Below, in pieces: positions 1 through 64,000 of a stretch of 64,000 nt of DNA. Source of the DNA: Rhodomicrobium lacus. GTDB taxonomy: Bacteria; Pseudomonadota; Alphaproteobacteria; Rhizobiales; Rhodomicrobiaceae. Each line of letters begins with the position of its first letter. The first letter of the stretch is position 1. Position numbers and translations under genes: made by a program. Location of the stretch: contig NZ_RZNF01000012.1 of NCBI RefSeq assembly GCF_003992725.1, positions 682,001 to 746,000 of the forward strand, in the 5' to 3' direction. The notes below the pieces were generated by a model that saw only the letters and a program-made list of their open reading frames with translations, searched no databases and had not been told where the DNA came from.

Positions 1-394
1 GGATCTCGTGCTGGTCGATGCGCCCTGCACCGGCACGGGCGTCTGGCGTCGCAAGCCGGACGCGAAGTGGAGGCTTTCGCCCCAGCAGCTTGAGGAGCGT
101 GTCGCGACGCAATCGGCGCTTCTCGACATCGCGGCCACCCTCGTGAAGCCGGGCGGCGTGCTCGCCTACGTCACCTGTTCGGTTCTGCCGGAAGAGAACC
201 AGCTTCAGATCGAGGCTTTTCTCGCTCGCGCGCCGGGTTTCGTGGCCGTCGATGTCGCCCGCCGCGCGAAGGAGGTTCTCGGCCATACGATCGAGACGGC
301 CTATGCGGGCGACGGGCATGGGCTTCTTCTCACGCCTGCCCGTCATGAAACGGACGGTTTCTTCATCGCGCTGTTGACCAGACGCGCGGCATAA
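1..394 (+). CDS. RsmB/NOP-family RNA (cytosine-5) methyltransferase, C-terminal part
   Basis: The 3' end of a gene that begins before the window; the reading frame is open from base 2. The 131 visible residues include DAPCTGTG, the motif IV cysteine loop of m5C RNA methyltransferases, and TCSVLPEEN, the motif VI catalytic cysteine. These are the two cysteines used by the RsmB/NOP family to methylate C5 of cytosine in rRNA with S-adenosylmethionine. The protein ends in the usual short strand (DGFFIALLTRR). The N-terminal RNA-binding domain lies outside the window, so the target base cannot be assigned. The gene is followed by a small membrane protein and guaA on the same strand. Confidence 0.88.
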   Translation, partial: DLVLVDAPCTGTGVWRRKPDAKWRLSPQQLEERVATQSALLDIAATLVKPGGVLAYVTCSVLPEENQLQIEAFLARAPGFVAVDVARRAKEVLGHTIETAYAGDGHGLLLTPARHETDGFFIALLTRRAA

Positions 395-642
395 AAGCGT
401 TCTCGCGAAAAGGCACAAAATTGCCTAAAATTTGCCCCGGGACGGTGTCCTAGCTCGCCGCCGATCCGCTAACGAACAGTCATAATACGGATCTATCGAT
501 CCTCACGCATGGGCCGCAACGGCAAGCCGTATCGACGACCGCAGCATGCGCGGGATGCAACTGCCGCGCGATGCCCCTTCGTCCGAAGAGCACCGCGCCC
601 CGGTTCGACAACCGTTCACACTCAGGACAAGCGAGTTCCACC

Positions 643-855
643 ATGGGTTTCCTCAAGGCCATCGTTTCATTGGTTCTCTTTGCCATCATCGCCGTCGCCG
701 GCTATTGGCTCGTCGCCTCCTACACCACGAAGGGCGAGTTGCCCTACTGGGCGGAGATCAACGGCAATCTCCCCGATCCGCTCCGCGATTTCGCCTGCGC
801 GAACATCAAGAAGACGGACGCGACCGCCGTCGTGCCGAGCTGTCCGGCGATTTAG
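643..855 (+). CDS. Small single-span membrane protein
   Basis: A 70-residue protein with one membrane segment (about residues 4-26, KAIVSLVLFAIIAVAGYWLV) and a short soluble tail containing two cysteines (FACANIKK and VPSCPAI). The ATG at 643 is chosen because the hydrophobic segment follows it directly; the longer upstream reading frame has no hydrophobic or conserved look. No family was recognised. It lies between an RNA methyltransferase gene and guaA on the same strand. The two cysteines could be periplasmic, but orientation is not certain. Confidence 0.6.
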   Translation: MGFLKAIVSLVLFAIIAVAGYWLVASYTTKGELPYWAEINGNLPDPLRDFACANIKKTDATAVVPSCPAI

Positions 856-926
856 AGCGGCGGATCTGAAATCGGTCTCACCCTGTGTGCGCGGGCGTCG
901 CCGATTTCAAATTCTTAAGCCGCTCT
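854..926. repeat. Interrupted inverted repeat after the small membrane gene
   Basis: Two nested pairs of arms: AGAGCGG (854-860) with CCGCTCT (920-926), and GAAATCGG (868-875) with CCGATTTC (901-908). The left arm overlaps the stop codon of the preceding gene. The arms could fold into a long interrupted hairpin. There is no T-run, so this is not a clear intrinsic terminator. It may be a dispersed intergenic palindrome. The stretch from here to guaA holds no gene. Confidence 0.5.
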
Positions 927-1123
927 ACAACCTCGATTTTCAGAGCGCGTTATGGACGTAAAGCCGCTGCTCCTCCGTGGCACGCACTAAAAGGCAGGCG
1001 CTTTAAGCCTCGCGGCGGGTTTGCGGCCGGAATGCTTTACGCGCGCAAAAACAAGGCTATGTTAGGGGTGGGTTCGCGCTTGCGCGGACCCATTCGATTT
1101 TCTGGACAGAAGTGGAGCTTCTC

Positions 1124-2701
1124 TTGACCGGTCTTCCCGCTACGGATGCCGTTCTCATTGTCGATTTCGGCAGCCAGGTCACGCAGCTGATCGCCAGGCG
1201 CGTGCGCGAAGCCGGTGTCTACTGCGAAATCCATCCCTATCAGTCGGCGGCTGCCGCCTTCGAGACGTTGAAGCCAAAGGGCGTGATCTTTTCAGGCGGC
1301 CCCGACTCGGTAACGCGCGAGGGAAGCCCCCGCGCGCCGCAGGCCGTATTCGATAGCGGCGTTCCGATCCTCGCCATCTGTTACGGCCAGCAGACGCTGG
1401 CCCTTCAACTCGGCGGTGATGTCGAGGGGGGCCATGCCGCCGAGTTCGGCCGCGCCGATGTCGAGATCCTGAAACCGTCGCCGCTTTTCGACGGCATCTG
1501 GGAGGTCGGTCAGCGCTATCCGGTGTGGATGAGCCACGGCGATCGCGTCACCCGCGCGCCCGAGGGCTTCGAGGTGATCGGCGTATCCGAGAACGCACCC
1601 TTCGCGATCCTCGTCGACGAATCCAGGCGCTATTACACGACCATGTTCCATCCGGAGGTGGTGCACACACCGGACGGCGCGAAGCTCCTCTCCAACTTCG
1701 TGCACAAGATCGTCGGCCTGAAATCGGACTGGACCATGTCCGCCTACCGCGCCGAGATGATCCGCAAGATCCGCGAGCAGGTCGGCAAGGAGCGGGTGAT
1801 CAGCGGTCTTTCGGGCGGCGTCGACTCTTCGGTGGCGGCCGTGCTCATCCATGAGGCCATCGGCGACCAGCTGACCTGCATCTACGTCGACCACGGCCTC
1901 ATGCGCCTCGGCGAGAGTGAGCAGGTCGTCGGCATGTTTCGCGGCCATTACAATATTCCGCTGGTTCATGTGGATGCGTCCGACCTCTTCATCGGCCAGC
2001 TCGAAGGCGAGGCCGATCCCGAAAAGAAGCGCAAGACCATCGGGCGCCTGTTCATCGAGGTGTTCGAGGCAGAGGCCAGGAAGATCGCCGCCGACGGCTG
2101 CGGCGCGCCGACCTTCCTTGCACAAGGCACGCTCTACCCGGACGTGATCGAGAGCGTCAGCTTCTCCGGCGGTCCGTCGGTGACGATCAAGAGCCATCAC
2201 AATGTCGGTGGGCTGCCCGAGCGCATGAACATGAAGCTGGTGGAGCCCCTGCGCGAACTCTTCAAGGACGAAGTGCGCGCGCTCGGCCGCGAACTCGGCC
2301 TACCGGAGAGCTTCATCGGCCGCCATCCGTTCCCGGGGCCCGGTCTCGCCATCCGCCTGCCGGGCGGCGTCACGCGGGAAAAGCTCGATATCCTGAGGAA
2401 GGCGGATGCGATCTATCTCGACGAGATCCGCAAGGCCGGGCTCTACGACCATATCTGGCAGGCGTTTTCGGTGCTTCTGCCGGTGCAGACAGTGGGCGTC
2501 ATGGGCGACGGGCGAACCTACGACCGCGTGCTCGCGCTGCGCGCCGTCACCTCGGTCGATGGCATGACCGCCGACTTCTTTCCCTTCGACATGGGCTTTC
2601 TGGGCCGCACGGCGACGCGCATCATCAACGAGGTGAAAGGCGTCAACCGCGTCGTGTACGACGTGACGTCGAAGCCGCCGGGGACAATCGAGTGGGAATG
2701 A
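1124..2701 (+). CDS. guaA: GMP synthase (glutamine-hydrolysing)
   Basis: Converts XMP, glutamine and ATP to GMP, the last step of guanine nucleotide synthesis. The N-terminal class I glutamine amidotransferase has its nucleophile in AICYGQQ (about residue 86) and the His-Glu pair in FHPEVVHT. The ATP pyrophosphatase domain carries the P-loop SGGVDSS. The C-terminal dimerisation domain ends with [10 protein letters not shown], the family's normal terminus. Length (525 residues) is typical. The TTG at 1124 is preferred because GTGGAG lies about seven bases upstream; a GTG at 1112 in the same frame has a weaker site. No strong terminator follows. Confidence 0.96.
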
Positions 2702-2909
2702 TTCGGGGCTATCAGAACGCCGCCGATAGCACGCAATATCCTCACATAAGTACTGTAATCAAATAATAATTATGCCGCCACCTATCGCCGTCTATCGCGG
2801 GGGGACCTGCCTCGAGGTAGACGGTTGTCGCATCGGCAATTGCATATCCGTCGCGGCTTAAGAGAGCTTGTGACGTCTTTTTTCGGCATTACTACCTTGA
2901 GACGGCCTT

Positions 2910-3803
2910 TTACGTGCCGCGTGCTTCTGCGACGAGCCAATCAACGAACCCGTGAACCAGATTCCGGGGATGAGCCTGACGGGGGATAACCGCGACATAG
3001 CCGGTCCTCGGAACCCGGATGTCCGGCAAAGGCGTCATGAGTCTTCCGCTGGCAATGTCGATATTCAGCATGGGAAGCGGGCCGATCCCGATGCCAAGCC
3101 CGTCTTCCACCGCCTGACGCGCAACGAAGAAATGATCGAATGTCTGACGGGGCAGCCCGGCCAGATGCTGGAGTTCTGCGACTTCAAGCCAATTCAGCCA
3201 ATCGCCGGGACGGGTTTCGCTGGCAAGCAGCTTGTGCCCCTCGATATCCGCGGGCTTGAGGATCGGGCGCTCAGCGAACAACGCAGGGCTCATGATCAAC
3301 GTATCCACGTCATCCAGCACCGGAACGACATGATGCTGGGGCCAGACATCATCCCGCGCGACACCACGCCGGATCGAGAGATCCACGCCGCCGCGCAATT
3401 CTTCCTGTACGCAGGACACGGTCGTAACGACGACTTCAACGTGCGGGTGAACGGTGTGGTAGCGACCAAGCCGGGGGATGAGCCAGCGCATCGCCAGGCT
3501 GGTCGGAGCGCTCACCCGCAGGATGCGGCGCGCGTTCGGGCGCCCGCAGGCTTCCGCTGCGACTGCCAGACGGTCGAAGGAAAGGCCGACCTCAGCAGCG
3601 AAGATTTTCGCCGCTGGCGTTGCGACCATGCGCCGACCATCCCGCACGAACAGCTTCTGACCCAGCCAGCCTTCCAACGCGGCGAGCTGTCGGCTCACCG
3701 CGCCATGGGTGAGGCCAAGTTCCACCCCTGCCTCGGCATAGCTGCCGGTCCGGGCGGCGACCTCGAATATGCGCAGGGCATTCAAAGGGGGAAGGCGGCG
3801 CAT
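2910..3803 (-). CDS. LysR-family regulator (GcvA-like)
   Basis: A 297-residue LysR-type regulator. The N-terminal winged helix-turn-helix reads PPLNALRIFEVAARTGSYAEA and LTHGAVSRQLAALE, the form typical of the GcvA-like subgroup. The rest is the periplasmic-binding-fold effector domain. The ATG at 3803 is chosen because the HTH starts right after it; the frame is open further upstream but that part is not LysR-like. It is divergent from an MFS transporter 135 bp away, so it probably controls that transporter and the following SDR gene. The ligand is unknown. Confidence 0.88.
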   Translation of the reverse strand: MRRLPPLNALRIFEVAARTGSYAEAGVELGLTHGAVSRQLAALEGWLGQKLFVRDGRRMVATPAAKIFAAEVGLSFDRLAVAAEACGRPNARRILRVSAPTSLAMRWLIPRLGRYHTVHPHVEVVVTTVSCVQEELRGGVDLSIRRGVARDDVWPQHHVVPVLDDVDTLIMSPALFAERPILKPADIEGHKLLASETRPGDWLNWLEVAELQHLAGLPRQTFDHFFVARQAVEDGLGIGIGPLPMLNIDIASGRLMTPLPDIRVPRTGYVAVIPRQAHPRNLVHGFVDWLVAEARGT

Positions 3804-3829
3804 CCTGTATCCGTGAGAAAAATGAACGA

Positions 3830-3875
3830 TATACGTGAGCAAATGCATGCTAGTCGATAAAATCTCACACGTATA
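3830..3875. promoter_or_regulatory. Inverted repeat between divergent lysR and MFS genes
   Basis: Perfect 8-bp arms TATACGTG (3830-3837) and CACGTATA (3868-3875), spaced 30 bp, in the intergenic DNA between the divergent LysR and MFS genes. This is where a LysR-type regulator would bind for autoregulation and activation. The arms are seen directly; the operator role is inferred from position only. Confidence 0.45.
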
Positions 3876-3938
3876 CTCTTTGATGAAAGATCGCCAGGCA
3901 TGGCAAGACCGTCGGTATTCCGAGCAGAGCAGTGAGAG

Positions 3939-5120
3939 ATGAGCCATAGCAGTCGATGGACCAATCAAAGGCGCAGCCTTGTTGGCGCCAGTCTAACCCA
4001 CGCCCTGCATGATGGTTACACGGACGCCCTCTATGCTTTCATGCCGGTATGGCAAGCTCAGTTCGGGCTTTCCTACGCAGCGCTTGCCGTTATACGCGCC
4101 CTCTATTATGCGACCATGGGCGGCCTCCAGCTCCCTGCCGATCGGCTTCTTCGCAGCTGGTCGCCGCGCGCCGCGCTGATCCTTTCGACAGCTATCGCGG
4201 CAACCGGCCTGATGATCATGGCTCTGCCATTGGGGCTGGCGGGGCTCTGTGTCGGACTCGTCGTGGCCGGCATTGGATCGAGCATCCAGCATCCGCGCGC
4301 CTCCCTGCTTGTCTCCGACAGCTATGGGGGCGCTGCGCGACGTCCTCTCGGCATCTACAATTTCGCGGGCGATCTCGGAAAGGCCGTGCTGCCAGCGCTT
4401 GTCGCGGTATTGCTGACGGTTATGGCCTGGCGACCTGTGCTTGGCCTGATGGCAATGCTCGGAATCGGTTTGATCTTCACTCTGGTTCGAGTGGTGCCTC
4501 CCGTTTCCGCCGCCACGGAAAGCAAGAGACAGGCAACGATCAGCCGTCAACGCGGCGGCTTTCATATTCTGACGGTGATCGGCGGCTTCGATACCGCCAC
4601 CCGCATGGGGTATCTGCTGTTTCTTCCCTTTCTCGTGCAGGGACAGGGGGGCGGCTTGCCAACCGTCGGTGTCGCACTCGCCCTGCTTTTTATTGGCGGG
4701 GCGTTCGGAAAAGCGGTTTTCGGCGGCCTTGGCGAACGGCTTGGCGTTGTCAGGACCGTGATGATGGCTGAGGCGACAACAGCCTCGCTGATCGTAGCGA
4801 CGCTGTTCACGCCGCTGCCCCTGACGCTCATCCTGCTGCCTCTGCTCGGAGTTGTGCTCAATGGCACATCGTCGGTGCTCTACGGCACCGTGCCTGAACT
4901 GTCGGACGGCGATACAGGTCGGGCTTTTGCGATCTTTTACACGAGCGTTATCGGCTCTGGCGGTCTCGCGCCGATCCTTTATGGCGCAATCGCCGATTAC
5001 AGCAGTCGGACGGTCGGGCTGCTCGCCGCGGCGGCAACCGCCATTCTGATCATTCCGCTTGTCCTGGCGTTAGGCCCTCACCTGAAACGCCCCACAGCCA
5101 AGGCCACAACGGTCGCATAA
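3939..5120 (+). CDS. MFS transporter, fosmidomycin-resistance-like
   Basis: A 393-residue integral membrane protein with about twelve hydrophobic segments in two halves. They are joined by a polar cytoplasmic loop near residues 190-205 (SAATESKRQATISRQRGG). The first half contains GIGSSIQHPRASLLVSDSYGGAARRPLGIYNFAGDLGKA, a pattern I associate with Fsr-like drug efflux carriers of the major facilitator superfamily. The ATG at 3939 has GAGAG just upstream. It is probably in one transcript with the SDR gene 73 bp downstream, under the divergent LysR. The substrate is not evident. Confidence 0.82.
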   Translation: MSHSSRWTNQRRSLVGASLTHALHDGYTDALYAFMPVWQAQFGLSYAALAVIRALYYATMGGLQLPADRLLRSWSPRAALILSTAIAATGLMIMALPLGLAGLCVGLVVAGIGSSIQHPRASLLVSDSYGGAARRPLGIYNFAGDLGKAVLPALVAVLLTVMAWRPVLGLMAMLGIGLIFTLVRVVPPVSAATESKRQATISRQRGGFHILTVIGGFDTATRMGYLLFLPFLVQGQGGGLPTVGVALALLFIGGAFGKAVFGGLGERLGVVRTVMMAEATTASLIVATLFTPLPLTLILLPLLGVVLNGTSSVLYGTVPELSDGDTGRAFAIFYTSVIGSGGLAPILYGAIADYSSRTVGLLAAAATAILIIPLVLALGPHLKRPTAKATTVA

Positions 5121-5193
5121 CCGACCTGAAACCCGACAGCCGGCCGGCCTGCTCCTGACCGGTCTCGTCCAATTCCCTGAGAAAGGCCAAGAA

Positions 5194-5955
5194 ATGAATA
5201 CGGTTTCGCGGACGCCCCTGATGTTGATAACCGGAGGAAGCCGTGGCGTGGGTGCTGCGACAGCGCGGCTTGCCGCTGCCAAAGGCTATGATGTCGTCAT
5301 CACTTTCGTCTCCAATGAAGCCGCAGCACGTGCGGTTGCAGCCGATATTGAGGCTACCGGCCAGCGGGCTTTGGCCGTGCGGGCGGACAGTGCCGATCCT
5401 GATCAGATTGCCCAGCTATTTTCGACGATCGACCGGGAGTTTGGCCGAATCGATGTGCTGGTGAACAACGCCGGGATCATTGCGCAGCAATCCCGGCTGG
5501 AGAACCTCAGCTTCGCGCGCATGCAACGCATATTCGCGGTCAACGCGATCGGCCCGATGCTCTGCGCCCAGCAGGCGGCCAGGCGAATGTCCACGCGCAA
5601 CAACGGGCGAGGCGGCGTCGTGATCAATATCTCGTCGGCATCGGCGCGGCTCGGTAGTCCAAACGAATATGTCGATTACGCCGCCTCAAAGGGCGCTCTT
5701 GAAACATTCACGACTGGCTTTTCCAAGGAAGTGGCCCGGGAGGGAATACGCGTCTGCTGTATTCGCCCCGGCCACATCTATACCGAGATGCACGCCAGCG
5801 GCGGAGAGCCGGGACGGGTGGATCGGGTCAAGGACACAATCCCCATGGGAAGAGGCGGGCAGCCGGAAGAAGTCGCTCGAGCGATACTGTGGCTGGCGAG
5901 CGAGGAAGCCTCTTTCATCACCGGCACATTCCTGGACGTTACCGGCGGCAAATAA
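5194..5955 (+). CDS. Short-chain dehydrogenase/reductase
   Basis: A 253-residue classical SDR. The Rossmann NAD(P) motif is TGGSRGVGAATA near the N-terminus, the structural motif is NNAGI, and the catalytic Ser and Tyr-x-x-x-Lys are in NISSASARLGS and YAASK. The C-terminus FITGTFLDVTGGK is normal for the family. It resembles sugar or 3-oxoacyl reductases, but the substrate is unknown. Position after the MFS transporter suggests a shared transcript and a shared xenobiotic or small-molecule response under the LysR regulator. Confidence 0.88.
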   Translation: MNTVSRTPLMLITGGSRGVGAATARLAAAKGYDVVITFVSNEAAARAVAADIEATGQRALAVRADSADPDQIAQLFSTIDREFGRIDVLVNNAGIIAQQSRLENLSFARMQRIFAVNAIGPMLCAQQAARRMSTRNNGRGGVVINISSASARLGSPNEYVDYAASKGALETFTTGFSKEVAREGIRVCCIRPGHIYTEMHASGGEPGRVDRVKDTIPMGRGGQPEEVARAILWLASEEASFITGTFLDVTGGK

Positions 5956-6134
5956 GCGAGGTGTCGTGGTGGCGGAAGACACCACCCGCGTGAGGGGATC
6001 AAAAAACACCCTGTCGCGGACACCAAGCGCTTTGAATGTGGAGAAAACATCGCCATACCTCGGTAGAATGCGTGTTTGCAATCGCATAGAAATGACCAGA
6101 ATTGACGCTCTGGCCATGAAGTAGGACATCTGCA

Positions 6135-6428
6135 ATGACCACAATCTATGTAGCGATCCTGACCTATGTCCGGCCGGTCGAGGAAATCGACGCGCAGATG
6201 CAGGCGCATGTCGCATGGTTACGAAAAGGCTATGAGGACGGGGCGTTTCTAGCGTCGGGGCGGCGCGTACCGCGCACCGGCGGCGTCATCCTCGCCAAGG
6301 GAGATAGTCTCGAAGAGGTTGAAGCGCGGTTGAACGAAGATCCGTTCCAGCGCCTCGGCCTCGCCACGGTGGAAATCATCCCGTTCCAGGCAAGCATGGC
6401 CGCGGAGGCGTTCAAAGCTATCCTTTGA
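6135..6428 (+). CDS. YciI-family protein
   Basis: A 97-residue protein of the YciI/ferredoxin-like fold. It begins with the strand TTIYVAILTYVRPVEEIDAQMQAHVAWL, where the conserved His (AHVAWL) is expected in the putative active site, followed by GAFLASGRRVPRTGGVILAKG. YciI proteins are small and mostly of unknown activity; some act as dehydrochlorinase-like domains. The start has AGGA eight bases upstream. It stands alone on the + strand, 77 bp before ybaK. Confidence 0.82.
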   Translation: MTTIYVAILTYVRPVEEIDAQMQAHVAWLRKGYEDGAFLASGRRVPRTGGVILAKGDSLEEVEARLNEDPFQRLGLATVEIIPFQASMAAEAFKAIL

Positions 6429-6505
6429 CGCGCAACGGCGAAGCCGCTACCGCAAAACAGGCTTGAGCGGGTCGCTCGCCGGTGGCGGTTACGAGAGGGG
6501 CTGCG

Positions 6506-6979
6506 ATGTCGAAATCCACGCGCGCGACGAAGATGCTTGAGAAGGCCGGGATCGCCTTCACGGTGCACATTTACGACTACGATCCCGACGCCGACCGGAT
6601 CGGCATGCAGGCGGCGGAGGCTCTCGGCGAAGCGCCCGGACGCGTGCTCAAGACGCTGATGGCGCTCGTCGACGACAAGCCGGTTCTCGTTATCGTCCCG
6701 TCGGACCGCGAGGTGTCGATGAAGAAGCTTGCGGCGGCGTTCGGCGGGAAGTCTGCGCACATGATGAAGCCGGCGGATGCGGAACGAATTTCTGGCTACA
6801 AGATCGGCGGCATCAGTCCGTTCGGTCAGATGAAGAAGCTTCCCGCCGCCATCGAAGAACAGGCGATGACGCACGATCTTGTCTTCATCAACGGCGGCCA
6901 GCGCGGATTGCAGGTGCGGCTTGCCCCGCGCGACGCAGCCAGGGCGCTGAATGCAATCGTCGCGGCGCTCGTGGCTTGA
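6506..6979 (+). CDS. ybaK: Cys-tRNA(Pro)/Cys-tRNA(Cys) deacylase YbaK
   Basis: A trans-editing enzyme that hydrolyses Cys mischarged on tRNA(Pro). The 157-residue length fits the YbaK/EbsC family. The conserved lysine is in GRVLKTLMAL, and the family pattern continues with VPSDREVSMKKLAAAFGGKSAHMM, GYKIGGISPFGQMKKLP and VFINGGQRGLQVRLAP. The ATG at 6506 is chosen because GAGAGGGG lies just upstream; eight in-frame codons further upstream lack such a site. Confidence 0.92.
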   Translation: MSKSTRATKMLEKAGIAFTVHIYDYDPDADRIGMQAAEALGEAPGRVLKTLMALVDDKPVLVIVPSDREVSMKKLAAAFGGKSAHMMKPADAERISGYKIGGISPFGQMKKLPAAIEEQAMTHDLVFINGGQRGLQVRLAPRDAARALNAIVAALVA

Positions 6980-6992
6980 GGCCAAATGGCAG

Positions 6993-7097
6993 ATGTCCAT
7001 CGCGACCCATGTCACGGTGCGGCCGGCTCAGGCGCCGACGGCCGTCGCTCCGCATTCCACCAAAGGAGGTGATGATAAGTTAGGCTTTCGAATTTAG
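6993..7097 (+). CDS. Candidate 34-residue small protein
   Basis: An ATG-initiated frame of 34 codons just after ybaK. It encodes MSIATHVTVRPAQAPTAVAP followed by HSTKGGDDKLGFRI and a TAG stop. The N-terminal half is Ala/Pro/Val rich; the C-terminal half is charged and glycine-rich. The spacing from ybaK (13 bases) allows translation from the same message. No ribosome binding site is clear, and the look of an SD sequence inside it (AAAGGAGGTGATG at about 7064) is simply its Lys-Gly-Gly-Asp codons. Unproven; it could equally be noncoding. Confidence 0.3.
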   Translation: MSIATHVTVRPAQAPTAVAPHSTKGGDDKLGFRI

Positions 7098-7231
7098 CCT
7101 AGACGGAACTGCAAGCCGCCAGCACGTGTTCAAGAAGGGGCACGCAGAGAGAGGAAGGCGTTCATGGCATTTCGGACAGGCACCGAAAAAGGTCTCCCAC
7201 CACTGTTCTTCAAAGAAGCGGCGCTGCCCTG

Positions 7232-7270
7232 GATAAAAAGAGGCCGCCCCAAACTTTCGTCGGGACGGCG
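7232..7270 (-). terminator. Rho-independent terminator of hemA
   Basis: Read on the - strand, an 8-bp stem (GCCGTCCC with GGGGCGGC, one G-U pair) with an 11-base loop is followed by CTCTTTTTATCC. It lies about 30 bp after the hemA stop codon, as expected for an intrinsic terminator. Confidence 0.78.
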
Positions 7271-7300
7271 CTTTTCAAACTACTTTGCAGCGGCTGTGCC

Positions 7301-8584
7301 TCAGCCGCCAGCGGCGACGCCCAGTTCAAACTGGCCGGCGACCGCGATACGGCCGCGCCAAAGCTGGCACCAGTCGTAACCGTTGCGAAGGCCCATCTCG
7401 TCCCAGAGGGTGCGGAGAGATTTCACCAGGTGCTCCATCTGGGCCTCGGTGTGCAGAGGTCCAGGTGTGAGCCGGATGCGCTCGGTGCCGCGCGACACGG
7501 TCGGGTAATTGATCGGCTGAACATAGATGCCAAAGCGGTCGAGGAGCTGGTCGGTAAGCTGCTTGCACTGCACCGGGTCGCCGACGAGCACAGGCACGAT
7601 GTGGCTCGGCGTATGCATGACGGGCAGATTTTCGAGCGCGAGACGCTCCTTGAGAAGCGCCGCATTGAGCTGATGCTTCTCGCGCTCCACGTTGCTCTGC
7701 TTGAGATGGCGAACGCTGGCGATGGCGCCTGCGCAGATCACCGGGGCAAGCGATGTCGAGAAGATGAAGCCCGGTGCGTAGGAGCGGATCGCGTCGATGA
7801 CCTTCGCCGTAGAAGCGATATAGCCGCCCATCAGGCCGAAGCCCTTGGCAAGCGTAGCTTCGATGATATCGATACGGTGCATCGCGTTGTCGCGCTCGCA
7901 GACGCCCGCGCCGTGGTCGCCATACATGCCGACCGCATGGACTTCATCGATATAGGTGAAGGCGTTGTACTTCTCTGCGAGATCGCAGATGTCGTTGATC
8001 GGAGCGATATCGCCGTCCATCGAATAGACGGATTCAAAGGCGATGATCTTCGGTGTGTCGTTGTCATATTCCTGAAGCAGTGTTTCGAGATGCTCCAGAT
8101 CGTTATGACGCCAGACGCGCTTCGGGCCGCCACCGTGGCGAATGCCCTCGATCATCGAGTTGTGGTTCTTCTCGTCCGAAAAGATGACCGCACCCTTCAG
8201 GATCTTGACGAGGGTCGACAGCGTGGCGTCGTTCGACACGTAACCCGAGGTGAAGAGCAGCGCCGCTTCCTTGCCATGGAGGCTTGCCAGTTCGCGCTCA
8301 AGTTCAACGTGATAATGCGTTGTGCCGGAGATGTTGCGTGTGCCGCCAGAACCCGCGCCGACCGTGTCGATCGCTTCGTGCATCGCGGCGAGCACCGACG
8401 CATGCTGCCCCATACCGAGATAGTCGTTGGAGCACCAGACGGTGATCGGCTTCGTTCCTTCGGGAGTATGATGGACCGCACACGGGAAGTCCCCACGGCG
8501 TCTTAGAATGTCGGCAAAAACACGGTATCGGCCCTCGGCGGTCAAGGCTTCGAGAGCTTCGCCAAACTTCCCCTGATAGTCCAT
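7301..8584 (-). CDS. hemA: 5-aminolevulinate synthase
   Basis: Condenses glycine and succinyl-CoA to 5-aminolevulinate, the first committed step of tetrapyrrole synthesis in alphaproteobacteria (Shemin pathway). The 427-residue protein starts [14 protein letters not shown], typical of bacterial HemA. It has the glycine/SAM-type region [11 protein letters not shown], the PLP-pocket [10 protein letters not shown], and the Schiff-base lysine in [11 protein letters not shown]. The ATG at 8584 has GAGGAA seven bases upstream. A candidate FNR/FixK box lies about 155 bp upstream, suggesting oxygen-linked control of haem (or bacteriochlorophyll) supply. Confidence 0.96.
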
Positions 8585-8739
8585 GTAGCGTTCCTCGTTG
8601 GCGGGAATCGGCGCTCGCACGGATGCGCGCCTTGGAGCGGAATGGCCAACTGTCGGGTTCGCTGGCAGGATTTCCGCCCTGCTGGGGCAGATAATTGCGC
8701 GAACGCAAGCAGAAGTCTACCACTTAGAAGGCTTACAAA

Positions 8740-8753
8740 CTGACGCACGTCAA
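8740..8753 (-). promoter_or_regulatory. Candidate FNR/FixK box upstream of hemA
   Basis: On the - strand the sequence is TTGACGTGCGTCAG, which matches the FNR/FixK-type palindrome TTGAY-N4-RTCAA at all but the last base. It lies about 155 bp before the hemA start. FnrL/FixK control of hemA is established in several alphaproteobacteria; here it is inferred from the motif and the position. Confidence 0.45.
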
Positions 8754-8811
8754 TTTTTTATGACATTGTTGTCTGTCAACGCACCCTGACAGTGGAAGCG
8801 GCGCCAAATGA

Positions 8812-10035
8812 TCAACCCTCGCGTGCGTTCACCGGGGGTTGCGAAGCCGCATGCGCTCGCATCAGATCGACAAAACGCTTGAAAAGGTAGTGGCTATCCT
8901 GTGGCCCCGGCGACGCTTCGGGGTGGTATTGAACGGAAAAAACAGGGCGCCCGCGAAGGCGGATGCCGCAATTGCTTCCGTCGAACAATGAGACGTGCGT
9001 TTCCTCGACATCGGACGGCAGGCTCGCGCGGTCGACCGCGAAACCGTGGTTCATTGAGGTGATCTCAACCTTGCCGGTTGTGTAATCCATGACGGGATGG
9101 TTCGAGCCGTGATGGCCATGCGGCATCTTTATGGTGCGGGCGCCGAGCGCGAGACCGAGCAACTGATGGCCGAGGCAGATGCCAAAGACCGGCACCCCTG
9201 CACCCACCACCTCGCGGATGACCGGAATGGCATATTCGCCCGTCGCCGCCGGATCGCCGGGGCCGTTCGACAGGAAGACCCCGTCGGGGTTGCGATCCAG
9301 GATTTCGTGCGCCGTCGCATAGGCGGGCAAAACGGTGACACGGCAACCGGCGGACGCGAGGCAGCGCAGGATGTTGCGCTTGATCCCGTAGTCGACCGCG
9401 ACGACGTGAAATTGCGGGTTCTGTTGTTCGGCGAAGCCCTCGTCCCAGGCCCAACGCTGTTCGGTCCACGGGTAGCTTTGCGTTGTGGTGACGGCGCGGG
9501 CGAGTTCCGCACCTTCCATGGAGGGGCAGGCACGCGCCCTTGCTTTCAGAGCATCGAAATCGAAAACACCGTCGGGATGATGGGCGATGACCGCGTTCGG
9601 CATGCCGGACTCGCGGATCAGAATGGTGAGCGCGCGCGTGTCGACGCCCGAGATGCCGACGATGCCGCGCGCGCGAAGCCAGTGGTCGAGGCTCTGCCGC
9701 GCGCGATAATTCGACGGCGTGGTGATCCCGGCCTGAAGGACGCAGCCGCGCACGCCCGATGACGCAGCAAGGTTCGTCGTCTCGATGTCGTCCGGATTGG
9801 TGCCGACATTGCCGATATGCGGGAAGGTGAAGGTAATGATCTGACCCGCGTAGGACGGGTCGGTGAGAATTTCCTGATAACCGGAAATGGCGGTATTGAA
9901 GCAGACCTCGCCTTCTGCCTCCCCCTCCGCTCCGACGCCATATCCCTGAATGACCGTTCCGTTGGCCAGGACGATGGCGGCTGTGTAGGGGCGTTCCGCC
10001 CATGCAGTGCTGCCGGCGGGGTCGATAAGAGACAT
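8812..10035 (-). CDS. carA: Carbamoyl-phosphate synthase small subunit
   Basis: The glutamine amidotransferase subunit of carbamoyl-phosphate synthase; it hydrolyses glutamine and passes ammonia to CarB for arginine and pyrimidine synthesis. The 407-residue protein has the CarA-specific N-terminal domain (EVCFNTAISGYQEILTDPSY). The class I amidotransferase domain has Cys in GICLGHQLLGLALG and His/Glu in YHPEASPGPQDS. The ATG at 10035 follows AGGAACACGCC. carB is not in the window. The next gene upstream is on the same strand 92 bp away but is functionally unrelated. Confidence 0.96.
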   Translation of the reverse strand: MSLIDPAGSTAWAERPYTAAIVLANGTVIQGYGVGAEGEAEGEVCFNTAISGYQEILTDPSYAGQIITFTFPHIGNVGTNPDDIETTNLAASSGVRGCVLQAGITTPSNYRARQSLDHWLRARGIVGISGVDTRALTILIRESGMPNAVIAHHPDGVFDFDALKARARACPSMEGAELARAVTTTQSYPWTEQRWAWDEGFAEQQNPQFHVVAVDYGIKRNILRCLASAGCRVTVLPAYATAHEILDRNPDGVFLSNGPGDPAATGEYAIPVIREVVGAGVPVFGICLGHQLLGLALGARTIKMPHGHHGSNHPVMDYTTGKVEITSMNHGFAVDRASLPSDVEETHVSLFDGSNCGIRLRGRPVFSVQYHPEASPGPQDSHYLFKRFVDLMRAHAASQPPVNAREG

Positions 10036-10127
10036 GGCGTGTTCCTGCTTGTTCCGCGCGAGGTTTAAGGCGGCGCGCGCCGCCTTACAACCGCGAAATT
10101 GATCGTAAGTATGCTGGACGCGCGGCC

Positions 10128-11072
10128 TTATCGCGTCGGAACCGGGACTTCGCCCCGATAATCGTAAAATCCGCGCTGGGTTTTGCGCCCGAGCCACCCG
10201 GCTTCAACGTATTTTACGAGCAGCGGGCACGGCCGATATTTGGTGTCCGCCAAACCTTCGTACAACACTTGCATCACCGAAAGGCATGTGTCGAGGCCGA
10301 TGAAATCGGCGAGCTGAAGCGGCCCCATCGGGTGGCGCGCGCCGAGGCGCATGGCAAGGTCGATGGCCTCGACGGAGCCGACCCCTTCGTAAAGCGTGTA
10401 GACCGCCTCATTGACCATCGGCAGAAGGATGCGGTTCACGATGAAGGCCGGGAAATCCTCCGCGACGGTGACGGTCTTGTTGAGCGTTTCAACGAAATGC
10501 CGCGCGGTGTGGAACGTCGACTCGTCCGTGGCGATGCCGCGGATCATCTCCACCAGTTCCATCACCGGCACCGGGTTCATGAAGTGAAGCCCGATGAATT
10601 GTTCCGGCCTGTCGGTAACGGCCGCAAGGCGCGTGATGGAGATGGAAGAGGTGTTGCTGCCGATGAGCGTATGCGGCTTCAATTGCGGACAGAGCGCGAT
10701 GAGGATCTTGCGCTTGACGTCCTCATCCTCGGTGGCCGCCTCGATCACGAGATCGGCCTCGTGGAACGCATCGACGGCGGGCGCGTAAACGATGCGCGAG
10801 AGCGCGCCATCGCGGCATTGCTCCGTGATCTTGCCGCGATGAACCTGACGGCTCAGATTGCCGTTGATGGTGGCGAGCGCGGCTTCAACGCGCTCCTTGC
10901 TGATGTCGTGCAGCAGCACGTTGTAACCGGCCAGAGCGACGACATGGGCGATACCGTTGCCCATCTGTCCCGCGCCGATAATACCTACCGTCTTGATGGC
11001 GACAGGCTCGCGCCCCTTCGCGTGGTTCACGAACGGATTTCCACGAGAGGCAGTCGTTGCAGTGTGGGACAT
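10128..11072 (-). CDS. 3-hydroxybutyryl-CoA dehydrogenase
   Basis: An NAD-dependent 3-hydroxyacyl-CoA dehydrogenase of 314 residues. The Rossmann motif is GIIGAGQMGNGIAHV. The substrate-binding and catalytic region includes SNTSSISITRLA and the catalytic His in GLHFMNPVPVMELVE. The C-terminal dimer domain ends with LGRKTQRGFYDY. Compared with typical ~290-residue members it has about 25 extra residues at the N-terminus, with no obvious signal. It is the third gene of an operon with etfB and etfA (19 bp after etfA). This suggests butyrate/PHB or fatty-acid oxidation feeding electrons to ETF. Confidence 0.92.
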   Translation of the reverse strand: MSHTATTASRGNPFVNHAKGREPVAIKTVGIIGAGQMGNGIAHVVALAGYNVLLHDISKERVEAALATINGNLSRQVHRGKITEQCRDGALSRIVYAPAVDAFHEADLVIEAATEDEDVKRKILIALCPQLKPHTLIGSNTSSISITRLAAVTDRPEQFIGLHFMNPVPVMELVEMIRGIATDESTFHTARHFVETLNKTVTVAEDFPAFIVNRILLPMVNEAVYTLYEGVGSVEAIDLAMRLGARHPMGPLQLADFIGLDTCLSVMQVLYEGLADTKYRPCPLLVKYVEAGWLGRKTQRGFYDYRGEVPVPTR

Positions 11073-11091
11073 CGTCAACTCTGGTTTGGCG

Positions 11092-12030
11092 TTATTTACG
11101 GCTGTCGAGTGCCGCTTCGATCTCGGGCAGGATCTGGAAGAGATCGCCTACAAGGCCGTAGTCCGCAACCTGAAAGATAGGCGCTTCCTCGTCCTTGTTG
11201 ATGGCGACGATCACTTTGGAATCCTTCATGCCAGCCAGATGCTGGATCGCTCCCGAAATACCGACGGCGATATAAAGTTCCGGGGCGACGACCTTGCCGG
11301 TCTGGCCGACCTGAAAGTCGCCCGGGATGAAACCTGCGTCCACGGCCGCGCGGCTTGCGCCGACGGCGGCGCCCAGCTTGTCGGCGATCCGCTCGATAAG
11401 CTTGAAATTGTCGGCGGACCCAAGGCCGCGGCCACCTGAGACCACGACCTTTGCGGCAGTAAGGTCGGGGCGCGCGGACTGAGAGATGTCCTCGCTCACG
11501 AACTTCGAAAGCTCGCTCTGCGCGGGCGCCTCGATCTTCTCGATGGCGGCGGAACCGCCCTCGGGCGCGGCGGCAAACGCCGTCGTGCGGATCGTCAGCA
11601 CCTTCTTCGGCGCGGTGACTTCGACGGTCTGGATCGCGTTGCCGGCATAGATCGGCCGCTCGAACTGCGTCGGCGACAAGATCGCGGTCGCCTCCGAGAT
11701 CTGCGGCACGTCCAGCAGCGCGGCGACACGCGGCGCGAAGTTCTTGCCGGTGGTGGACGCCACCACGACGAGGGCATCGTAATTCGCCAGCAGCGGCACG
11801 ATGAGCGCCGTCAGATCTTCGGCGAGATGCGCGGCGAGGTGAGGCGTGTCGGCGACAAGCACCTTTTCAACGCCTTCGAGCGCGGCGGCTTTCTGCGCAA
11901 CGGCATCGACGCCGGCGCCCGCCACAAGTACATGGACGGGCGCGCCGAGCGCCTTCGCGGCGGTCAGCGCCTTTGCGGTCGCGCCGTTCAGCGCCTTGTT
12001 GTTGTGTTCAGCGACGAGAAGAACGGCCAT
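11092..12030 (-). CDS. etfA: Electron transfer flavoprotein alpha subunit
   Basis: The FAD-binding subunit of ETF, which carries electrons from acyl-CoA and other flavin dehydrogenases to ETF-quinone oxidoreductase. The 312-residue length is normal. The C-terminal FAD signature is clear: [10 protein letters not shown], then [17 protein letters not shown] and [24 protein letters not shown]. The ATG overlaps the etfB stop codon (TAATG), so the two are translationally coupled. It is followed 19 bp later by a hydroxybutyryl-CoA dehydrogenase gene. Confidence 0.96.
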
Positions 12031-12782
12031 TATTGCAACACTCCCGCTTCGGTGCGCAGCTTGTCCACGAGTTCGGCAGCAGTCTTGAGTTTGACGCCAG
12101 CCTTGCGCGTGGGCGGCTCAGCCGTCTTGAGCACTTTGAGTTTGGGCTCGATGTCGATGCCGAGAGACGCGGCGTCGATCTCTTCGAGCGGCTTTTTCTT
12201 CGCCTTCATGATGTTGGGCAGCGATGCGTAGCGCGGCTGATTGATGCGAAGATCGACAGTGACAATGGCGGGAAGGCGCAGCGCGAGCGTCTGAAGACCG
12301 CCGTCCACTTCGCGGACGACTTCGACAGTTTCGCCCTGCGGGGTCACCTTGAATGCGAATGTGGCCTGCGGCCAGTTCAAAAGCGCGGCGAGCATCTGCC
12401 CGGTCTGGTTGGAATCGTCGTCGATGGCCTGCTTGCCGAGGATCACGAGGCCCGGCTTTTCCTTGTCGGCGGCGGATTTCAGAATTTTTGCGACGGCGAG
12501 CGGCTCGACCGGAAGGTCTGTCTTGTAAAGGATCGCGCGATCCGCGCCCATGGCAAGGGCGGTGCGAAGCGTTTCCTGAGCCTTGGCGGGACCGATAGAC
12601 ACGGCAATCACTTCTTCGGCGTGCCCTGCCTCCTTCAGACGGATCGCTTCCTCCACCGCGATTTCGTCGAAGGGATTCATGGACATCTTTGCGTTGATGG
12701 TGTCGACGCCGCTCCCATCGGGCTTCACGCGGATCTTGACATTGTAGTCAACCACCCGCTTGACGGGGACAATTATCTTCAT
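12030..12782 (-). CDS. etfB: Electron transfer flavoprotein beta subunit
   Basis: The AMP-binding subunit of ETF (250 residues). It begins [19 protein letters not shown] and has the family's adenine-nucleotide region ([23 protein letters not shown]). The conserved recognition-loop region [41 protein letters not shown] is also present. The ATG at 12782 is preceded by an AGGG site. It is the first gene of the etfB-etfA-hydroxyacyl-CoA dehydrogenase operon. Confidence 0.96.
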
Positions 12783-12966
12783 ATGGAACCATGCCCTGAT
12801 TTTTCTTGTCCGCCAATTATGCTGCACCGCAGCGCGGGGTCAACTCCGGTTGCATCCTACTTACGTAGCTGAGGTTAGCCCAGGCAAAGGTATTTCGCAC
12901 TTGCGAAAGTGTCAATGGACAGCACCTTAAACAATTATTAGCGCGCCGTTAAATGAAGTCGCGGGA

Positions 12967-13665
12967 CTACACTCCCGTTGCCGAATCGAACAGAGGGACC
13001 CCGCGCCGCTTCAGGACGACGATCAGCAGCGCGCCGGCAAAGAACCCTCCGATATGTGCCCACCAGGCCGTTCCGTGATTGGTGAGATAAAGAGCGGAAA
13101 CGATCTGGTAGACGATCCAAACCCCGATGACGGCGCCAGCGGAGAAGCGAAGCGGCAGGAACGGGATGACGGGGTTCTGGAAAAGAACCCAGACCCTGAT
13201 GTTCGGATGCAGCATCAGATAGGCGCCGATGACGCCGGCGATCGCGCCGCTCGCACCGATCAGCGGGATGTCCGGCGTCGTCGTGACGAGACTGTGAACG
13301 ATTCCCGCCGCGACTCCGCAAACGACGTAGAACGCGGAGAAGCGCACATGCCCCAGCGCGTCCTCGACGTTATCGCCGAAGACGAAGAGAAAGATCATGT
13401 TGCCGAGAAGGTGAAAGACGCTCCCGTGGAGAAACATGTAGGTCACAAGCCGGAACTGGTCGGGGATATGGTCGATGAAGGCGCTCACCGTTTCCACATC
13501 GCGCGGCTTGAGCGCGAGCGCATCGACGAAGCTCGCGGGAGACGAGAGCAAGAGGTGCGTTTCGAAGACGAAATAGACGAGGCAATTCAAGATAATCAAG
13601 CCGACGGTCACATACTGGAATTTAACCCTCTTAAGCTGGTTCATGTCCCAGAGCGGCACAAACAT
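12967..13665 (-). CDS. Rhomboid-family intramembrane serine protease
   Basis: A 232-residue polytopic protein with six or more membrane segments. The catalytic serine motif is GASGAIAG (about residue 139). The catalytic His is in AWWAHIGGFFAG, and the conserved oxyanion-side region is in YMFLHGSVFHLLGNMIFLFVFGDNVED. These make an active rhomboid protease of the inner membrane likely. The substrate is unknown. It lies 33 bp after the adenosyltransferase gene on the same strand and is probably co-transcribed. Confidence 0.92.
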   Translation of the reverse strand: MFVPLWDMNQLKRVKFQYVTVGLIILNCLVYFVFETHLLLSSPASFVDALALKPRDVETVSAFIDHIPDQFRLVTYMFLHGSVFHLLGNMIFLFVFGDNVEDALGHVRFSAFYVVCGVAAGIVHSLVTTTPDIPLIGASGAIAGVIGAYLMLHPNIRVWVLFQNPVIPFLPLRFSAGAVIGVWIVYQIVSALYLTNHGTAWWAHIGGFFAGALLIVVLKRRGVPLFDSATGV

Positions 13666-13698
13666 CGGCAGTCCGATCGAAATTCAAATGAAGTGCAA

Positions 13699-14256
13699 TC
13701 AGGAAGCGGAGTGTTGCTTCCATAGAAAGTCGTTTGCGCCTTTGCCGTTCACGAAACGGCTGGCCACGAAGAGATGATCCGAGAGCCGATTCATATAGGC
13801 GAGGATGGCGTCGCTCACCGGTTCGCCCTGCACGTCCTTTAGTTCGACAATGCGGCGCTCCGCACGGCGGCAGATGCTGCGCGCCAGATGCAGCGCGGCA
13901 GCGCCTTCGGTTCCGCCCGGCAATATGAAAGCATTGAGCGGCGGCAATTCGGCGGACAAAGCTTCGATTTCGTGTTCGAGGCGGGCGACCTGCTCCGCCT
14001 TCAGTCTTTGGGGCGCGGCGGCGTCGGCAGCTTCCAGATCCGCGCCGATGTCGAAGAGATCGTTCTGGATGCGTTCAAGCATCTCCGCGACGGCGGTCTG
14101 ATCAGCCGGCAGCTTGAAGCGCGCCACGCCGATCGCCGCGTTCGTCTCGTCGACGGTGCCATAGGCTTCGATGCGGATATGCGATTTCGAGAGGCGGACG
14201 CCATTTGCAAGAGTGGTCTTCCCGCCATCGCCTGTTTTCGTCGAAATGCCCGTCAT
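13699..14256 (-). CDS. PduO-type cob(I)alamin adenosyltransferase
   Basis: Transfers the adenosyl group of ATP to cob(I)alamin, making coenzyme B12 for enzymes such as methylmalonyl-CoA mutase. The 185-residue protein has the PduO/MMAB signatures: N-terminal TKTGDGGKT phosphate loop, RIEAYGTVDETNAAIG, FILPGGTEGAAALHLARSICRRAER and YMNRLSDHLFV. The ATG has AGGTGATG just upstream. It heads a probable two-gene unit with the rhomboid gene. Confidence 0.93.
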   Translation of the reverse strand: MTGISTKTGDGGKTTLANGVRLSKSHIRIEAYGTVDETNAAIGVARFKLPADQTAVAEMLERIQNDLFDIGADLEAADAAAPQRLKAEQVARLEHEIEALSAELPPLNAFILPGGTEGAAALHLARSICRRAERRIVELKDVQGEPVSDAILAYMNRLSDHLFVASRFVNGKGANDFLWKQHSAS

Positions 14257-14301
14257 GCCATCACCTTTTGCCGCTGGAGCAAGGCTTCAGGGATAGCACA
14301 C

Positions 14302-14886
14302 TTAGAACTTGTAGCCTAGACGCACACCAGCATTTGTAAGGCCGCGATTGGTGTCGCAAAGGCCAGCGTTCGACATGTGATCGATGGTGGCCATGATCTT
14401 CCAGTCCGCAGACAGCGCGATGCCAAGCGACGCCGATTCGCGGAAGTTCACGTCGCATCCGTAAGATGCTTCGGTCTTCGAGCTGAGCGGGCCGTCATGC
14501 GCCGCGCCGCCGAAGGACGTTTCGAAAAACACGCGATCCGTCAGCTTCACGTCCCAGGTGGCACCCCAGTAAATCTGACTGGTCTTGTCGAAAGCATATG
14601 TGCCGCCGATGTGGAGGCGGGGCGTCAGGAAGATATTCAGGACGCTGTTCTCGTAAGCTCCCGGGATCCGGCCGCTCAGAACCTCAAGATTGATGGCGGG
14701 GCCGCCTTCGCCGGGCGCATCGTCGATCGCTTGCTTGAAGACGCCTGCGCGCACTTCATCGATTGCCCAGAACGGATGATTGGCTTCCGTGAAAGCTTCA
14801 AGGGCGGCTGCCGGTGCCGACAACCCCGCACATATCACAGCCGATGCTGCGAGCATGCGCCCGATGCTGAATGTGTGCCCGCCCAT
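14302..14886 (-). CDS. PagL-like lipid A 3-O-deacylase / acyloxyacyl hydrolase
   Basis: A 194-residue secreted outer-membrane beta-barrel. A signal peptide (about 1-30, hydrophobic MLAASAVICAGLSAPAAA ending in ALEA) is followed by alternating strands. The C-terminal part has IDHMSNAGLCDTNRGLTNAGVRLGYKF, the PagL catalytic His-x-Ser-Asn site and the terminal aromatic typical of outer-membrane proteins. The start at 14886 has GGGGAAAG upstream; the longer frame lacks a signal. It would remove the 3-position acyl chain of lipid A at the cell surface. Confidence 0.85.
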   Translation of the reverse strand: MGGHTFSIGRMLAASAVICAGLSAPAAALEAFTEANHPFWAIDEVRAGVFKQAIDDAPGEGGPAINLEVLSGRIPGAYENSVLNIFLTPRLHIGGTYAFDKTSQIYWGATWDVKLTDRVFFETSFGGAAHDGPLSSKTEASYGCDVNFRESASLGIALSADWKIMATIDHMSNAGLCDTNRGLTNAGVRLGYKF

Positions 14887-15090
14887 TTTCTTTCCCCGTG
14901 GTCCGTATTCTTTTTTTGAGGCCGACCGCCCTTCTTTGTCAAACCGGGCGAGAGCTTCGGAATCCGGTTTGCCGGGCGCTGTGAGAAAATTGACACGAGA
15001 GCAAGCAACGCGGGCACGAAATCTTTGACAATGCGTTACATCTTGCAACCGGGAGCAAGCAGGGTGGCTTAATACGTCATCAGGCGATGT

Positions 15091-15978
15091 CTAACGGTCG
15101 AGGCGGCGATGCGTGAACACGCCGTCGCCCGCGATCCCCAACCGCTCCCGCTGTCTCCGCCACCACCAACTGTTGAGGGCACGCTCGATATCCTGATGGC
15201 CGTTGACAAGGCGTGGGTCGGGATGGCTCTCGACGCGCGCGCAGATGACGTCCAGAAAGAAGCGACGTTCCACCAGCAAAGACTGATTGGTCCAGTTCCG
15301 GTAGCGCGAATCGGTGACGAAGTTTCCGCTCGGCAGCTTCAGCACGGCCTTCGGCTGCACTTTGTCAGGCTCGCGTTCGAGGAATGTCGAGGCGGAACGA
15401 AATTTGTCCGGGTTGCCGTATTCGGCCAGCATTCTGAGGCGGGTCCACAGGGGAGAGCGCCGTGGCCCAATGCCGGGCACGAATGGATCGACCGCGCCGA
15501 AAAAACTGAGATATTTTCGGTAAATCACACCCTCTCCCGGCTCTCGCAGGGAGCGCAGCGAAAACGTTCTGATATCGTTCCCCATCATATCCGCAACGCA
15601 GGATTCGATACAGCCGCGAACATCCGCACCGGGGAGCGGGGTTATGTCGTTTTCGAGGATCAGCACATAAGGCTTCGTCGCACGCTCGGCGATCGCGCGA
15701 AAGCCGCCGTAGATGCCGCCGTTCTCTGCCGATCCCGCGAAATCGACGCCCGCTTCCGCCGCGATGGCGCGATCCGTTTCGGACAGTTCATTGAACCAGA
15801 CGAAAAACTCGCCGGCAGCGTCGATCAGGCCGCTCTCGCGATGGCGGGCCAGCGCGGTTCTGATCGTTTCCGGCGCCCGAAAGCTGAGCACGCCAACGGA
15901 AACAAGAGAGGCCAGGGACGCGCGCGTTTCTTCTTGCGCTCCTCCATGAGGTACGCGGGAATCGTCAGTAAGAAGCAT
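15091..15978 (-). CDS. Glycosyltransferase-like protein (GT-A type fold suspected)
   Basis: A 295-residue soluble protein. The N-terminal half reads like a GT-A glycosyltransferase: SVGVLSFRAPETIRTALARHRESG, FFVWFNELSETDR, then YGGFRAIAERATKPYVLILENDITPLPG, where the acidic pair in ENDI stands where a DxD-like metal site would be. The C-terminal half (WTNQSLLVERRFFLDVICARVESHPDPRLVNGHQDIERALN) also fits such proteins. Acceptor and donor are unknown. No clear ribosome binding site precedes the chosen ATG. It is next to egtBD but seems unrelated. Confidence 0.55.
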   Translation of the reverse strand: MLLTDDSRVPHGGAQEETRASLASLVSVGVLSFRAPETIRTALARHRESGLIDAAGEFFVWFNELSETDRAIAAEAGVDFAGSAENGGIYGGFRAIAERATKPYVLILENDITPLPGADVRGCIESCVADMMGNDIRTFSLRSLREPGEGVIYRKYLSFFGAVDPFVPGIGPRRSPLWTRLRMLAEYGNPDKFRSASTFLEREPDKVQPKAVLKLPSGNFVTDSRYRNWTNQSLLVERRFFLDVICARVESHPDPRLVNGHQDIERALNSWWWRRQRERLGIAGDGVFTHRRLDR

Positions 15979-16014
15979 CGGATCAGCCGGTCAAGTTTGA
16001 GCCCGGCCTGATCT

Positions 16015-16970
16015 TTATGCGAGAAGGTTCACGGAAAAAAGGCGGTTCTCGTCGTAGAAAGCGCGCGATACCTCCCAGCCGCCATCTTGCGCCAGCCGTC
16101 CGAAGCGTTCGGGGGTATATTTGTGCGAATTCTCCGTGTGGATCGTTTCACCAGCCGCGAAGAAGAAGCTTCGCCCCGCAACGCTCGCGCTTTGCCGCGC
16201 CAGCGAGCGCAGATGCATCTCGATCCGGTGATAACGCTCGTTGTAAATCGCCGCGTGTTCGAAAGCGTCGAGGTCGAAGGTGCCTTCGAGATCGCGGTTG
16301 ATGCGCGCGAGGAGGTTGATATTGAAGGCGGCCGTCACGCCATCGGCGTCGTTATAGGCAGGCAGCAGGATGTTCAGGGGTTTCTGAAGGTCAGCGCCAA
16401 GAAGAAAGGCCGCACCGGGACCGAGGAGACGCCGCGCCGACAGAAGGAAGTCGACTGCCTCTTGTCGCGCGAAGTTTCCGATCGTGGAGCCGGGAAAAAA
16501 GCCGATGAGCGGCGAGTCGCCGAGCGGGAGCCGCATGCGCGCGAGATCGTGGAAGCCGCCGAGAACCGGGTAGACACCCACATCGGGAAAGCCTTGCTCG
16601 ATGCGGCGCGCTGCGGGATAGAGCGCGGCGGCCGAAATATCGATGGGAACATAGGCGCAGGGCCGGTCGAGCGCGGCAAGCAGCAGTTCGGTCTTGCGGC
16701 TGGATCCCGAGCCGAATTCCACCACGACCGCGCCGCTCGGCAGCGCTGCTCCGATCTCGGCCGCTCGCGCCGTCAGCAAACCGATTTCGGTGCGCGTCGG
16801 ATAATATTCCGGCACTCGGGTGATGCGCTCGAAAAGATCGGAGCCGCGCGCGTCGTAAAGGAAGCGGCTCGGTATCGATTTCTTCGGAAGCGAAAGCCCG
16901 TGAAGCACGGCGTCGAGAAAATCGTCGTCGGGCGCCTGGTGCGGTTCATGCGCGTGAAACGGTTCCAGCA

Positions 16971-16974
<4 letters not shown>
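16015..16974 (-). CDS. egtD: L-histidine N-alpha-methyltransferase EgtD
   Basis: Trimethylates histidine to hercynine, the first step of ergothioneine synthesis, using S-adenosylmethionine. The 319-residue protein has the family's N-terminal segment (PKKSIPSRFLYDARGSDLFERITRVPEYYPTRTE) and the SAM-binding loop VVEFGSGSSRKTELLL. GFFPGSTIGNF follows, and then the substrate-pocket region YNDADGVTAAFNINLLARINR. The ATG overlaps the egtB stop codon (ATGA), so translation is coupled. EgtC and EgtE are not adjacent, as is common in alphaproteobacteria. Confidence 0.95.
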
Positions 16975-18242
<1,268 letters not shown>

Positions 18243-18330
18243 TGCCGTGCGCCTTCCTTGGTTTCCTTGGAGGGTCGTTCTCCGTCGACCGGAGACCTGA
18301 GCAACAATTCATCTCCGAAGTGGGTCCATC

Positions 18331-18810
18331 GTGGCATCAGATCGCGGCGCGGCCGCCACCCCAATCCTCGTTTCGCCCTCCCGTGCCAGGCCAGCGCCCA
18401 GACCGTTGCGCGGCGCGATGCGACTGCTCGAAACGCTCGGCCACGGCGCGCTTACCGAATTCCCTCTGAAAAGCGGACGACGCGCCGACATTCTTTCCAT
18501 CGGCACGAAGGGTGAGATCTGGATCGTCGAGGTGAAGTCTGGCGTCCCCGATTTCCGCTCGGATCACAAATGGCGCGATTATCGCGAATGGTGCGACCGG
18601 TTCTTCTTCGCGGTCGGTCCAGCCTTTCCGCAGGAGATCCTGCCGCCGGAAGCGGGCCTCCTCGTCTCGGATGAGTATGAAGCCGTGATGGTGCGTGAGC
18701 CGGAAGCCTCGCCCATTGCGGCGAGCCGCCGCAAATCACTCACGCTTCATTTTGCGCTGCTGGCGGCCCGCCGTTTGTCAGGCCGTGACGATCCGATCTT
18801 TCCCGTCTGA
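18331..18810 (+). CDS. mmcB: MmcB-family DNA repair protein
   Basis: A 159-residue protein of the MmcB family, a nuclease-like fold. The family pattern is visible: FPLKSGRRADILSIGTKGEIWIVEVKSGVPDFRSDHKWRDYREWCDRFFFAV, with the Asp...Glu-x-Lys arrangement of a PD-(D/E)XK-like core. In Caulobacter MmcB is linked to mitomycin C tolerance; the exact reaction here is inferred from family. The start is a GTG at 18331; its leader overlaps the divergent egtB promoter region. Confidence 0.87.
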   Translation: MASDRGAAATPILVSPSRARPAPRPLRGAMRLLETLGHGALTEFPLKSGRRADILSIGTKGEIWIVEVKSGVPDFRSDHKWRDYREWCDRFFFAVGPAFPQEILPPEAGLLVSDEYEAVMVREPEASPIAASRRKSLTLHFALLAARRLSGRDDPIFPV

Positions 18811-19228
18811 AACCTGCCGAGCGGTAGGACGGCGCTGTTCCGCCGATAGACACTGAACCGCGGGCTCATCGCGCGTTTTCCCGCTTTCGACAAAGACAAA
18901 CCGGTCAGCCCTGTTCCACTGGCTGACCGTGTGGAACCTCACGGAAACAAGCCTGCTGGCCGAGGCCGAAGACGCGACAGGCTGTTTTTGCCGAGAAGCG
19001 CGCCTCCTGATCGGGTGGCTCGCGCTTATCCAGATCGCTATGCTTCGTTCAAGCCGGCTTCGAGATCGATGTGTGTGCTGTTTCTGCCACTCATTTTGCG
19101 GATCGCTTGCAAAATTTGCTTACTTTGGAACAAATGTTTTAACGCGATGTTTACCAGCACTCAAAGGCCCAAAGGGCCGTTGGATTATCTGACATTCACA
19201 TCGATTGGTTTGAGTTAGGGGAATTTTT
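18811..19228. other. Intergenic region with overlapping palindromes
   Basis: No convincing gene is seen; frames here have no clear start signals. The right part (about 19080-19200) is visibly richer in A/T and probably carries the promoter of the next small gene. The region contains the two overlapping inverted repeats listed separately at 18902-18937. Confidence 0.5.
18902..18937. repeat. Two overlapping perfect inverted repeats
   Basis: CGGTCAGCC (18902-18910) pairs perfectly with GGCTGACCG (18921-18929), and GTTCCAC (18913-18919) pairs perfectly with GTGGAAC (18931-18937). The second left arm lies in the loop of the first stem, so the two stems interlock or exclude each other. No T-run follows. 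Confidence 0.55.
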
Positions 19229-19531
19229 ATGAGCGCAGCCGCGACGAGGAAAGAAATGCTCCGGGGACTTGCGTTTTCGGTGGCGACCGAAGCAGGCGAT
19301 GGCCGTAATGAGCCGAGACACTTCAAGACCAGGGTTTCCATCGAAAAAAACCTTGAAAACATGTGGCTCAAGTCGGAGCAACTCGGCTGGAATTATCAGG
19401 AATTCGTGTCTCAGGTTCTCGAAATAATGGTCGTCCTTCATCACAGGGACAGGCTGATCAAACGCGAAGCCACGCCTGAAATTGCGGGTCTGCGCCCCAT
19501 GATCGCCGCTCCCGAAAAGGCACTGGCCTAG
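19229..19531 (+). CDS. Hypothetical protein
   Basis: A 100-residue protein without membrane segments. It starts at an ATG with AGGGG nine bases upstream (a good site), after an A/T-rich likely promoter. The sequence is mostly polar and helical (HFKTRVSIEKNLENMWLKSEQLGWNYQEFVSQVLEIMVVLHHRDRLIKRE). No family was recognised. The strong ribosome binding site and amphipathic helices argue for a real gene; the lack of a known family leaves it uncertain. Confidence 0.55.
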   Translation: MSAAATRKEMLRGLAFSVATEAGDGRNEPRHFKTRVSIEKNLENMWLKSEQLGWNYQEFVSQVLEIMVVLHHRDRLIKREATPEIAGLRPMIAAPEKALA

Positions 19532-19614
19532 CTTTATCGTCGCGTCATATTGAATGTGAGGGCGTCTATGGCGTTGACGCGCGCTCCATAAAGCCGCCCC
19601 GAATGGACCCACCA

Positions 19615-19641
19615 CGCCGCACCGCTCACCATGGTGCGGCG
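19615..19641. terminator. Hairpin after the hypothetical gene, possible terminator
   Basis: CGCCGCACC (19615-19623) and GGTGCGGCG (19633-19641) form a perfect 9-bp stem with a nine-base loop. It lies 84 bp after the hypothetical gene and before the end of the convergent hisF. No T-run follows on either strand, so a terminator role is only possible. Confidence 0.35.
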
Positions 19642-19691
19642 GGTGATTTAGGCTGCTGCACGGCGATCATAGAGCGGCAATTCCAAGACGG

Positions 19692-19713
19692 AGCTGAAAC
19701 GCGCGTTTCAGCT
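19692..19713. repeat. 22-bp perfect palindrome over the hisF stop codon
   Basis: A perfect 22-bp palindrome: AGCTGAAACGC (19692-19702) followed by its complement GCGTTTCAGCT. It includes the TGA stop of hisF (19708-19710 on the - strand). It lacks a T-run. It could serve as a protein-binding site or an RNA 3'-end structure for hisF. Confidence 0.5.
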
Positions 19714-20508
19714 AGAAAGCGCAGAAACGGCGTCAAGCCGCACAGGCAGCCCGGCCGCCGACATGTAACGCTTGGCCTCGCCGATGGTGTAATCGCCGAA
19801 GTGGAAGATCGAGGCCGCGAGCACCGCTGTCGCGCCGCCGTCGCGGATGCCCTCCACGAGATGATCGAGATTGCCGACGCCGCCGGATGCGATCACCGGC
19901 ACCTGCACCGCGTCAGAAATCGCGCGCGTCAGCCCCAGATCGAACCCGCTGCGCGTGCCGTCGCGATCCATCGAAGTCAGCAGGATTTCGCCTGCGCCAA
20001 GAGCGACGACCTCCTTCGCATACTCGATCGCGTCGATACCGGTGCGGTTGCGTCCGCCATGCGTGAAGATTTCCCAATGAGCGCCGCGCCCGTCGCCCTC
20101 ATCATCGACGCGCTTGGCGTCGATGGCGACGACGATGCACTGATTACCGAATTTCTCCGCCGCCTCGCCCACGAAAGCGCGGTTCGTGACCGCCGCCGTG
20201 TTGATGGATACCTTGTCCGCGCCAGCCCGGAGCAACGTGCGGACATCGTCGAGCGTGCGCACCCCGCCGCCCACCGTCAACGGCATAAAGCAGCGTTCCG
20301 CCGTCCGCGCGACCACGTCGAGAATGGTGCCGCGCTTCTCGTGGCTTGCCGTGATATCGAGGAAGCAAAGCTCGTCGGCGCCCGCTTCGTCATAAGCGGC
20401 AGCAGCCTCGACGGGATCGCCCGCGTCTCGCAGGTCGACGAAATTGATGCCCTTGACGACGCGGCCATCCTTCACGTCGAGGCAGGGAATGATGCGATTT
20501 TTCAGCAT
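19708..20508 (-). CDS. hisF: Imidazole glycerol phosphate synthase cyclase subunit
   Basis: HisF makes imidazole glycerol phosphate and AICAR from PRFAR with ammonia from HisH. The 266-residue beta/alpha barrel has the catalytic Asp in [16 protein letters not shown] and the second Asp in [14 protein letters not shown]. The phosphate-binding loops are [11 protein letters not shown] and [11 protein letters not shown]. The ATG at 20508 starts the canonical [12 protein letters not shown]. The frame stays open far upstream of this start, but that part overlaps another gene. hisH and hisA are not in the window; the upstream neighbour is a membrane protein. Confidence 0.96.
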
Positions 20509-20528
20509 GGGATCATTCTTTTGAAGAG

Positions 20529-20996
20529 TCAGGCGCGACGGCGCGACCGGGAAGCGGCCGTCCGCGGCCCGCCATTGTCGCGCAGAACCAGAAGCAGAAA
20601 AACGAGCAAGCCGCCATCGAAAAGGAACGGCGCCGCGCCAAGATGCGCCATGTTCCATTCGAGCGTCGCGCCCGCCACCGAAGCCGCTGCCGCGAGCACA
20701 TAGCCCGCAGCCAGCGCGGGCGAGACCTTCGCGCCGAATCTCCACCAGAGGATCGTGCAGGCCGCGATCAGAATGACAGTCTTGAACAGCGCGAGGGCGC
20801 CTATAAGAAGCGCGAATTCCGCCGAGCGGTCGACCGCGCCGCTTGCGCCTGAAGAAGCGAATGTCGCGGCCGCGACAGCGAGCGCACATCCGGCGGCAAG
20901 AGCAAGCCGCTCGCGCGTCGGCGCAAAAAAACCGCTGCGCGGCGTTTCGTTTTCCGCTTTGGCGTCAGGCGGTTGGGGGTCGGGGCGTTGAAGCAT
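20529..20996 (-). CDS. Hypothetical membrane protein
   Basis: A 155-residue protein. After a polar N-terminus of about 30 residues come four hydrophobic segments ([63 protein letters not shown] and [15 protein letters not shown]) and an Arg-rich tail. No family was recognised. It lies 20 bp upstream of hisF on the same strand and probably shares its transcript, but a histidine-related role should not be assumed. Confidence 0.6.
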
Positions 20997-21164
20997 GGCG
21001 ATAACCTCCGGTGCACTTTAACATAGGCGGTCGGCGTCAGCGACAACGAGCGTGGGGAGGATGGCCTGGAGCTGGCGAAAAGTTCGCTTTTTGCGCGTCG
21101 CACCCCCTCGACATCGCAGCACAAACCCCGTATAAGGCCGTCTCCAAAGCGCGAAAGCGCATAT

Positions 21165-21240
<76 letters not shown>

Positions 21241-21445
21241 CTTCTTCCCTCTTTTCTCTCTGTAGATTCCGGGCTTTGCGGAAGTCCTCGCGCCTTGCGA
21301 GCCGGTCGCCAGCTTGAAGAACGACTGGCTTTAACGGCGTGGAGGTAAAATCGAGAAGCCTGTTTGTCCTGGCTCCACAATCTCTCCAGCGTCGTGCGCG
21401 TCCGATTCGCGGTATGACGCTGTAAAGATCGGGGAGAAGCCAGCC

Positions 21446-22585
21446 ATGTCGGAGCCGGGAGATCGGATACGGGAGGCAAGCGAGGCGGTCGGCAAGATCC
21501 GCAAGATCATCCATGTCGACATGGATGCCTTCTATGCCTCCGTCGAGCAACGCGACAATCCTGAACTGCGCGGCAAGCCGGTGGCTGTCGGCGGATCGGC
21601 CGCGCGTGGCGTGGTGGCCGCCGCCAGTTACGAGGCCCGGGTTTTCGGTGTACGATCGGCGATGCCCTCGGTCACCGCGAAGCGGCGCTGCCCCGAGCTG
21701 ATCTTCGTGAAACCGCGGTTCGAGGTCTATCGCGCCGTTTCAGCGCAGATTCGGGACGTTTTCGCAGAACATACCGATCTCATCGAGCCGCTATCGCTCG
21801 ATGAAGCCTATCTGGACGTAACCGAGAACAAGCAGGGCATCGCCGTCGCCTCCACCGTGGCGAAGATGATCCGGGATCGGATCAAGGAGGTAACGGGCCT
21901 CAACGCTTCGGCAGGGATCTCGTACTGTAAGTTTCTTGCCAAGATGGCGAGCGATCTGAATAAGCCCAACGGGCAAGCGGTCATCACGCCGTTGCGCGGC
22001 CCGGAGTTCGTAGCGGCGCTGCCCGTGAAGAAATTCCATGGAGTCGGCCCTGCGACGGCAGCGAAGATGGAGCGCCTCGGCATCCTGACCGGCGCCGATC
22101 TGCGAGAGAAATCCGTCGAGTTCCTGCACGAACATTTCGGGAAGTCGGGCAGCTGGTATTACCGCATCTCGCGCGGGATCGACCATCGACCGGTCGAGCC
22201 GCATCGCGAACGAAAGTCGGTGGGGGCCGAGGATACCTTCTCGGAGGACATCTTCGACCTCGGTCCAGCGAGGCGCGAGACCGCCGCGCTGGCAGACAAA
22301 GTTTGGCGGAGTTGCCTGGCGAAGGCGTTGACCGGCCGCACGGTGACGCTCAAGGTCAAATACGCCGACTTCCAGCAGATCACACGCAGCCGGACCTTCG
22401 AGCGGGCCTTGCGCGAAGCGGACGAACTGGCCGCGATTTCCAGCTCGCTACTTGAGCCGCTGTTTCCCGTCGGAAAAGGCATACGCCTCCTCGGCGTGAC
22501 GCTATCGTCACTGGAACCGAGAAGGGAAGAAGCCGCCGTTCAGCTCAGCCTCGAATTGCCGGACGGTGTGAATCCGGGGGCATGA
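21446..22585 (+). CDS. dinB: DNA polymerase IV
   Basis: A Y-family translesion polymerase of 379 residues. The palm carries the catalytic acidic residues in IIHVDMDAFYASVEQRDNPEL and in PLSLDEAYLDVTENK. The steric and finger elements (AASYEARVFGVRSAMPSVTAKRRCPELIFV) and the helix-hairpin-helix (KFHGVGPATAAKMERLGI) follow. The C-terminus QLSLELPDG probably holds a beta-clamp-binding pentapeptide. The first about 20 residues are an extension before the conserved core. No LexA box was identified upstream. Confidence 0.94.
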   Translation: MSEPGDRIREASEAVGKIRKIIHVDMDAFYASVEQRDNPELRGKPVAVGGSAARGVVAAASYEARVFGVRSAMPSVTAKRRCPELIFVKPRFEVYRAVSAQIRDVFAEHTDLIEPLSLDEAYLDVTENKQGIAVASTVAKMIRDRIKEVTGLNASAGISYCKFLAKMASDLNKPNGQAVITPLRGPEFVAALPVKKFHGVGPATAAKMERLGILTGADLREKSVEFLHEHFGKSGSWYYRISRGIDHRPVEPHRERKSVGAEDTFSEDIFDLGPARRETAALADKVWRSCLAKALTGRTVTLKVKYADFQQITRSRTFERALREADELAAISSSLLEPLFPVGKGIRLLGVTLSSLEPRREEAAVQLSLELPDGVNPGA

Positions 22586-22891
22586 AATGGGCGCGCGGGA
22601 GCTGATCGCCCGACCAAACCGCCCACGGCTCGGACGTGACGAGCCGGACAGCGCTCTGATTTTGGCGCCACCATCCGGCGGCCCGGCTTTTCAGGGAAGC
22701 ACTAGCGCGGGGTGCGGCGCCAGCATCATTCCTTTTCAATATCGGGAACGAGCGCCCAGCGCTTTTCCGCCGACCTCGGCGTTTGCAGCCGCATGCCGTT
22801 AATCGAGCGGGGCACGGCGCTCGCGATTTATGGTATCGCTCAGCTTGTCACATCTGATCAAGGATTTAGCGCAGGCTGATCTGGAAGTGCG
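22586..22891. other. Intergenic region without visible gene
   Basis: A stretch of 306 bases between the convergent dinB and the transglycosylase gene. Frames present are short and low-information. No intrinsic terminator with a T-run is seen. Confidence 0.5.
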
Positions 22892-23701
22892 TCACCGGCC
22901 TTCCGTCAATCGTCCGGCGAAATAGACGATCGTCTTGCGATACACTTCGGAACGATTCCATTCGCGCAGAACCTGGAAGTTCTCGCTTCCCTCTGCGTAG
23001 GACGCACCCGCACGCCAGCCATTGACCTTGAGAAGGTTGGCGGTGGAAGCGAGCACGTCGGGCACGCTGTGCCGAAGGTCGACATGGCCGTTTCCGTCGA
23101 AGTCCACCCCATATTTGATATATGATGAAGGCAGGAACTGGGTCTGGCCAATCTCGCCCGCGTAAGCGCCCTTCAAGTCCGAAAGCGGAAGATCGCCGCG
23201 CTGCACGATCTTGAGCGCCGCGATCAACTCGCGCTGAAACAACTCCGTGCGGCGGCAATCCCACGCGAGCGTCGCAAGCGTGCGGATCACCGGGAGTTTC
23301 CCCATGTCGCCCGAACCGTAATCGGTTTCGAGCCCCCAGATGGCGACGACAAGCTGCGGTGGAACGCCGAATCGCTGCTGGATGCGAGACAACAGAGCGG
23401 CATGCCGCTGCAGCATTTCCTTGCCGCGCTTGATGCGCGCCGGATGCACGCGCTTTGCGGCGAAAGCCTCGAAGTTCGGGCTGCTGAAGGAACTGCGCTG
23501 CTTGCGGTCGAAGGCCAGCACCGCCTGATCGAGGCCCGCGCCTGCGAGCGCGCTTTCGACGACGGACCGGGAAATGCCTGCCGCCGCCGCGTCGCGCGAA
23601 ACCTGCGAAATGAAGCCCGAAAAGTCGCCGCCGCACTGCGCTGCGTGGCCCACCGGGACCGAAAATGAAAGCAGAACCGCCGCGAGGATGCACCTGATCA
23701 C
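22892..23701 (-). CDS. Lytic murein transglycosylase, MltB-like
   Basis: Cleaves peptidoglycan glycan strands with formation of 1,6-anhydroMurNAc. The 269-residue protein starts with a signal peptide (MIRCILAAVLLSFSVPVGHA) with no lipobox cysteine after it, so it is probably soluble in the periplasm. The catalytic Glu is in VVAIWGLETDYGSGDMG. The family's other signatures are GAYAGEIGQTQFLPSSYIKYGVDFDGNGHVDLRHSVPDVLASTANLL. It lacks a separate peptidoglycan-binding C-terminal domain. Confidence 0.93.
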   Translation of the reverse strand: MIRCILAAVLLSFSVPVGHAAQCGGDFSGFISQVSRDAAAAGISRSVVESALAGAGLDQAVLAFDRKQRSSFSSPNFEAFAAKRVHPARIKRGKEMLQRHAALLSRIQQRFGVPPQLVVAIWGLETDYGSGDMGKLPVIRTLATLAWDCRRTELFQRELIAALKIVQRGDLPLSDLKGAYAGEIGQTQFLPSSYIKYGVDFDGNGHVDLRHSVPDVLASTANLLKVNGWRAGASYAEGSENFQVLREWNRSEVYRKTIVYFAGRLTEGR

Positions 23702-23801
23702 GTCATGCCCCTTTCTCTTGGCCGCCGCCTACATGGCACGGCGCCGGTCCCGGGGCAATAACGGCACGCCGCAAGTCCCGATCGGAACGCCGATGCGCGC
23801 G

Positions 23802-24266
23802 TCAGGCAGCCACAGCCGCCTGATCGCTGACCGCAGCACGCTTTTTCCGCCGCTTCGGCGATGCCATGTCCGCAAGCGAGCGATTGTCGAGCACGACCGA
23901 GATGGCATTGCGCACCTCCACCATGATGGCGCGGACCTCGCAAGCCTCTTCGCAATCGCAATCGTCGCAAGGACGGTAAGCGGTGACGCTCGCGCACGGG
24001 ATCGGCGCCAGCGGACCGTCGAGCACGCGCACGATGTTGCCGACGCTGATTTCCGCAGCCGGTTTCGCGAGCGCGTAGCCCCCTGCCTTGCCCTTCTTGG
24101 AATAGACGAGCCCGCCCTTGCGAAGCTCAGCGAAAATCTGGTCAAGGAACTTCTTGGGGATCGAGTTTGCTTCCGCAATCTCGGACACCTGCGCGATATC
24201 GCCGGGCACAAGGCGTGCCAGATGCACCATGGCCTTGAGGCCGTATTTCCCTTTCGCGGTCAGCAA
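23802..24266 (-). CDS. Rrf2-family transcriptional regulator
   Basis: A 154-residue Rrf2 regulator: N-terminal winged HTH (MLTAKGKYGLKAMVHLA, SEIAEANSIPKKFLDQIFAELRKGGLVYSKKGKAGGYAL). A cysteine-rich segment at about residues 91-109 has five cysteines (PCASVTAYRPCDDCDCEEACEV), where Rrf2 proteins such as IscR or RirA bind an Fe-S cluster. The C-terminus is a basic tail. It is divergent from the cystathionine beta-synthase gene 588 bp away, so a role in sulfur or cysteine control (as CymR in Firmicutes) is plausible but inferred. Confidence 0.87.
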   Translation of the reverse strand: MLTAKGKYGLKAMVHLARLVPGDIAQVSEIAEANSIPKKFLDQIFAELRKGGLVYSKKGKAGGYALAKPAAEISVGNIVRVLDGPLAPIPCASVTAYRPCDDCDCEEACEVRAIMVEVRNAISVVLDNRSLADMASPKRRKKRAAVSDQAAVAA

Positions 24267-24853
24267 GGGTTTCTCCTTTCCTCAGATCACCCCTTCGCAA
24301 GCCCAGGCTTCGAATGGGATGACGACAAGAGAAAAATCATTTCTTGAGGCAAAAGTCCAGAATGTTAATCAACTAACGTGGTCACCTTAAGCGCTAGACC
24401 TTTTTTCCCTGGATGAAATGCGAAAAGACACAAGCCTATCTAATTTTTTCGCTACTTATGCGCGAACTCACCTATTTTCAAACGCTCCGGTATGCGCGCC
24501 TCGGCGATTTGCATCGCGGCAAAAAGCAAAGCAGCTGCAAAGTTCGCGGCAGACGAGGGAGGGAAATGCCGAGAATGATAAATTTATAGAACGTTATCTC
24601 AACAAGGTGCAATTTTGCGGGGCAATGCCTCCAAAAGCCTGGCCGAAGCTCAACAATTACGGAAAAATTTCGCTGGATTTCCGTGCGTTGACCTTGCACA
24701 GCAAGGAGACATTCCGGTTGCGGGCGGGGCGCGATTGTCCCGATCGCCTGCGTCGGGGCTGTTTTCCCCTCGTGGGCGGCCGATCGGTTTCCGACATACT
24801 TGAGACGTGTGCTGCGTTGAAGCGCGGCACTCGAAACGCAGGAAGGGTCGATC
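24267..24853. other. Long intergenic region between rrf2 and the transsulfuration operon
   Basis: A 587-bp stretch, clearly richer in A/T than its neighbours up to about 24670. It should hold the divergent promoters for the Rrf2 gene and the transsulfuration pair. Overlapping frames in it (for example 24418-24954) run into the downstream gene in another frame and have no plausible start, so no gene is called. No known riboswitch was recognised. Confidence 0.5.
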
Positions 24854-26218
24854 ATGACAAACCACAAAGGCCCCTTGGCACTCGTCGGCGATACTCCCAT
24901 CGTCGAACTGTCGCATCTCGACACCGGCCCTTGCCGCCTGTTCGCCAAGCTTGAAAGCCAGAACCCAGGCGGTTCCATCAAGGACCGCATCGCTGTTTCG
25001 ATGATCGATGCCGCCGAGAAGTCCGGCACGTTGAAGCCGGGCGGCCGCATCGTCGAGGCGACCGCCGGGAACACCGGGCTCGCGCTGGCGCTCGTCGCCA
25101 CGCTGCGCGGCTACACGCTGACGCTCGTCATCCCCGACAAGATGAGCCGCGAGAAGATCGCCCATGTCCGCGCTCTGGGCGCGGAAGTCGTTCTCACGCG
25201 CTCCGACGTACCGAAGGGCCACCCCGAATATTATCAGGACTTGGCAGAGCGCATCGCGAGGGAAACGGGCGCGTTCTTCGTGGATCAGTTCAACAACCCC
25301 AACAATCCTGCCGCGCATGAGCGCAGCACCGGGCCCGAAATCTACAAGCAGCTCGACGGCAAGGTGGACGCCATCGTGGCGGGCGTCGGTTCGGGCGGCA
25401 CGATCACCGGCATCTCCCGTTACTTCGCGCGCGTATCGCCTTCGACGGATATCGTGCTCGCCGATCCGAAAGGGTCTATCCTTGCCGAATATATCAAGTC
25501 GGGCGTGGTCGGCGAGGCGGGAAGCTGGCTCGTGGAAGGCATCGGCGAGGATTTCATCCCGCCCGTCAGCGATCTTTCGCGCGTCACCCACGCCTACACG
25601 ATCACCGACGGAGAGAGCTTCGCGGCGGCGCGCGAACTGCTTCTGAAGGAAGGCATCCTCGCGGGATCGTCGTCCGGCACGCTGCTCGCCGCCGCGCTTC
25701 GCTATTGCACCGAACAGACCGAGCCGAAACGCGTCGTCACGCTCATCTGCGACTCCGGCAACAAATATCTGTCCAAGATGTACGATGATCGTTGGCTGAC
25801 CGATCAGGGCCTGCTTGAGCGGCCGCGCTTCGGCGACCTGCGCGATCTCATCGCCCGCCGTCACGATGAACACGCAACCGTGACGGTCGGCCCGGACGAT
25901 ACGCTGCAAACGGCGTACAGCCGCATGAAGCTCTACGACGTGTCGCAGGTGCCGGTGCTCGATGGCGACCGCTGCGTCGGACTTCTGGATGAAAGCGACC
26001 TCCTCGTCGCGCTCACCTCCGGCACGCTCGATTTTCATCGTCCGGTGAAAGCCGCGATGGCCGCCAAGGTCGAGACCGTCCAGGCCAGCCGGCCGCCCGA
26101 GAGCCTTCTCCCCCTGTTCGACCGCGGCCTCGTGGCAGTCGTCGTCGACGGCGAGCGCTTCCTCGGCCTCATCACCCGCATCGACCTCCTCAACCACCTA
26201 CGCAGAAAGATGGACTGA
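24854..26218 (+). CDS. Cystathionine beta-synthase
   Basis: Condenses serine and homocysteine to cystathionine, the first step of reverse transsulfuration. The fold-type II PLP domain has the Schiff-base Lys in NPGGSIKDRIA, the substrate loop EATAGNTGLALA, and the PLP-phosphate loop GVGSGGTITG. A pair of CBS domains follows (about residues 335-454; VTVGPDDTLQTAYSRMKLYDVSQVPVLDGDRCVGLLDESD), which separates it from plain CysK. The 454-residue length fits. The gene ends one base before the GTG of a cystathionine gamma-lyase. Confidence 0.92.
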   Translation: MTNHKGPLALVGDTPIVELSHLDTGPCRLFAKLESQNPGGSIKDRIAVSMIDAAEKSGTLKPGGRIVEATAGNTGLALALVATLRGYTLTLVIPDKMSREKIAHVRALGAEVVLTRSDVPKGHPEYYQDLAERIARETGAFFVDQFNNPNNPAAHERSTGPEIYKQLDGKVDAIVAGVGSGGTITGISRYFARVSPSTDIVLADPKGSILAEYIKSGVVGEAGSWLVEGIGEDFIPPVSDLSRVTHAYTITDGESFAAARELLLKEGILAGSSSGTLLAAALRYCTEQTEPKRVVTLICDSGNKYLSKMYDDRWLTDQGLLERPRFGDLRDLIARRHDEHATVTVGPDDTLQTAYSRMKLYDVSQVPVLDGDRCVGLLDESDLLVALTSGTLDFHRPVKAAMAAKVETVQASRPPESLLPLFDRGLVAVVVDGERFLGLITRIDLLNHLRRKMD

Positions 26219-26219
26219 C

Positions 26220-27386
26220 GTGGCCAAACATCATCGACACACGAAAACGGCGACCAAGGTTGTGCATGCGGGCGTTGAGCACGATGCTACCGGCGCCGTC
26301 ATGACGCCAATCTATGCCTCCTCCACCTTCGCGCAAAGCTCGCCGGGCAAGCACACGGGCTGGGAATATGCGCGCTCGGGCAATCCGACGCGCGCGGCGT
26401 TCGAAAAGGCCGTGGCCGACCTCGAAGGCGGCGTTGCGGGTTTTGCGTTCGCGTCTGGCATGGCAGCCGAGGCGACGGTTCTCGAACTCATCGACCACGG
26501 CAGCCATATCGTGGCGAGCGACGACCTTTACGGCGGCACCTGGCGGCTTCTCGAACGCGTCCGCAAGCGCACGGCGGGGCATTCCGTGACCTTCGTCGAC
26601 GTAACCGACCTCGACGCCGTGAGGGCTGCGGTGCAGAAGGGCAAGACGCGCGTGATATGGATCGAGTCGCCGACGAATCCGCTTCTCAAGGTGCCGGACC
26701 TCGCCGCCATCGCGGCCATCGGCAAGGCCGCGGGCGCGCTGACGGTCGCGGACTCGACCTTTGCCTCGCCGATCATCCAGAAACCGCTCGATCTCGGCTT
26801 CGACATCGTTCTGCACTCGGCGACAAAATATCTGTCCGGCCATTCCGACATCATCGCGGGTGTCGTGGCGGTCAAGGAACCCGCGCTCGCGGACGCGCTG
26901 CGCTTCCTGCAGAATGCGACGGGTGGGGTGCTCGATCCGTTCCCGGCCTTCCTCGCACTTCGCGGCCTCAAGACGCTGGCGCTTCGCATCGAGCGGCACA
27001 GCGCCAACGCGCTCGCCATCGCGCAATCGCTCGAAGGGCACCCGAAGCTCAAGCGCGTGATCTACCCCGGCCTTGAGAGCCATCCGCAGCACGAGGTTGC
27101 CGCGAGGCAGATGAACGGCTTCGGCGGCATGCTGACGATCGACATCGATACCGATGAAGCCGGCGTGCGGCGCGTGCTGGAAAATCTGAGCCTGTTCACG
27201 CTCGCGGAGAGCCTCGGTGGCGTGGAAAGCCTCGCGGGGCATCCCTACACCATGAGCCACGGTTCGCTGCCGCCGGAACGGCGCGAGGCGCTCGGCATCG
27301 GCTGGGGGCTGGTGCGGCTGTCGGCGGGCATCGAGGACGCGGGCGACCTCATCGCTGACCTGCGGCAGGCGCTTGAACGCGCCTGA
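26220..27386 (+). CDS. Cystathionine gamma-lyase (Cys/Met metabolism PLP enzyme)
   Basis: A 388-residue Cys/Met-metabolism PLP enzyme. The PLP lysine is in LHSATKYLSGHSDIIAG. Other family marks are YARSGNPTRAAFEKAVADLEGG, FASGMAA, ADSTFASP and SLGGVESLAGHPYTMSHGSLPPE. Its place directly after cystathionine beta-synthase points to the lyase of reverse transsulfuration (cystathionine to cysteine, ketobutyrate and ammonia). Sequence alone does not exclude cystathionine gamma-synthase. The start is GTG at 26220, next to the upstream stop. Confidence 0.9.
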   Translation: MAKHHRHTKTATKVVHAGVEHDATGAVMTPIYASSTFAQSSPGKHTGWEYARSGNPTRAAFEKAVADLEGGVAGFAFASGMAAEATVLELIDHGSHIVASDDLYGGTWRLLERVRKRTAGHSVTFVDVTDLDAVRAAVQKGKTRVIWIESPTNPLLKVPDLAAIAAIGKAAGALTVADSTFASPIIQKPLDLGFDIVLHSATKYLSGHSDIIAGVVAVKEPALADALRFLQNATGGVLDPFPAFLALRGLKTLALRIERHSANALAIAQSLEGHPKLKRVIYPGLESHPQHEVAARQMNGFGGMLTIDIDTDEAGVRRVLENLSLFTLAESLGGVESLAGHPYTMSHGSLPPERREALGIGWGLVRLSAGIEDAGDLIADLRQALERA

Positions 27387-27401
27387 GCCCTCGCCTTGTG
27401 G

Positions 27402-27432
27402 GGAGGCGGCGGAAACCGCCTCCTATTTTTTC
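27402..27432 (+). terminator. Rho-independent terminator of the transsulfuration operon
   Basis: A perfect 8-bp stem (GGAGGCGG with CCGCCTCC, loop CGGAAA) is followed by TATTTTTTCTT. It starts 16 bp after the gamma-lyase stop codon. Its T-run coincides with the last codons (Lys-Lys-Lys and stop) of the convergent DUF1847 gene. Confidence 0.85.
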
Positions 27433-28118
27433 TTGGCCTTGCCGCCCTTCTTCGCCTTCGCGTCGGGCTTGTTCGGCCCCCAGACGCGGCTGTAATACGT
27501 ATCGGCGAGTTGCAGCGCGGCGATCGGGTTATGACCGAGCACGCGATCCTTTGCGACGAGCACTGTCGAAAGCCCGTTGGCATATTTGAAAAACAGGCTG
27601 TCGTGGCCGAGGCAGAGCCCGAGCACGATATTGAACTCGGAACCGTGGCGGTTCAGCATCTCGGCCTGCGTGACGGGATTGCACATCGGCTCGAAGCCGC
27701 CGGGCTTGATCTTCTCGCCGTCCTTGAGGCCGATGTCTTCCTTCGGGATGTTCCCTGCCTTGCACGACACCGAAACCACCTCGAACCCGTGGCTTTCGAG
27801 GATGCGGGACAGCACATTCGCCTGCTCGATCAGGCCGATGCAGTTCGCGATGCCGAGCTTCTTGAAGCCCATGCGCTTCGAAAACTCGACGATTTCCTCG
27901 ACGCGCGTCCACTTGCAGTAGCCTTCCGCCTCGACGCGCGCCGATACCTGCGCAATCTTCAGCGTCTCCGCGTCGTCGTAGAGGGACCAGCCGTCGAGGA
28001 TGGTCGCGGGATCGACCTTGCTCGGGCAGAAGCCCGGCCCGCGCGCCTCAGCCTCGCCCTGCTTGCACGCCTGCACCGTGGAGGGACACAGCGCGCATGT
28101 CGGATCTTCGTAGGTCAT
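27423..28118 (-). CDS. DUF1847 cysteine-rich metal-binding protein
   Basis: A 231-residue soluble protein with many cysteines: CALCPSTVQACKQ and GFCPSK near the N-terminus, GYCKW, NCIGLIEQ, VSCKAGN, MCNPVTQAE and GLCLGHDSLFF. This matches DUF1847 (a predicted metal-binding family, function unknown) as I know it. It ends with a Lys/Ala-rich tail. The ATG at 28118 starts MTYEDPTCALCP. It lies 7 bp after an ABC ATPase gene on the same strand, so it is probably the last gene of an importer operon. It may bind or process the metal or ligand that is imported. Confidence 0.8.
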   Translation of the reverse strand: MTYEDPTCALCPSTVQACKQGEAEARGPGFCPSKVDPATILDGWSLYDDAETLKIAQVSARVEAEGYCKWTRVEEIVEFSKRMGFKKLGIANCIGLIEQANVLSRILESHGFEVVSVSCKAGNIPKEDIGLKDGEKIKPGGFEPMCNPVTQAEMLNRHGSEFNIVLGLCLGHDSLFFKYANGLSTVLVAKDRVLGHNPIAALQLADTYYSRVWGPNKPDAKAKKGGKAKKK

Positions 28119-28125
28119 CGCGGCC

Positions 28126-28923
28126 TCACCACGTCGCTTCAAGGCCGAGAAGGCCGAGGATTTCACGGCGAAGCTCCACGAGACGGGCATCGTCGCGGTG
28201 GCGCGGGTAGTCGCGATCAACGGAGATATCCGCCTTGATGGTGGCGGGGCGGTCGCTGAATACGATGATCCGCGTCGCCATCACGAGCGCTTCCTCGACG
28301 TCGTGGGTGACGAGCAGCGCCGTGAAGCCCTTCTGGTGCCAGAGCCGCACGATTTCGCCCTGCATCGAGATGCGCGTCAGCGAGTCGAGCTTGCCGAGCG
28401 GCTCGTCGAGGATGAGGAATTCCGGGTCGTTGACGAGCGCGCGAGCCAGCGCCACGCGCTGGGCCATGCCGCCTGAAAGCTGATGGGGATAGGCTTTCTT
28501 GAAGGGCGTGAGGCCCACGAGCGCCAACGCTTCATCCACGCGGTGGCGGCGCGTCTTCAGCAGTCCCTGGGCTTCGAGGCCGAGCGCCACATTGTCATAG
28601 ACGCTGCGCCACGGATAGAGCGTCGGATCCTGAAACACGACGACGCGCGAGGGGTCGGGCCCGGTTATCGCCTTGTCGTCGACACGGATCTCGCCGCGCA
28701 CGGGCTGGTCGAGACCGGCCACGAGGCGCAGCAGCGTCGACTTTCCGCAGCCGGACGGCCCGAGCAGCGCCACGAATTCGCCCGGCGTCACACGAAAATT
28801 GACATCCGCCAGCACCGGCAGCGGCTTGCCTTCGAGCGTGAACGAATGGGTTACGCCATGGACGTCGAGCGGCCGTGCAGCGGCGGCAACCGGCTCATCG
28901 GCATAAGCAACAGCGCTCACCAT
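28126..28923 (-). CDS. ABC transporter ATPase, SsuB/TauB-like
   Basis: A 265-residue ATPase of the nitrate/sulfonate/taurine importer family. It has Walker A LLGPSGCGKST, signature LSGGMAQRVALARAL, Walker B FLILDEP with the D-loop following, and switch His in LLVTHDVEEA. The ATG at 28923 overlaps the permease stop by 7 bp, so translation is coupled. It works with the permease upstream and, by inference, with the divergent substrate-binding protein at 30492. Confidence 0.93.
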   Translation of the reverse strand: MVSAVAYADEPVAAAARPLDVHGVTHSFTLEGKPLPVLADVNFRVTPGEFVALLGPSGCGKSTLLRLVAGLDQPVRGEIRVDDKAITGPDPSRVVVFQDPTLYPWRSVYDNVALGLEAQGLLKTRRHRVDEALALVGLTPFKKAYPHQLSGGMAQRVALARALVNDPEFLILDEPLGKLDSLTRISMQGEIVRLWHQKGFTALLVTHDVEEALVMATRIIVFSDRPATIKADISVDRDYPRHRDDARLVELRREILGLLGLEATW

Positions 28924-29936
28924 TTCACATCGCCTTTCTGATAGGAGAGAACACGGTCGCGAATCTTGAACAGCAGGGAAACGAGGCCCGTGCACATGAC
29001 CGCCATCACGATCAAAGCCGCGTACATGTTCGCGTAAGCCGCCCAGCCCTGCGCCCACTGAAGATAGAAACCGAGGCCAGCCTTCACGCCCATCATCTCA
29101 GCCGTGACAAGCACGGCGAAGGACGCACCGAGCCCCATGAACAGCCCGACGAAGACATGCGGCAGCGCAGCCGGGATTGCCACCTTGAAGATGAGGAAGC
29201 GTTCGTTCGCGCCAAGCGTCCGCGCCACGTCGTAGTAAGCTGGGTTGACGCTCGCGACGCCGGACCACGTCAGCACGGCTACCGGAAAACCGGTTGTCAA
29301 TGCGATGAGGAAAACGCTGGCGCTGAAGCTCGACGGGAAGGCGAAAAAGGCGATGGGAAGCCACGCGATGGACGGCACGGGGCCTATGAACCGCATGATA
29401 GGATGCACCCAATAGCCGAAGGTGCGCGACCAGCCGAGTGCGACGCCCACCCAGAAGCCGATGATGGCGCCAAGTGCAAAGCCGAAAAATTCCAGCCTGA
29501 GCGAAGCGATCACGCCTTCGATGAGTTTCGGGTAATCGTCGGTGAAGACTTCCAGCAGCCCGTGCGGCGGCGGAAAGAAAGGCTGCGGCAGAAGGCCGAG
29601 CTTGCCCGCGAGCAACTGCCAGATCAGCGTGAAAACGCCGAGTGCCAGCGACCATGGCAGCAGGCGGCGCACCTTCTCGCCAAGCGCGGGCTGCCAAATG
29701 CCCGCGACGACGCCAGCAAGAAGAGCGGCGGCAATGAAGACGCTCAGCGCCGCGAATTCTGTCACGCGTCCGAAATCGATAATGTCGGGCATATGATAGG
29801 TTACGCTTGCCGTCGCAAGCCACGACGCGCTCGCCGCGAACGCGAGCAGCAGCGCGGACGTCTTGATCGCCGGACGGGACCGGGGAAGGTTTGATGCTTC
29901 GCTTCCCTGTTCCAGCGTTGTCGTGATGAGGGTCAT
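28917..29936 (-). CDS. ABC transporter permease, SsuC/TauC-like
   Basis: A 339-residue permease. The C-terminal half is the usual BPD_transp_1 domain, with the EAA loop in YYDVARTLGANERFLIFKVAIPAALPHVFVGLFMGLGASFAVLV. The N-terminal half has additional hydrophobic stretches (ALLLAFAASASWLATASV, FAALSVFIAAALLAGVVAGIW), making it longer than the usual ~260 residues of SsuC/TauC. It is the first gene of the permease-ATPase-DUF1847 unit. Confidence 0.9.
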   Translation of the reverse strand: MTLITTTLEQGSEASNLPRSRPAIKTSALLLAFAASASWLATASVTYHMPDIIDFGRVTEFAALSVFIAAALLAGVVAGIWQPALGEKVRRLLPWSLALGVFTLIWQLLAGKLGLLPQPFFPPPHGLLEVFTDDYPKLIEGVIASLRLEFFGFALGAIIGFWVGVALGWSRTFGYWVHPIMRFIGPVPSIAWLPIAFFAFPSSFSASVFLIALTTGFPVAVLTWSGVASVNPAYYDVARTLGANERFLIFKVAIPAALPHVFVGLFMGLGASFAVLVTAEMMGVKAGLGFYLQWAQGWAAYANMYAALIVMAVMCTGLVSLLFKIRDRVLSYQKGDVKW

Positions 29937-30491
29937 GAAACTCCCGAGAAGCGGCCTGCGTCCAGCGCGGCACAAACACATCCGGTTCGCAGCGGCGAGG
30001 CCGGCGAACGAGACAATTTTAGGGGTAGCGCGCCCCGCACATCAACCGATATTTTTCGTTTTGACGCTTGCCATCCTCCCTTTTGGGCATTTAATTTCAA
30101 TGCATCGTTACTTGGTAAGATTCATTTATCGCAAAACGGTGTTGTACGAAGGGATTTGCTCCATTCTGTCGGGAAATATGGACTGCGGATTGCATCACCC
30201 TTACGGCGTTCAACGACGTCGCCTTCGCATCAGCGAAAAAGCCAAAAAGCAGTCGCATTCAGCGGGTGGACGGGATGGAATTGCGTCCTGACTTGATCTT
30301 TTGGCAAACCTGACCGCCGCCAGCCGCAAATCGGCGATAATTGCCTCCGATTGCACCGCGAATACTTCATTTTTGATGGGCCTTCCTTTTGTTTAAATTT
30401 GACCAAAACCATCGCCCTCGTCAGGATATCGGCTGAAATTTGACGGCTTTTCCGGGCGCAATCCGAGCCTGGAATTTCGGAGGACATGATC
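29937..30491. other. Intergenic region between divergent ABC transporter genes
   Basis: A 555-bp region between the divergent permease and substrate-binding genes; parts around 30040-30180 and 30330-30420 are A/T-rich. It should hold the promoters of both. I recognised no known riboswitch or sigma-54 site. No gene is supported. Confidence 0.5.
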
Positions 30492-31619
30492 ATGACCCAC
30501 GGCACACAGAATTCGGACGACGCAGATGAAAAGGCGCCTGCGGAAACGCAGCCGGTCATCAGCCGCCGCGCGATCCTGACAGGCGCGGGCGCCGTCGCCC
30601 TCGCGGCGCCGTTTGTGCTCTCGGCACGAGGAAGCGTTGCCGGGCCCATTCCGCCATTCCCGACCGGCCTGCCCGATTCGGCCGTATGCCGCGTTGCGGA
30701 CAGCGTAGCCGCCACGGGACCGCTGAAGAAAGTGAGCCTCGCCTGGAATGCGGGGGCCGCCTGCCTCGTCGGCATAACGACCACGAAAGAGAAGGGCATC
30801 TTTGCCAAGCACGGGCTCGACGTGGAACTCGTCAACTTTTCGGGCTCGACGGACCAGCTTCTTGAAACCATCGCCACCGGCAAGGCCGACGCCGCCGTCG
30901 GTATGGCGCTTCGCTGGCTGAAGCCGCTCGAAGGCGGTTTCGACGTGAAGATCGTGGGCAGCACCCATGGCGGCTGCTTGCGCCTCCTCGTGCCCGCGAC
31001 GAGCGACATCAAGAAGCTCGAAGATCTCAAGGGCAAGACGGTGGCCGTGAGCGACATGAATTCACCGTCGAAGAACTTCTTCTCTGTGCGGCTCAAGAAA
31101 GCCGGGCTCGATCCGGAGAAGGATGTCGATTTCCGCCCGTTCCCGCTGCCGCTCCTTCGCACCGCCGTGGAGAAAGGCGAGGCGCACGCGCTCGCCGAAA
31201 ACGACCCGATGCCGTATATCTGGCTGAAGGACGGTCAGTTCGTGGAAATTTCGTCGAACCTCACCGACGAATATGCGAGCCGCGTCTGCTGCCTCATCGG
31301 CGTGCGTGGCACAACGCTGCGCGAGGACAAATCCACCGCTGCGGCCATCGTTCGTGCGCTCGTGGAAGGTGCGTCCTATGCACATCAAAATCCGGAGGAG
31401 GCCGCCGCGACCTATGTGCCTTATACTGCCGGCAAGACCACGGTCGAAGATGTGACGAATCTGGCGAAGTACCACACGCACGGCCATCACCCGAACGGCG
31501 CCGAACTCAAGAAGGAGCTGGCGCTTTACGCCGAAGAACTGAAACTCGTGAACGTGCTGAAGCCTTCGACGGACATCTCCCGATTTGTCGACCGCATCTA
31601 CGCGGATGTGGTCAGCTGA
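30492..31619 (+). CDS. ABC transporter substrate-binding protein, Tat-exported
   Basis: A 375-residue periplasmic binding protein of the NMT1/SsuA-like class. It has a twin-arginine signal (ISRRAILTGAGAVALAAPFVLSARG). The binding domain includes SLAWNAGAACLVGITTTKEKGIFAKHGLDVELVNFSGSTDQLLETIATGKADAAVGMAL. Unusual for the class are a double cysteine (SRVCCLIGV) and a His-rich stretch near the C-terminus (KYHTHGHHPNG), which could bind metal. The ATG at 30492 is chosen over the one at 30486 because GGAGG (30479-30483) is correctly spaced from it. It is divergent from the permease-ATPase-DUF1847 genes; the ligand is unknown. Confidence 0.87.
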   Translation: MTHGTQNSDDADEKAPAETQPVISRRAILTGAGAVALAAPFVLSARGSVAGPIPPFPTGLPDSAVCRVADSVAATGPLKKVSLAWNAGAACLVGITTTKEKGIFAKHGLDVELVNFSGSTDQLLETIATGKADAAVGMALRWLKPLEGGFDVKIVGSTHGGCLRLLVPATSDIKKLEDLKGKTVAVSDMNSPSKNFFSVRLKKAGLDPEKDVDFRPFPLPLLRTAVEKGEAHALAENDPMPYIWLKDGQFVEISSNLTDEYASRVCCLIGVRGTTLREDKSTAAAIVRALVEGASYAHQNPEEAAATYVPYTAGKTTVEDVTNLAKYHTHGHHPNGAELKKELALYAEELKLVNVLKPSTDISRFVDRIYADVVS

Positions 31620-32005
31620 GACGACCTTGGCGGGCGCCTTGTGCTCCCGCCAGTATCGTGACCGCGCACGACAAAGACAGATCGGGCCTGCGTCGGATTC
31701 GACGCAGGCTGATCGGCGCCCCCGAAAGCGCTCGCCGCTTCTGATTTCTAGGCACGACGCCTTAGCGTCGCTGCCGCGAGTCCCGAGTGTTTCGTTACCT
31801 GGGCGCGCCTTGCTTGCGTCATAAGGGAGCGCGCGCCCGGTCCCGGGGCGCGTGTCGTGTACCCTAAGCCCTTGTTATCGCCCCACTGTCAAACAGAACC
31901 GGTCGACCGCGAACGAGTTCATCGGTTCATGGAGCCGGCGCGCGCTTGAAGCCGCACCGCGCAGTGATTAGGTTGCGCCAAACCACATTTCCATGGGGAT
32001 CGATC
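31620..32005. other. Intergenic region with four hairpins
   Basis: Four separate stem-loops lie in about 210 bp after the binding-protein gene. The arms are 31628-31634/31646-31652 (7 bp), 31686-31695/31700-31709 (perfect 10 bp, GATT loop), 31755-31760/31765-31770 (6 bp, CTTA loop) and 31801-31808/31831-31838 (8 bp). None has a clear T-run. The first may stabilise or end the upstream message. No gene is seen. Confidence 0.5.
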
Positions 32006-32293
32006 ATGACGCAGACTACGGGCCGGCTTTTCGACGATATCGCCAAGTTCATGACGGACGCGGCCGGCGCGGCTCAGGGCGCGCGGCAGGAATTCGAGAC
32101 CGCCGCGCGCAGCCAGGCGGAACGCTTCTTTCGCAGCATGGACCTTCCGCAGCGCGAAGAGTTCGAGGCGGTGAAGGCCATCGCACTGAAGGCACGCGAA
32201 GAAAACGAGCGCCTCGCCAAGCGCGTTGACGAGCTTGAGGCTGCGGTTGCCCGACTGCAGGGCACGGCGCCGACTCATGGCGGAACCGTCTGA
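32006..32293 (+). CDS. ubiK: UbiK-family accessory factor (BMFP domain)
   Basis: A 95-residue protein: an N-terminal amphipathic helix (GRLFDDIAKFMTDAAGAAQGARQEFETAARSQAERFFRSMDLPQREEFEAVKAIALKAREENERLAKRVDELEAAVARL), then a coiled coil with a short tail. This is the BMFP/UbiK pattern. UbiK aids ubiquinone synthesis by the Ubi complex in enterobacteria; the role here is by homology. The ATG at 32006 has GGGG eight bases upstream. Confidence 0.85.
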   Translation: MTQTTGRLFDDIAKFMTDAAGAAQGARQEFETAARSQAERFFRSMDLPQREEFEAVKAIALKAREENERLAKRVDELEAAVARLQGTAPTHGGTV

Positions 32294-32712
32294 CCGGCGG
32301 CGGCGCGGAGGCTCCCTCGCTTGCGTTCCGTGATCGACCCGGAGTGACGTGAGCGGAGCCTTGGTCGCTTGCGGCTATTTGCATGTGCCGCAACAGGGAT
32401 TTTCGCCAGCGCCTCGGATCAAATCGCCGTCACTGGCGGCATTATTCCGGCGCGCCTGGCGCGGTTCGGGCCCTGCCCATTGCGGCTTATCCTCCTCCGC
32501 TTTTCGCCCGCGGTCGACACATCGGCAACACTATCGAGCTAACGCCCCATCCACGATGTTTTCCCCGTGGAGAAAGTGTCGACGCGATTGCGCGTGACAG
32601 GCGGATCACCCCATAGGCTGACAAGCATATGCGGTGAGACCGGGCGAATACGGCGGTTGTCGTAGTGGGGCATGTCCGGAACACTCTCGCCGCAGCTCAG
32701 AAGGGAATTGGG
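32294..32712. other. Intergenic region without visible gene
   Basis: About 420 bases between ubiK and the ybjN-like gene. Several frames are open but have no plausible start or protein-like content. The last 60 bases should contain the promoter of the ybjN-proC pair. Confidence 0.5.
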
Positions 32713-33210
32713 ATGACCACTGCCGGGCAGGACTACAACCGACTTTCACACCCCGTGGACCTCGTGGAACAGATTGCGTGCGTGCAGGATTGGACCTTCG
32801 AGCGTTCGAGCGAAGATGAGTTGACTGTATCCGTGGCGGGCGAGTGGTGCGATTATCATATCTCGTTCAACTGGCGGGACGACCTTGAAAGCCTGCACAT
32901 GGCGTGCGCGTTCGATTTCAAGGTGCCGCGCAACCGCATATCCGAGATCTATCGGCTTCTGGTGCTGATCAATGAGCAGCTTTGGCTCGGACATTTCGAC
33001 ATCTGGTCTTCCGAGGGTCTTCTGCTCTACAGGCAGGGTTTGATGCTGAACGGGGCCGAGCCGACCGCGAAGCAGTGCGAAGCGCTTTTGCAGGCTGCAA
33101 TCGACACGTGCGAGCGCTATTATCAGGCGTTCCAGTTCGTCGTGTGGGCGGGAAAGCGCGCAGAAGACGCATTGGCAAGCACCATCTTTGAAACCGAGGG
33201 GCAGGCGTGA
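32713..33210 (+). CDS. YbjN domain-containing protein
   Basis: A 165-residue protein with the YbjN-type fold: WTFERSSEDELTVSVAGEWCDYHISFNWRDDLESLHMACAFDFKVPRNRISEIYRLLVLINEQLWLGHFDIWSSEGLLLYRQGL. The family looks like a type III secretion chaperone fold. It is of unknown function, and its usual neighbour in alphaproteobacteria is proC. The ATG at 32713 has AAGGGAATTGGG upstream. Its TGA overlaps the proC GTG (GTGA), so the two are coupled. Confidence 0.85.
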   Translation: MTTAGQDYNRLSHPVDLVEQIACVQDWTFERSSEDELTVSVAGEWCDYHISFNWRDDLESLHMACAFDFKVPRNRISEIYRLLVLINEQLWLGHFDIWSSEGLLLYRQGLMLNGAEPTAKQCEALLQAAIDTCERYYQAFQFVVWAGKRAEDALASTIFETEGQA

Positions 33211-34019
33211 CCGAAACCGGGCGGACTTCATCGATCTTTCTCGTCGGAGCGGGCCGCATGGGCGGCGCGCTTCTTCGCGGCTGGCTTCGTGCAGGATTTC
33301 CGCCCTCCGCCATCGCCGTGCGCGAGCCACAGCCCTCGGCGCAAATGAGCGCGCTCCTTCAGGACAAGGGCATCCCGATGCTCCCTGAGGACGAGCCGGA
33401 TGTCATGGTGCTCGCGGTGAAGCCGCAGGTGCTCCCCGAGGTGCTGGCCGAGGTCGCCCATCATGCCGGGCCTCACACGGTGGTGCTGTCCATCGCGGCG
33501 GGTCGGACGGTGTCAGGCATCGCGGGCCAGTTCCGCGAAGGCACGGCCATCGTGCGCGCCATGCCGAACCTTCCCGCCGAGATCGGGCGCGGCGTGACCG
33601 GGGCTTTCCCCAACGCCAATGTAACCGATGCCCAGCGCGCTTTGTGCGACAAGCTTTTGCATGCCGTCGGCGAGGTGGTCTGGGTCGACGACGAAGCGCA
33701 CCTCGACGCCGTGACAGCCGTCTCCGGGTCGGGGCCGGCCTACGTGTTCTATCTCGCCGAATGTCTGGCGCATGCCGCCGAGGAGGCGGGGCTTCCGCCC
33801 GACCTCGCGATGAAGCTCGCGCGGGCCACAGTGGAAGGTGCTGGCGAACTCATGCATCGCTCGCCGCTCGAAGCGGCGAAACTGCGCGAGAACGTCACCT
33901 CTCCCGGCGGCACCACCGCCGCCGCCCTCGCAGTCCTTTCGAAAGACGAAGGGCTCAAGGCGCTGATGCGCGAAGCCATCGCTGCTGCCGCGCGGCGCTC
34001 GCGCGAGCTGTCCCAATAG
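33207..34019 (+). CDS. proC: Pyrroline-5-carboxylate reductase
   Basis: Reduces pyrroline-5-carboxylate to proline with NADPH. The 270-residue protein has the Rossmann motif FLVGAGRMGGALLRGWL, the family signature VSGSGPAYVFYLAECLAHAAEEAGLP, and the C-terminal ENVTSPGGTTAAALAVL. It begins with GTG overlapping the previous stop codon. It could take up the glutamate semialdehyde produced by the ornithine aminotransferase found later in the window. Confidence 0.95.
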   Translation: MTETGRTSSIFLVGAGRMGGALLRGWLRAGFPPSAIAVREPQPSAQMSALLQDKGIPMLPEDEPDVMVLAVKPQVLPEVLAEVAHHAGPHTVVLSIAAGRTVSGIAGQFREGTAIVRAMPNLPAEIGRGVTGAFPNANVTDAQRALCDKLLHAVGEVVWVDDEAHLDAVTAVSGSGPAYVFYLAECLAHAAEEAGLPPDLAMKLARATVEGAGELMHRSPLEAAKLRENVTSPGGTTAAALAVLSKDEGLKALMREAIAAAARRSRELSQ

Positions 34020-34143
34020 CCGCGCGGCTTGCGCGCATCGGTATCGCCTCGGTCCTGCTGTTACCTCCCATCGCAAATGTGTGCTTGGTAAAAAAAGGGC
34101 CCTTGGCGTAAGGTTCGGGCAAATCAACCGGTTCAGCGGTGTG

Positions 34144-34515
34144 ATGGGTAAACCGTTTGGCCAATACCGCGCGGTTGCGCTGTGGTTCGCGTTAGCGGCA
34201 GCGCTGGCGCGCATCGTGCTCGCGGGCGGATTGATGCCCGTCCTGTCGGAAAACGGTTTCGCGCTCGTCGTTTGCCGGGGGCTCACTCAAACGGCGCCTG
34301 ATTCGGGAAACGACGCCCCCGTCGACCGCACGCACGATCCCTGCCCCTTCGCGTTCAATGGCGTCAGCTCGGCGGCAGTCCCGCAGTTCCACCCGCCGAA
34401 GCCGCGATGGATTGCGGAGCGGAGGACTACGCCTGTTCCGAACGATCCGCCTCGCGCTGTCGTCCTCTCCACCTTCCGGCCACGCGCGCCCCCGGCCGTA
34501 TCGATCCCTTCGTAA
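34144..34515 (+). CDS. DUF2946-like putative copper-related protein
   Basis: A 123-residue protein. A hydrophobic N-terminal segment (VALWFALAAALARIVLAGGLMPVL) is followed by an extracytoplasmic tail with CRGLTQT and DRTHDPCPFAF. This His/Cys arrangement resembles DUF2946 proteins, which often occur beside copper genes. The start at 34144 keeps the membrane segment near the N-terminus, though its ribosome binding site is weak. It lies 84 bp before a PCu(A)C copper chaperone gene, which supports the copper link. Confidence 0.55.
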   Translation: MGKPFGQYRAVALWFALAAALARIVLAGGLMPVLSENGFALVVCRGLTQTAPDSGNDAPVDRTHDPCPFAFNGVSSAAVPQFHPPKPRWIAERRTTPVPNDPPRAVVLSTFRPRAPPAVSIPS

Positions 34516-34599
34516 TAAAATGCCCGATGCCCTCCGCTCGGTGGCGATGGCTTGCGGCTTCTCTTCTTCGCAACACACAGAACGAAACGGATTGATACC

Positions 34600-35067
34600 A
34601 TGAAAAGATATCTGCTCGCAGCGGGCGCGCTCGCGCTTTCGGGCATCGCCGCAGCCTCCGCGCACTCCTACCTTCAGAAGGATATCTCGATCCTGCACCC
34701 ATGGGCGCGACCAACCGCCGAAGCTGCGAAAACCGGCGCGGTCTACCTTTCGGTCAGCAACCGGGGCGAGACCGCCGATACGATCGTTTCCGCCTCGACG
34801 CCTGTAGCGGACAAGGCCGAGATCCACGAGCACGTCGAAGAAAACGGCGTCCTCAGGATGCGGGCCGTGCAGGGCGGGTTGAAACTCGCGCCGGGCACTT
34901 CCGCCGAGTTCAAGCCGGGCGGCCTTCACATCATGCTTTTCGGTCTCAAACAACGACTTGAGGAGGGCACTTCCTTCCCCCTCACGCTCGTTTTCGAGAA
35001 GGCCGGGCAGCTGGCCCTCGAAGTGAGGGTGCAGCGCGGGCCATCCGGGGATCACAAAGCCCATTGA
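34600..35067 (+). CDS. PCu(A)C-family periplasmic copper chaperone
   Basis: A 155-residue periplasmic protein with a signal peptide (MKRYLLAAGALALSGIAAASA). It has the family's Cu(I) ligand set: His in KAEIHEHVEENGVLRMR, Met ten residues on, and His/Met in GGLHIMLFGL. These chaperones deliver copper to the CuA site of cytochrome c oxidase. The upstream gene is DUF2946-like, so a copper-handling pair is likely. Cytochrome oxidase genes are not in the window. Confidence 0.92.
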   Translation: MKRYLLAAGALALSGIAAASAHSYLQKDISILHPWARPTAEAAKTGAVYLSVSNRGETADTIVSASTPVADKAEIHEHVEENGVLRMRAVQGGLKLAPGTSAEFKPGGLHIMLFGLKQRLEEGTSFPLTLVFEKAGQLALEVRVQRGPSGDHKAH

Positions 35068-35131
35068 AGTGTTCATGTTTGCGCCGCCTGAGCGAGGCGG
35101 CGGCGGGCTTTCATCAGGCAGCCTGAAACGA

Positions 35132-35162
35132 AGCCGCGGGCGGAAAATCCTGCGGCTTTCTC
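35132..35162 (+). terminator. Possible terminator between the copper chaperone and sod
   Basis: A 9-bp stem (AGCCGCGGG with CCTGCGGCT, one G-U pair) with an eight-base loop, followed by TTCTC. A further hairpin (GCCGCCT with AGGCGGC) lies at 35083-35101. The T-tract is weak, so an attenuator or leader structure of sod is also possible. Confidence 0.4.
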
Positions 35163-35178
35163 ATTCAGGGAGATTTCG

Positions 35179-35880
35179 ATGCCATCAGACATAACGGGAA
35201 ACATGCTGAAGGCGGGCGCGGCGATGCTCGGCTTTCATCGCGAAGGCGCGGGGGGTACCTACTCCCTTCCCGCCCTGCCTTACGCCTATAACAGGAACGA
35301 GCCCGCCATCGACTCCGAAACCATGCGGCTTCATCACGACCGCCATCATGCGTCTTACGTGCAGAAGCTGAAGGCGGCGGCGTCGAAAGGCGGTGGGTGG
35401 ACGAAGAAACCGCTGCACGAGATATTGGCCTCGCTTTCCTCGGTGCCCGAATCCGTAAGGGCGGCCGTGCGGACCAACGCGGGCGGCCACGCCAATCACA
35501 GCATGTTCTGGCAGATCATGGGCGGGGACGGCGGGGATCCATCCGGCGATCTTGCGGCAGCCATCGCGCGCGACTTCGGCAGCTTCGAGAATCTGCGGAC
35601 CGCCTTCAATAACGCGGGCGTGGGGCTCACCGGCTCGGGCTGGGTTTTCGTCACCGTCGACCGGGATGGCAAGCTCGGCATCACAACGAAGCCGAATCAG
35701 GACACACCCTTGATAGATGGCGAGCGCGTTCTGTTCGGCAATGATGTCTGGGAGCACGCCTATTATTTGAAATACAACGATCGCCGCGCCGACTATCTCC
35801 GCGCCTGGTGGTCGGTGGTCGATTGGAACAAGATCGCCGAGCGCTACGAGGCTGCGAGACGAGGCGCTCTTACCATTTGA
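35179..35880 (+). CDS. Superoxide dismutase (Fe/Mn type)
   Basis: Disproportionates superoxide. The 233-residue protein has all four metal ligands in context: MRLHHDRHHASYV (His), GGHANHSMFWQIMGGDGG (His), and NDVWEHAYYLKYNDRRADYLRAWWSVVDW (Asp and His). The GGDGG sequence after FWQIM looks more like Mn than Fe enzymes, but metal use is not certain. It has about 30 extra residues before the usual YSLPALPYAY start, without a clear signal peptide. The ATG has GGGAG upstream. Confidence 0.93.
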   Translation: MPSDITGNMLKAGAAMLGFHREGAGGTYSLPALPYAYNRNEPAIDSETMRLHHDRHHASYVQKLKAAASKGGGWTKKPLHEILASLSSVPESVRAAVRTNAGGHANHSMFWQIMGGDGGDPSGDLAAAIARDFGSFENLRTAFNNAGVGLTGSGWVFVTVDRDGKLGITTKPNQDTPLIDGERVLFGNDVWEHAYYLKYNDRRADYLRAWWSVVDWNKIAERYEAARRGALTI

Positions 35881-36126
35881 CGCCGCTCGATTTCAACGCC
35901 GACCGGCGACAGGCTTTGCCGGCGCAACGCAACTGTGGAAGTCTTCGATGCGCCAATGTGGAAGGGCGCGCGGGAGCGGGCAAAATCTGGCACAATCCGA
36001 ATCGGGGTCGACGCCTGTGTAAAGTGAGATTTCGCCCCTGCCCCTTGCAAGCCTTCTTTCAGATCGATACGTCAAGCTCGAAGCACGGCACGCGTTCTTC
36101 GTACCCCTGATCAAAGAGGAATCGTT

Positions 36127-39100
36127 TTGGGCCGCCTCCTGGCAACATTCGCGACGCTTCTGGTGCTCCTCATCGGCGCGGCCTTCACCGTGCCCGCCTT
36201 TCTGGACTGGAACGCATTTCGGCCCGACATCGAAGAGGCGGCATCCACCCTTTTCGGCCAGAAGATTCGCATCGTCGGTGATATCGACATCGCGCTCCTG
36301 CCAGAGCCGCATGTGCGCGCCTCGAAGATCGCGACCGATCCCGCTCCGGGCGACAGGCTCGCTCTGAGCGCGGAAGCGCTCGATCTGTCGCTTTCCCTGC
36401 AAGGGCTCATCGGCGGGCACGTGGAGGCAAGCCGTCTGAAGCTGGTTCGCCCCGTGGTCATCGTTCAGGGAGCGTCGCGCGGCGGCGCGAGCGTGAGCAC
36501 GGCTGAACTCGCGCTCCCGTTTGCGGCGGATGTCCGCTCGCTGGAGGTGGAGGGCGGTCGCTTCACCTTCGTCCCCGGACATGGCGCGCCGCTTACGATT
36601 TCCGGCATCGATGGAAAGGTCACGGCCGCTTCACGCGGGGCGCCCTACCGCACAAACGTGAAGGCCACCTTCGACAACCGCCGGTTCGACCTGAAAATCA
36701 TCGCCCAGATCGCGCAGGGCTCAGGCATCAAGCTCGCAGGCAGCGCAACGGAGCTTGCCAGCAAGACGGTTCTCCATGCGGACGGCGTCCTTCGCCCGGG
36801 CTTCGCTCCGACCTTTGAAGGTGCGCTGACGCTGAACGCACCGAAGACGGCGGGGCTCGGCGCGCCCTTGGACGTGCAGGCGAGCGCGCGGGCAAAAGTC
36901 GATCTCGACAGCGCGTCGCTTTCCGACCTCGTGCTGACTCTCGACGGCGCGAACCGGCCTCAGATCCTGGCTGGTCGCGCGAAAATTCCATTCGCCGGAA
37001 CCGCCCCGGCCGAATTCTCTCTTCGCGCGAAATCGCTCGACGCGGACGCCTTGCTGGCGAAGGCGAACCCCGCGGCTGGATGGGCTGTCACTGCCGGGAA
37101 GCAATGGGACGAAACTCGCGCCGCAACCGACCGCCTGCTCTGGCTTTATCCAGAAATGCCTGTGCGGCTCGACCTCGCGGCAGAGCATGTGCAGTTGAAG
37201 GATGACTTCATCGACAATCTGAAGCTCGAAGGCGCGCGCAACGGCGACGGCTGGGCGTTCTCAAGCGTCGGGGCCACCCTTCCCGGCGACACGACGCTCG
37301 GCTTTACCGGCTCGCTCGCCCGCGACAGCGGCAAATCCGAACTGGCGGGCAAGCTTTCCATCGATGCACGGCACCTTCCGCGACTCACCCGCTGGATGGC
37401 ACCGGAAACGGACGGCAAGAATTCGCCAGCGCGATCCATCGCGTTCACGGGCGGGCTCAAACTCTCCGAGACCATCGCGGCGCTCGAAGACCTTTCCGGA
37501 ACGATTGACGGCGCACCCTTCACCGGTGGCGTCAGACTGGACAGCCAGCCGGTTCGTCGACTTTCGCTCACGCTGGCAGGCGACCGATTTGTCCTCGCCG
37601 GGGCAGATGCGGGAAAAGACGCTGATGCCTTTTCAACCGACGCGCTGAAGTCGGTGTGGCAAGGGACACTCTCGCAGCTGGCGCCTTTCTTCGGCGAAGA
37701 CGTTTCCGACATCAAGACCGGCGAGATCAGCCTTTCCGCCGGCGAACTTCACACAAGTCTCGTTCACGCGAAGAATCTCGCCGCGCAAATCAGGTTCAAT
37801 CCGGATCTTGTGACCGTCACGAAGCTCAGCGCCGAGACGCTCGACGGCCTCTCGGTGCAGGGCGAAGGCGCCGTGGCGCTGAAGACCGCCGCCCAAGGAA
37901 GGTTCGAGGGACGCGTCGAGGCGCGCACGCCGGAAGCTGTCGCTCAAGCCGCCGCCCTTCTCGGCGTCGCACCGGATCAACTTGGCGCGCGGACCCGGAT
38001 GATGGCTCCGGCCCTGCTCGCGATCAACTACGGAGCGGAGACGAGAGGACAAGGCGGCGCGGCGCTGATTTCCGGCTCGCTCGGCGATGTCCGTGTCGAT
38101 GGCCGCGCGCAGATCAGGGGCAATCTCGCAGACTGGCGGACGACGCCGTTCACGGCACAGATCGGCGCATCCTCGGCCGATGGCAACAAGCTCCTTGCGC
38201 TTCTTTACCCGAAAGCCGCCCCCGCGTCCTCGACTCCTTCCCCCGGCACGCTCAACCTTCGCCTTTCGGGCACATCGCAGCGGTTCGACACGTCGGGCAC
38301 CCTCAAGACGCAAGCCTTGCAGGCGCAGGTCGACGGCGCCACCGAGATGAAGGAACAGAAGCCTTTGTTCTCAGGCAAGGTTTCCGCAACGGCACCATCG
38401 CCGGAGCAATTCCTGTCGGCGCCGCTTCTGGCGCTGCTCGGCGCGGACACCAAAGCGCCGCTCCGTGTCGAGGCTACGGTCACGGCGACGCCCGAACGCA
38501 TCGAAGCTACGAAGCTCAAGGCCGAGTCCGGGCGCAATGCCATCAATGGCACGCTCGCCGCCATCCTCGCCGAACAGTTGGGCATCGAAGCCTCCCTGAG
38601 CGCAGACCAGTTGTCGCTCCCGTCGTTGCTTGGTCAGTTCCTCGCTCCGCCCGCCAACGAAACCGCTCCGAGCGACGCGTCTCCGCTCTGGAGCGAGCGC
38701 CCGTTCAACAAGATCGCGTTCGAGGAAACCACAGCCCGCATCGCGCTTGGCGTGCGGACGCTCAAGATTGGCGACGGCTTTGCGCTTTCCGATTCGCAAG
38801 TTTCCGCGGTGCTCGACAATGGGCGCCTCGACATCCGCAAGCTCGAAGGCAAGGCGCTCGGCGGCACGCTGGCGGGGTCGCTCGTGCTCGACGCGAAAGG
38901 CCCCACCGTCAAGGCAACCGCGAACATCTCTCTTGCGAATGCGGATCTTTCGCTTCTGCCGGCGCAAAATTCGCCGCCGCTCATGCAGGGCCGCGTTTCT
39001 CTGATCGTCAAGGCGTCCGGTCAGGGGCTCAGTCCGCGCGGGCTTATCGCAGTTCTCGGCGGCAAGGGGGCGATTGCGCTTTCGGAAGGCCAACTCGCGA

Positions 39101-39783
39101 GGCTTTCCCCGGCCGCGCTGCAGAAAAGCGGAGACGATTTGCAGTCGGCCAGCGCGCCCCTCGCGGAAGATGTCATCGCACGCAAGGCACAGGACGCGCT
39201 GCAATCGGGAGACTTCAAATTCCGCAAGCTGCGGTTTCCGCTCGTCATCCGCGACGGCACGCTGGAAATTCCGCGCGCCTCGTTCCGCCATCTCCGCGAC
39301 GGCACCATTCGCATGCAGGCCGACCTCGACCTCGCAACCATGCAGGCGGACACAACGTGGCAGGTCGGCGTCAGTTCGGACCGACGCAAATGGCCACCGG
39401 TCAAGCTCATCCTCGCGGGGCCGCTGCGCGAGTTGGGCACCGCGCGGCGCTCGCTGTCGGCCGAGGCGTTTGTTCGCGCCGTGATGGTCCGCAAGATGGA
39501 AAACGACATTGCACGGCTTGAAAGCCTGAACAGGCCGCAGCCGTCTCAGTCCGTTCAAACGTCGCAGCCCGCCCCGATGGCTCTGCCGCAGCCACCTGCC
39601 ACGCCCGCCCAGACTTCATCGTGGACGACGGCGCAGGAGCCCGCGCCGCGCCCCCGCCGCAGTCCGAACTCGTCTTCGGCGAAACAGCCCGGCGCTACAC
39701 CGGCGCGCCTGCCATCCGATCCGTCGTCGGCGGACTTCGACAAGCGCATCCGCGATACGCTCGCGCCGCAAGGCGGGCGTTGA
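36127..39783 (+). CDS. AsmA-family protein
   Basis: A 1218-residue AsmA-like protein. An N-terminal membrane anchor (LLATFATLLVLLIGAAFTVPAFL) is followed by the AsmA opening DWNAFRPDIEEAASTLFGQKIRIVGDIDIALLPEPHVRASKI. A long beta-rich periplasmic repeat region and a C-terminal AsmA_2-like portion follow (KGAIALSEGQLARLSPAAL, ASFRHLRDGTIRMQADLDL). The last 110 residues are Pro/Ser/Gln-rich and probably disordered. AsmA proteins bridge the periplasm and are linked to phospholipid transport and outer-membrane assembly. The start is TTG at 36127 with AAGAGGA upstream. Confidence 0.9.
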   Translation: MGRLLATFATLLVLLIGAAFTVPAFLDWNAFRPDIEEAASTLFGQKIRIVGDIDIALLPEPHVRASKIATDPAPGDRLALSAEALDLSLSLQGLIGGHVEASRLKLVRPVVIVQGASRGGASVSTAELALPFAADVRSLEVEGGRFTFVPGHGAPLTISGIDGKVTAASRGAPYRTNVKATFDNRRFDLKIIAQIAQGSGIKLAGSATELASKTVLHADGVLRPGFAPTFEGALTLNAPKTAGLGAPLDVQASARAKVDLDSASLSDLVLTLDGANRPQILAGRAKIPFAGTAPAEFSLRAKSLDADALLAKANPAAGWAVTAGKQWDETRAATDRLLWLYPEMPVRLDLAAEHVQLKDDFIDNLKLEGARNGDGWAFSSVGATLPGDTTLGFTGSLARDSGKSELAGKLSIDARHLPRLTRWMAPETDGKNSPARSIAFTGGLKLSETIAALEDLSGTIDGAPFTGGVRLDSQPVRRLSLTLAGDRFVLAGADAGKDADAFSTDALKSVWQGTLSQLAPFFGEDVSDIKTGEISLSAGELHTSLVHAKNLAAQIRFNPDLVTVTKLSAETLDGLSVQGEGAVALKTAAQGRFEGRVEARTPEAVAQAAALLGVAPDQLGARTRMMAPALLAINYGAETRGQGGAALISGSLGDVRVDGRAQIRGNLADWRTTPFTAQIGASSADGNKLLALLYPKAAPASSTPSPGTLNLRLSGTSQRFDTSGTLKTQALQAQVDGATEMKEQKPLFSGKVSATAPSPEQFLSAPLLALLGADTKAPLRVEATVTATPERIEATKLKAESGRNAINGTLAAILAEQLGIEASLSADQLSLPSLLGQFLAPPANETAPSDASPLWSERPFNKIAFEETTARIALGVRTLKIGDGFALSDSQVSAVLDNGRLDIRKLEGKALGGTLAGSLVLDAKGPTVKATANISLANADLSLLPAQNSPPLMQGRVSLIVKASGQGLSPRGLIAVLGGKGAIALSEGQLARLSPAALQKSGDDLQSASAPLAEDVIARKAQDALQSGDFKFRKLRFPLVIRDGTLEIPRASFRHLRDGTIRMQADLDLATMQADTTWQVGVSSDRRKWPPVKLILAGPLRELGTARRSLSAEAFVRAVMVRKMENDIARLESLNRPQPSQSVQTSQPAPMALPQPPATPAQTSSWTTAQEPAPRPRRSPNSSSAKQPGATPARLPSDPSSADFDKRIRDTLAPQGGR

Positions 39784-39809
39784 AGGGCGAACGCTAATCC
39801 GGAGCCCGC

Positions 39810-39837
39810 CCGATCTGATCGATCGCAATCAGACCGG
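39810..39837. terminator. Hairpin between convergent genes, possible terminator
   Basis: A 10-bp stem with one mismatch (39810-39819 with 39828-39837) lies between the convergent AsmA and aminotransferase genes. There is no T-run on either side, so the terminator call is tentative. Confidence 0.3.
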
Positions 39838-39905
39838 TAAAATCGTCTCTTCAGAGTTCAAAAGCGGATACATCCATCAGGTAGGATCGACGATCGGATC
39901 TAACC

Positions 39906-41249
39906 CTAGGCGACGCGTCGGAGCGCGTTGCGCAGCGCATGCACGATCTCGCCGATCTGGCTCTCGGTCACGATCAGCGGGGGCGAGAGCGCGATGATTT
40001 CACCGCCCTGTCGCACGAGCACACCGTTCGCGAAACAGTCCTGATAGACCTCGAAGGCGCGCTTGCCCGCCCCGTCGGCGCGCGGCGCAAGCTCGATGCC
40101 CGCAACGAGTCCCTGATTGCGGATGTCGACGACGTGGGGCTCGCCCCTGAGCGAATGCACGGCCTCTTCCCAGGCCGGCGCGAGTGTGGCAGCGCGCTCG
40201 AAAAGCCCTTCGCCTTCGTAGATGTCGAGCGTTGCGAGCCCCGCCGCGCAGGCCACGGGGTGGCCGGAATAGGTGTAGCCGTGGAACAGCTCGATGACGT
40301 GTTCCGGCCCCTGCATGATGGCGTCGTGAATCTGGCGCTTCGCGATGGCGGCGCCCATGGGGATCGCGCCGTTGGTGATGCCTTTCGCCACGGTGAAAAT
40401 GTCGGGCACGACGCCGAACGCCTGCGAAGCGAAGGCGGCGCCCATGCGCCCGAAGCCCGTGATGACCTCGTCGAAGATGAGGAGCAGCCCGTGTCGGTCG
40501 CAAATCGCCCGGAGCCGTTCGAGATAGCCCTTCGGCGGCAGGATCGCGCCTGCCGAGCCGGACATGGGCTCCACGATCACGCCCGCGATGGTGTCGGCGC
40601 CATGCAGGGCGATGATGCCTTCGAGCGCCTCGGCAAGTTCCGCGCCGTGCTCCGGCTGGCCCTTTGTAAAGGCGTTGCGCTTGATGTCGAGCGTGTGCGG
40701 CAGATAGTCGACATAGGGAAGGAGCGCTCCGAAGGCGCGGCGGTTGTTAACGAGGCCGCCGACCGACATGCCGCCGAAATTAGCCCCGTGATAGCCCTTT
40801 TCGCGACCGACGAATCGCGTGCGCTGGCCCTGCCCTCGCGCATGATGGTAGGCGAGCGCGATCTTGAGAGCCGATTCGACCGCCTCGGAACCGGAATTCG
40901 CGAAGAAGACCCGGTCGAGGCCCTTCGGCGCGATGCGCGCGAGCCGCGCCGCCAGTTCAAATGCGCCCGGATGCCCGATCTGGAACGCGGTCGCATAGTC
41001 CATCTTCAGAAGCTGACGCTCCACGGCTTCCGCGATTTGCGGCCGCGCGTGGCCCGCGTTCACACACCAGAGCCCCGCCACGCCATCGAGAACCTTATGG
41101 CCATCGATCGCGGTATAATGCATACCTTGCGCCTCGACGAGCACGCGGGGGCTGGCCTTGAACTGGCGGTTCGCCGTGAACGGCATCCAGTAGGCCGACA
41201 TGTCGAGTTCGTTGGACAACGGGGCGGCAGCGCTCGAATTCTGGTTCAT
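39906..41249 (-). CDS. Class III omega-aminotransferase (beta-alanine:pyruvate type)
   Basis: A 447-residue PLP-dependent class III aminotransferase. The PLP lysine is in FTVAKGITNGAIPMGAAIA and the Asp that contacts the ring is in LLIFDEVITGFGRMGA. The N-terminal MSAYWMPFTANRQFKASPR is characteristic of beta-alanine:pyruvate aminotransferases, which use omega-amino acids or amines with pyruvate as acceptor. The ATG at 41249 has AGAGG about nine bases upstream. It is divergent from an SDR gene, so a joint amine or amino-alcohol pathway is possible. Confidence 0.9.
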   Translation of the reverse strand: MNQNSSAAAPLSNELDMSAYWMPFTANRQFKASPRVLVEAQGMHYTAIDGHKVLDGVAGLWCVNAGHARPQIAEAVERQLLKMDYATAFQIGHPGAFELAARLARIAPKGLDRVFFANSGSEAVESALKIALAYHHARGQGQRTRFVGREKGYHGANFGGMSVGGLVNNRRAFGALLPYVDYLPHTLDIKRNAFTKGQPEHGAELAEALEGIIALHGADTIAGVIVEPMSGSAGAILPPKGYLERLRAICDRHGLLLIFDEVITGFGRMGAAFASQAFGVVPDIFTVAKGITNGAIPMGAAIAKRQIHDAIMQGPEHVIELFHGYTYSGHPVACAAGLATLDIYEGEGLFERAATLAPAWEEAVHSLRGEPHVVDIRNQGLVAGIELAPRADGAGKRAFEVYQDCFANGVLVRQGGEIIALSPPLIVTESQIGEIVHALRNALRRVA

Positions 41250-41327
41250 GTGCGTAACCTCTTTTGGCAACGGGGTTTAAACCTCTGAGGGCGTTGTCAC
41301 AAGCCGAATGCACGGAAAGGAAATCAG

Positions 41328-42053
41328 ATGTCGAAAAGTGCAAGGGTCGCGGTGATTACCGGTGCGGGCAACGGCATCGGTGCGGGCGTGGCGCGCGAAC
41401 TTGCGGCACAAGGCTACGTCTGCGTCTGCGCCGATAGAGACAAGGCGCGCGCAGCCGAGGTCGCCGGGCAGGTCGCGGGCTGCGCCGTCGCCTGCGACGT
41501 ATCAAGCGAGGCGGATGTAAGCCGGCTCGTTTCGGAGGCCGCCACGCGCTTCGGCGGCATCGACGCCATCGTGTCGAACGCGGGGATCATGCAGCGAACC
41601 CCGCTCGCCGAAACCTCGCTCGAAGACTGGAACCGCGTCCTCGCCACGAATCTCACGGCGGCATTCTTGCTCGCGAAGCATGGGGAAGCGCATCTGCGGT
41701 CCGCGAAAGGCGGCATGGTGCTGATCGCGTCGACGCGCGCGCATATGTCGGAGCCAGACACCTTCGCCTACTCCGCCAGCAAGGGCGGCCTCGTCGCGCT
41801 GACGCATTCGCTGGCGGTCACGCTCGGGCCGGACGTGCGCGTGAATTGTATTTCGCCGGGATGGATCAACGTCGACGAAAGCGCGGTGCTTTCGGCGGAA
41901 GATCACGCGCAACATCCCGCCGGGCGCGTCGGCGTGCCAGCCGATATCGCGGCTGCGGTGGCATTTCTACTTTCACGCGAGTCCGGCTTCATGACAGGCT
42001 CGGAGCTTATCGTCGACGGCGGGATGACCCGGAAGATGATCTATCGGGAGTAG
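41328..42053 (+). CDS. Short-chain dehydrogenase/reductase
   Basis: A 241-residue SDR with NAD(P) motif VITGAGNGIGAGVA, structural SNAGIM, active-site Ser in VLIASTRAHM, Tyr-x-x-x-Lys in AYSASKGG, and the normal C-terminus GFMTGSELIVDGGMTRKM. The NADP preference is not clear from sequence. It is followed 6 bp later by pxpA and probably shares its transcript. Substrate unknown. Confidence 0.88.
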   Translation: MSKSARVAVITGAGNGIGAGVARELAAQGYVCVCADRDKARAAEVAGQVAGCAVACDVSSEADVSRLVSEAATRFGGIDAIVSNAGIMQRTPLAETSLEDWNRVLATNLTAAFLLAKHGEAHLRSAKGGMVLIASTRAHMSEPDTFAYSASKGGLVALTHSLAVTLGPDVRVNCISPGWINVDESAVLSAEDHAQHPAGRVGVPADIAAAVAFLLSRESGFMTGSELIVDGGMTRKMIYRE

Positions 42054-42059
42054 AGTGCG

Positions 42060-42836
42060 ATGCACATCGATCTCAATGCGGATATGGGCGAAGGTTTTGG
42101 CGCCTATCGCATCGGGCATGACGAGGAGCTTGTCGGCATCGTCACGTCCGCGAACGTCGCTTGCGGCTTCCACGGCGGCGATCCCACCATCATGCATGGC
42201 CTCGCGGTTCAGGCGGCGGCGCGCGGCATGGCGCTCGGCGCGCACCCCGGCTTCAACGACCTGTGGGGTTTCGGCCGTCGCGCGATCCCGATGGCCGCGC
42301 GCGAACTCGAATATATGGTGGCGTATCAGATCGGCGCTCTTCAGGCGCTCGCGGCCTATGCTGCGGCACCGCTACGCCATGTGAAACCGCATGGTGCGCT
42401 TTACACCATCGCCGCGGAGGACGCGGCCTGTGCGGGCGCGATCGCGGGAGCCGTGCGCACCGTAGACGAGCGGCTGATCCTTGTTGGGCCGCCTGGGTCC
42501 GAGCTTGAAAGGGCTGCCAATCTCGCGGGCCTTGCTTTCGCGCGCGAAGGCTTCTGCGACAGGCTCTATCGCGAGGACGGCTCGCTCGTGCCGCGCGACG
42601 AACCGGGCGCGGTCATCGCGAACGCCGACGCCGCCGCGTTGCAGGCGCTCCGGCTCGCGACGGAAGGCGTGGCCTACACGGCGGGCGGCGGCAAGGTGAA
42701 GCTCGAAGTCGATACGCTGTGCATCCATGGCGACGAGCCCGCCGCGGTCGCCGTCGCGAAAGCGGTTCGCCGCGCGCTCGAACAGGTGGGCGTGGAATTG
42801 CGCCCTCTCTCGCCATCCGTCGCGTCGGCTGTGTGA
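42060..42836 (+). CDS. pxpA: 5-oxoprolinase subunit A (LamB/YcsF family)
   Basis: Part of the ATP-dependent PxpABC 5-oxoprolinase that opens 5-oxoproline to glutamate. The 258-residue protein has the family pattern from its first residues: MHIDLNADMGEGFG, ANVACGFHGGDP, GAHPGFNDLWGFGRR, and HVKPHGALY. The partners PxpB and PxpC are not adjacent; they may lie elsewhere, or PxpA may serve another purpose here. It follows an SDR gene closely. Confidence 0.92.
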   Translation: MHIDLNADMGEGFGAYRIGHDEELVGIVTSANVACGFHGGDPTIMHGLAVQAAARGMALGAHPGFNDLWGFGRRAIPMAARELEYMVAYQIGALQALAAYAAAPLRHVKPHGALYTIAAEDAACAGAIAGAVRTVDERLILVGPPGSELERAANLAGLAFAREGFCDRLYREDGSLVPRDEPGAVIANADAAALQALRLATEGVAYTAGGGKVKLEVDTLCIHGDEPAAVAVAKAVRRALEQVGVELRPLSPSVASAV

Positions 42837-42844
42837 TCGATGGA

Positions 42845-44380
42845 TCAAGCCGTGTTGAGATGCGCCTCGTACCACGCCTTGAGGTCGCCGAGGGCCGGAT
42901 GCGCGAGGTTCTGCCAGAGATAACGGCGGATGCGCGGCAGATGGCGGAGATAACCGTGCTTGCCGTCGCGCATCGACAGGCGAACGAAGATGCCGAGGAT
43001 CTTCGTGTTGCGCTCGGCGCCGAGGATGGCGTAGGCGCGGGCGAATGCGTCGGCATCGAAAGCCGGATCGGCAGCGGAGGCACTCTCGCAATAGCGCGCA
43101 TAAAGCGTGCGTTCGACGGCTTCCGGCACGTCCAGCCGCGCGTCCTGCAACAACGAAACGAGATCGTAGGCTGGATGCGCCCACACGGCGTCCTGGAAAT
43201 CGATGACACCGAGCCGCTTGAGCCCGTCGCGCTCGCGACAGATCAGCAGGTTCGGCGAGTGGTAATCGCGCAGCGCGACGGTCTTCGGCTGATTTTCGAG
43301 CCAATCGAGATGCGGCGCCCATGCAGCAACGAAAGAGCGGGCTGTCTCGGCCGGGTCGGCGCCCGTTGGCTCAAGCCGGAAATACCATTGCAGCAGAAGG
43401 TCGAGTTCGACGTCCATCGCCTCGCGGTCGAAGGCGGGAACCTCATAGAAGCCGCCGCACGGCAAGGGAAGCGAGCGCGGCACGCCGGATGCGTGGATCG
43501 CCCACAGGCCGTCCGCCGCCAGCGCATAAAGGGGTTCCAGCGCTTCACCCTCGGTGATCAGATCGCCGAACACCGCATCGCCGAGATCCTCGATCAGATA
43601 AAGTCCGGCGTCGGTGTCCGAAGCCGTAACGGCGGGCGCGGATAACCCGGCGCGATCCCGCAACCAATTCGAAACCGCAATGAACGGGGTGCCCTCACGC
43701 GCGAGATGGGCGATGGCGCAATAAGGGCGGCCGCCACGGATCGGCGGCCCGTCACTTTTCGGTGGCCAATCCATGAGCATCACCGTCTCTCCCGCCCGGG
43801 CGAGACGCAAGAATTGCCGCGCCGAGGCGTCGCCGCGCAAACCGAGGCAGCGCGCACCCGCCCAGCCGCACCGAGCAAGAAACGCTTCGATCTGGCGGAA
43901 GCGCGCAAGCTTCCTTTCCCACGCGCCGAGGCCCGTGAGCGTGACGCGGCGTGTCGTGCCATCGCCCTCTATGCGAACGTCGAGCCGATCATCTGGCAGC
44001 GCGCCGGCCACAATGTCGGGCCATTCGACGAGCACCGCTGCCGTCTGGCACATCTCCGCAAAGCCGATTTCTTCTTCGTCGCCCGGACTGAGCCGATACA
44101 GGTCGCAATGATAGACGGTGCGGCGCGGCGTTTCGTAGGCGTGGACGATCTGATAAGTGGGGCTCGTCGCCGCCTCGGTCACGCCGAGTGCCGCAAGCAG
44201 CCCCTGCGCAAAGGTGGTCTTGCCTGCGCCGAGATCGCCGGACAGCGTGATGATATCGCGCTCCGAGACGAAGGCCGAGAGACGGCTTGCCAGCGCCTTC
44301 AATGCTTCCGGGCTATCGATTTCCCACACGGGCACCCCTCCGATTCCTCCGCCGAACGTTCTTCTACGATCGTCCAGCAT
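42845..44380 (-). CDS. TsaE-aminoglycoside phosphotransferase-like fusion (TsaE/AmgK)
   Basis: A two-domain protein of 511 residues. The N-terminal ~150 residues are TsaE, the ATPase that helps TsaB/TsaD make threonylcarbamoyl-adenosine in tRNA (Walker A LSGDLGAGKTTFAQGLL, TSPTYQIVHAYE, LYRLSPGDEEEIGF, LVEWPD). The C-terminal ~350 residues are a phosphotransferase of the AmgK type, which phosphorylates MurNAc/GlcNAc anomerically in cell-wall recycling (catalytic loop LRDYHSPNLL, metal site GVIDFQDAVWAHPAYDLVSL). The fusion is known from alphaproteobacteria. A murU nucleotidyltransferase, a frequent neighbour, does not follow here. The start is uncertain: an alternative GTG lies eight codons upstream. 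Confidence 0.9.
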   Translation of the reverse strand: MLDDRRRTFGGGIGGVPVWEIDSPEALKALASRLSAFVSERDIITLSGDLGAGKTTFAQGLLAALGVTEAATSPTYQIVHAYETPRRTVYHCDLYRLSPGDEEEIGFAEMCQTAAVLVEWPDIVAGALPDDRLDVRIEGDGTTRRVTLTGLGAWERKLARFRQIEAFLARCGWAGARCLGLRGDASARQFLRLARAGETVMLMDWPPKSDGPPIRGGRPYCAIAHLAREGTPFIAVSNWLRDRAGLSAPAVTASDTDAGLYLIEDLGDAVFGDLITEGEALEPLYALAADGLWAIHASGVPRSLPLPCGGFYEVPAFDREAMDVELDLLLQWYFRLEPTGADPAETARSFVAAWAPHLDWLENQPKTVALRDYHSPNLLICRERDGLKRLGVIDFQDAVWAHPAYDLVSLLQDARLDVPEAVERTLYARYCESASAADPAFDADAFARAYAILGAERNTKILGIFVRLSMRDGKHGYLRHLPRIRRYLWQNLAHPALGDLKAWYEAHLNTA

Positions 44381-44502
44381 CGCGGTCAAAATCAGGATGC
44401 GCACACGCTGCGAAAAGAGGTTCCGCCTGTATAAGGGTCAAGGGAGCGTTATCGAAGCTCGCGTGTTCTTTTCGCGAGCGCATGTGGAAACGCGAGGTCC
44501 AG

Positions 44503-44745
44503 ATGACAAAAGTCCATTACGAGATTGTGGAGCACGACGGCGGCTGGGCCTACAAGGCAGAAGGCGTCTTTTCCGAGCCATTTCCAACGAAACAGGCCGC
44601 CTTGGCCGCGGCCGAGCTGGCGGCAGGCGAACAGCGCATTTCAGGCACGTCGCAGGATATCGAGTTCGAGGATGCGTCAGGCCGATGGCATCTCGAATTC
44701 GAGCCGGGCACAGACCGCCCCGAAACCGACGTCACCGCAGAATGA
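44503..44745 (+). CDS. DUF2188-like small protein
   Basis: An 80-residue soluble protein: VHYEIVEHDGGWAYKAEGVFSEPFPTKQAALAAAELAAGEQRISGTSQDIEFEDASGRWHLEF. This is the beta-beta-alpha pattern of DUF2188, small proteins of unknown role with a Trp-containing strand and an AA-rich helix. The ATG at 44503 has GAGG upstream. It is divergent from the TsaE fusion gene. Confidence 0.72.
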   Translation: MTKVHYEIVEHDGGWAYKAEGVFSEPFPTKQAALAAAELAAGEQRISGTSQDIEFEDASGRWHLEFEPGTDRPETDVTAE

Positions 44746-44874
44746 CAGCCAGCCAAGGCGCGTGCTCAGAGTCGCATCGCTTCACCCGCTTGTTTCTGGA
44801 AGGCGGGCAATAAGCGGCCAGGTTGCGCCACCAAGCAAGGAGTGACGAGCGAGCCGCCAGTTCAGCCAGCGAGA

Positions 44875-45135
44875 TCAGCCTTGTGCACGCCCGACGACGA
44901 TGGCCTTGCTCTCGGTCACGCGCGAAAGATCTTTCGCGATCTGCCGCATGGTGCGGACCTGGCCAACCTTGGCGCTCAGCACATACTGCCAGTCGTGATA
45001 GCTTTCGCGGATCTGAAATTCTTCGTAAAGCTTCGCCAGTCGGTCGGCAGCCTTTGCGGCGGCGTTCTGGAGGTTGGAAATTTCCTCCTCCGCGCGAGCC
45101 AGCCGCTCGCGCAGGATGGTATCGTCTCTCGTCAT
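44875..45135 (-). CDS. Small coiled-coil protein
   Basis: An 86-residue protein that is almost wholly helical: LRERLARAEEEISNLQNAAAKAADRLAKLYEEFQIRESYHDWQYVLSAKVGQVRTMRQIAKDL. A coiled coil is predicted from the heptads in the first half. The ATG at 45135 follows GAGG. No function is known to me. It lies beyond the rocD operon on the same strand, separated by a hairpin. Confidence 0.6.
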   Translation of the reverse strand: MTRDDTILRERLARAEEEISNLQNAAAKAADRLAKLYEEFQIRESYHDWQYVLSAKVGQVRTMRQIAKDLSRVTESKAIVVGRAQG

Positions 45136-45319
45136 GGATGCCTCCCTTGTTGTTCTTCCTTGAGGCGCACGTTCCTTCGCGGGAGCGTGTCTTTTCAAGA
45201 CTATAGCGCGAAGTCGTGGACGATTTGCTACGCTACTTTCGATGCAACCGACGTATCGCTGTGGAGTTGTGTTCGAAAATCCTCAGACGAAATCACACCT
45301 TGTTGAACGTACAAATGAC

Positions 45320-45346
45320 AAGTGGCCGGAGAACCCGGCCACTTGA
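45320..45346 (-). terminator. Strong hairpin after rocD, probable terminator
   Basis: A perfect 11-bp stem (CAAGTGGCCGG with CCGGCCACTTG, five-base loop) about 35 bp after the rocD stop. The T-tract on the - strand is weak, so it may end or protect the transcript rather than be a classical intrinsic terminator. Confidence 0.5.
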
Positions 45347-45381
45347 TCGACATCACACGGCATGAGCCGCGAAAGACACGT

Positions 45382-46617
45382 TCACGCCAGAACGGCGGCG
45401 AACTTCACAAGCGCCTGATCAACCTCTTCGCGCTTGATGATGAGCGGCGGCGAAACCCGAATCGTGTGCTCTTTCGTGTCCTTGCAGAGGATGCCGCGAT
45501 GCTTGAGCGCCGCGCAGTAGCGGCGCGCGCCGCCGGCGTCCGGGTGCAATTCGATGGCCATCATCAGGCCGCGTCCGCGCACTTCTTTCACCACGTGGCT
45601 GTTGATCGCCTTCAGTCCCTCGCGGAAATAGGCGCCCATCGCGGCCGAATTCTCAACCATGCCTTCGTCGGTCACGACTTTCAGCGCCGCGCGGGCCACC
45701 GCGCAGGCAAGCGGGTTGCCGCCGAAGGTGCTGCCATGCTCGCCCGGCTTCAGTACGCCCATGATCCGCGAGGTGGAGAGCACCGCCGATACGGGATAGA
45801 AGCCGCCGGAAAGGCCCTTGCCGAGCAGCGTCATGTCGCTTTCGACGCCCTCATGCTCTTCCGCGAGCAGCTTGCCCGTGCGGCCGAGACCCGTCTGGAT
45901 CTCGTCGAGGATGAAGACGATCTTTTCGCGTGTGCAAAGTTCGCGCGCGGCCTTCACGTAGCCGGGCGGCGGGATGATCACGCCGGCCTCGCCCTGAATC
46001 GGCTCCATCAGCACGGCGACGGTGTTCGGCGTGACGGCGTTCTCAAGCGCCGCGATATCGCCGAAGGGAATGATCTTGAACCCCGGCGTGAACGGGCCGA
46101 AGCCTTCGCGCGCCGTCGGATCGGTCGAGAAGCTGACGACGGTCGTCGTGCGGCCGTGGAAGTTCTTGTCGAAGACGATGATCTCGGCCTTGTCCTGCGG
46201 CACGCCCTTGACCGTGTAGCCCCACTTGCGGACGATCTTGATGGCCGTCTCGACCGCTTCCGCGCCGGTGTTCATCGGCAGCACCCGATGCGACCGCGTC
46301 AGCTTGCAAAGCTCTTCGAAGAACGGTGCGAGCTGATCGTTGCGGAAGGCGCGCGACGTGAGCGTGAGCTTGCCCGCCTGCTCGACCAGCGCCTCGCGGA
46401 TTTTCGGATGGCAATGGCCCTGATTGACTGCGGAATAACCGGCGAGACAATCGAGATATCGGTTGCCATCGACATCCCAGACCCAGACGCCTTCGCCCCG
46501 GCTCAGCACGACGTCGAGCGGCTTGTAGTTGGTCGCGCCGAATTCGTTTTCGGTCGCGATGAAATCATGGGCCGAGGAGAAGCTGCGCGCCGGAGCGAAT
46601 GCGGTGTCAAACGTCAT
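45382..46617 (-). CDS. rocD: Ornithine aminotransferase
   Basis: Transfers the delta-amino group of ornithine to 2-oxoglutarate, giving glutamate semialdehyde. The 411-residue protein has the ornithine aminotransferase N-terminus ([51 protein letters not shown]), the PLP Asp in [17 protein letters not shown] and the lysine in [17 protein letters not shown]. The ATG at 46617 overlaps the previous gene by 11 bp and has AGAGGTG upstream, so the pair is translationally coupled. Together they convert arginine to glutamate semialdehyde. Confidence 0.94.
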
Positions 46618-47494
46618 GGGTTTCACCTCTTTTGGTTGCCGAATCGGATTTGAGATCGAGCCGGAGCGTCATGCAGTAAGCGCCGCCGCCGGACATGATG
46701 AAGGGGCGCAGATGGAGCGAGGTCACGGCATAGCCGCGCTCGCGCAGCTCGTCGGCGAGGCGCTGTGTCGGCTCCGCCATGACGATGTCGCGCCCGATAT
46801 TGACGGCGTTGACGGCGAAACGCGCCGCGTCCTCGTCGCTCGCCTCGATGCGCTTGTCGGCGGCCACGTGATCGCGGATGACCGACAGCGAAGCCTTCGA
46901 GAACGCTTGCGGGTAATATAGAACCTCTCCGCCGCTCAAAGGCACGAAACAAGTGTCGAGATGGTAAAAGCGGCCGGAGACGAGTTCGAGCGGATTGACC
47001 GGAACATCGAAGAAATCGTGAAGCACATCCGCCGCATCAAAAGAGGAACGCGGACCGAAACCGGTCCAGAAAAACTGCCGATTTGCGTCGAAAATCGCGT
47101 CGCCTGCGCCTTCCTGCCAATAACCCTTCGGCATCTGGCCGACGTCATCGAAGGTGCCTTCGTCTTTCAGTCGCGCGAATGCTTCGAGGAAGTGCCGCTC
47201 CTCACCCTGCCGCTCGGGGTAGCGGAAGCGGGCGGCCATCACGCGGCGGTCGAGGATGACGGCGGCATTCGCCGGGAAGACCATGTCCGGCAGGCCCGGC
47301 GCGCCGTCTATATGAAGAACTCGCGCGCCCGCCTGCCTTAACGCTTCGGCCAAAGATGCGGCAGCGTGCCGCGCTTCTGCCCGATTTCTGACCTCGTCCC
47401 TACGCCATTCCTCTGGCGTCATCCAAGGATTGATCTTGTACGACACCTCGAAGTGGCTGTCGTCGGTCATTAAAAAGGTTGGCGTTTTTGGCAT
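46607..47494 (-). CDS. Guanidino-hydrolase of the arginine deiminase/DDAH superfamily, ArgZ-like
   Basis: A 295-residue enzyme of the amidinotransferase fold. The catalytic residues are in [17 protein letters not shown] (His about 178) and [11 protein letters not shown] (Cys about 274). Asp in [11 protein letters not shown] and the acidic EGAGDAIFD complete the site. [17 protein letters not shown] and the [14 protein letters not shown]...YYPQAF stretch read closer to the cyanobacterial arginine dihydrolase ArgZ/AgrE than to human-type DDAH, including the Asn in PANAA. If so it makes ornithine plus ammonia, which fits the coupled rocD. Annotation as dimethylarginine hydrolase or citrulline hydrolase CtlX is an alternative. 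Confidence 0.82.
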
Positions 47495-47632
47495 CCTGCC
47501 TCTCGCGACGATTCGCATGCAATTTCCATGCAAATTATCGCCGTTGACCTCATCAGTCTAAAGGATGCAAGTTGCGCGAAACGTTGCAAAAAGCTGACAA
47601 AGTGCGGGCGCGGCTTAGCAAAGTGCCAAATC

Positions 47633-48061
47633 ATGCCTCTCGACGAGATCAACCGACGACTGATTGCTCTGCTGCGTGAGAATGCGCGGATGCCCGTGGC
47701 GACGCTCGCGGCAATCCTCGGCCTCAGCCGCGCCACGGTTCAGAACCGAATCGACCGCCTCGTGCATGACGGAGTGATCACCGGCTTCACGGTAACGTTG
47801 CGCCGCGAAGCGGAGCCCGACGCCGTCTGCGCCATCATGATGATTCAGGTGGAGGGCGAGCGAACCGAGCCTATCTATAAGGCGCTGCGCGGCTTCCCGG
47901 AAGCGGTCGCGATTCACACGACCAACGGACGCTGGGATTTCGTTGTGGAGTTGCGGACGCCCGATCTCGAAGCCTTCGACCGCGTGCTGCGCCGCATCCG
48001 CGAGTTGAAGGGAATATCAAGCTCCGAAACGAGCCTGCTTCTGTCGAGCCACCGGCGCTAG
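47633..48061 (+). CDS. Lrp/AsnC-family regulator
   Basis: A 142-residue regulator: N-terminal HTH (LDEINRRLIALLRENARMPVATLAAILGLSRATVQNRIDRLVHDGVITGFTVTL) and C-terminal RAM ligand-binding domain (VCAIMMIQVEGERTEPIYKALRGFPEAVAIHTTNGRWDFVVELRTPDLEAFDRVL). The ATG at 47633 is chosen because the HTH starts there. It is divergent from the guanidino-hydrolase-rocD operon, so it probably senses arginine or ornithine and controls that operon. The intergenic DNA contains the repeated half-site ATGCAA (around 47517 and 47529). Confidence 0.9.
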   Translation: MPLDEINRRLIALLRENARMPVATLAAILGLSRATVQNRIDRLVHDGVITGFTVTLRREAEPDAVCAIMMIQVEGERTEPIYKALRGFPEAVAIHTTNGRWDFVVELRTPDLEAFDRVLRRIRELKGISSSETSLLLSSHRR

Positions 48062-48101
48062 GGCATGCCCCGCAAAAGTGGATGCCGGATTTGCGTCAGA
48101 T
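48062..48101. repeat. REP-like intergenic element, copy 1
   Basis: Directly after the Lrp stop codon: CCCCGCAAAAGTGGATGCCGG followed by ATTTGCG. The core CCGCAAAnGnGGAnGCCGG with a following TTG recurs after priA (51218-51260). Elements of this kind are dispersed in rhizobial-type genomes; here two copies are seen, both right behind a stop codon. Confidence 0.5.
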
Positions 48102-48143
48102 CTTGAGATGAAAAGCGATGAGCAAAAGCCGCCGGGCGGCAGG

Positions 48144-48365
48144 TCAGAATCGGATTTGCCTGGTCGCCGCTTTCGCTGCCCGAGCCTTTTTCGCAACGAC
48201 CGGCTGCTGCGCTTCCATTTCGAGGCGCGCCTGACGAAGCTTCTCGATCTTGGCGACGCGGAGCGCACTTTCGGAATCGATGATGGCGCGAGCGGCGGTG
48301 TCGGTCATGTCCGCCTTTGACTGCGGCTTGCGCGGCGAAGCGAACAATGTGTCTTTCGTAATCAT
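48144..48365 (-). CDS. Conserved small protein downstream of the cold shock gene
   Basis: A 73-residue basic protein: MITKDTLFASPRKPQSKADMTDTAARAIIDSESALRVAKIEKLRQARLEMEAQQ followed by a Lys/Ala-rich tail. The sequence resembles small proteins often found beside cold shock genes in alphaproteobacteria. It lies 95 bp after a cold shock gene on the same strand. No function is known to me; the helical middle and basic tail would suit nucleic acid or ribosome contact. Confidence 0.65.
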   Translation of the reverse strand: MITKDTLFASPRKPQSKADMTDTAARAIIDSESALRVAKIEKLRQARLEMEAQQPVVAKKARAAKAATRQIRF

Positions 48366-48460
48366 GGGTTTTTCTTTCCTTAAGTGTGCAAAAGGCCGGG
48401 CGAGAGCCCAGCCTTCCGCGATTTCTGATGCTTTCCCAAAGGAAAACTTTTGGCGCGCAT

Positions 48461-48670
48461 TTACGCGGCCTGAAGATTTTCCGCGGAGCTTTTGCCCGAG
48501 CGATTGTCACGCACGATTTCGAACGAAAGCTTCTGGCCTTCGGTAATCGTGCGCATGCCGGCGCGCTCAACTGCGGAGATGTGAACGAAGACGTCAGCCG
48601 AACCGCTGTCGGGTTGGATGAAGCCATAGCCCTTGTTCACGTTAAAAAATTTCACTGTGCCAGTATTCAT
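48461..48670 (-). CDS. Cold shock protein (CspA family)
   Basis: A 69-residue single cold-shock domain. RNP1 is KGYGFIQP and RNP2 is DVFVHISAV. The protein binds single-stranded RNA or DNA, melts secondary structure in transcripts and may act in cold or stationary phase. Length and composition are standard. The message appears to have a long leader (next gene start is more than 300 bp away), as for cold-inducible csp genes. Confidence 0.96.
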
Positions 48671-48981
48671 GACGATTTCCTTTCAATCGGTCATAAGTTT
48701 TTCCTCGCCGTTCCTGCGTGGACCAGCGATTGTTCAGGATCGATTTTGGCAGAAAGATCGTCAGGACGCGCTTAGGCGCGGGAAACAAGCTCAGCAATCA
48801 AGATCGATGATGTTTATATAGCCGCGTCCGGTGTCCGAAACAAGGCAAGTGGCGAAATATTTCTGTTGAACGACTTTTCAACCCGAGAATATTTCCCGAA
48901 GCTTGCGGCGGCATATGCGCTTGCGATCTCGACCGCAGCGACGGTTGAAATCAGCCCGCGCATCGGCGAAGCTCGCGCGCG
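48671..48981. other. Intergenic region between cold shock gene and priA
   Basis: A 311-bp region between the divergent cold shock gene and priA. It is expected to hold both promoters and the cold shock 5' leader on the - strand. No gene is supported. A box-type cold leader could not be confirmed by eye. Confidence 0.5.
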
Positions 48982-51216
48982 ATGGCGCCCTCAGACCTGC
49001 CCCTTTTCGATGCGGATTTGTCCGAGCCCCCCGCTCGCGCTAAGGCGCGTGCGACGGTGCCGGTGCTGCTGCCGCTCGCGCTCGACGAGCCTTACACTTA
49101 TGAAGTGCCGGACGGTGAAACGCTCGCGCCCGGCGATTTCGTGGTGGTCCCCCTCGGCCCCGTGAAGCGCATCGGCGTCGTGTGGCGCGAGGCGGCCGCT
49201 CGTCCGGTCGATCCCAGGAAGCTCAAGCCCGTGCTAGCACGCCTCGACGAGGTGCCGCCGCTGCCGCCGCTCAATCTCGCCTTCGCGGACTGGGTCGCGC
49301 AATACACGCTCGCGCCGAGGGGCATGGTGCTGCAAATGATGATGAGCGCCAGGCTCGTCTTCGAGGCGGAGGAACCGCGCTTCGGCTTTCGAGGAGGAAG
49401 CGGCGTGCCGTCGCGGATGACGGAAGCCCGCCAGCGCGTCATGGCCGCCGTGACCGATGGCGCGGTTTGGTCGAAGAAGAAGCTCATGGATGCGGCGGGC
49501 GTCAGCGCTGCGGTGATCGACGGCCTTGCGGAGGCCGGCGCGCTCATCCGCGCCGAGCTTCCACGCGCGCGCGCCTCCGCTCCGAAGCCGGATTTCGCCT
49601 TCGCCAGTCTCACGGATGCGCAGCTCACTGCGGCGGACGCGCTGCGGGAAACCATCGCGGATGGCGGCTTCTCCGCAACGCTCCTCGACGGCGTGACCGG
49701 CTCCGGCAAGACGGAGGTCTATTTCGAGGCTGTGGCGGAAGCGCTGCGGCATGGCGAGCGGCAGGTGCTCATTCTGCTGCCTGAAATCGCGCTGACGAAC
49801 CAGTTCCTCGAACGCTTCGAGCGCCGCTTCGGCTGCCGACCGTGCGAGTGGCATTCCGCCGTTTCACCGAAGGAGCGCGCGCGCGTCTGGCGCGGGGTGG
49901 CGCTCGGCGAGGTGCGGGTGGTGTGCGGCGCGCGCTCTGCGCTGTTTCTGCCCTTCGCGGATCTCGGCCTCATCGTGGTGGACGAAGAGCACGACCCGTC
50001 CTTCAAGCAGGACGACCGCGTGACCTATCAGGCCCGCGACATGGCCGTGGTGCGCGCCTCGCTCGGCAAAATCCCCATCGTGCTCGCCTCGGCGACGCCG
50101 TCCGTCGAAAGCGTCGTGAATGTCCAGCGCGGCCGCTACCGGCACGCCATTCTGCCCGGCCGATTCTCGGGCAATGCCCTGCCAGATGTCGAGGCGGTGG
50201 ACTTGCGCGCAACGCCGCCGGAGCGCGGCGCGTGGATCAGCGAGCCGCTCATCGGCGCGGTGAACGAGGCGCTCGCGAAGGGCGAACAGGCGCTCCTGTT
50301 CCTGAACCGACGAGGCTATGCGCCGCTGACGCTCTGCCGCGCGTGCGGCCATCGCTTCACATGCCCGCAATGCACGGCCTATCTCGTGGAGCATCGCCTG
50401 CGCGGGCGGCTGATCTGCCACCATTGCGGCTTCTCGCTGCCGTTTCCGAAGTCCTGCCCGTCCTGCCACGGCGAGGGGACGCTCGCCGCATCCGGTCCCG
50501 GCATCGAGCGCGTGACAGAGGAAGCGCAGAACCGCTGGCCCGAGGCGAGGCTCGCGGTGCTGTCGAGCGATCTCGTCCCGTCGACGGCGGCGCTGCGCGA
50601 AATCCTGACCCGCATCACGGAAGGCGACGTCGACATCGTCGTCGGCACGCAACTCGTCTCGAAGGGCCACAACTTCCCGAAGCTGTCCTTCGTCGGCGTG
50701 GTGGACGGCGATCTGAGCCTTGCCACCGCCGACCCGCGCGCAGGCGAGCGCACGTTTCAGCTCCTGCATCAGGTGACGGGCCGCGCTGGCCGCTTCGGCG
50801 CGCCGGGACGCGGGTTGATCCAGACGCATTTCCCCGACCACCCCGTGATGCGCGCGCTCGTCTCCGGCGACCGTGAGGCGTTCTATGAGGCGGAAATCGG
50901 CTTGCGCGAGGAGGCGGGCTATCCGCCGTTCGGGCGGCTCGCGGCGCTGATCGTATCCGGCAAGACGCGCTACGACGCGGAGGGCTACGCGCGCGCGCTC
51001 GCGGTTGCCGCGCCGGAGGCATCACGCATTCAGGTGCTGGGGCCCGTGGAAGCGCCGCTCGCGATCATTCGCGGCCTGCACCGCCAGCGGCTCCTCGTGA
51101 AGGCCGCGCGCGAGGCCGATCTTCAGGCCTATTTGCGGGCGTGGCTCAGCAACGCGGACGCGCCGCGCGGCGGCGTCACGCTACACATCGATGTCGATCC
51201 GCACAGCTTTCTTTAG
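48982..51216 (+). CDS. priA: Primosomal protein N' (PriA helicase)
   Basis: The replication-restart helicase that reloads DnaB at stalled forks. The 744-residue protein has the 3'-DNA-binding domain (DEPYTYEVPDGETLAPGDFVVVPLGP), Walker A DGVTGSGKTEVYF, DEEH box IVVDEEHDPSFKQDDRVTYQARD, the Cys-rich zinc module (CRACGHRFTCPQCTAYLVEH...CHHCGFSLPFPKSCPSCHGEG) and the C-terminal helicase motifs (VGTQLVSKGHNFPKLSFVGVVDGD, HQVTGRAGRFG). All catalytic and zinc residues are intact. A possible recombination-related neighbour is not seen. Confidence 0.96.
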   Translation: MAPSDLPLFDADLSEPPARAKARATVPVLLPLALDEPYTYEVPDGETLAPGDFVVVPLGPVKRIGVVWREAAARPVDPRKLKPVLARLDEVPPLPPLNLAFADWVAQYTLAPRGMVLQMMMSARLVFEAEEPRFGFRGGSGVPSRMTEARQRVMAAVTDGAVWSKKKLMDAAGVSAAVIDGLAEAGALIRAELPRARASAPKPDFAFASLTDAQLTAADALRETIADGGFSATLLDGVTGSGKTEVYFEAVAEALRHGERQVLILLPEIALTNQFLERFERRFGCRPCEWHSAVSPKERARVWRGVALGEVRVVCGARSALFLPFADLGLIVVDEEHDPSFKQDDRVTYQARDMAVVRASLGKIPIVLASATPSVESVVNVQRGRYRHAILPGRFSGNALPDVEAVDLRATPPERGAWISEPLIGAVNEALAKGEQALLFLNRRGYAPLTLCRACGHRFTCPQCTAYLVEHRLRGRLICHHCGFSLPFPKSCPSCHGEGTLAASGPGIERVTEEAQNRWPEARLAVLSSDLVPSTAALREILTRITEGDVDIVVGTQLVSKGHNFPKLSFVGVVDGDLSLATADPRAGERTFQLLHQVTGRAGRFGAPGRGLIQTHFPDHPVMRALVSGDREAFYEAEIGLREEAGYPPFGRLAALIVSGKTRYDAEGYARALAVAAPEASRIQVLGPVEAPLAIIRGLHRQRLLVKAAREADLQAYLRAWLSNADAPRGGVTLHIDVDPHSFL

Positions 51217-51217
51217 G

Positions 51218-51260
51218 AGCCTGATCCGCAAAGGCGGACGCCGGTATTGATAGACGCCTT
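51218..51260. repeat. REP-like intergenic element, copy 2
   Basis: One base after the priA stop codon: ATCCGCAAAGGCGGACGCCGG followed by TATTGATAGACGC. It shares the core CCGCAAAnGnGGAnGCCGG with the copy behind the Lrp gene (48062-48101). Both sit directly downstream of a stop codon. Confidence 0.45.
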
Positions 51261-51269
51261 AGCAGGAAA

Positions 51270-52139
51270 TCAGCCGATCTCCAGGCTCGTGAGGCCGAAG
51301 CAGCGATCGCTTTGCACATTCGGGATGCCGCCGGTATACATGCGCGCCGTTTCGAACATCGGCTCCATGCCGTAGCGCTGCGCAAGCTCGGCGCTACGCG
51401 GATTGGCCTCGGTCGTGTCGAGAAAGATCGGCTCGCCCCGAAGCCGCGACGACAGCCCTTCGAATAGAGCGCCCGCGACATGCGCGGCGTCGGCGAACAG
51501 CGGCCCGATCCTGAAGCCCGAGCGGCTCGCGCGCGCGACGCCATAACCGGCGAGACGATTCCCGCTCAGAACGCCGAGCGCGACCACTTGCGGCTGATCG
51601 ATCCACCGGCGCAGGAGGCCGACGCGCGGAACGGGAAACACGGTTGCGTCATAGCGGCAAATTTCGTCGAACCCGATGGAGGAGAGCTGCACCAGACCGG
51701 CAGGTTCGGTGCCGCCTCCCGTGCCCTGATACCGCATGTTGCGGTAGGCGAGCTTGAAGCCGGACTTCCTGTAATTGTCCTGTTGCGCAACGACGCCATC
51801 GAGGCCGACGTTGCGCGCGCCCATGTAGTCCATCGCCGTATTCCAGAGCTTCAAACCGAAACCCCGGCCCCGATAGGGCGGCTTGACGATATAAAGGCCG
51901 AGAAAGCCGAAGGTGCCGTCATACGCCACCGCGGAGATGCAACCGACCGGTTCGCCGTCCAATTCCCCAAGGAAAAAACCGCGAGGATCGGCGGCATAAA
52001 AACACGACGCATCGTGACGGCCGGGATTCCACCCTTCGGCGTCCGCCCATTCGAGAGCGAGGGCGATACCGCTTTCGTCCATCCTGCGGACCTTCAATTC
52101 CTGAGACGCCACGGCTTCGGCTCCATCTTCTTTGCGCAT
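51270..52139 (-). CDS. GNAT-family N-acetyltransferase
   Basis: A 289-residue acetyltransferase: the N-terminal GNAT domain has the acetyl-CoA loop YIVKPPYRGRGFGLKLWNTAM, preceded by GFFLGELDGEPVGCISAVAYDG. A second, C-terminal GNAT-like domain (YGVARASRSGFRIGPLFADAAHVAGALFEGLSSRL) follows. The substrate is unknown. The ATG at 52139 is preferred: a TTG at 52181 lies inside the terminator of the next gene. It is the only gene in its orientation here. Confidence 0.85.
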   Translation of the reverse strand: MRKEDGAEAVASQELKVRRMDESGIALALEWADAEGWNPGRHDASCFYAADPRGFFLGELDGEPVGCISAVAYDGTFGFLGLYIVKPPYRGRGFGLKLWNTAMDYMGARNVGLDGVVAQQDNYRKSGFKLAYRNMRYQGTGGGTEPAGLVQLSSIGFDEICRYDATVFPVPRVGLLRRWIDQPQVVALGVLSGNRLAGYGVARASRSGFRIGPLFADAAHVAGALFEGLSSRLRGEPIFLDTTEANPRSAELAQRYGMEPMFETARMYTGGIPNVQSDRCFGLTSLEIG

Positions 52140-52179
52140 GCTCTCGGACGCGGCACTCGGCAACTTTTCAGGGAATGCC

Positions 52180-52207
52180 AAAAAGCCTGCCCCAGCCGGG
52201 GGCAGGC
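52180..52207 (-). terminator. Rho-independent terminator of the YidB-like gene
   Basis: On the - strand a perfect 9-bp stem (GCCTGCCCC with GGGGCAGGC, loop of five bases) is followed by TTTTT. It lies about 65 bp after the stop codon of the YidB-like gene at 52272 and just before the GNAT start. Confidence 0.8.
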
Positions 52208-52271
52208 TTCCTTATCTTCCTCTCAAGAAGTGCGTAACTCGCTCTGCATGGGGCGTTCGCTCGGAACGTTG

Positions 52272-52697
52272 TCAGTGCGTCTGCCCGTAAGGGTGAACGA
52301 TCTGGCCGCTCGGGCTTGCCTTGTCCACGGTCTCCGGGAGATACTTCTGCAGAATGTCGAGGATCTTTTCAGGCGGAATGCCGATCTTCTGGGCGAAGCG
52401 CTGCAAATCCTGATCGCCGAGAGCGTGACGCAGGTCTTCCTTCTCGACCGGAAGATTTTCGCCCTGACCGAGCCATGACTTCACATGCTCCTCAAGGCCG
52501 CCCTTGCTGAGCTTGTCGACGATCACGGTGAGATTGCCGAAGCCCGCCTGGTTAAGAATGTCCTGCAAGGACGTCGGAATGGCCGGGCCCGAACCCGCCT
52601 GATTTGCCTGCGGCGCGGACGGACGTTGTACCGGGGGCTGTTGTCCCTGCTGGCCAGCCTGATTGAGAGCGGCGGTGATGGCTTCGAAGATGTTCAT
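52272..52697 (-). CDS. YidB/DUF937-family protein
   Basis: A 141-residue protein: Gln/Pro-rich N-terminus (NQAGQQGQQPPVQRPSAPQANQAG) and a C-terminal YidB-like (DUF937) helical domain (NLTVIVDKLSKGGLEEHVKSWLGQGENLPVEKEDLRHALGDQDLQRFAQKIGIPPEKILDILQKYLPETVDKASPSG). The family has no settled function. The ATG has GGTCGC upstream and the terminator follows, so this is a monocistronic gene. Confidence 0.88.
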   Translation of the reverse strand: MNIFEAITAALNQAGQQGQQPPVQRPSAPQANQAGSGPAIPTSLQDILNQAGFGNLTVIVDKLSKGGLEEHVKSWLGQGENLPVEKEDLRHALGDQDLQRFAQKIGIPPEKILDILQKYLPETVDKASPSGQIVHPYGQTH

Positions 52698-53015
52698 GAC
52701 GCGACCTTTCGAAATCTTTCTTTGGTCGCGAAGGTATCATGGGAGGCACGCGCAATCGGGCAAATCGCGCGAAAACGCCAATGAACGGCGAACGGAGACT
52801 TTTCAATTCGACAAATCGTCCGAAGGAAGCCGAGTGCCGCAAGCCCTGGAGCCTTCTGGATTTCTCAGAACCTCGCCCCCCTTCCCGCTTCGGTCGTTTT
52901 CGAGAGACATTTGCATCCCTCGCGGCACCCTCGCGAGACACGATCACGAGGGCTTCGTTCCGCCGGAATCTGTTTGACCGTCTCCGCAAAAAAATGCGTG
53001 CACCCGCAGGAGTCG
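52698..53015. other. Intergenic region without visible gene
   Basis: A 318-bp stretch between the HIT gene's end and the start of the YidB-like gene on the - strand. Only low-information frames are seen. The 3' part should hold the YidB promoter. Confidence 0.45.
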
Positions 53016-53441
53016 TCAGGCGAGGGCGGCTTTCAGTTTCTCAGCGTGCCTTGATAGCAGGTCGTTATCAGCCATGATGCCGACCGGGCGAAGCTCGTCG
53101 CCCGTCTTGCGCGGCAGGATGTGAAAGTGGAGGTGGAACACCACCTGGCCGCCCGCCGGTTCCGAAAATTGCCAGAGCGACACCCCGTCCGCTTCGAACG
53201 CTCTCTTGGCCGCGACGGCGATGCGCTGCGCCGTGGCGATGACCGGCGCGAGCACCGCGGGCGAAGCATCGATGATGTTGCGCACCGGCGCTTTCGGGAT
53301 GATGAGCGTATGCCCGTCAACGCGCGGCATGATGTCGAGAAACGCGAAGCTGTCGGCGTCTTCATAGACGAGATGGCAGGGCAGTTCGCGGCGAAGAATT
53401 TTCGCGAAGACGTTGTTCGAATCGTAGGCAGGCGCGCTCAT
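53016..53441 (-). CDS. HIT-family protein (Hint-like nucleotide hydrolase)
   Basis: A 141-residue HIT protein with the histidine triad HLHFHILP (the catalytic middle His near residue 103) and the N-terminal ILRRELPCHLVYEDADSFAFLDIMPRVDGHTLIIPK. Such enzymes hydrolyse nucleoside phosphoramidates or adenylylated substrates. The ATG at 53441 is chosen because GGAGG sits about seven bases upstream. It lies alone between the pilus regulator and the YidB-like gene. Confidence 0.92.
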   Translation of the reverse strand: MSAPAYDSNNVFAKILRRELPCHLVYEDADSFAFLDIMPRVDGHTLIIPKAPVRNIIDASPAVLAPVIATAQRIAVAAKRAFEADGVSLWQFSEPAGGQVVFHLHFHILPRKTGDELRPVGIMADNDLLSRHAEKLKAALA

Positions 53442-53504
53442 GCCGGTTCCTCCGCTGGACGGGTTTACCTCGCTTTTCCCGCGAAGCGCGGCGCGGGTCA
53501 AGCG

Positions 53505-54515
53505 TCAGTGGCCTCCCACTTCCGCCGCGTGCAATACAGACCCGAAAGCGCTACGGGAGTGGGTTGAATGTCGATCGCCCGCATCGCAAGCGGCACATTT
53601 CGTACCTTGCCCGGTGCGGGTTGTTTCATTCAGCATGTCCTGCAAATGTTCAAGAACGATGCGCACTGCGGGGTGGCACGCGTCCGAGAATCTTGCCCAT
53701 AGCCCATGATCCGGGGGCGTCTGATAATCAGCCAGGACGCGCTGCACCTTTCCTGAGCCGAGTTCCTCTTCCAGGCCGAGGGGATCGACAAGTCCGATAC
53801 CGATGTCAGCGAGAATTGCCTGCTGGGCGACCTGGGTCGAATTCGTCTTCAGGCTGGCGATCGGGTGGTACTCTTCTGTTCCAGCCGACCCCGTCACGGT
53901 CCAGATGGGATCCTTTCCAACTATAAGCAAATGTTGGCGAAGATCCGCAATCGCGACGGGACAGCCGTTCGCTCCCAGGTAACGCGTCGAGGCCAGGAAA
54001 ACTTGCGGCGTAGCCGCAAGTCTTCTTGTCTGGCCGTCCTCACGAGAACGGCCCGTCCACAGCCAGACTTCGGTGGCGGCGCACTGTTGAGGCGGTTGCT
54101 CGAAATCATCGGCTTCGATATGCAGATCAATGCGCGGATGCTGGCGGCGCAAGGAAACGAACAACGGACCGACGACACGGGCAGCGAGTTCTTCGGACCC
54201 CACGATGCGAATAGCGCATTTCACGGTCGCCCCAGCCCACGCCATTATGGCTTCCGCTTCCTTTACCTCCTGAACGATCCGCTGCGCTCGCTCGTAAAAC
54301 TCGAGACCGGCGAGTGTCGGACTTGTGTGGCGTGTCGTTCGATGCAGAAGGCGGGCCTGCAGACGATGTTCGAGCCGAAGTATGGACTTCGAAATCGTGG
54401 GCGTAGATAGGCCGAGTTTCACTCCGGCCGCCTGCATCGATCCCTCATCGATACAGGCGACGAAATGTTCCAGACAGGCGGCGGTGTTGCCTTGCGACCA
54501 GCTTCGTCTCTTCAT
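53505..54515 (-). CDS. LysR-family regulator at the end of the pilus cluster
   Basis: A 336-residue LysR-type regulator: HTH residues about 9-70 (AACLEHFVACIDEGSMQAAGVKLGLSTPTISKSILRLEHRLQARLLHRTTRHTSPTLAG) and the effector domain. The C-terminal ~35 residues (TRTGQGTKCAACDAGDRHSTHSRSAFGS) are an unusual polar extension with two cysteines. The ATG at 54515 is chosen because it is 16 bp after the stop of the pilus accessory gene. Same strand and short spacing suggest it is in the pilus transcript and may regulate it. Confidence 0.87.
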   Translation of the reverse strand: MKRRSWSQGNTAACLEHFVACIDEGSMQAAGVKLGLSTPTISKSILRLEHRLQARLLHRTTRHTSPTLAGLEFYERAQRIVQEVKEAEAIMAWAGATVKCAIRIVGSEELAARVVGPLFVSLRRQHPRIDLHIEADDFEQPPQQCAATEVWLWTGRSREDGQTRRLAATPQVFLASTRYLGANGCPVAIADLRQHLLIVGKDPIWTVTGSAGTEEYHPIASLKTNSTQVAQQAILADIGIGLVDPLGLEEELGSGKVQRVLADYQTPPDHGLWARFSDACHPAVRIVLEHLQDMLNETTRTGQGTKCAACDAGDRHSTHSRSAFGSVLHAAEVGGH

Positions 54516-54531
54516 ACCTGCCCCATTTAAG

Positions 54532-54906
54532 CTAGAGAGCGACGCCAACGGACACGGCTTTCAGCACTTTTTTCTCGGTTATCTCAAGGCATCCGGGTTC
54601 GAGTTCGAAGCAGCGCGACTTGGTCGTCAGGTGCAGATTGTAGCCAATCTCCGTGTTAGCGAGAAGGCCGTCTTCAAAGGAAGCCTGTGCCTGCCTCAAC
54701 TGGAGGGTGACGAAGGAGACGTTTTCCGCACGCGGGTTGACTGAAACCTTGTTCTCCAGAATTTTCGCTCCCTCGAAAGCGTGCAGTTCTGAAACGCTCG
54801 CCGCGCTCAGGACGAGGTTCGGATTGGCCTTGTAATAGATCGGCAGATTATAGCCGGCAGCGATTATAGCGGCGCAGCCAAGAAACGTACCAGGATAAAA
54901 ACGCAT
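54532..54906 (-). CDS. Unrecognised small secreted protein, last gene of pilus operon
   Basis: A 124-residue protein. The N-terminus has a hydrophobic segment (YPGTFLGCAAIIAAGYNLPIYY) that looks like a signal peptide or anchor. The rest is beta-like and polar with two cysteines near the C-terminus (SRCFELEPGCLEI), which could form a disulfide. The ATG at 54906 follows a strong AGGAGG. It lies 23 bp after the tip adhesin gene on the same strand, so it is probably co-transcribed. I do not recognise the family; it has neither the pilin nor the chaperone signature. A pilus assembly or biofilm accessory role is only inferred from position. Confidence 0.7.
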   Translation of the reverse strand: MRFYPGTFLGCAAIIAAGYNLPIYYKANPNLVLSAASVSELHAFEGAKILENKVSVNPRAENVSFVTLQLRQAQASFEDGLLANTEIGYNLHLTTKSRCFELEPGCLEITEKKVLKAVSVGVAL

Positions 54907-54929
54907 GACTTCACTCCTCCTACACACAC

Positions 54930-55769
54930 CTAAAGATCAGACGCGATATGAACCGTGATCACGTCCTTGTAGAGACCTGCCAGCTTGTCTGCCGTGTCAC
55001 CGATCGTGACATTCAACCGACGGCTTGATTCACCCGCCGGGCCGTTAACACGCCAGATCGCACCCTTTTTGAGTTGCGAAGATTGTCCATCGATTGTCAC
55101 CACATAGGGAATGGAGGTGCTGTCGCCCGGCGGGCTTCCTTCTCGTATCAAGGCGCCGTTTTCCGCCTGAATTTCGAGACGATGATTTTGAGTGCTGCGC
55201 ATTTGCAGCACGACAGCTTTCGAACGGAGTTTCAGATCATCGATTTCGAGAGTTGCCCGCAAGCCGGAGCCTGCAACATTGATTTCAAAAACCGGAGGAA
55301 CGACGCAGTGGATGTCCACCTCGGTCTGGTCGAGGAGCGTCGTCCTGGCCTGCTCGGCAGCAAGAGCGAATCCGATTTTCTTGGTCAGCTTGCCTGCCAG
55401 CGATTGCTGGCCCCGCGCCACCGACAGCCGCAAAGGCAGCTTGATGCTCTGGCCCGGCGCAACTATGGGGGTCTGAATGGTGAGGCCGCTCGAATCCGCT
55501 GCCGACGGAGCTCTTTGGCCCGAGATGGTGAAATCGATGTTGCCAAACTGAAGCGGCAGATAGCGATCGGGGATCCAGAGCCGATAGGCGCAGGATTCGG
55601 TTCCCGTGTTTTGTACCTGAATGCTGAGTTGTTGATGCCCGTCAAGAGCCGAGAACGGATTGTAGACGAGCGTGCGGCGCGCGGACAACGCGTCTATCTT
55701 GCCGGTGCAGGCCAACGAGGGGGTTAGCCCACAAAACATCGCAAGCACAAGCATGAACGCCGTTCTCAT
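54930..55769 (-). CDS. Two-domain spore-coat-U tip adhesin of archaic chaperone-usher pilus (CsuE-like)
   Basis: A 279-residue secreted protein with a signal peptide (MRTAFMLVLAMFCGLTPSLA). It has a first domain of about 130 residues (SARRTLVYNPFSALDGHQQLSIQVQ, two cysteines) and a second domain with the archaic pilin ending (RRLNVTIGDTADKLAGLYKDVITVHIA). It has the length and two-domain form of a tip adhesin such as CsuE, which binds abiotic surfaces through hydrophobic loops. The ATG overlaps the usher stop (ATGA), so expression is coupled. Confidence 0.82.
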   Translation of the reverse strand: MRTAFMLVLAMFCGLTPSLACTGKIDALSARRTLVYNPFSALDGHQQLSIQVQNTGTESCAYRLWIPDRYLPLQFGNIDFTISGQRAPSAADSSGLTIQTPIVAPGQSIKLPLRLSVARGQQSLAGKLTKKIGFALAAEQARTTLLDQTEVDIHCVVPPVFEINVAGSGLRATLEIDDLKLRSKAVVLQMRSTQNHRLEIQAENGALIREGSPPGDSTSIPYVVTIDGQSSQLKKGAIWRVNGPAGESSRRLNVTIGDTADKLAGLYKDVITVHIASDL

Positions 55770-58273
55770 GACGCACACCGCTGGGTGAGAAGGCCCGCAT
55801 CAAAAATGCCCACGGTTTTTTCCGGGACCGTCAGTTGAAAGCACTGCGCCGTATCTCCCAGCATCTCGATACGCCAGCGGCCCGGTTTCAGTCCCTCGAC
55901 GGCAAAGCGGCCGCCGCGGTTCGTAAAAAGCGCGACCTTACGGGGATCGGGAACGCCGTCTTCTCTCGCAAGCCCGCTTAGAAGCGAAAGGGGTTGTCCC
56001 TCCGCCTCAAGGCTTCCGACCGCCAACACGCTGTAGTCGGATCCGACTTTGATGGTGTAGCCGCTCTTGTATTGCGGGCGCACATCGATAACGCCCGTAC
56101 CGAGATCGTAACCTTCAGGCGCCCCTTCCACATCGAGAGGCAACTGGGAATGAGAGTATGAAGGGATATCGGACACGAGCGCCGGACCCAGAAGGTCGGA
56201 TGCAGCGCGTGCGGGAGCATCCCCGGTCTTCACTCGGACAGAAGCATCGGAAAGCGATTCATGCGCGGTGACGATCGCGAAGCTGTCGGTGACGGTTCGA
56301 CCGACGGCCACCTGACCGTCCGCAAATGCGATCGCCCCCCCTGCGGAAACCGTGCTGACGTCGTTCACCACACCCCGGTTCAGGCCGTAGACGCGCCGCG
56401 ACCGGCTGGCGGAAACGTCGAACCGGGTGTCGGAATAGGCGGCACTCAGGTCAACCTGGCTTTCCGGGTCGCCGCCGGTTACGGCGCTCGGCATCTTTTC
56501 GATATCGGCCTTTATCGCGTATCGGCCGCTGTCCGTTTCGCCCGCAGTGGAGACGCCGAGGACGGAAGTTCCATGGAGACCGTCCTGCGTGAATGCGATT
56601 TCCGTATCCTTGCCCGCCCGGATATTCAGGCGTCCCATCACAGTCCACGACGGCTGATAGTCCTCGGTCAGCAAATTCGTCGTGTGATCGCGGGACAAGG
56701 ATAGCGACCAGTTGACATTGGGGCGAACGGCCTTCGACACGGTGATGCCGCCGCCAAGGCGATCCGAGGTATAGGCCGATCCCACAGCCGCGTTCGCCGA
56801 GAGAGACAAGGTGTAATCGTCGGGAAGCTCCAGACTGTAGAAGCCGTTCACGGAGAACCCATCGAGGCCTTCAGACGTCGAAAAGATGGAGGTAAAGCCC
56901 GCGCTCCTGTACTCGGCGGCGAGTTGAAACGAGCCGGGAATACTCCACTTCCTCAAAAGCGTCTCGGGGCTGTAGGTCAATGCAGTGGCAAACCCGCCAT
57001 CACCGTTCCAGTCCTTGCTTACGGCGAATTCGGCTGCGACCCGGCCAAGCCACAACGGAGAGATCGCCATGATGCCCGCCATCGCGGACCGGGAATCGAC
57101 CTGGGCGTGGAGGGTTCCGGTCAAGTCCTCCGTGAGGCCCAGCCGGTAATAGCCGGTCGCCGCCGGTTCGCTCCAGTAATAGTGCATGCGGTTCAGCCCG
57201 GAGAGGCTCTTGTAACCCGCCGAAAAGCCCCAGTCGCTGATGCCCGGCATCAGCAACGCGTAATCATAGAACTGAGAGAAGTTGAGAGTGGTTCGCTTCC
57301 CTGTGTCGTCGGTGATTTCGAGAACGACGACGTTCTCACCGCTTCTGAGGGGCAATTCGCTGATATCGTGATCGCCCGGCTGCATCTGAAGACGACGAAC
57401 AACCTGCCCGTTGACGACGATATCGACATCGGACGGCCTTTCCAGCCGGAATGAGCGTTGGCCCGTGGGACGAACGCTCTTCTGAGGCTGGATCTTGTCG
57501 TAGCTTTTCTGGATCGATACGCCAAAGAAACTGCCGCCACCCTGTATACCTGCCGTCGGAGGCGTAACGTCGCCGGCGATGTAGCGAAGCGCATTCTCGG
57601 CATCGTCGTAGACGGCCCGGGTTCCTTGGCGCATGGCAACGCCGTTTGAGGTCGCCGCCTCTGTTTCAATAACGAGATTCATGACACGAACGGCCGACGA
57701 GAACCCGAAGCCTTGCGAGAACTCCCCGCGTTTCGAGCCTGTGTTCGCCGTCGAATACTGGGCACCGGCGGTTACGTTCATATATCCCGAATATACGGCG
57801 CGGGGCGCCAGTTGCTCGGGCACGATGGTTTCCGACCCCGCGAGCGAAACGTGCACTCCGGGACGCTGATCGGCGGTCGGGAAAAAGCTGAGCGTCATCT
57901 CTTCGATGTCGAAGGATATCGGAAGACCTGCCTCTTTCAGCGCTTTCACGCTGACGAAGCCGCCGACCGTAGGTAGCGCTCTGACAGCCGCGATAATTTC
58001 CGGCTTGAGGACCGGCGCCGCCAGCTTCAGGAAAGTTTCGTGATCTAGAAAGTTCAGGCTTTCTCCTGCCAGTTGGGCAGGAATTTCACCCAGGTAAAAG
58101 CGGCCATCCTTCAAAGCGAGGCTGATTGTGTAGACTTGCTTGTCTGTCATCGAATAAGCCGTGCTCGTGGGTTTCGCGGCAATTTCGGTGCGCGAATGGT
58201 TTTCTTGCGCAGTCGTCGCCGTTATGCTGGCGAGTGACATCGCAAGCCCGAAAATGATTGAGCGGCATTGCAT
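55766..58273 (-). CDS. Outer-membrane usher of archaic chaperone-usher pilus (CsuD-like)
   Basis: An 835-residue usher: signal peptide (CRSIIFGLAMSLASITATTA), N-terminal domain (KDGRFYLGEIPAQLA), beta-barrel with plug (DVDIVVNGQVVRRLQMQPGDHDISELPLRSGENVVVLEITDDTGKRTTLN) and C-terminal domains (GREAVEGLKPGRW-like end with a terminal Cys). It forms the pore through which subunits pass and is where the pilus is assembled. The start at 58273 is uncertain; a GTG lies 18 bp upstream. It follows the chaperone gene on the same strand. Confidence 0.9.
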   Translation of the reverse strand: MQCRSIIFGLAMSLASITATTAQENHSRTEIAAKPTSTAYSMTDKQVYTISLALKDGRFYLGEIPAQLAGESLNFLDHETFLKLAAPVLKPEIIAAVRALPTVGGFVSVKALKEAGLPISFDIEEMTLSFFPTADQRPGVHVSLAGSETIVPEQLAPRAVYSGYMNVTAGAQYSTANTGSKRGEFSQGFGFSSAVRVMNLVIETEAATSNGVAMRQGTRAVYDDAENALRYIAGDVTPPTAGIQGGGSFFGVSIQKSYDKIQPQKSVRPTGQRSFRLERPSDVDIVVNGQVVRRLQMQPGDHDISELPLRSGENVVVLEITDDTGKRTTLNFSQFYDYALLMPGISDWGFSAGYKSLSGLNRMHYYWSEPAATGYYRLGLTEDLTGTLHAQVDSRSAMAGIMAISPLWLGRVAAEFAVSKDWNGDGGFATALTYSPETLLRKWSIPGSFQLAAEYRSAGFTSIFSTSEGLDGFSVNGFYSLELPDDYTLSLSANAAVGSAYTSDRLGGGITVSKAVRPNVNWSLSLSRDHTTNLLTEDYQPSWTVMGRLNIRAGKDTEIAFTQDGLHGTSVLGVSTAGETDSGRYAIKADIEKMPSAVTGGDPESQVDLSAAYSDTRFDVSASRSRRVYGLNRGVVNDVSTVSAGGAIAFADGQVAVGRTVTDSFAIVTAHESLSDASVRVKTGDAPARAASDLLGPALVSDIPSYSHSQLPLDVEGAPEGYDLGTGVIDVRPQYKSGYTIKVGSDYSVLAVGSLEAEGQPLSLLSGLAREDGVPDPRKVALFTNRGGRFAVEGLKPGRWRIEMLGDTAQCFQLTVPEKTVGIFDAGLLTQRCAS

Positions 58274-58309
58274 CGGTGCTTGAGCCTGCACAGCGGGATA
58301 TTCAACGTA

Positions 58310-59047
58310 TTACCTCATGATTTTCTCGAGAAAGACTTCTGCGCTAACGCTCCTCGCGTCCGCAGGTAACTGCACCGGAAGCTTGAAGCGCCTCTTCTTC
58401 CCGGGCTGGACGATGCCTATACCTACCGCATGCTCAAGCTCACCCTGGGATAGCGTTTTGGACCAATTGCCGGCACGCAACATGACTGACGCTTCGCTGA
58501 GCTTCGCATGCACGGTTCCGGAGTTGCCCAGAAAAAGGCTGACGTAACGCTTGCCATCCTCCGAGGCGATGCTGCTCGAAAGAACATCGAGGGCTTTCTG
58601 ACCTGTAGCGGGTGCGACATTTGCCACGACGTCGAAATTGAAGACGATCTGAAAGCCGCTCTTCTTCTCCGGCATCGCCACGGGAAGCTGATTGACGGAA
58701 AGAATGTAGGTTTGGCTCTTGTTCAAGGGCGCACCGGCCCACTGAACGCGGAAGACCTGCTTCGAGTGCGGGCGCAACATGCGGCTTGGCGGAAAGATGA
58801 GAAAATCGCTCGCCGCCGGGGTTAGCTGCCGCCCCCCGTCTTCGGAGATTTCCGCGCGAGAAACGACCACCTCGATGGGAACGTCCTTGTCACTGTCATT
58901 GCTGACCAGGATTTGCGCCACCCGCTTCGCCGGATCGCCTGAATTGATTTCGAGTACGAGAGGCGTCACCCCGAGTGCCAGAGCGGGTGCCCCGGTCAAG
59001 GCGAGCATCGCAGAAGCGATCAGCAAACTGGAGAAAAGTACGCGCAT
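58310..59047 (-). CDS. Periplasmic pilus chaperone (CsuC-like)
   Basis: A 245-residue PapD-type chaperone with signal peptide (MRVLFSSLLIASAMLALTGAPALA) and two Ig domains. Domain 1 has the G1-strand edge (PLVLEINSGDPAKRVAQILVSNDSDKDVPIEVVVSRAEISEDG) and the subunit-binding pattern MLRPHSKQVFRVQWAG. It donates a strand to pilins in the periplasm. The ATG at 59047 follows GAGGGTGG. It lies 96 bp after the third pilin and 36 bp before the usher. Confidence 0.9.
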   Translation of the reverse strand: MRVLFSSLLIASAMLALTGAPALALGVTPLVLEINSGDPAKRVAQILVSNDSDKDVPIEVVVSRAEISEDGGRQLTPAASDFLIFPPSRMLRPHSKQVFRVQWAGAPLNKSQTYILSVNQLPVAMPEKKSGFQIVFNFDVVANVAPATGQKALDVLSSSIASEDGKRYVSLFLGNSGTVHAKLSEASVMLRAGNWSKTLSQGELEHAVGIGIVQPGKKRRFKLPVQLPADARSVSAEVFLEKIMR

Positions 59048-59143
59048 ATGTCTACCCACCCTCAAACGTTGCCGCGAAGGGTCTCTTCATGTTGCCCAGT
59101 GCACTTCGATTGAGAAGGACGTGCCCAGCGTCCTGCCCCGGCG

Positions 59144-59749
59144 CTAGAGTTTGGCGCCGATCTGTACAGTTACGGTGTCGGTGTAATTTCCGTTGACGAC
59201 AGGAACGGTGCCGTCTTTCGTGGCGAAGGTCAAAGTGAGGGGCCCCGAGTTGGCTCCGGCAGACTGAAGATTGACACTCCTCGCAGCCTTCGATGTATCG
59301 AGGACGAGATTGCTGATCGATCCCCAATTGGCGGTCACGGTATAGTCGACGCGGCTCAAGAAATCGCCTGCGGCTGCCTGTTTGGCATCGGATGACGTCA
59401 TGCCGCCGTTCTGACTTGAAAGGCTTAGATACGCCTCGTAGTTGCACATCGCCCTGTCGAATTTGAGCGTCAGGGTCGAGCCCTTCACGAACGCCGTCGT
59501 CGAATCGATGAAATCCGTCAAGGTCACGATATTTGAGGAATAGGTGGCGTTGGTAACAGCACCGGCGACCGCGGCCTGCCCCGGAAGTTGGCAAACCTGA
59601 GGGGCGAAGCCTTTGATCTGAAACGTCGTGCTTGCGCTCGAAGTATCGGCGGACTGTGCCGATACTTCGGGCACCGCAAAGGCGATAGCAAGCGCCACCG
59701 AAAGCGTGAAATTGCGGGTCGTTCTTTCAAAGATTACTGGTACTGACAC
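59144..59749 (-). CDS. Spore-coat-U domain pilin (CsuA/B-like)
   Basis: A 201-residue secreted subunit: signal peptide (TLSVALAIAFAVPEVSA), one paired-cysteine SCPU domain (APQVCQLPG, AMCNYEAY), and the C-terminal pilin end (VPVVNGNYTDTVTVQIGAKL). In archaic pili such subunits polymerise by donor-strand exchange, guided by the chaperone and usher. It is the third gene of the operon, 16 bp after the second pilin gene. Confidence 0.85.
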   Translation of the reverse strand: MSVPVIFERTTRNFTLSVALAIAFAVPEVSAQSADTSSASTTFQIKGFAPQVCQLPGQAAVAGAVTNATYSSNIVTLTDFIDSTTAFVKGSTLTLKFDRAMCNYEAYLSLSSQNGGMTSSDAKQAAAGDFLSRVDYTVTANWGSISNLVLDTSKAARSVNLQSAGANSGPLTLTFATKDGTVPVVNGNYTDTVTVQIGAKL

Positions 59750-59765
59750 GGCCGGCGCCCTTTTC

Positions 59766-60350
59766 TCAAAGCAGGGGTGTAAAAACGATAACTAGATTGT
59801 CGGTGAACGTGCCAGCCACGACAGGCGCATCTGCTGCGTTTGCGCTGGCAATCGAGATATCGAGACGAAGATCTCCGGAGACTGCGCCAGGGGCGACGAC
59901 ACTCGGGGATGTCTGCCCCTGAACGCCTTCAGTCTGCAAAACGCTCACCGACGATGCCCACGAGATGCTGGCGCTATAGTCGATGTGCTGAATGAACTCG
60001 GAGCTGGCTTCCGTTTTTATGAGAGGTACCAGGCCGCCGTTCTTCGAGCTGACGGTCATGGTATGCGGGTGATTGCACATCCCCTTCAGCGTGACCGTAA
60101 TGGAGGCCGAGGTGAGCTTGGCATTGAGATCGGTCAGTTGAGTGACGCTCAGAACATTCTGCGCCCCCGAACTGGCCGCAACTGCCATGTTCGACGCCTG
60201 CCTCGCTTGGGCAGGCTGGAAGCTGCAGACTGGCTGCGCCTTGCCGCGCAAAGCGAATGCCTGGCTTGCGCCGTCTTCGGCATCGACGCACGAAGTCCCA
60301 CTGAGGGAAATGGCCGTCACTACACACACATATCGACTCAACACGCACAC
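59766..60350 (-). CDS. Spore-coat-U domain pilin (minor subunit suspected)
   Basis: A 194-residue secreted subunit with signal peptide (SRYVCVVTAISLSGTSCVDA, with two cysteines in the signal region). It has a paired-cysteine SCPU domain (QPVCSFQP, GMCNHPH) and the pilin end (PVVAGTFTDNLVIVFTPLL). It is the second of three pilins, 89 bp after the first. A separate promoter in that gap is possible because the gap is A/T-rich. Confidence 0.83.
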   Translation of the reverse strand: MCVLSRYVCVVTAISLSGTSCVDAEDGASQAFALRGKAQPVCSFQPAQARQASNMAVAASSGAQNVLSVTQLTDLNAKLTSASITVTLKGMCNHPHTMTVSSKNGGLVPLIKTEASSEFIQHIDYSASISWASSVSVLQTEGVQGQTSPSVVAPGAVSGDLRLDISIASANAADAPVVAGTFTDNLVIVFTPLL

Positions 60351-60439
60351 GACGCGGCCTGCTCATTATATACATTTTGTTGAAAATATTTCTTTTGCGG
60401 CGCATGTCAACCCAAATGAGGTGTAGGTTTTACCGCACC

Positions 60440-61033
60440 TCACAAACGCGGCGAAACCCGAAAGGCGAGCACGTCGCGGTAGGCGCCAGCCAGCGGCACA
60501 CCTTCTCCAGAATCCCAATGAAATCCGAGCGTTAGGCTTTTGCTGAGAGCCGATGAATTTGGCGGGGTCTCGGACACACATGCCGAAGTTCCGTCGATCA
60601 TGTTGTCGGAATGGCACAGGTCAGCAACTGCACCCGCAGAGGTGTCAAGGTTGTATGACAGCGTGTATGGAACCTTGGCTAGAAACGGGGCGCGGACGGG
60701 CTTGCTGGTGCCCAAAGCGAGGCCACCGTTCTGAGAACTGAATACAAACTTGAAACGCGAGTTACACGAAAGCCCGATCTTCACGGACACAGACCCACTC
60801 TTCGAAAGGTCACCGAAATCGATAACCGGACTGGTGTTTGAAATCGAGCAGGAGGGCTTAACAGTGGTAACAACGGTGATCGCGATGTCTTGACTGCCGC
60901 CCTTCGCGTCTGAAACGGTCATCCCCGCGCAACTGACACCAACAAGGCCGACGGCCATCGCCACGCGAGGCGAACGAGCGGCTCGGCCACTGCGGCCGAT
61001 TATCTTGCTCGATGGGCGTCGGCATCCCGACAT
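60440..61033 (-). CDS. Spore-coat-U domain pilin (CsuA/B-like), first gene
   Basis: A 197-residue protein with a long, Arg-rich N-terminus before a hydrophobic signal (MAVGLVGVSCAGMTVSDA). An ATG at 60958 would give a more usual signal peptide but has no clear ribosome site. The SCPU domain has cysteines in KPSCSISN and GLSCNSRF, and the C-terminal pilin end is LAGAYRDVLAFRVSPRL. It heads the pilus operon and is a good candidate for the main subunit. Confidence 0.85.
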   Translation of the reverse strand: MSGCRRPSSKIIGRSGRAARSPRVAMAVGLVGVSCAGMTVSDAKGGSQDIAITVVTTVKPSCSISNTSPVIDFGDLSKSGSVSVKIGLSCNSRFKFVFSSQNGGLALGTSKPVRAPFLAKVPYTLSYNLDTSAGAVADLCHSDNMIDGTSACVSETPPNSSALSKSLTLGFHWDSGEGVPLAGAYRDVLAFRVSPRL

Positions 61034-61565
61034 AGCGACGCTGGCCTTTCTGCTTGAGCGAACCGATATCGCCAGGGAGCAGCTTGCTCCCTGACCAAGG
61101 TAGCTGAGCTGAAGGACATGTCAATGAGCGCTGTCGCCTCAGCAGGCGGTGCCTCAATCTGGCCTAAATTGAGATTGCCGACGTTTTCCACAGCCGCGCA
61201 ATCCGCTTTTATAACAGCGCCTTACGCCGCAGGTGGCCGGATTTAGGCGAGAATGTGGCGACTTTCGGGCAAAAATTCGGTTGTCAGCATTTCGAAAAAA
61301 ATTTAACGGTGTTGATAGCGACACACCGAAGGAGGGAGCAGTGAACAATGTAATCAAGCATTCGCAACGTTTTTCTTGCGTGAACCAACTGAGCATTTTC
61401 GACCTGGTTCTCGCCACCCGTTGCGCCCAGTGAAGCTATACGGACAGCCGTTAGCGTTGCTCTTCCTCACTACTTGACGAATACCCGCCATAACCCGCCA
61501 TTTGCATCGTAATCTGCCACGTTCTCAGCGTAAAGGGAACGATAGGTCTTGCGTACGGAGTTGAC
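61034..61565. other. Intergenic region upstream of the pilus operon and XRE-like gene
   Basis: A 532-bp region between the divergent pilus operon and the XRE-like gene. It is A/T-richer in places and should hold the pilus promoter. It contains one small frame with a very strong ribosome binding site (listed at 61341). Nothing else was recognised. Confidence 0.5.
61341..61433 (+). CDS. Candidate 30-residue small ORF with strong ribosome binding site
   Basis: GTG-initiated frame encoding 30 residues (Met/Val-Asn-Asn-Val-Ile-Lys... ending ATRCAQ) with AAGGAGGGAGCA directly upstream, an unusually good site for this region. The product is mostly polar with a hydrophobic C-terminal half (LSIFDLVLATRC). 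It could be a small protein or a leader peptide ahead of the XRE-like gene (133 bp further). Not proven. Confidence 0.35.
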   Translation: MNNVIKHSQRFSCVNQLSIFDLVLATRCAQ

Positions 61566-62120
61566 ATGAAGACCGAAGCCTCAATGTACACATCCGCCAG
61601 CTTCTTCGGACTCGCGACTGCGAGCGTGAAGGACGACAACCTGCTCACGTGGATCAAAGATGCAATCTCGTCCGACTGTGATCCTCATATGCAGCAGCAA
61701 GGTATGCTCTCCGAGGGGCTAGCGGGCGAATGGATATTCAAAGTGCGAAATGGAGAGGCCAGCCGAAATCTTGTCTCTTTATCAGAACATCTGTGGGATG
61801 AAGCATTCCTGATTCTGGAAGCCATGGGCCGTATCGAGTTTGCGGTTGGGCTGATGCCCTGGCACGGAAATTTGCTTCTTGACGACAGCTCCTCACGAGC
61901 GATTGCCTTAAGATTGCGGATCGCCCGCCGTATTCTACAAATTGACCCGGAGGTGTTTTATCGCTCCTGCGGTCTGGAGTCAAAGACGGCCGCTGCGTTG
62001 GAGCAAGGCGATGCGCCGTCTCTAGAACAGCTGTTTGCCGTTCTGGATGCAGTTTCCGAGAATTACGACATCCCGTCTGATTGGCTTATGTCTGGCGAGG
62101 CCTGCGAAATCGAAGCCTGA
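61566..62120 (+). CDS. XRE-like regulator, paralogue A
   Basis: A 184-residue protein with a C-terminal HTH-type segment (residues about 115-177: RLRIARRILQIDPEVFYRSCGLESKTAAALEQGDAPSLEQLFAVLDAVSENYDIPSDWLMSGE), which has the Cro/CI-like five-helix pattern with the usual DWLMSGE end. The N-terminal ~110 residues are of unknown fold, with LSEGLAGEW, HLWDEAF and MPWHGNLLLDD as notable motifs. The same motifs recur in the convergent gene 62732-63295, so the two are diverged paralogues. The ATG has GGAG seven bases upstream. Confidence 0.72.
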   Translation: MKTEASMYTSASFFGLATASVKDDNLLTWIKDAISSDCDPHMQQQGMLSEGLAGEWIFKVRNGEASRNLVSLSEHLWDEAFLILEAMGRIEFAVGLMPWHGNLLLDDSSSRAIALRLRIARRILQIDPEVFYRSCGLESKTAAALEQGDAPSLEQLFAVLDAVSENYDIPSDWLMSGEACEIEA

Positions 62121-62133
62121 AACCTTCAGGCCG

Positions 62134-62787
62134 GGCGCCACGGCTCACGATTTGCGGCCCGGCGAATTGAGGCTGCGCCCCCCCACGGTGCGCAGCCTCC
62201 CCCCTCGTAAACTCATCACCCGAGCAGGCGGCTGAACGGGCAGCAGAGCCATTCGCTATGCCTCGGATCAGCCAATACTCGCGAAATACTGAACGCTTGG
62301 CGCCAAGGCTCACGATTTGCAGCCCGGCGAATTGAGGCTGCGCCCCCCCACGGTGCGCAGCCTCCCCCTCGTAAACTCATCACCCGAGCAGGCGGCTGAA
62401 CGGGCAGCAGAGCCATTCGCTATGCCTCGGATCAGCCAATACTCGTGAATACTGAACGCTTGGCGCCACGGCTCGCGCGTTGCGGCCCGGCAAATTGAGG
62501 TTGCGCCGCCCTCGGCGCGCAGCCTCCGTCCCAATGGACACGTCCCCCGAATAGCAGGCCGAACGGGCAACAAAGCCTTTCGCTATGCCTCGGATCAGCC
62601 GTTACTCGGGGTTACTAGACGCTTGCTGCCACGGCTCGCGATTTGCGGCCCGGCGAATTGAGGTTGCGCCGCCCACGGCGCGCACCCTCGTCCTCGTCAA
62701 CTCTTCTCCCGGAGAGCGACCCGGGTGGGCATTACAGCTCCTCCGCAATACCCCAGATCAGCCAGTGCTCGGGAATGCCCGCACGCT
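62134..62787. repeat. Four-copy tandem array of ~163-bp units
   Basis: Four contiguous copies: 62134-62298 (165 bp), 62299-62461 (163), 62462-62624 (163) and 62625-62787 (163). Copies 1 and 2 are nearly identical; copies 3 and 4 are more diverged. Each unit has a GC-rich hairpin (for example GGCTGCGC ... GCGCAGCC) and ends with a stretch matching the last ~18 codons of the gene at 62732. Copy 4 overlaps that real gene end; copies 1-3 hold decayed versions (for example REYWLIRGIANG beside IPEHWLIWGIAEEL). Confidence 0.85.
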
Positions 62788-63295
62788 CGGCATATCTTTC
62801 CAGAAGCTCGATCATCAGTTCATCGAGCTCAAGTTTCCTGCTCGCCGCGCTTTTCGCCAGGCGGGCCTGAAGACTGGAAATATCGAGGGCCATTGCGGCC
62901 GGCTGCGCAGCAGCGGCGCGCAGAAGGCTGAGGCGCACGAGAACGGCTCCGGGCGAGAGAACATCCGGCAGAACGTCGCCGTTCCAGACCCTGAGGTCGG
63001 GCTGCGCCCTGACCAAGCCGCGCGAGCCCAACCCTATGAAGACATCGTCCCACAAGGCTTCCGGTATCGGGCCCGGATAGCTGACCGTGTTTGCGTTTTT
63101 CAGCGTAGCAATCTGCCATTCACCAGCGACATAGCCAGCCGAAAGCGGCCTCTGCCGCAAATGTGGCATCCATCCGGCAGCGGTGGCACCCTCTATCCAT
63201 GCATCAGCGTCGATCGCGTATTTATTAACGCTGGAGCGAGTTGAGTGCACATGAAAGCCGACTTCATCGGCAAAAGCGGAAATGCGGAGAGACAT
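62732..63295 (-). CDS. XRE-like regulator, paralogue B
   Basis: A 187-residue protein convergent with paralogue A. It shares LSAGYVAGEW, ALWDDVF, RVWNGDVLPDVLSPGAVLVRLSLLRA and an HTH-like C-terminus with the end GIPEHWLIWGIAEEL, but its HTH middle is more degenerate. Its 3' end is duplicated in the tandem array. The start has only a weak ribosome site. Function unknown; a DNA-binding regulator is the best guess from the fold. Confidence 0.72.
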   Translation of the reverse strand: MSLRISAFADEVGFHVHSTRSSVNKYAIDADAWIEGATAAGWMPHLRQRPLSAGYVAGEWQIATLKNANTVSYPGPIPEALWDDVFIGLGSRGLVRAQPDLRVWNGDVLPDVLSPGAVLVRLSLLRAAAAQPAAMALDISSLQARLAKSAASRKLELDELMIELLERYAERAGIPEHWLIWGIAEEL

Positions 63296-63530
63296 GCTTT
63301 TTTTTCGCGTTTGAGTGACCAGAACTCGACATTGATAAGCTAGGTTGAACGCATTACTCGTCTGTTAGAAGTCGACAAATCTTCCATTAGTTTAGCGAGC
63401 ACATTCACCAGTCGTTTACTTTTATTCCATTCTTGGGCGACACCGTTTCTCTCACTACTTGCTGCGGCAGTCCGTTGTGCTTTATGTTTTGCACAATCTG
63501 TGGTTCATTGGGGGTGGCAAAGAGGCAAGG

Positions 63531-63797
63531 ATGACGAGTGCTCCATTTTCGGGAGTCGACGTTTTGCCCCTCACAGCAACGTTGACGAACCTCCCGTTCC
63601 AGTCGATCGCCCTGCTCGCGCTCGGTGCCTATATCGTTGTTGCCACTTTGAAGGTCCTTTGGGAGTGCCGAACGATCATTCTGATGATTACGGTCGTCGG
63701 GCTTCTGATGGCGAATGGTGATCGTGGGCAACTTCGTTTGAACGACTTGAGCCAACAAAGCCTTTCTCAGTTATGGGAGAAGCTAACGCGACCATGA
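63531..63797 (+). CDS. Small membrane protein
   Basis: An 88-residue protein with one long or two short hydrophobic stretches (SIALLALGAYIVVATLKVLW and IILMITVVGLLMA), and a polar C-terminus. The ATG at 63531 follows AGAGGCAAGG. No family was recognised. It is convergent with the fliP end; a flagellar link is not shown by sequence. Confidence 0.5.
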   Translation: MTSAPFSGVDVLPLTATLTNLPFQSIALLALGAYIVVATLKVLWECRTIILMITVVGLLMANGDRGQLRLNDLSQQSLSQLWEKLTRP

Positions 63798-63856
63798 CGG
63801 TTCACCTCGTGGTTTGGCAACTGGTAATGCACGTATTGCACAACTTACGATTGATC

Positions 63857-64000
63857 CTAGTTGAACGAGCGAACGAGATTCCCGACCAGAAGATTCCAGC
63901 CGTCGATCAGGATGAAGAACAGGACCTTGAAAGGCAGCGAGACCGTAGTTGGAGCGACCATCATCATGCCCATGGCCATCAGCACTGTTGAAGCGATGAG
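63857..64000 (-). CDS. fliP: Flagellar biosynthesis protein FliP, C-terminal end
   Basis: The last 47 residues of FliP, whose gene begins outside the window: [47 protein letters not shown] and stop. The MAMGMMM segment and the DGWNLLVG(N/S)LVRSF ending are the FliP/SctR family hallmark, with the alphaproteobacterial form of the tail. FliP is part of the export gate of the flagellar type III apparatus. A type III injectisome homologue (SctR) is less likely. Confidence 0.85.

Follow-up and report, generated by a model that had tools for sequence, protein, structure and literature searches.

Two convergent paralogous genes of Rhodomicrobium lacus, candidate local regulators, flank a tandemly duplicated gene end at a rearrangement breakpoint

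In the genome of Rhodomicrobium lacus, two homologous genes, here called A and B, converge on a tandem array made from copies of the 3' end of gene B, and a synteny breakpoint lies within this array. We consider it rather probable that A and B are genus-restricted local regulators joined by a rearrangement, and that the terminator broken at their junction, together with the array duplicated from it, acts as a leaky stop. The genes belong to a window of 64,000 nt (C12:682001-746000), which is the whole stretch of DNA analyzed, from a genome of 3.88 Mb (G000) whose closest genomes are those of Rhodomicrobium. The comparison set consisted of five genus genomes with one genome per species, G000-G004, where G001 (a single 4.01-Mb contig) is probably R. 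vannielii, G002 is R. udaipurense JA643, G003 is the Hyphomicrobiales MAG fen_921, and G004 is Rhodomicrobium sp. Az07. Because the genus is represented by five genomes only, the gene linkage and co-occurrence described below rest on few events.

Gene A (61566-62120, forward strand) encodes a protein of 184 amino acids, and gene B (62732-63295, reverse strand) one of 187. The initial annotation had taken them for convergent paralogues; both open reading frames were recovered, and pairwise alignment showed the two proteins to be significantly similar, with 26% identity over 155 aligned residues (E=1e-15). Both contain the motifs AGEW, LWD(E/D)xF and W(H/N)G as well as a C-terminal (D/H)WL, and 19 columns are invariant in an alignment of eight family members. 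In the tree, B is placed apart from the A-like group, and the branches are long. Orthologues of A were identified in G001 and G004 and a more distant homologue in G003, with none in G002, while B is present in three of the five genomes (G000, G001, and G002). The dN/dS of B against the sister species is ~0.07, and B is thus under strong purifying selection. A second, diverged family member was observed in the MAG G003, at the start of a 3.5-kb contig (C50; L022 2-523). The inverted repeat GCCTGAA-ACC-TTCAGGC (62115-62131) spans the stop codon of A and is a possible terminator of this gene lacking a T-tract.

The N-terminal domain common to A and B (residues ~20-105 in A), characterized by AGEW, LWDExF, and WHGN, had not been recognized in the initial annotation, and it gave no match in Pfam, NCBIfam, or PHROGs; the domain is unclassified. 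Searches of genomes from the order (397), the class (385), and the phylum (398) did not find it outside the genus. In the class and phylum sets, the N-terminal profile produced a good match in the window genome only, all others being short and weak, and a scan of genome_contigs, based on a single short pattern, returned Rhodomicrobium and fen_921 only. The A/B family seems to be restricted to Rhodomicrobium.

The label "XRE-like" that had been given to the pair holds for A, but a helix-turn-helix (HTH) signature was not detected in B. Pfam scans of A and B returned no family up to E=1, and within the A/B family a single member matched a Pfam HTH (HTH_19, E=0.0022). Outside the genus, a profile of the eight family members recovered only five weak matches, XRE-type proteins of five genomes, with E-values below 1e-3 and over positions 99-179; HTH_3 is carried by all four of these that were scanned. 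The best solved relative was the 434 repressor (E=0.031), and a transcriptional-repressor PHROG was hit by five of the eight members, with E=2.2e-4 at best. The structural model of A (pLDDT 78.5) has helices at residues 110-176, and its C-terminal domain resembles HipB, C.BclI, and P22 C2 with probabilities of 0.99-1.00, but with E-values of 0.06 and above. At the level of profile and fold prediction, the C-terminal half of A (residues ~108-178) is thus a putative XRE/434-like HTH. For B, no HTH was found by Pfam, and its low-confidence model (pLDDT 66.5) gave no meaningful fold match in the PDB; this protein may have given up classical DNA binding.

Gene A is divergent from a spore-coat-U/chaperone-usher operon on the reverse strand. 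The first gene of the operon (60440-61033) encodes an SCPU domain and is the predicted target of A; it is followed by the PapD-like chaperone gene (58310-59065) and the usher gene (55766-58291). The Pfam-type domains of the operon were found with E-values of 5.1e-9 (Usher), 1.1e-5 (PapD_N), and 8.9e-5 (SCPU). Homologues of A lie divergently beside such an operon in G000, G001, G003, and G004, and the usher occurs in these four genomes and not in G002, a pattern identical to that of the A homologues. Gene A is therefore most likely, as we infer from its position, a local, divergently transcribed regulator of the neighboring fimbrial operon. No operator common to the A/fimbrial intergenic regions was identified, these regions being too diverged to show one. 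At the far end of the operon, a LysR-type regulator gene (53505-54548) is a rival candidate regulator.

Gene B is likewise accompanied by a divergent gene, encoding a predicted membrane protein of 88 amino acids (63531-63797, forward strand). This gene was found exactly in the B-bearing genomes G000, G001, and G002, and in all three it adjoins a fliP-like gene recognized by eye. B is most likely a partner or a regulator of the 88-aa protein gene. A more far-reaching proposal, which we regard as speculative and unlikely, is that A and B represent a novel family of regulators equipped with a sensing or dimerization domain of its own (AGEW...LWDExF...WHGN); this family would control the spore-coat-U fimbriae of Rhodomicrobium, and its B branch would have lost DNA binding and pair with the small membrane protein.

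Between the two genes, Tandem Repeats Finder reported one array at 62134-62711 (period 163, 3.5 copies, 86% matches, score 790), which comprises four units if the B-proximal copy running into B is counted. Units 1 (62134-62298), 2 (62299-62461), and 3 (62462-62624) were delimited by the repeat search and unit alignment, and unit 4 (62625-62795) is the original copy, its right part being the true 3' end of gene B. In each unit, the final ~18 codons of B are followed by a spacer, then by a GC-rich hairpin, and lastly by a ~30-nt tail. Units 1 and 2 are 98% identical, unit 3 shares 78-80% with these two, and unit 4 shares 74-75% with the others. As had been proposed from the sequence, units 1-3 carry a decayed version of the end of B, reading WLIRGIANG in units 1 and 2 and RLIRGIAKG in unit 3, where B itself has WLIWGIAEEL; the two final codons and the stop codon are gone, with a 1-nt deletion at that point, and these copies are now non-coding. 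The gene-end piece of unit 3 is weak when taken alone, at least one of 2000 shuffles scoring equally high, and secure within the whole unit. Unit 1, the one farthest from B, matched the single-copy B end and hairpin of G002 with E=1.1e-12, and the relation between the units and the end of B is therefore not due to chance. The array is present in one of the five genomes, the unit occurring as a single copy at the same place in G001 and G002, and no further copies were found in the five genomes besides these single-copy B ends. The tail past the hairpin (62134-62168, and equivalents in units 2-4) is 81-90% identical between units and is not represented in the sister genomes.

The hairpin was located by inverted repeats, folds, and conservation at 62169-62199 in unit 1, with equivalents at 62334-62364, 62497-62526, and 62660-62689. 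In all four units, this GC-rich stem-loop has a folding energy of -22 to -29 kcal/mol, whichever strand is considered. The hairpins of the window are followed by AATTCG or AATTTG only, the T-tract being absent, and a terminator scan called none of the four. G001 and G002 possess just one copy of the B end, spacer, and hairpin, followed by CGCAGCCTCAATTTTTT on the strand of B, and the hairpin with its AATTTTTT is, by its sequence, an ordinary intrinsic terminator of B. Since the sister genomes contain a single B end with spacer and terminator hairpin, the array duplicates the gene end plus the terminator. The earlier description of the array as debris of gene-end duplications was thus correct as to the repeated duplication of the 3' end of B, and too narrow as to content: the coding end makes up only about one third of a unit, the rest being spacer, hairpin, and tail, and the array is more than gene-end debris because it also carries the ancestral terminator hairpin of B.

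Synteny with G001 and G002 breaks at position 62656, at the base of the hairpin. To the right of this point, the window is collinear with both genomes past its end, at 79-85% identity. The collinear stretch measures at least 21 kb in G001; in G002 it reaches the end of the contig after 7.5 kb. To the left, no match to the corresponding place was found in either genome, and the fimbrial operon and A of the window map elsewhere in G001, ~0.7 Mb off. In G001 and G002, an RND transporter gene (L018 6481-9765 and L017 7710-11201) converges on B, and its stop codon overlaps the terminator of B. A search of the window genome for this gene, which could have marked where the rearrangement's second side lies, yielded paralogues of just 22-37% identity and hence no orthologue. 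The position of the breakpoint at the hairpin base, the location of A and the fimbrial region elsewhere in G001, and the lack of an RND orthologue together argue that the rearrangement ended at the terminator and took most of the T-tract with it. It would have placed the A-fimbrial cluster downstream of B and severed the T-tract from the intrinsic terminator of B.

Tandem duplication of the B end and its terminator hairpin would have come next, probably initiated by a 3-bp GGC match and continued by unequal recombination. The unit junctions read ACGCTTGGCGCCACGG, in which GGC is common to B (ACGCTCGGC) and to the left flank (GGCGCCACGG), as we infer would be expected for an illegitimate first duplication. 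The graded identities of units 4 and 3 (75%), 3 and 1 (80%), and 1 and 2 (98%) suggest successive duplications, of which the last was recent. The recombination hot spot that had been suggested for this region has nothing in its favor except some three duplications and a synteny breakpoint that coincide in position; the array represents an ordinary local duplication, at a rearrangement breakpoint, of a gene end with its terminator.

Any evidence for a function of the array comes from the hairpin. In diverged copies, between units as well as between species, the hairpin is 85-94% identical and the spacer 42-64%. The difference between hairpin and spacer is significant in the comparison with G002 (Fisher p=1e-4 for unit 1 and 4e-4 for unit 4), as is that between the hairpin and the gene end plus spacer for units 3 and 4 (p=9e-5), while the hairpin comparison for units 1 and 3 alone is not (p=0.15). 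The stem is nearly invariant, eight of nine pairs being unvarying across six sequences, and it shows no compensatory changes, so that covariation leaves the RNA structure unproven; Rfam gave no match. These data fit a weak multi-hairpin terminator between convergent genes, and the four hairpins probably form a leaky, additive transcription stop.

It is also quite possible that the array is functionless, the product of neutral tandem duplications at the breakpoint that are tolerated between convergent genes, with the likeness of the hairpins being either a remnant or the result of gene conversion. This would be in keeping with the lost T-tract and the negative terminator scan, with the occurrence of the array in one genome of five, and with the near-identity of units 1 and 2 as a sign of recent duplication. 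Gene conversion among units could in part explain why hairpin and tail changed more slowly, and selection on the hairpin alone leaves the conservation of the 30-nt tail unexplained. However, the hairpin also changes more slowly than the spacer and the decayed gene end when compared with the single-copy sister, where conversion between units is impossible, and the stem pairs are kept in all but one position in the six copies. Such neutrality would apply to the array only, and A and B could still be regulators.

We consider it highly unlikely that the two genes are what is left of a mobile element or phage, namely a repressor-like pair with the array as part of an element end. The XRE repressor-like HTH and the top PHROG match, a phage repressor family, would agree with such an origin, as would two features near the A orthologue of G001 (L019 7738-8826 and 10327-12347), a reverse-transcriptase-like ORF with the motif LVNLADDFLLL on its downstream side and an insertion of an IS66-like transposase cassette between it and the fimbrial genes; yet searches of viral contigs, phages, and plasmids turned up no relatives of A or B, neither an integrase nor any other phage gene was recognized among the ORFs of 53500-64000, and the linkage to the fimbrial operon and the flagellar region is stable in several species. 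That A and B form one functional unit, e.g. a sensor/regulator pair with the array as part of it, has their adjacency and homology in its favor and deserves hardly any credence, as A and B lie ~0.7 Mb apart in G001, G002 has B without A and G004 A without B, and the A-B junction is a species-specific breakpoint.

If the preferred reading of two local regulators joined by a rearrangement is true, A is a candidate local regulator of spore-coat-U fimbriae in Rhodomicrobium, and the array is a small example of a terminator that was broken at a rearrangement point, after which the gene end was copied in tandem. The general picture is changed by neither; modest interest attaches to the unclassified N-terminal domain and to the linkage with the fimbrial operon.

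Compared with XRE/HTH_3 regulators of the 434 repressor type, the last 70 residues of A agree in profile and in predicted helical fold, and A ends in the DWLxxG typical of these proteins. It differs in that the HTH sits C-terminally, behind an N-terminal domain outside Pfam, NCBIfam, and PHROGs; moreover, neither A nor B matches any Pfam family, and B is devoid of a recognizable HTH. Caf1R, of the AraC/XylS family, is a local divergent regulator of chaperone-usher fimbriae (PMC9820224). Like regulators of this type, the A gene is divergent from a fimbrial operon and inherited with it, whereas A belongs to another DNA-binding family, the fimbriae are of the spore-coat-U type, and regulation by A is a prediction. 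The array, finally, is related to the intrinsic terminators between convergent genes, as seen from the GC-rich hairpin and T-tract right after B in G001 and G002, but the window has lost the T-tract and contains four such hairpins, along with pieces of the gene end.
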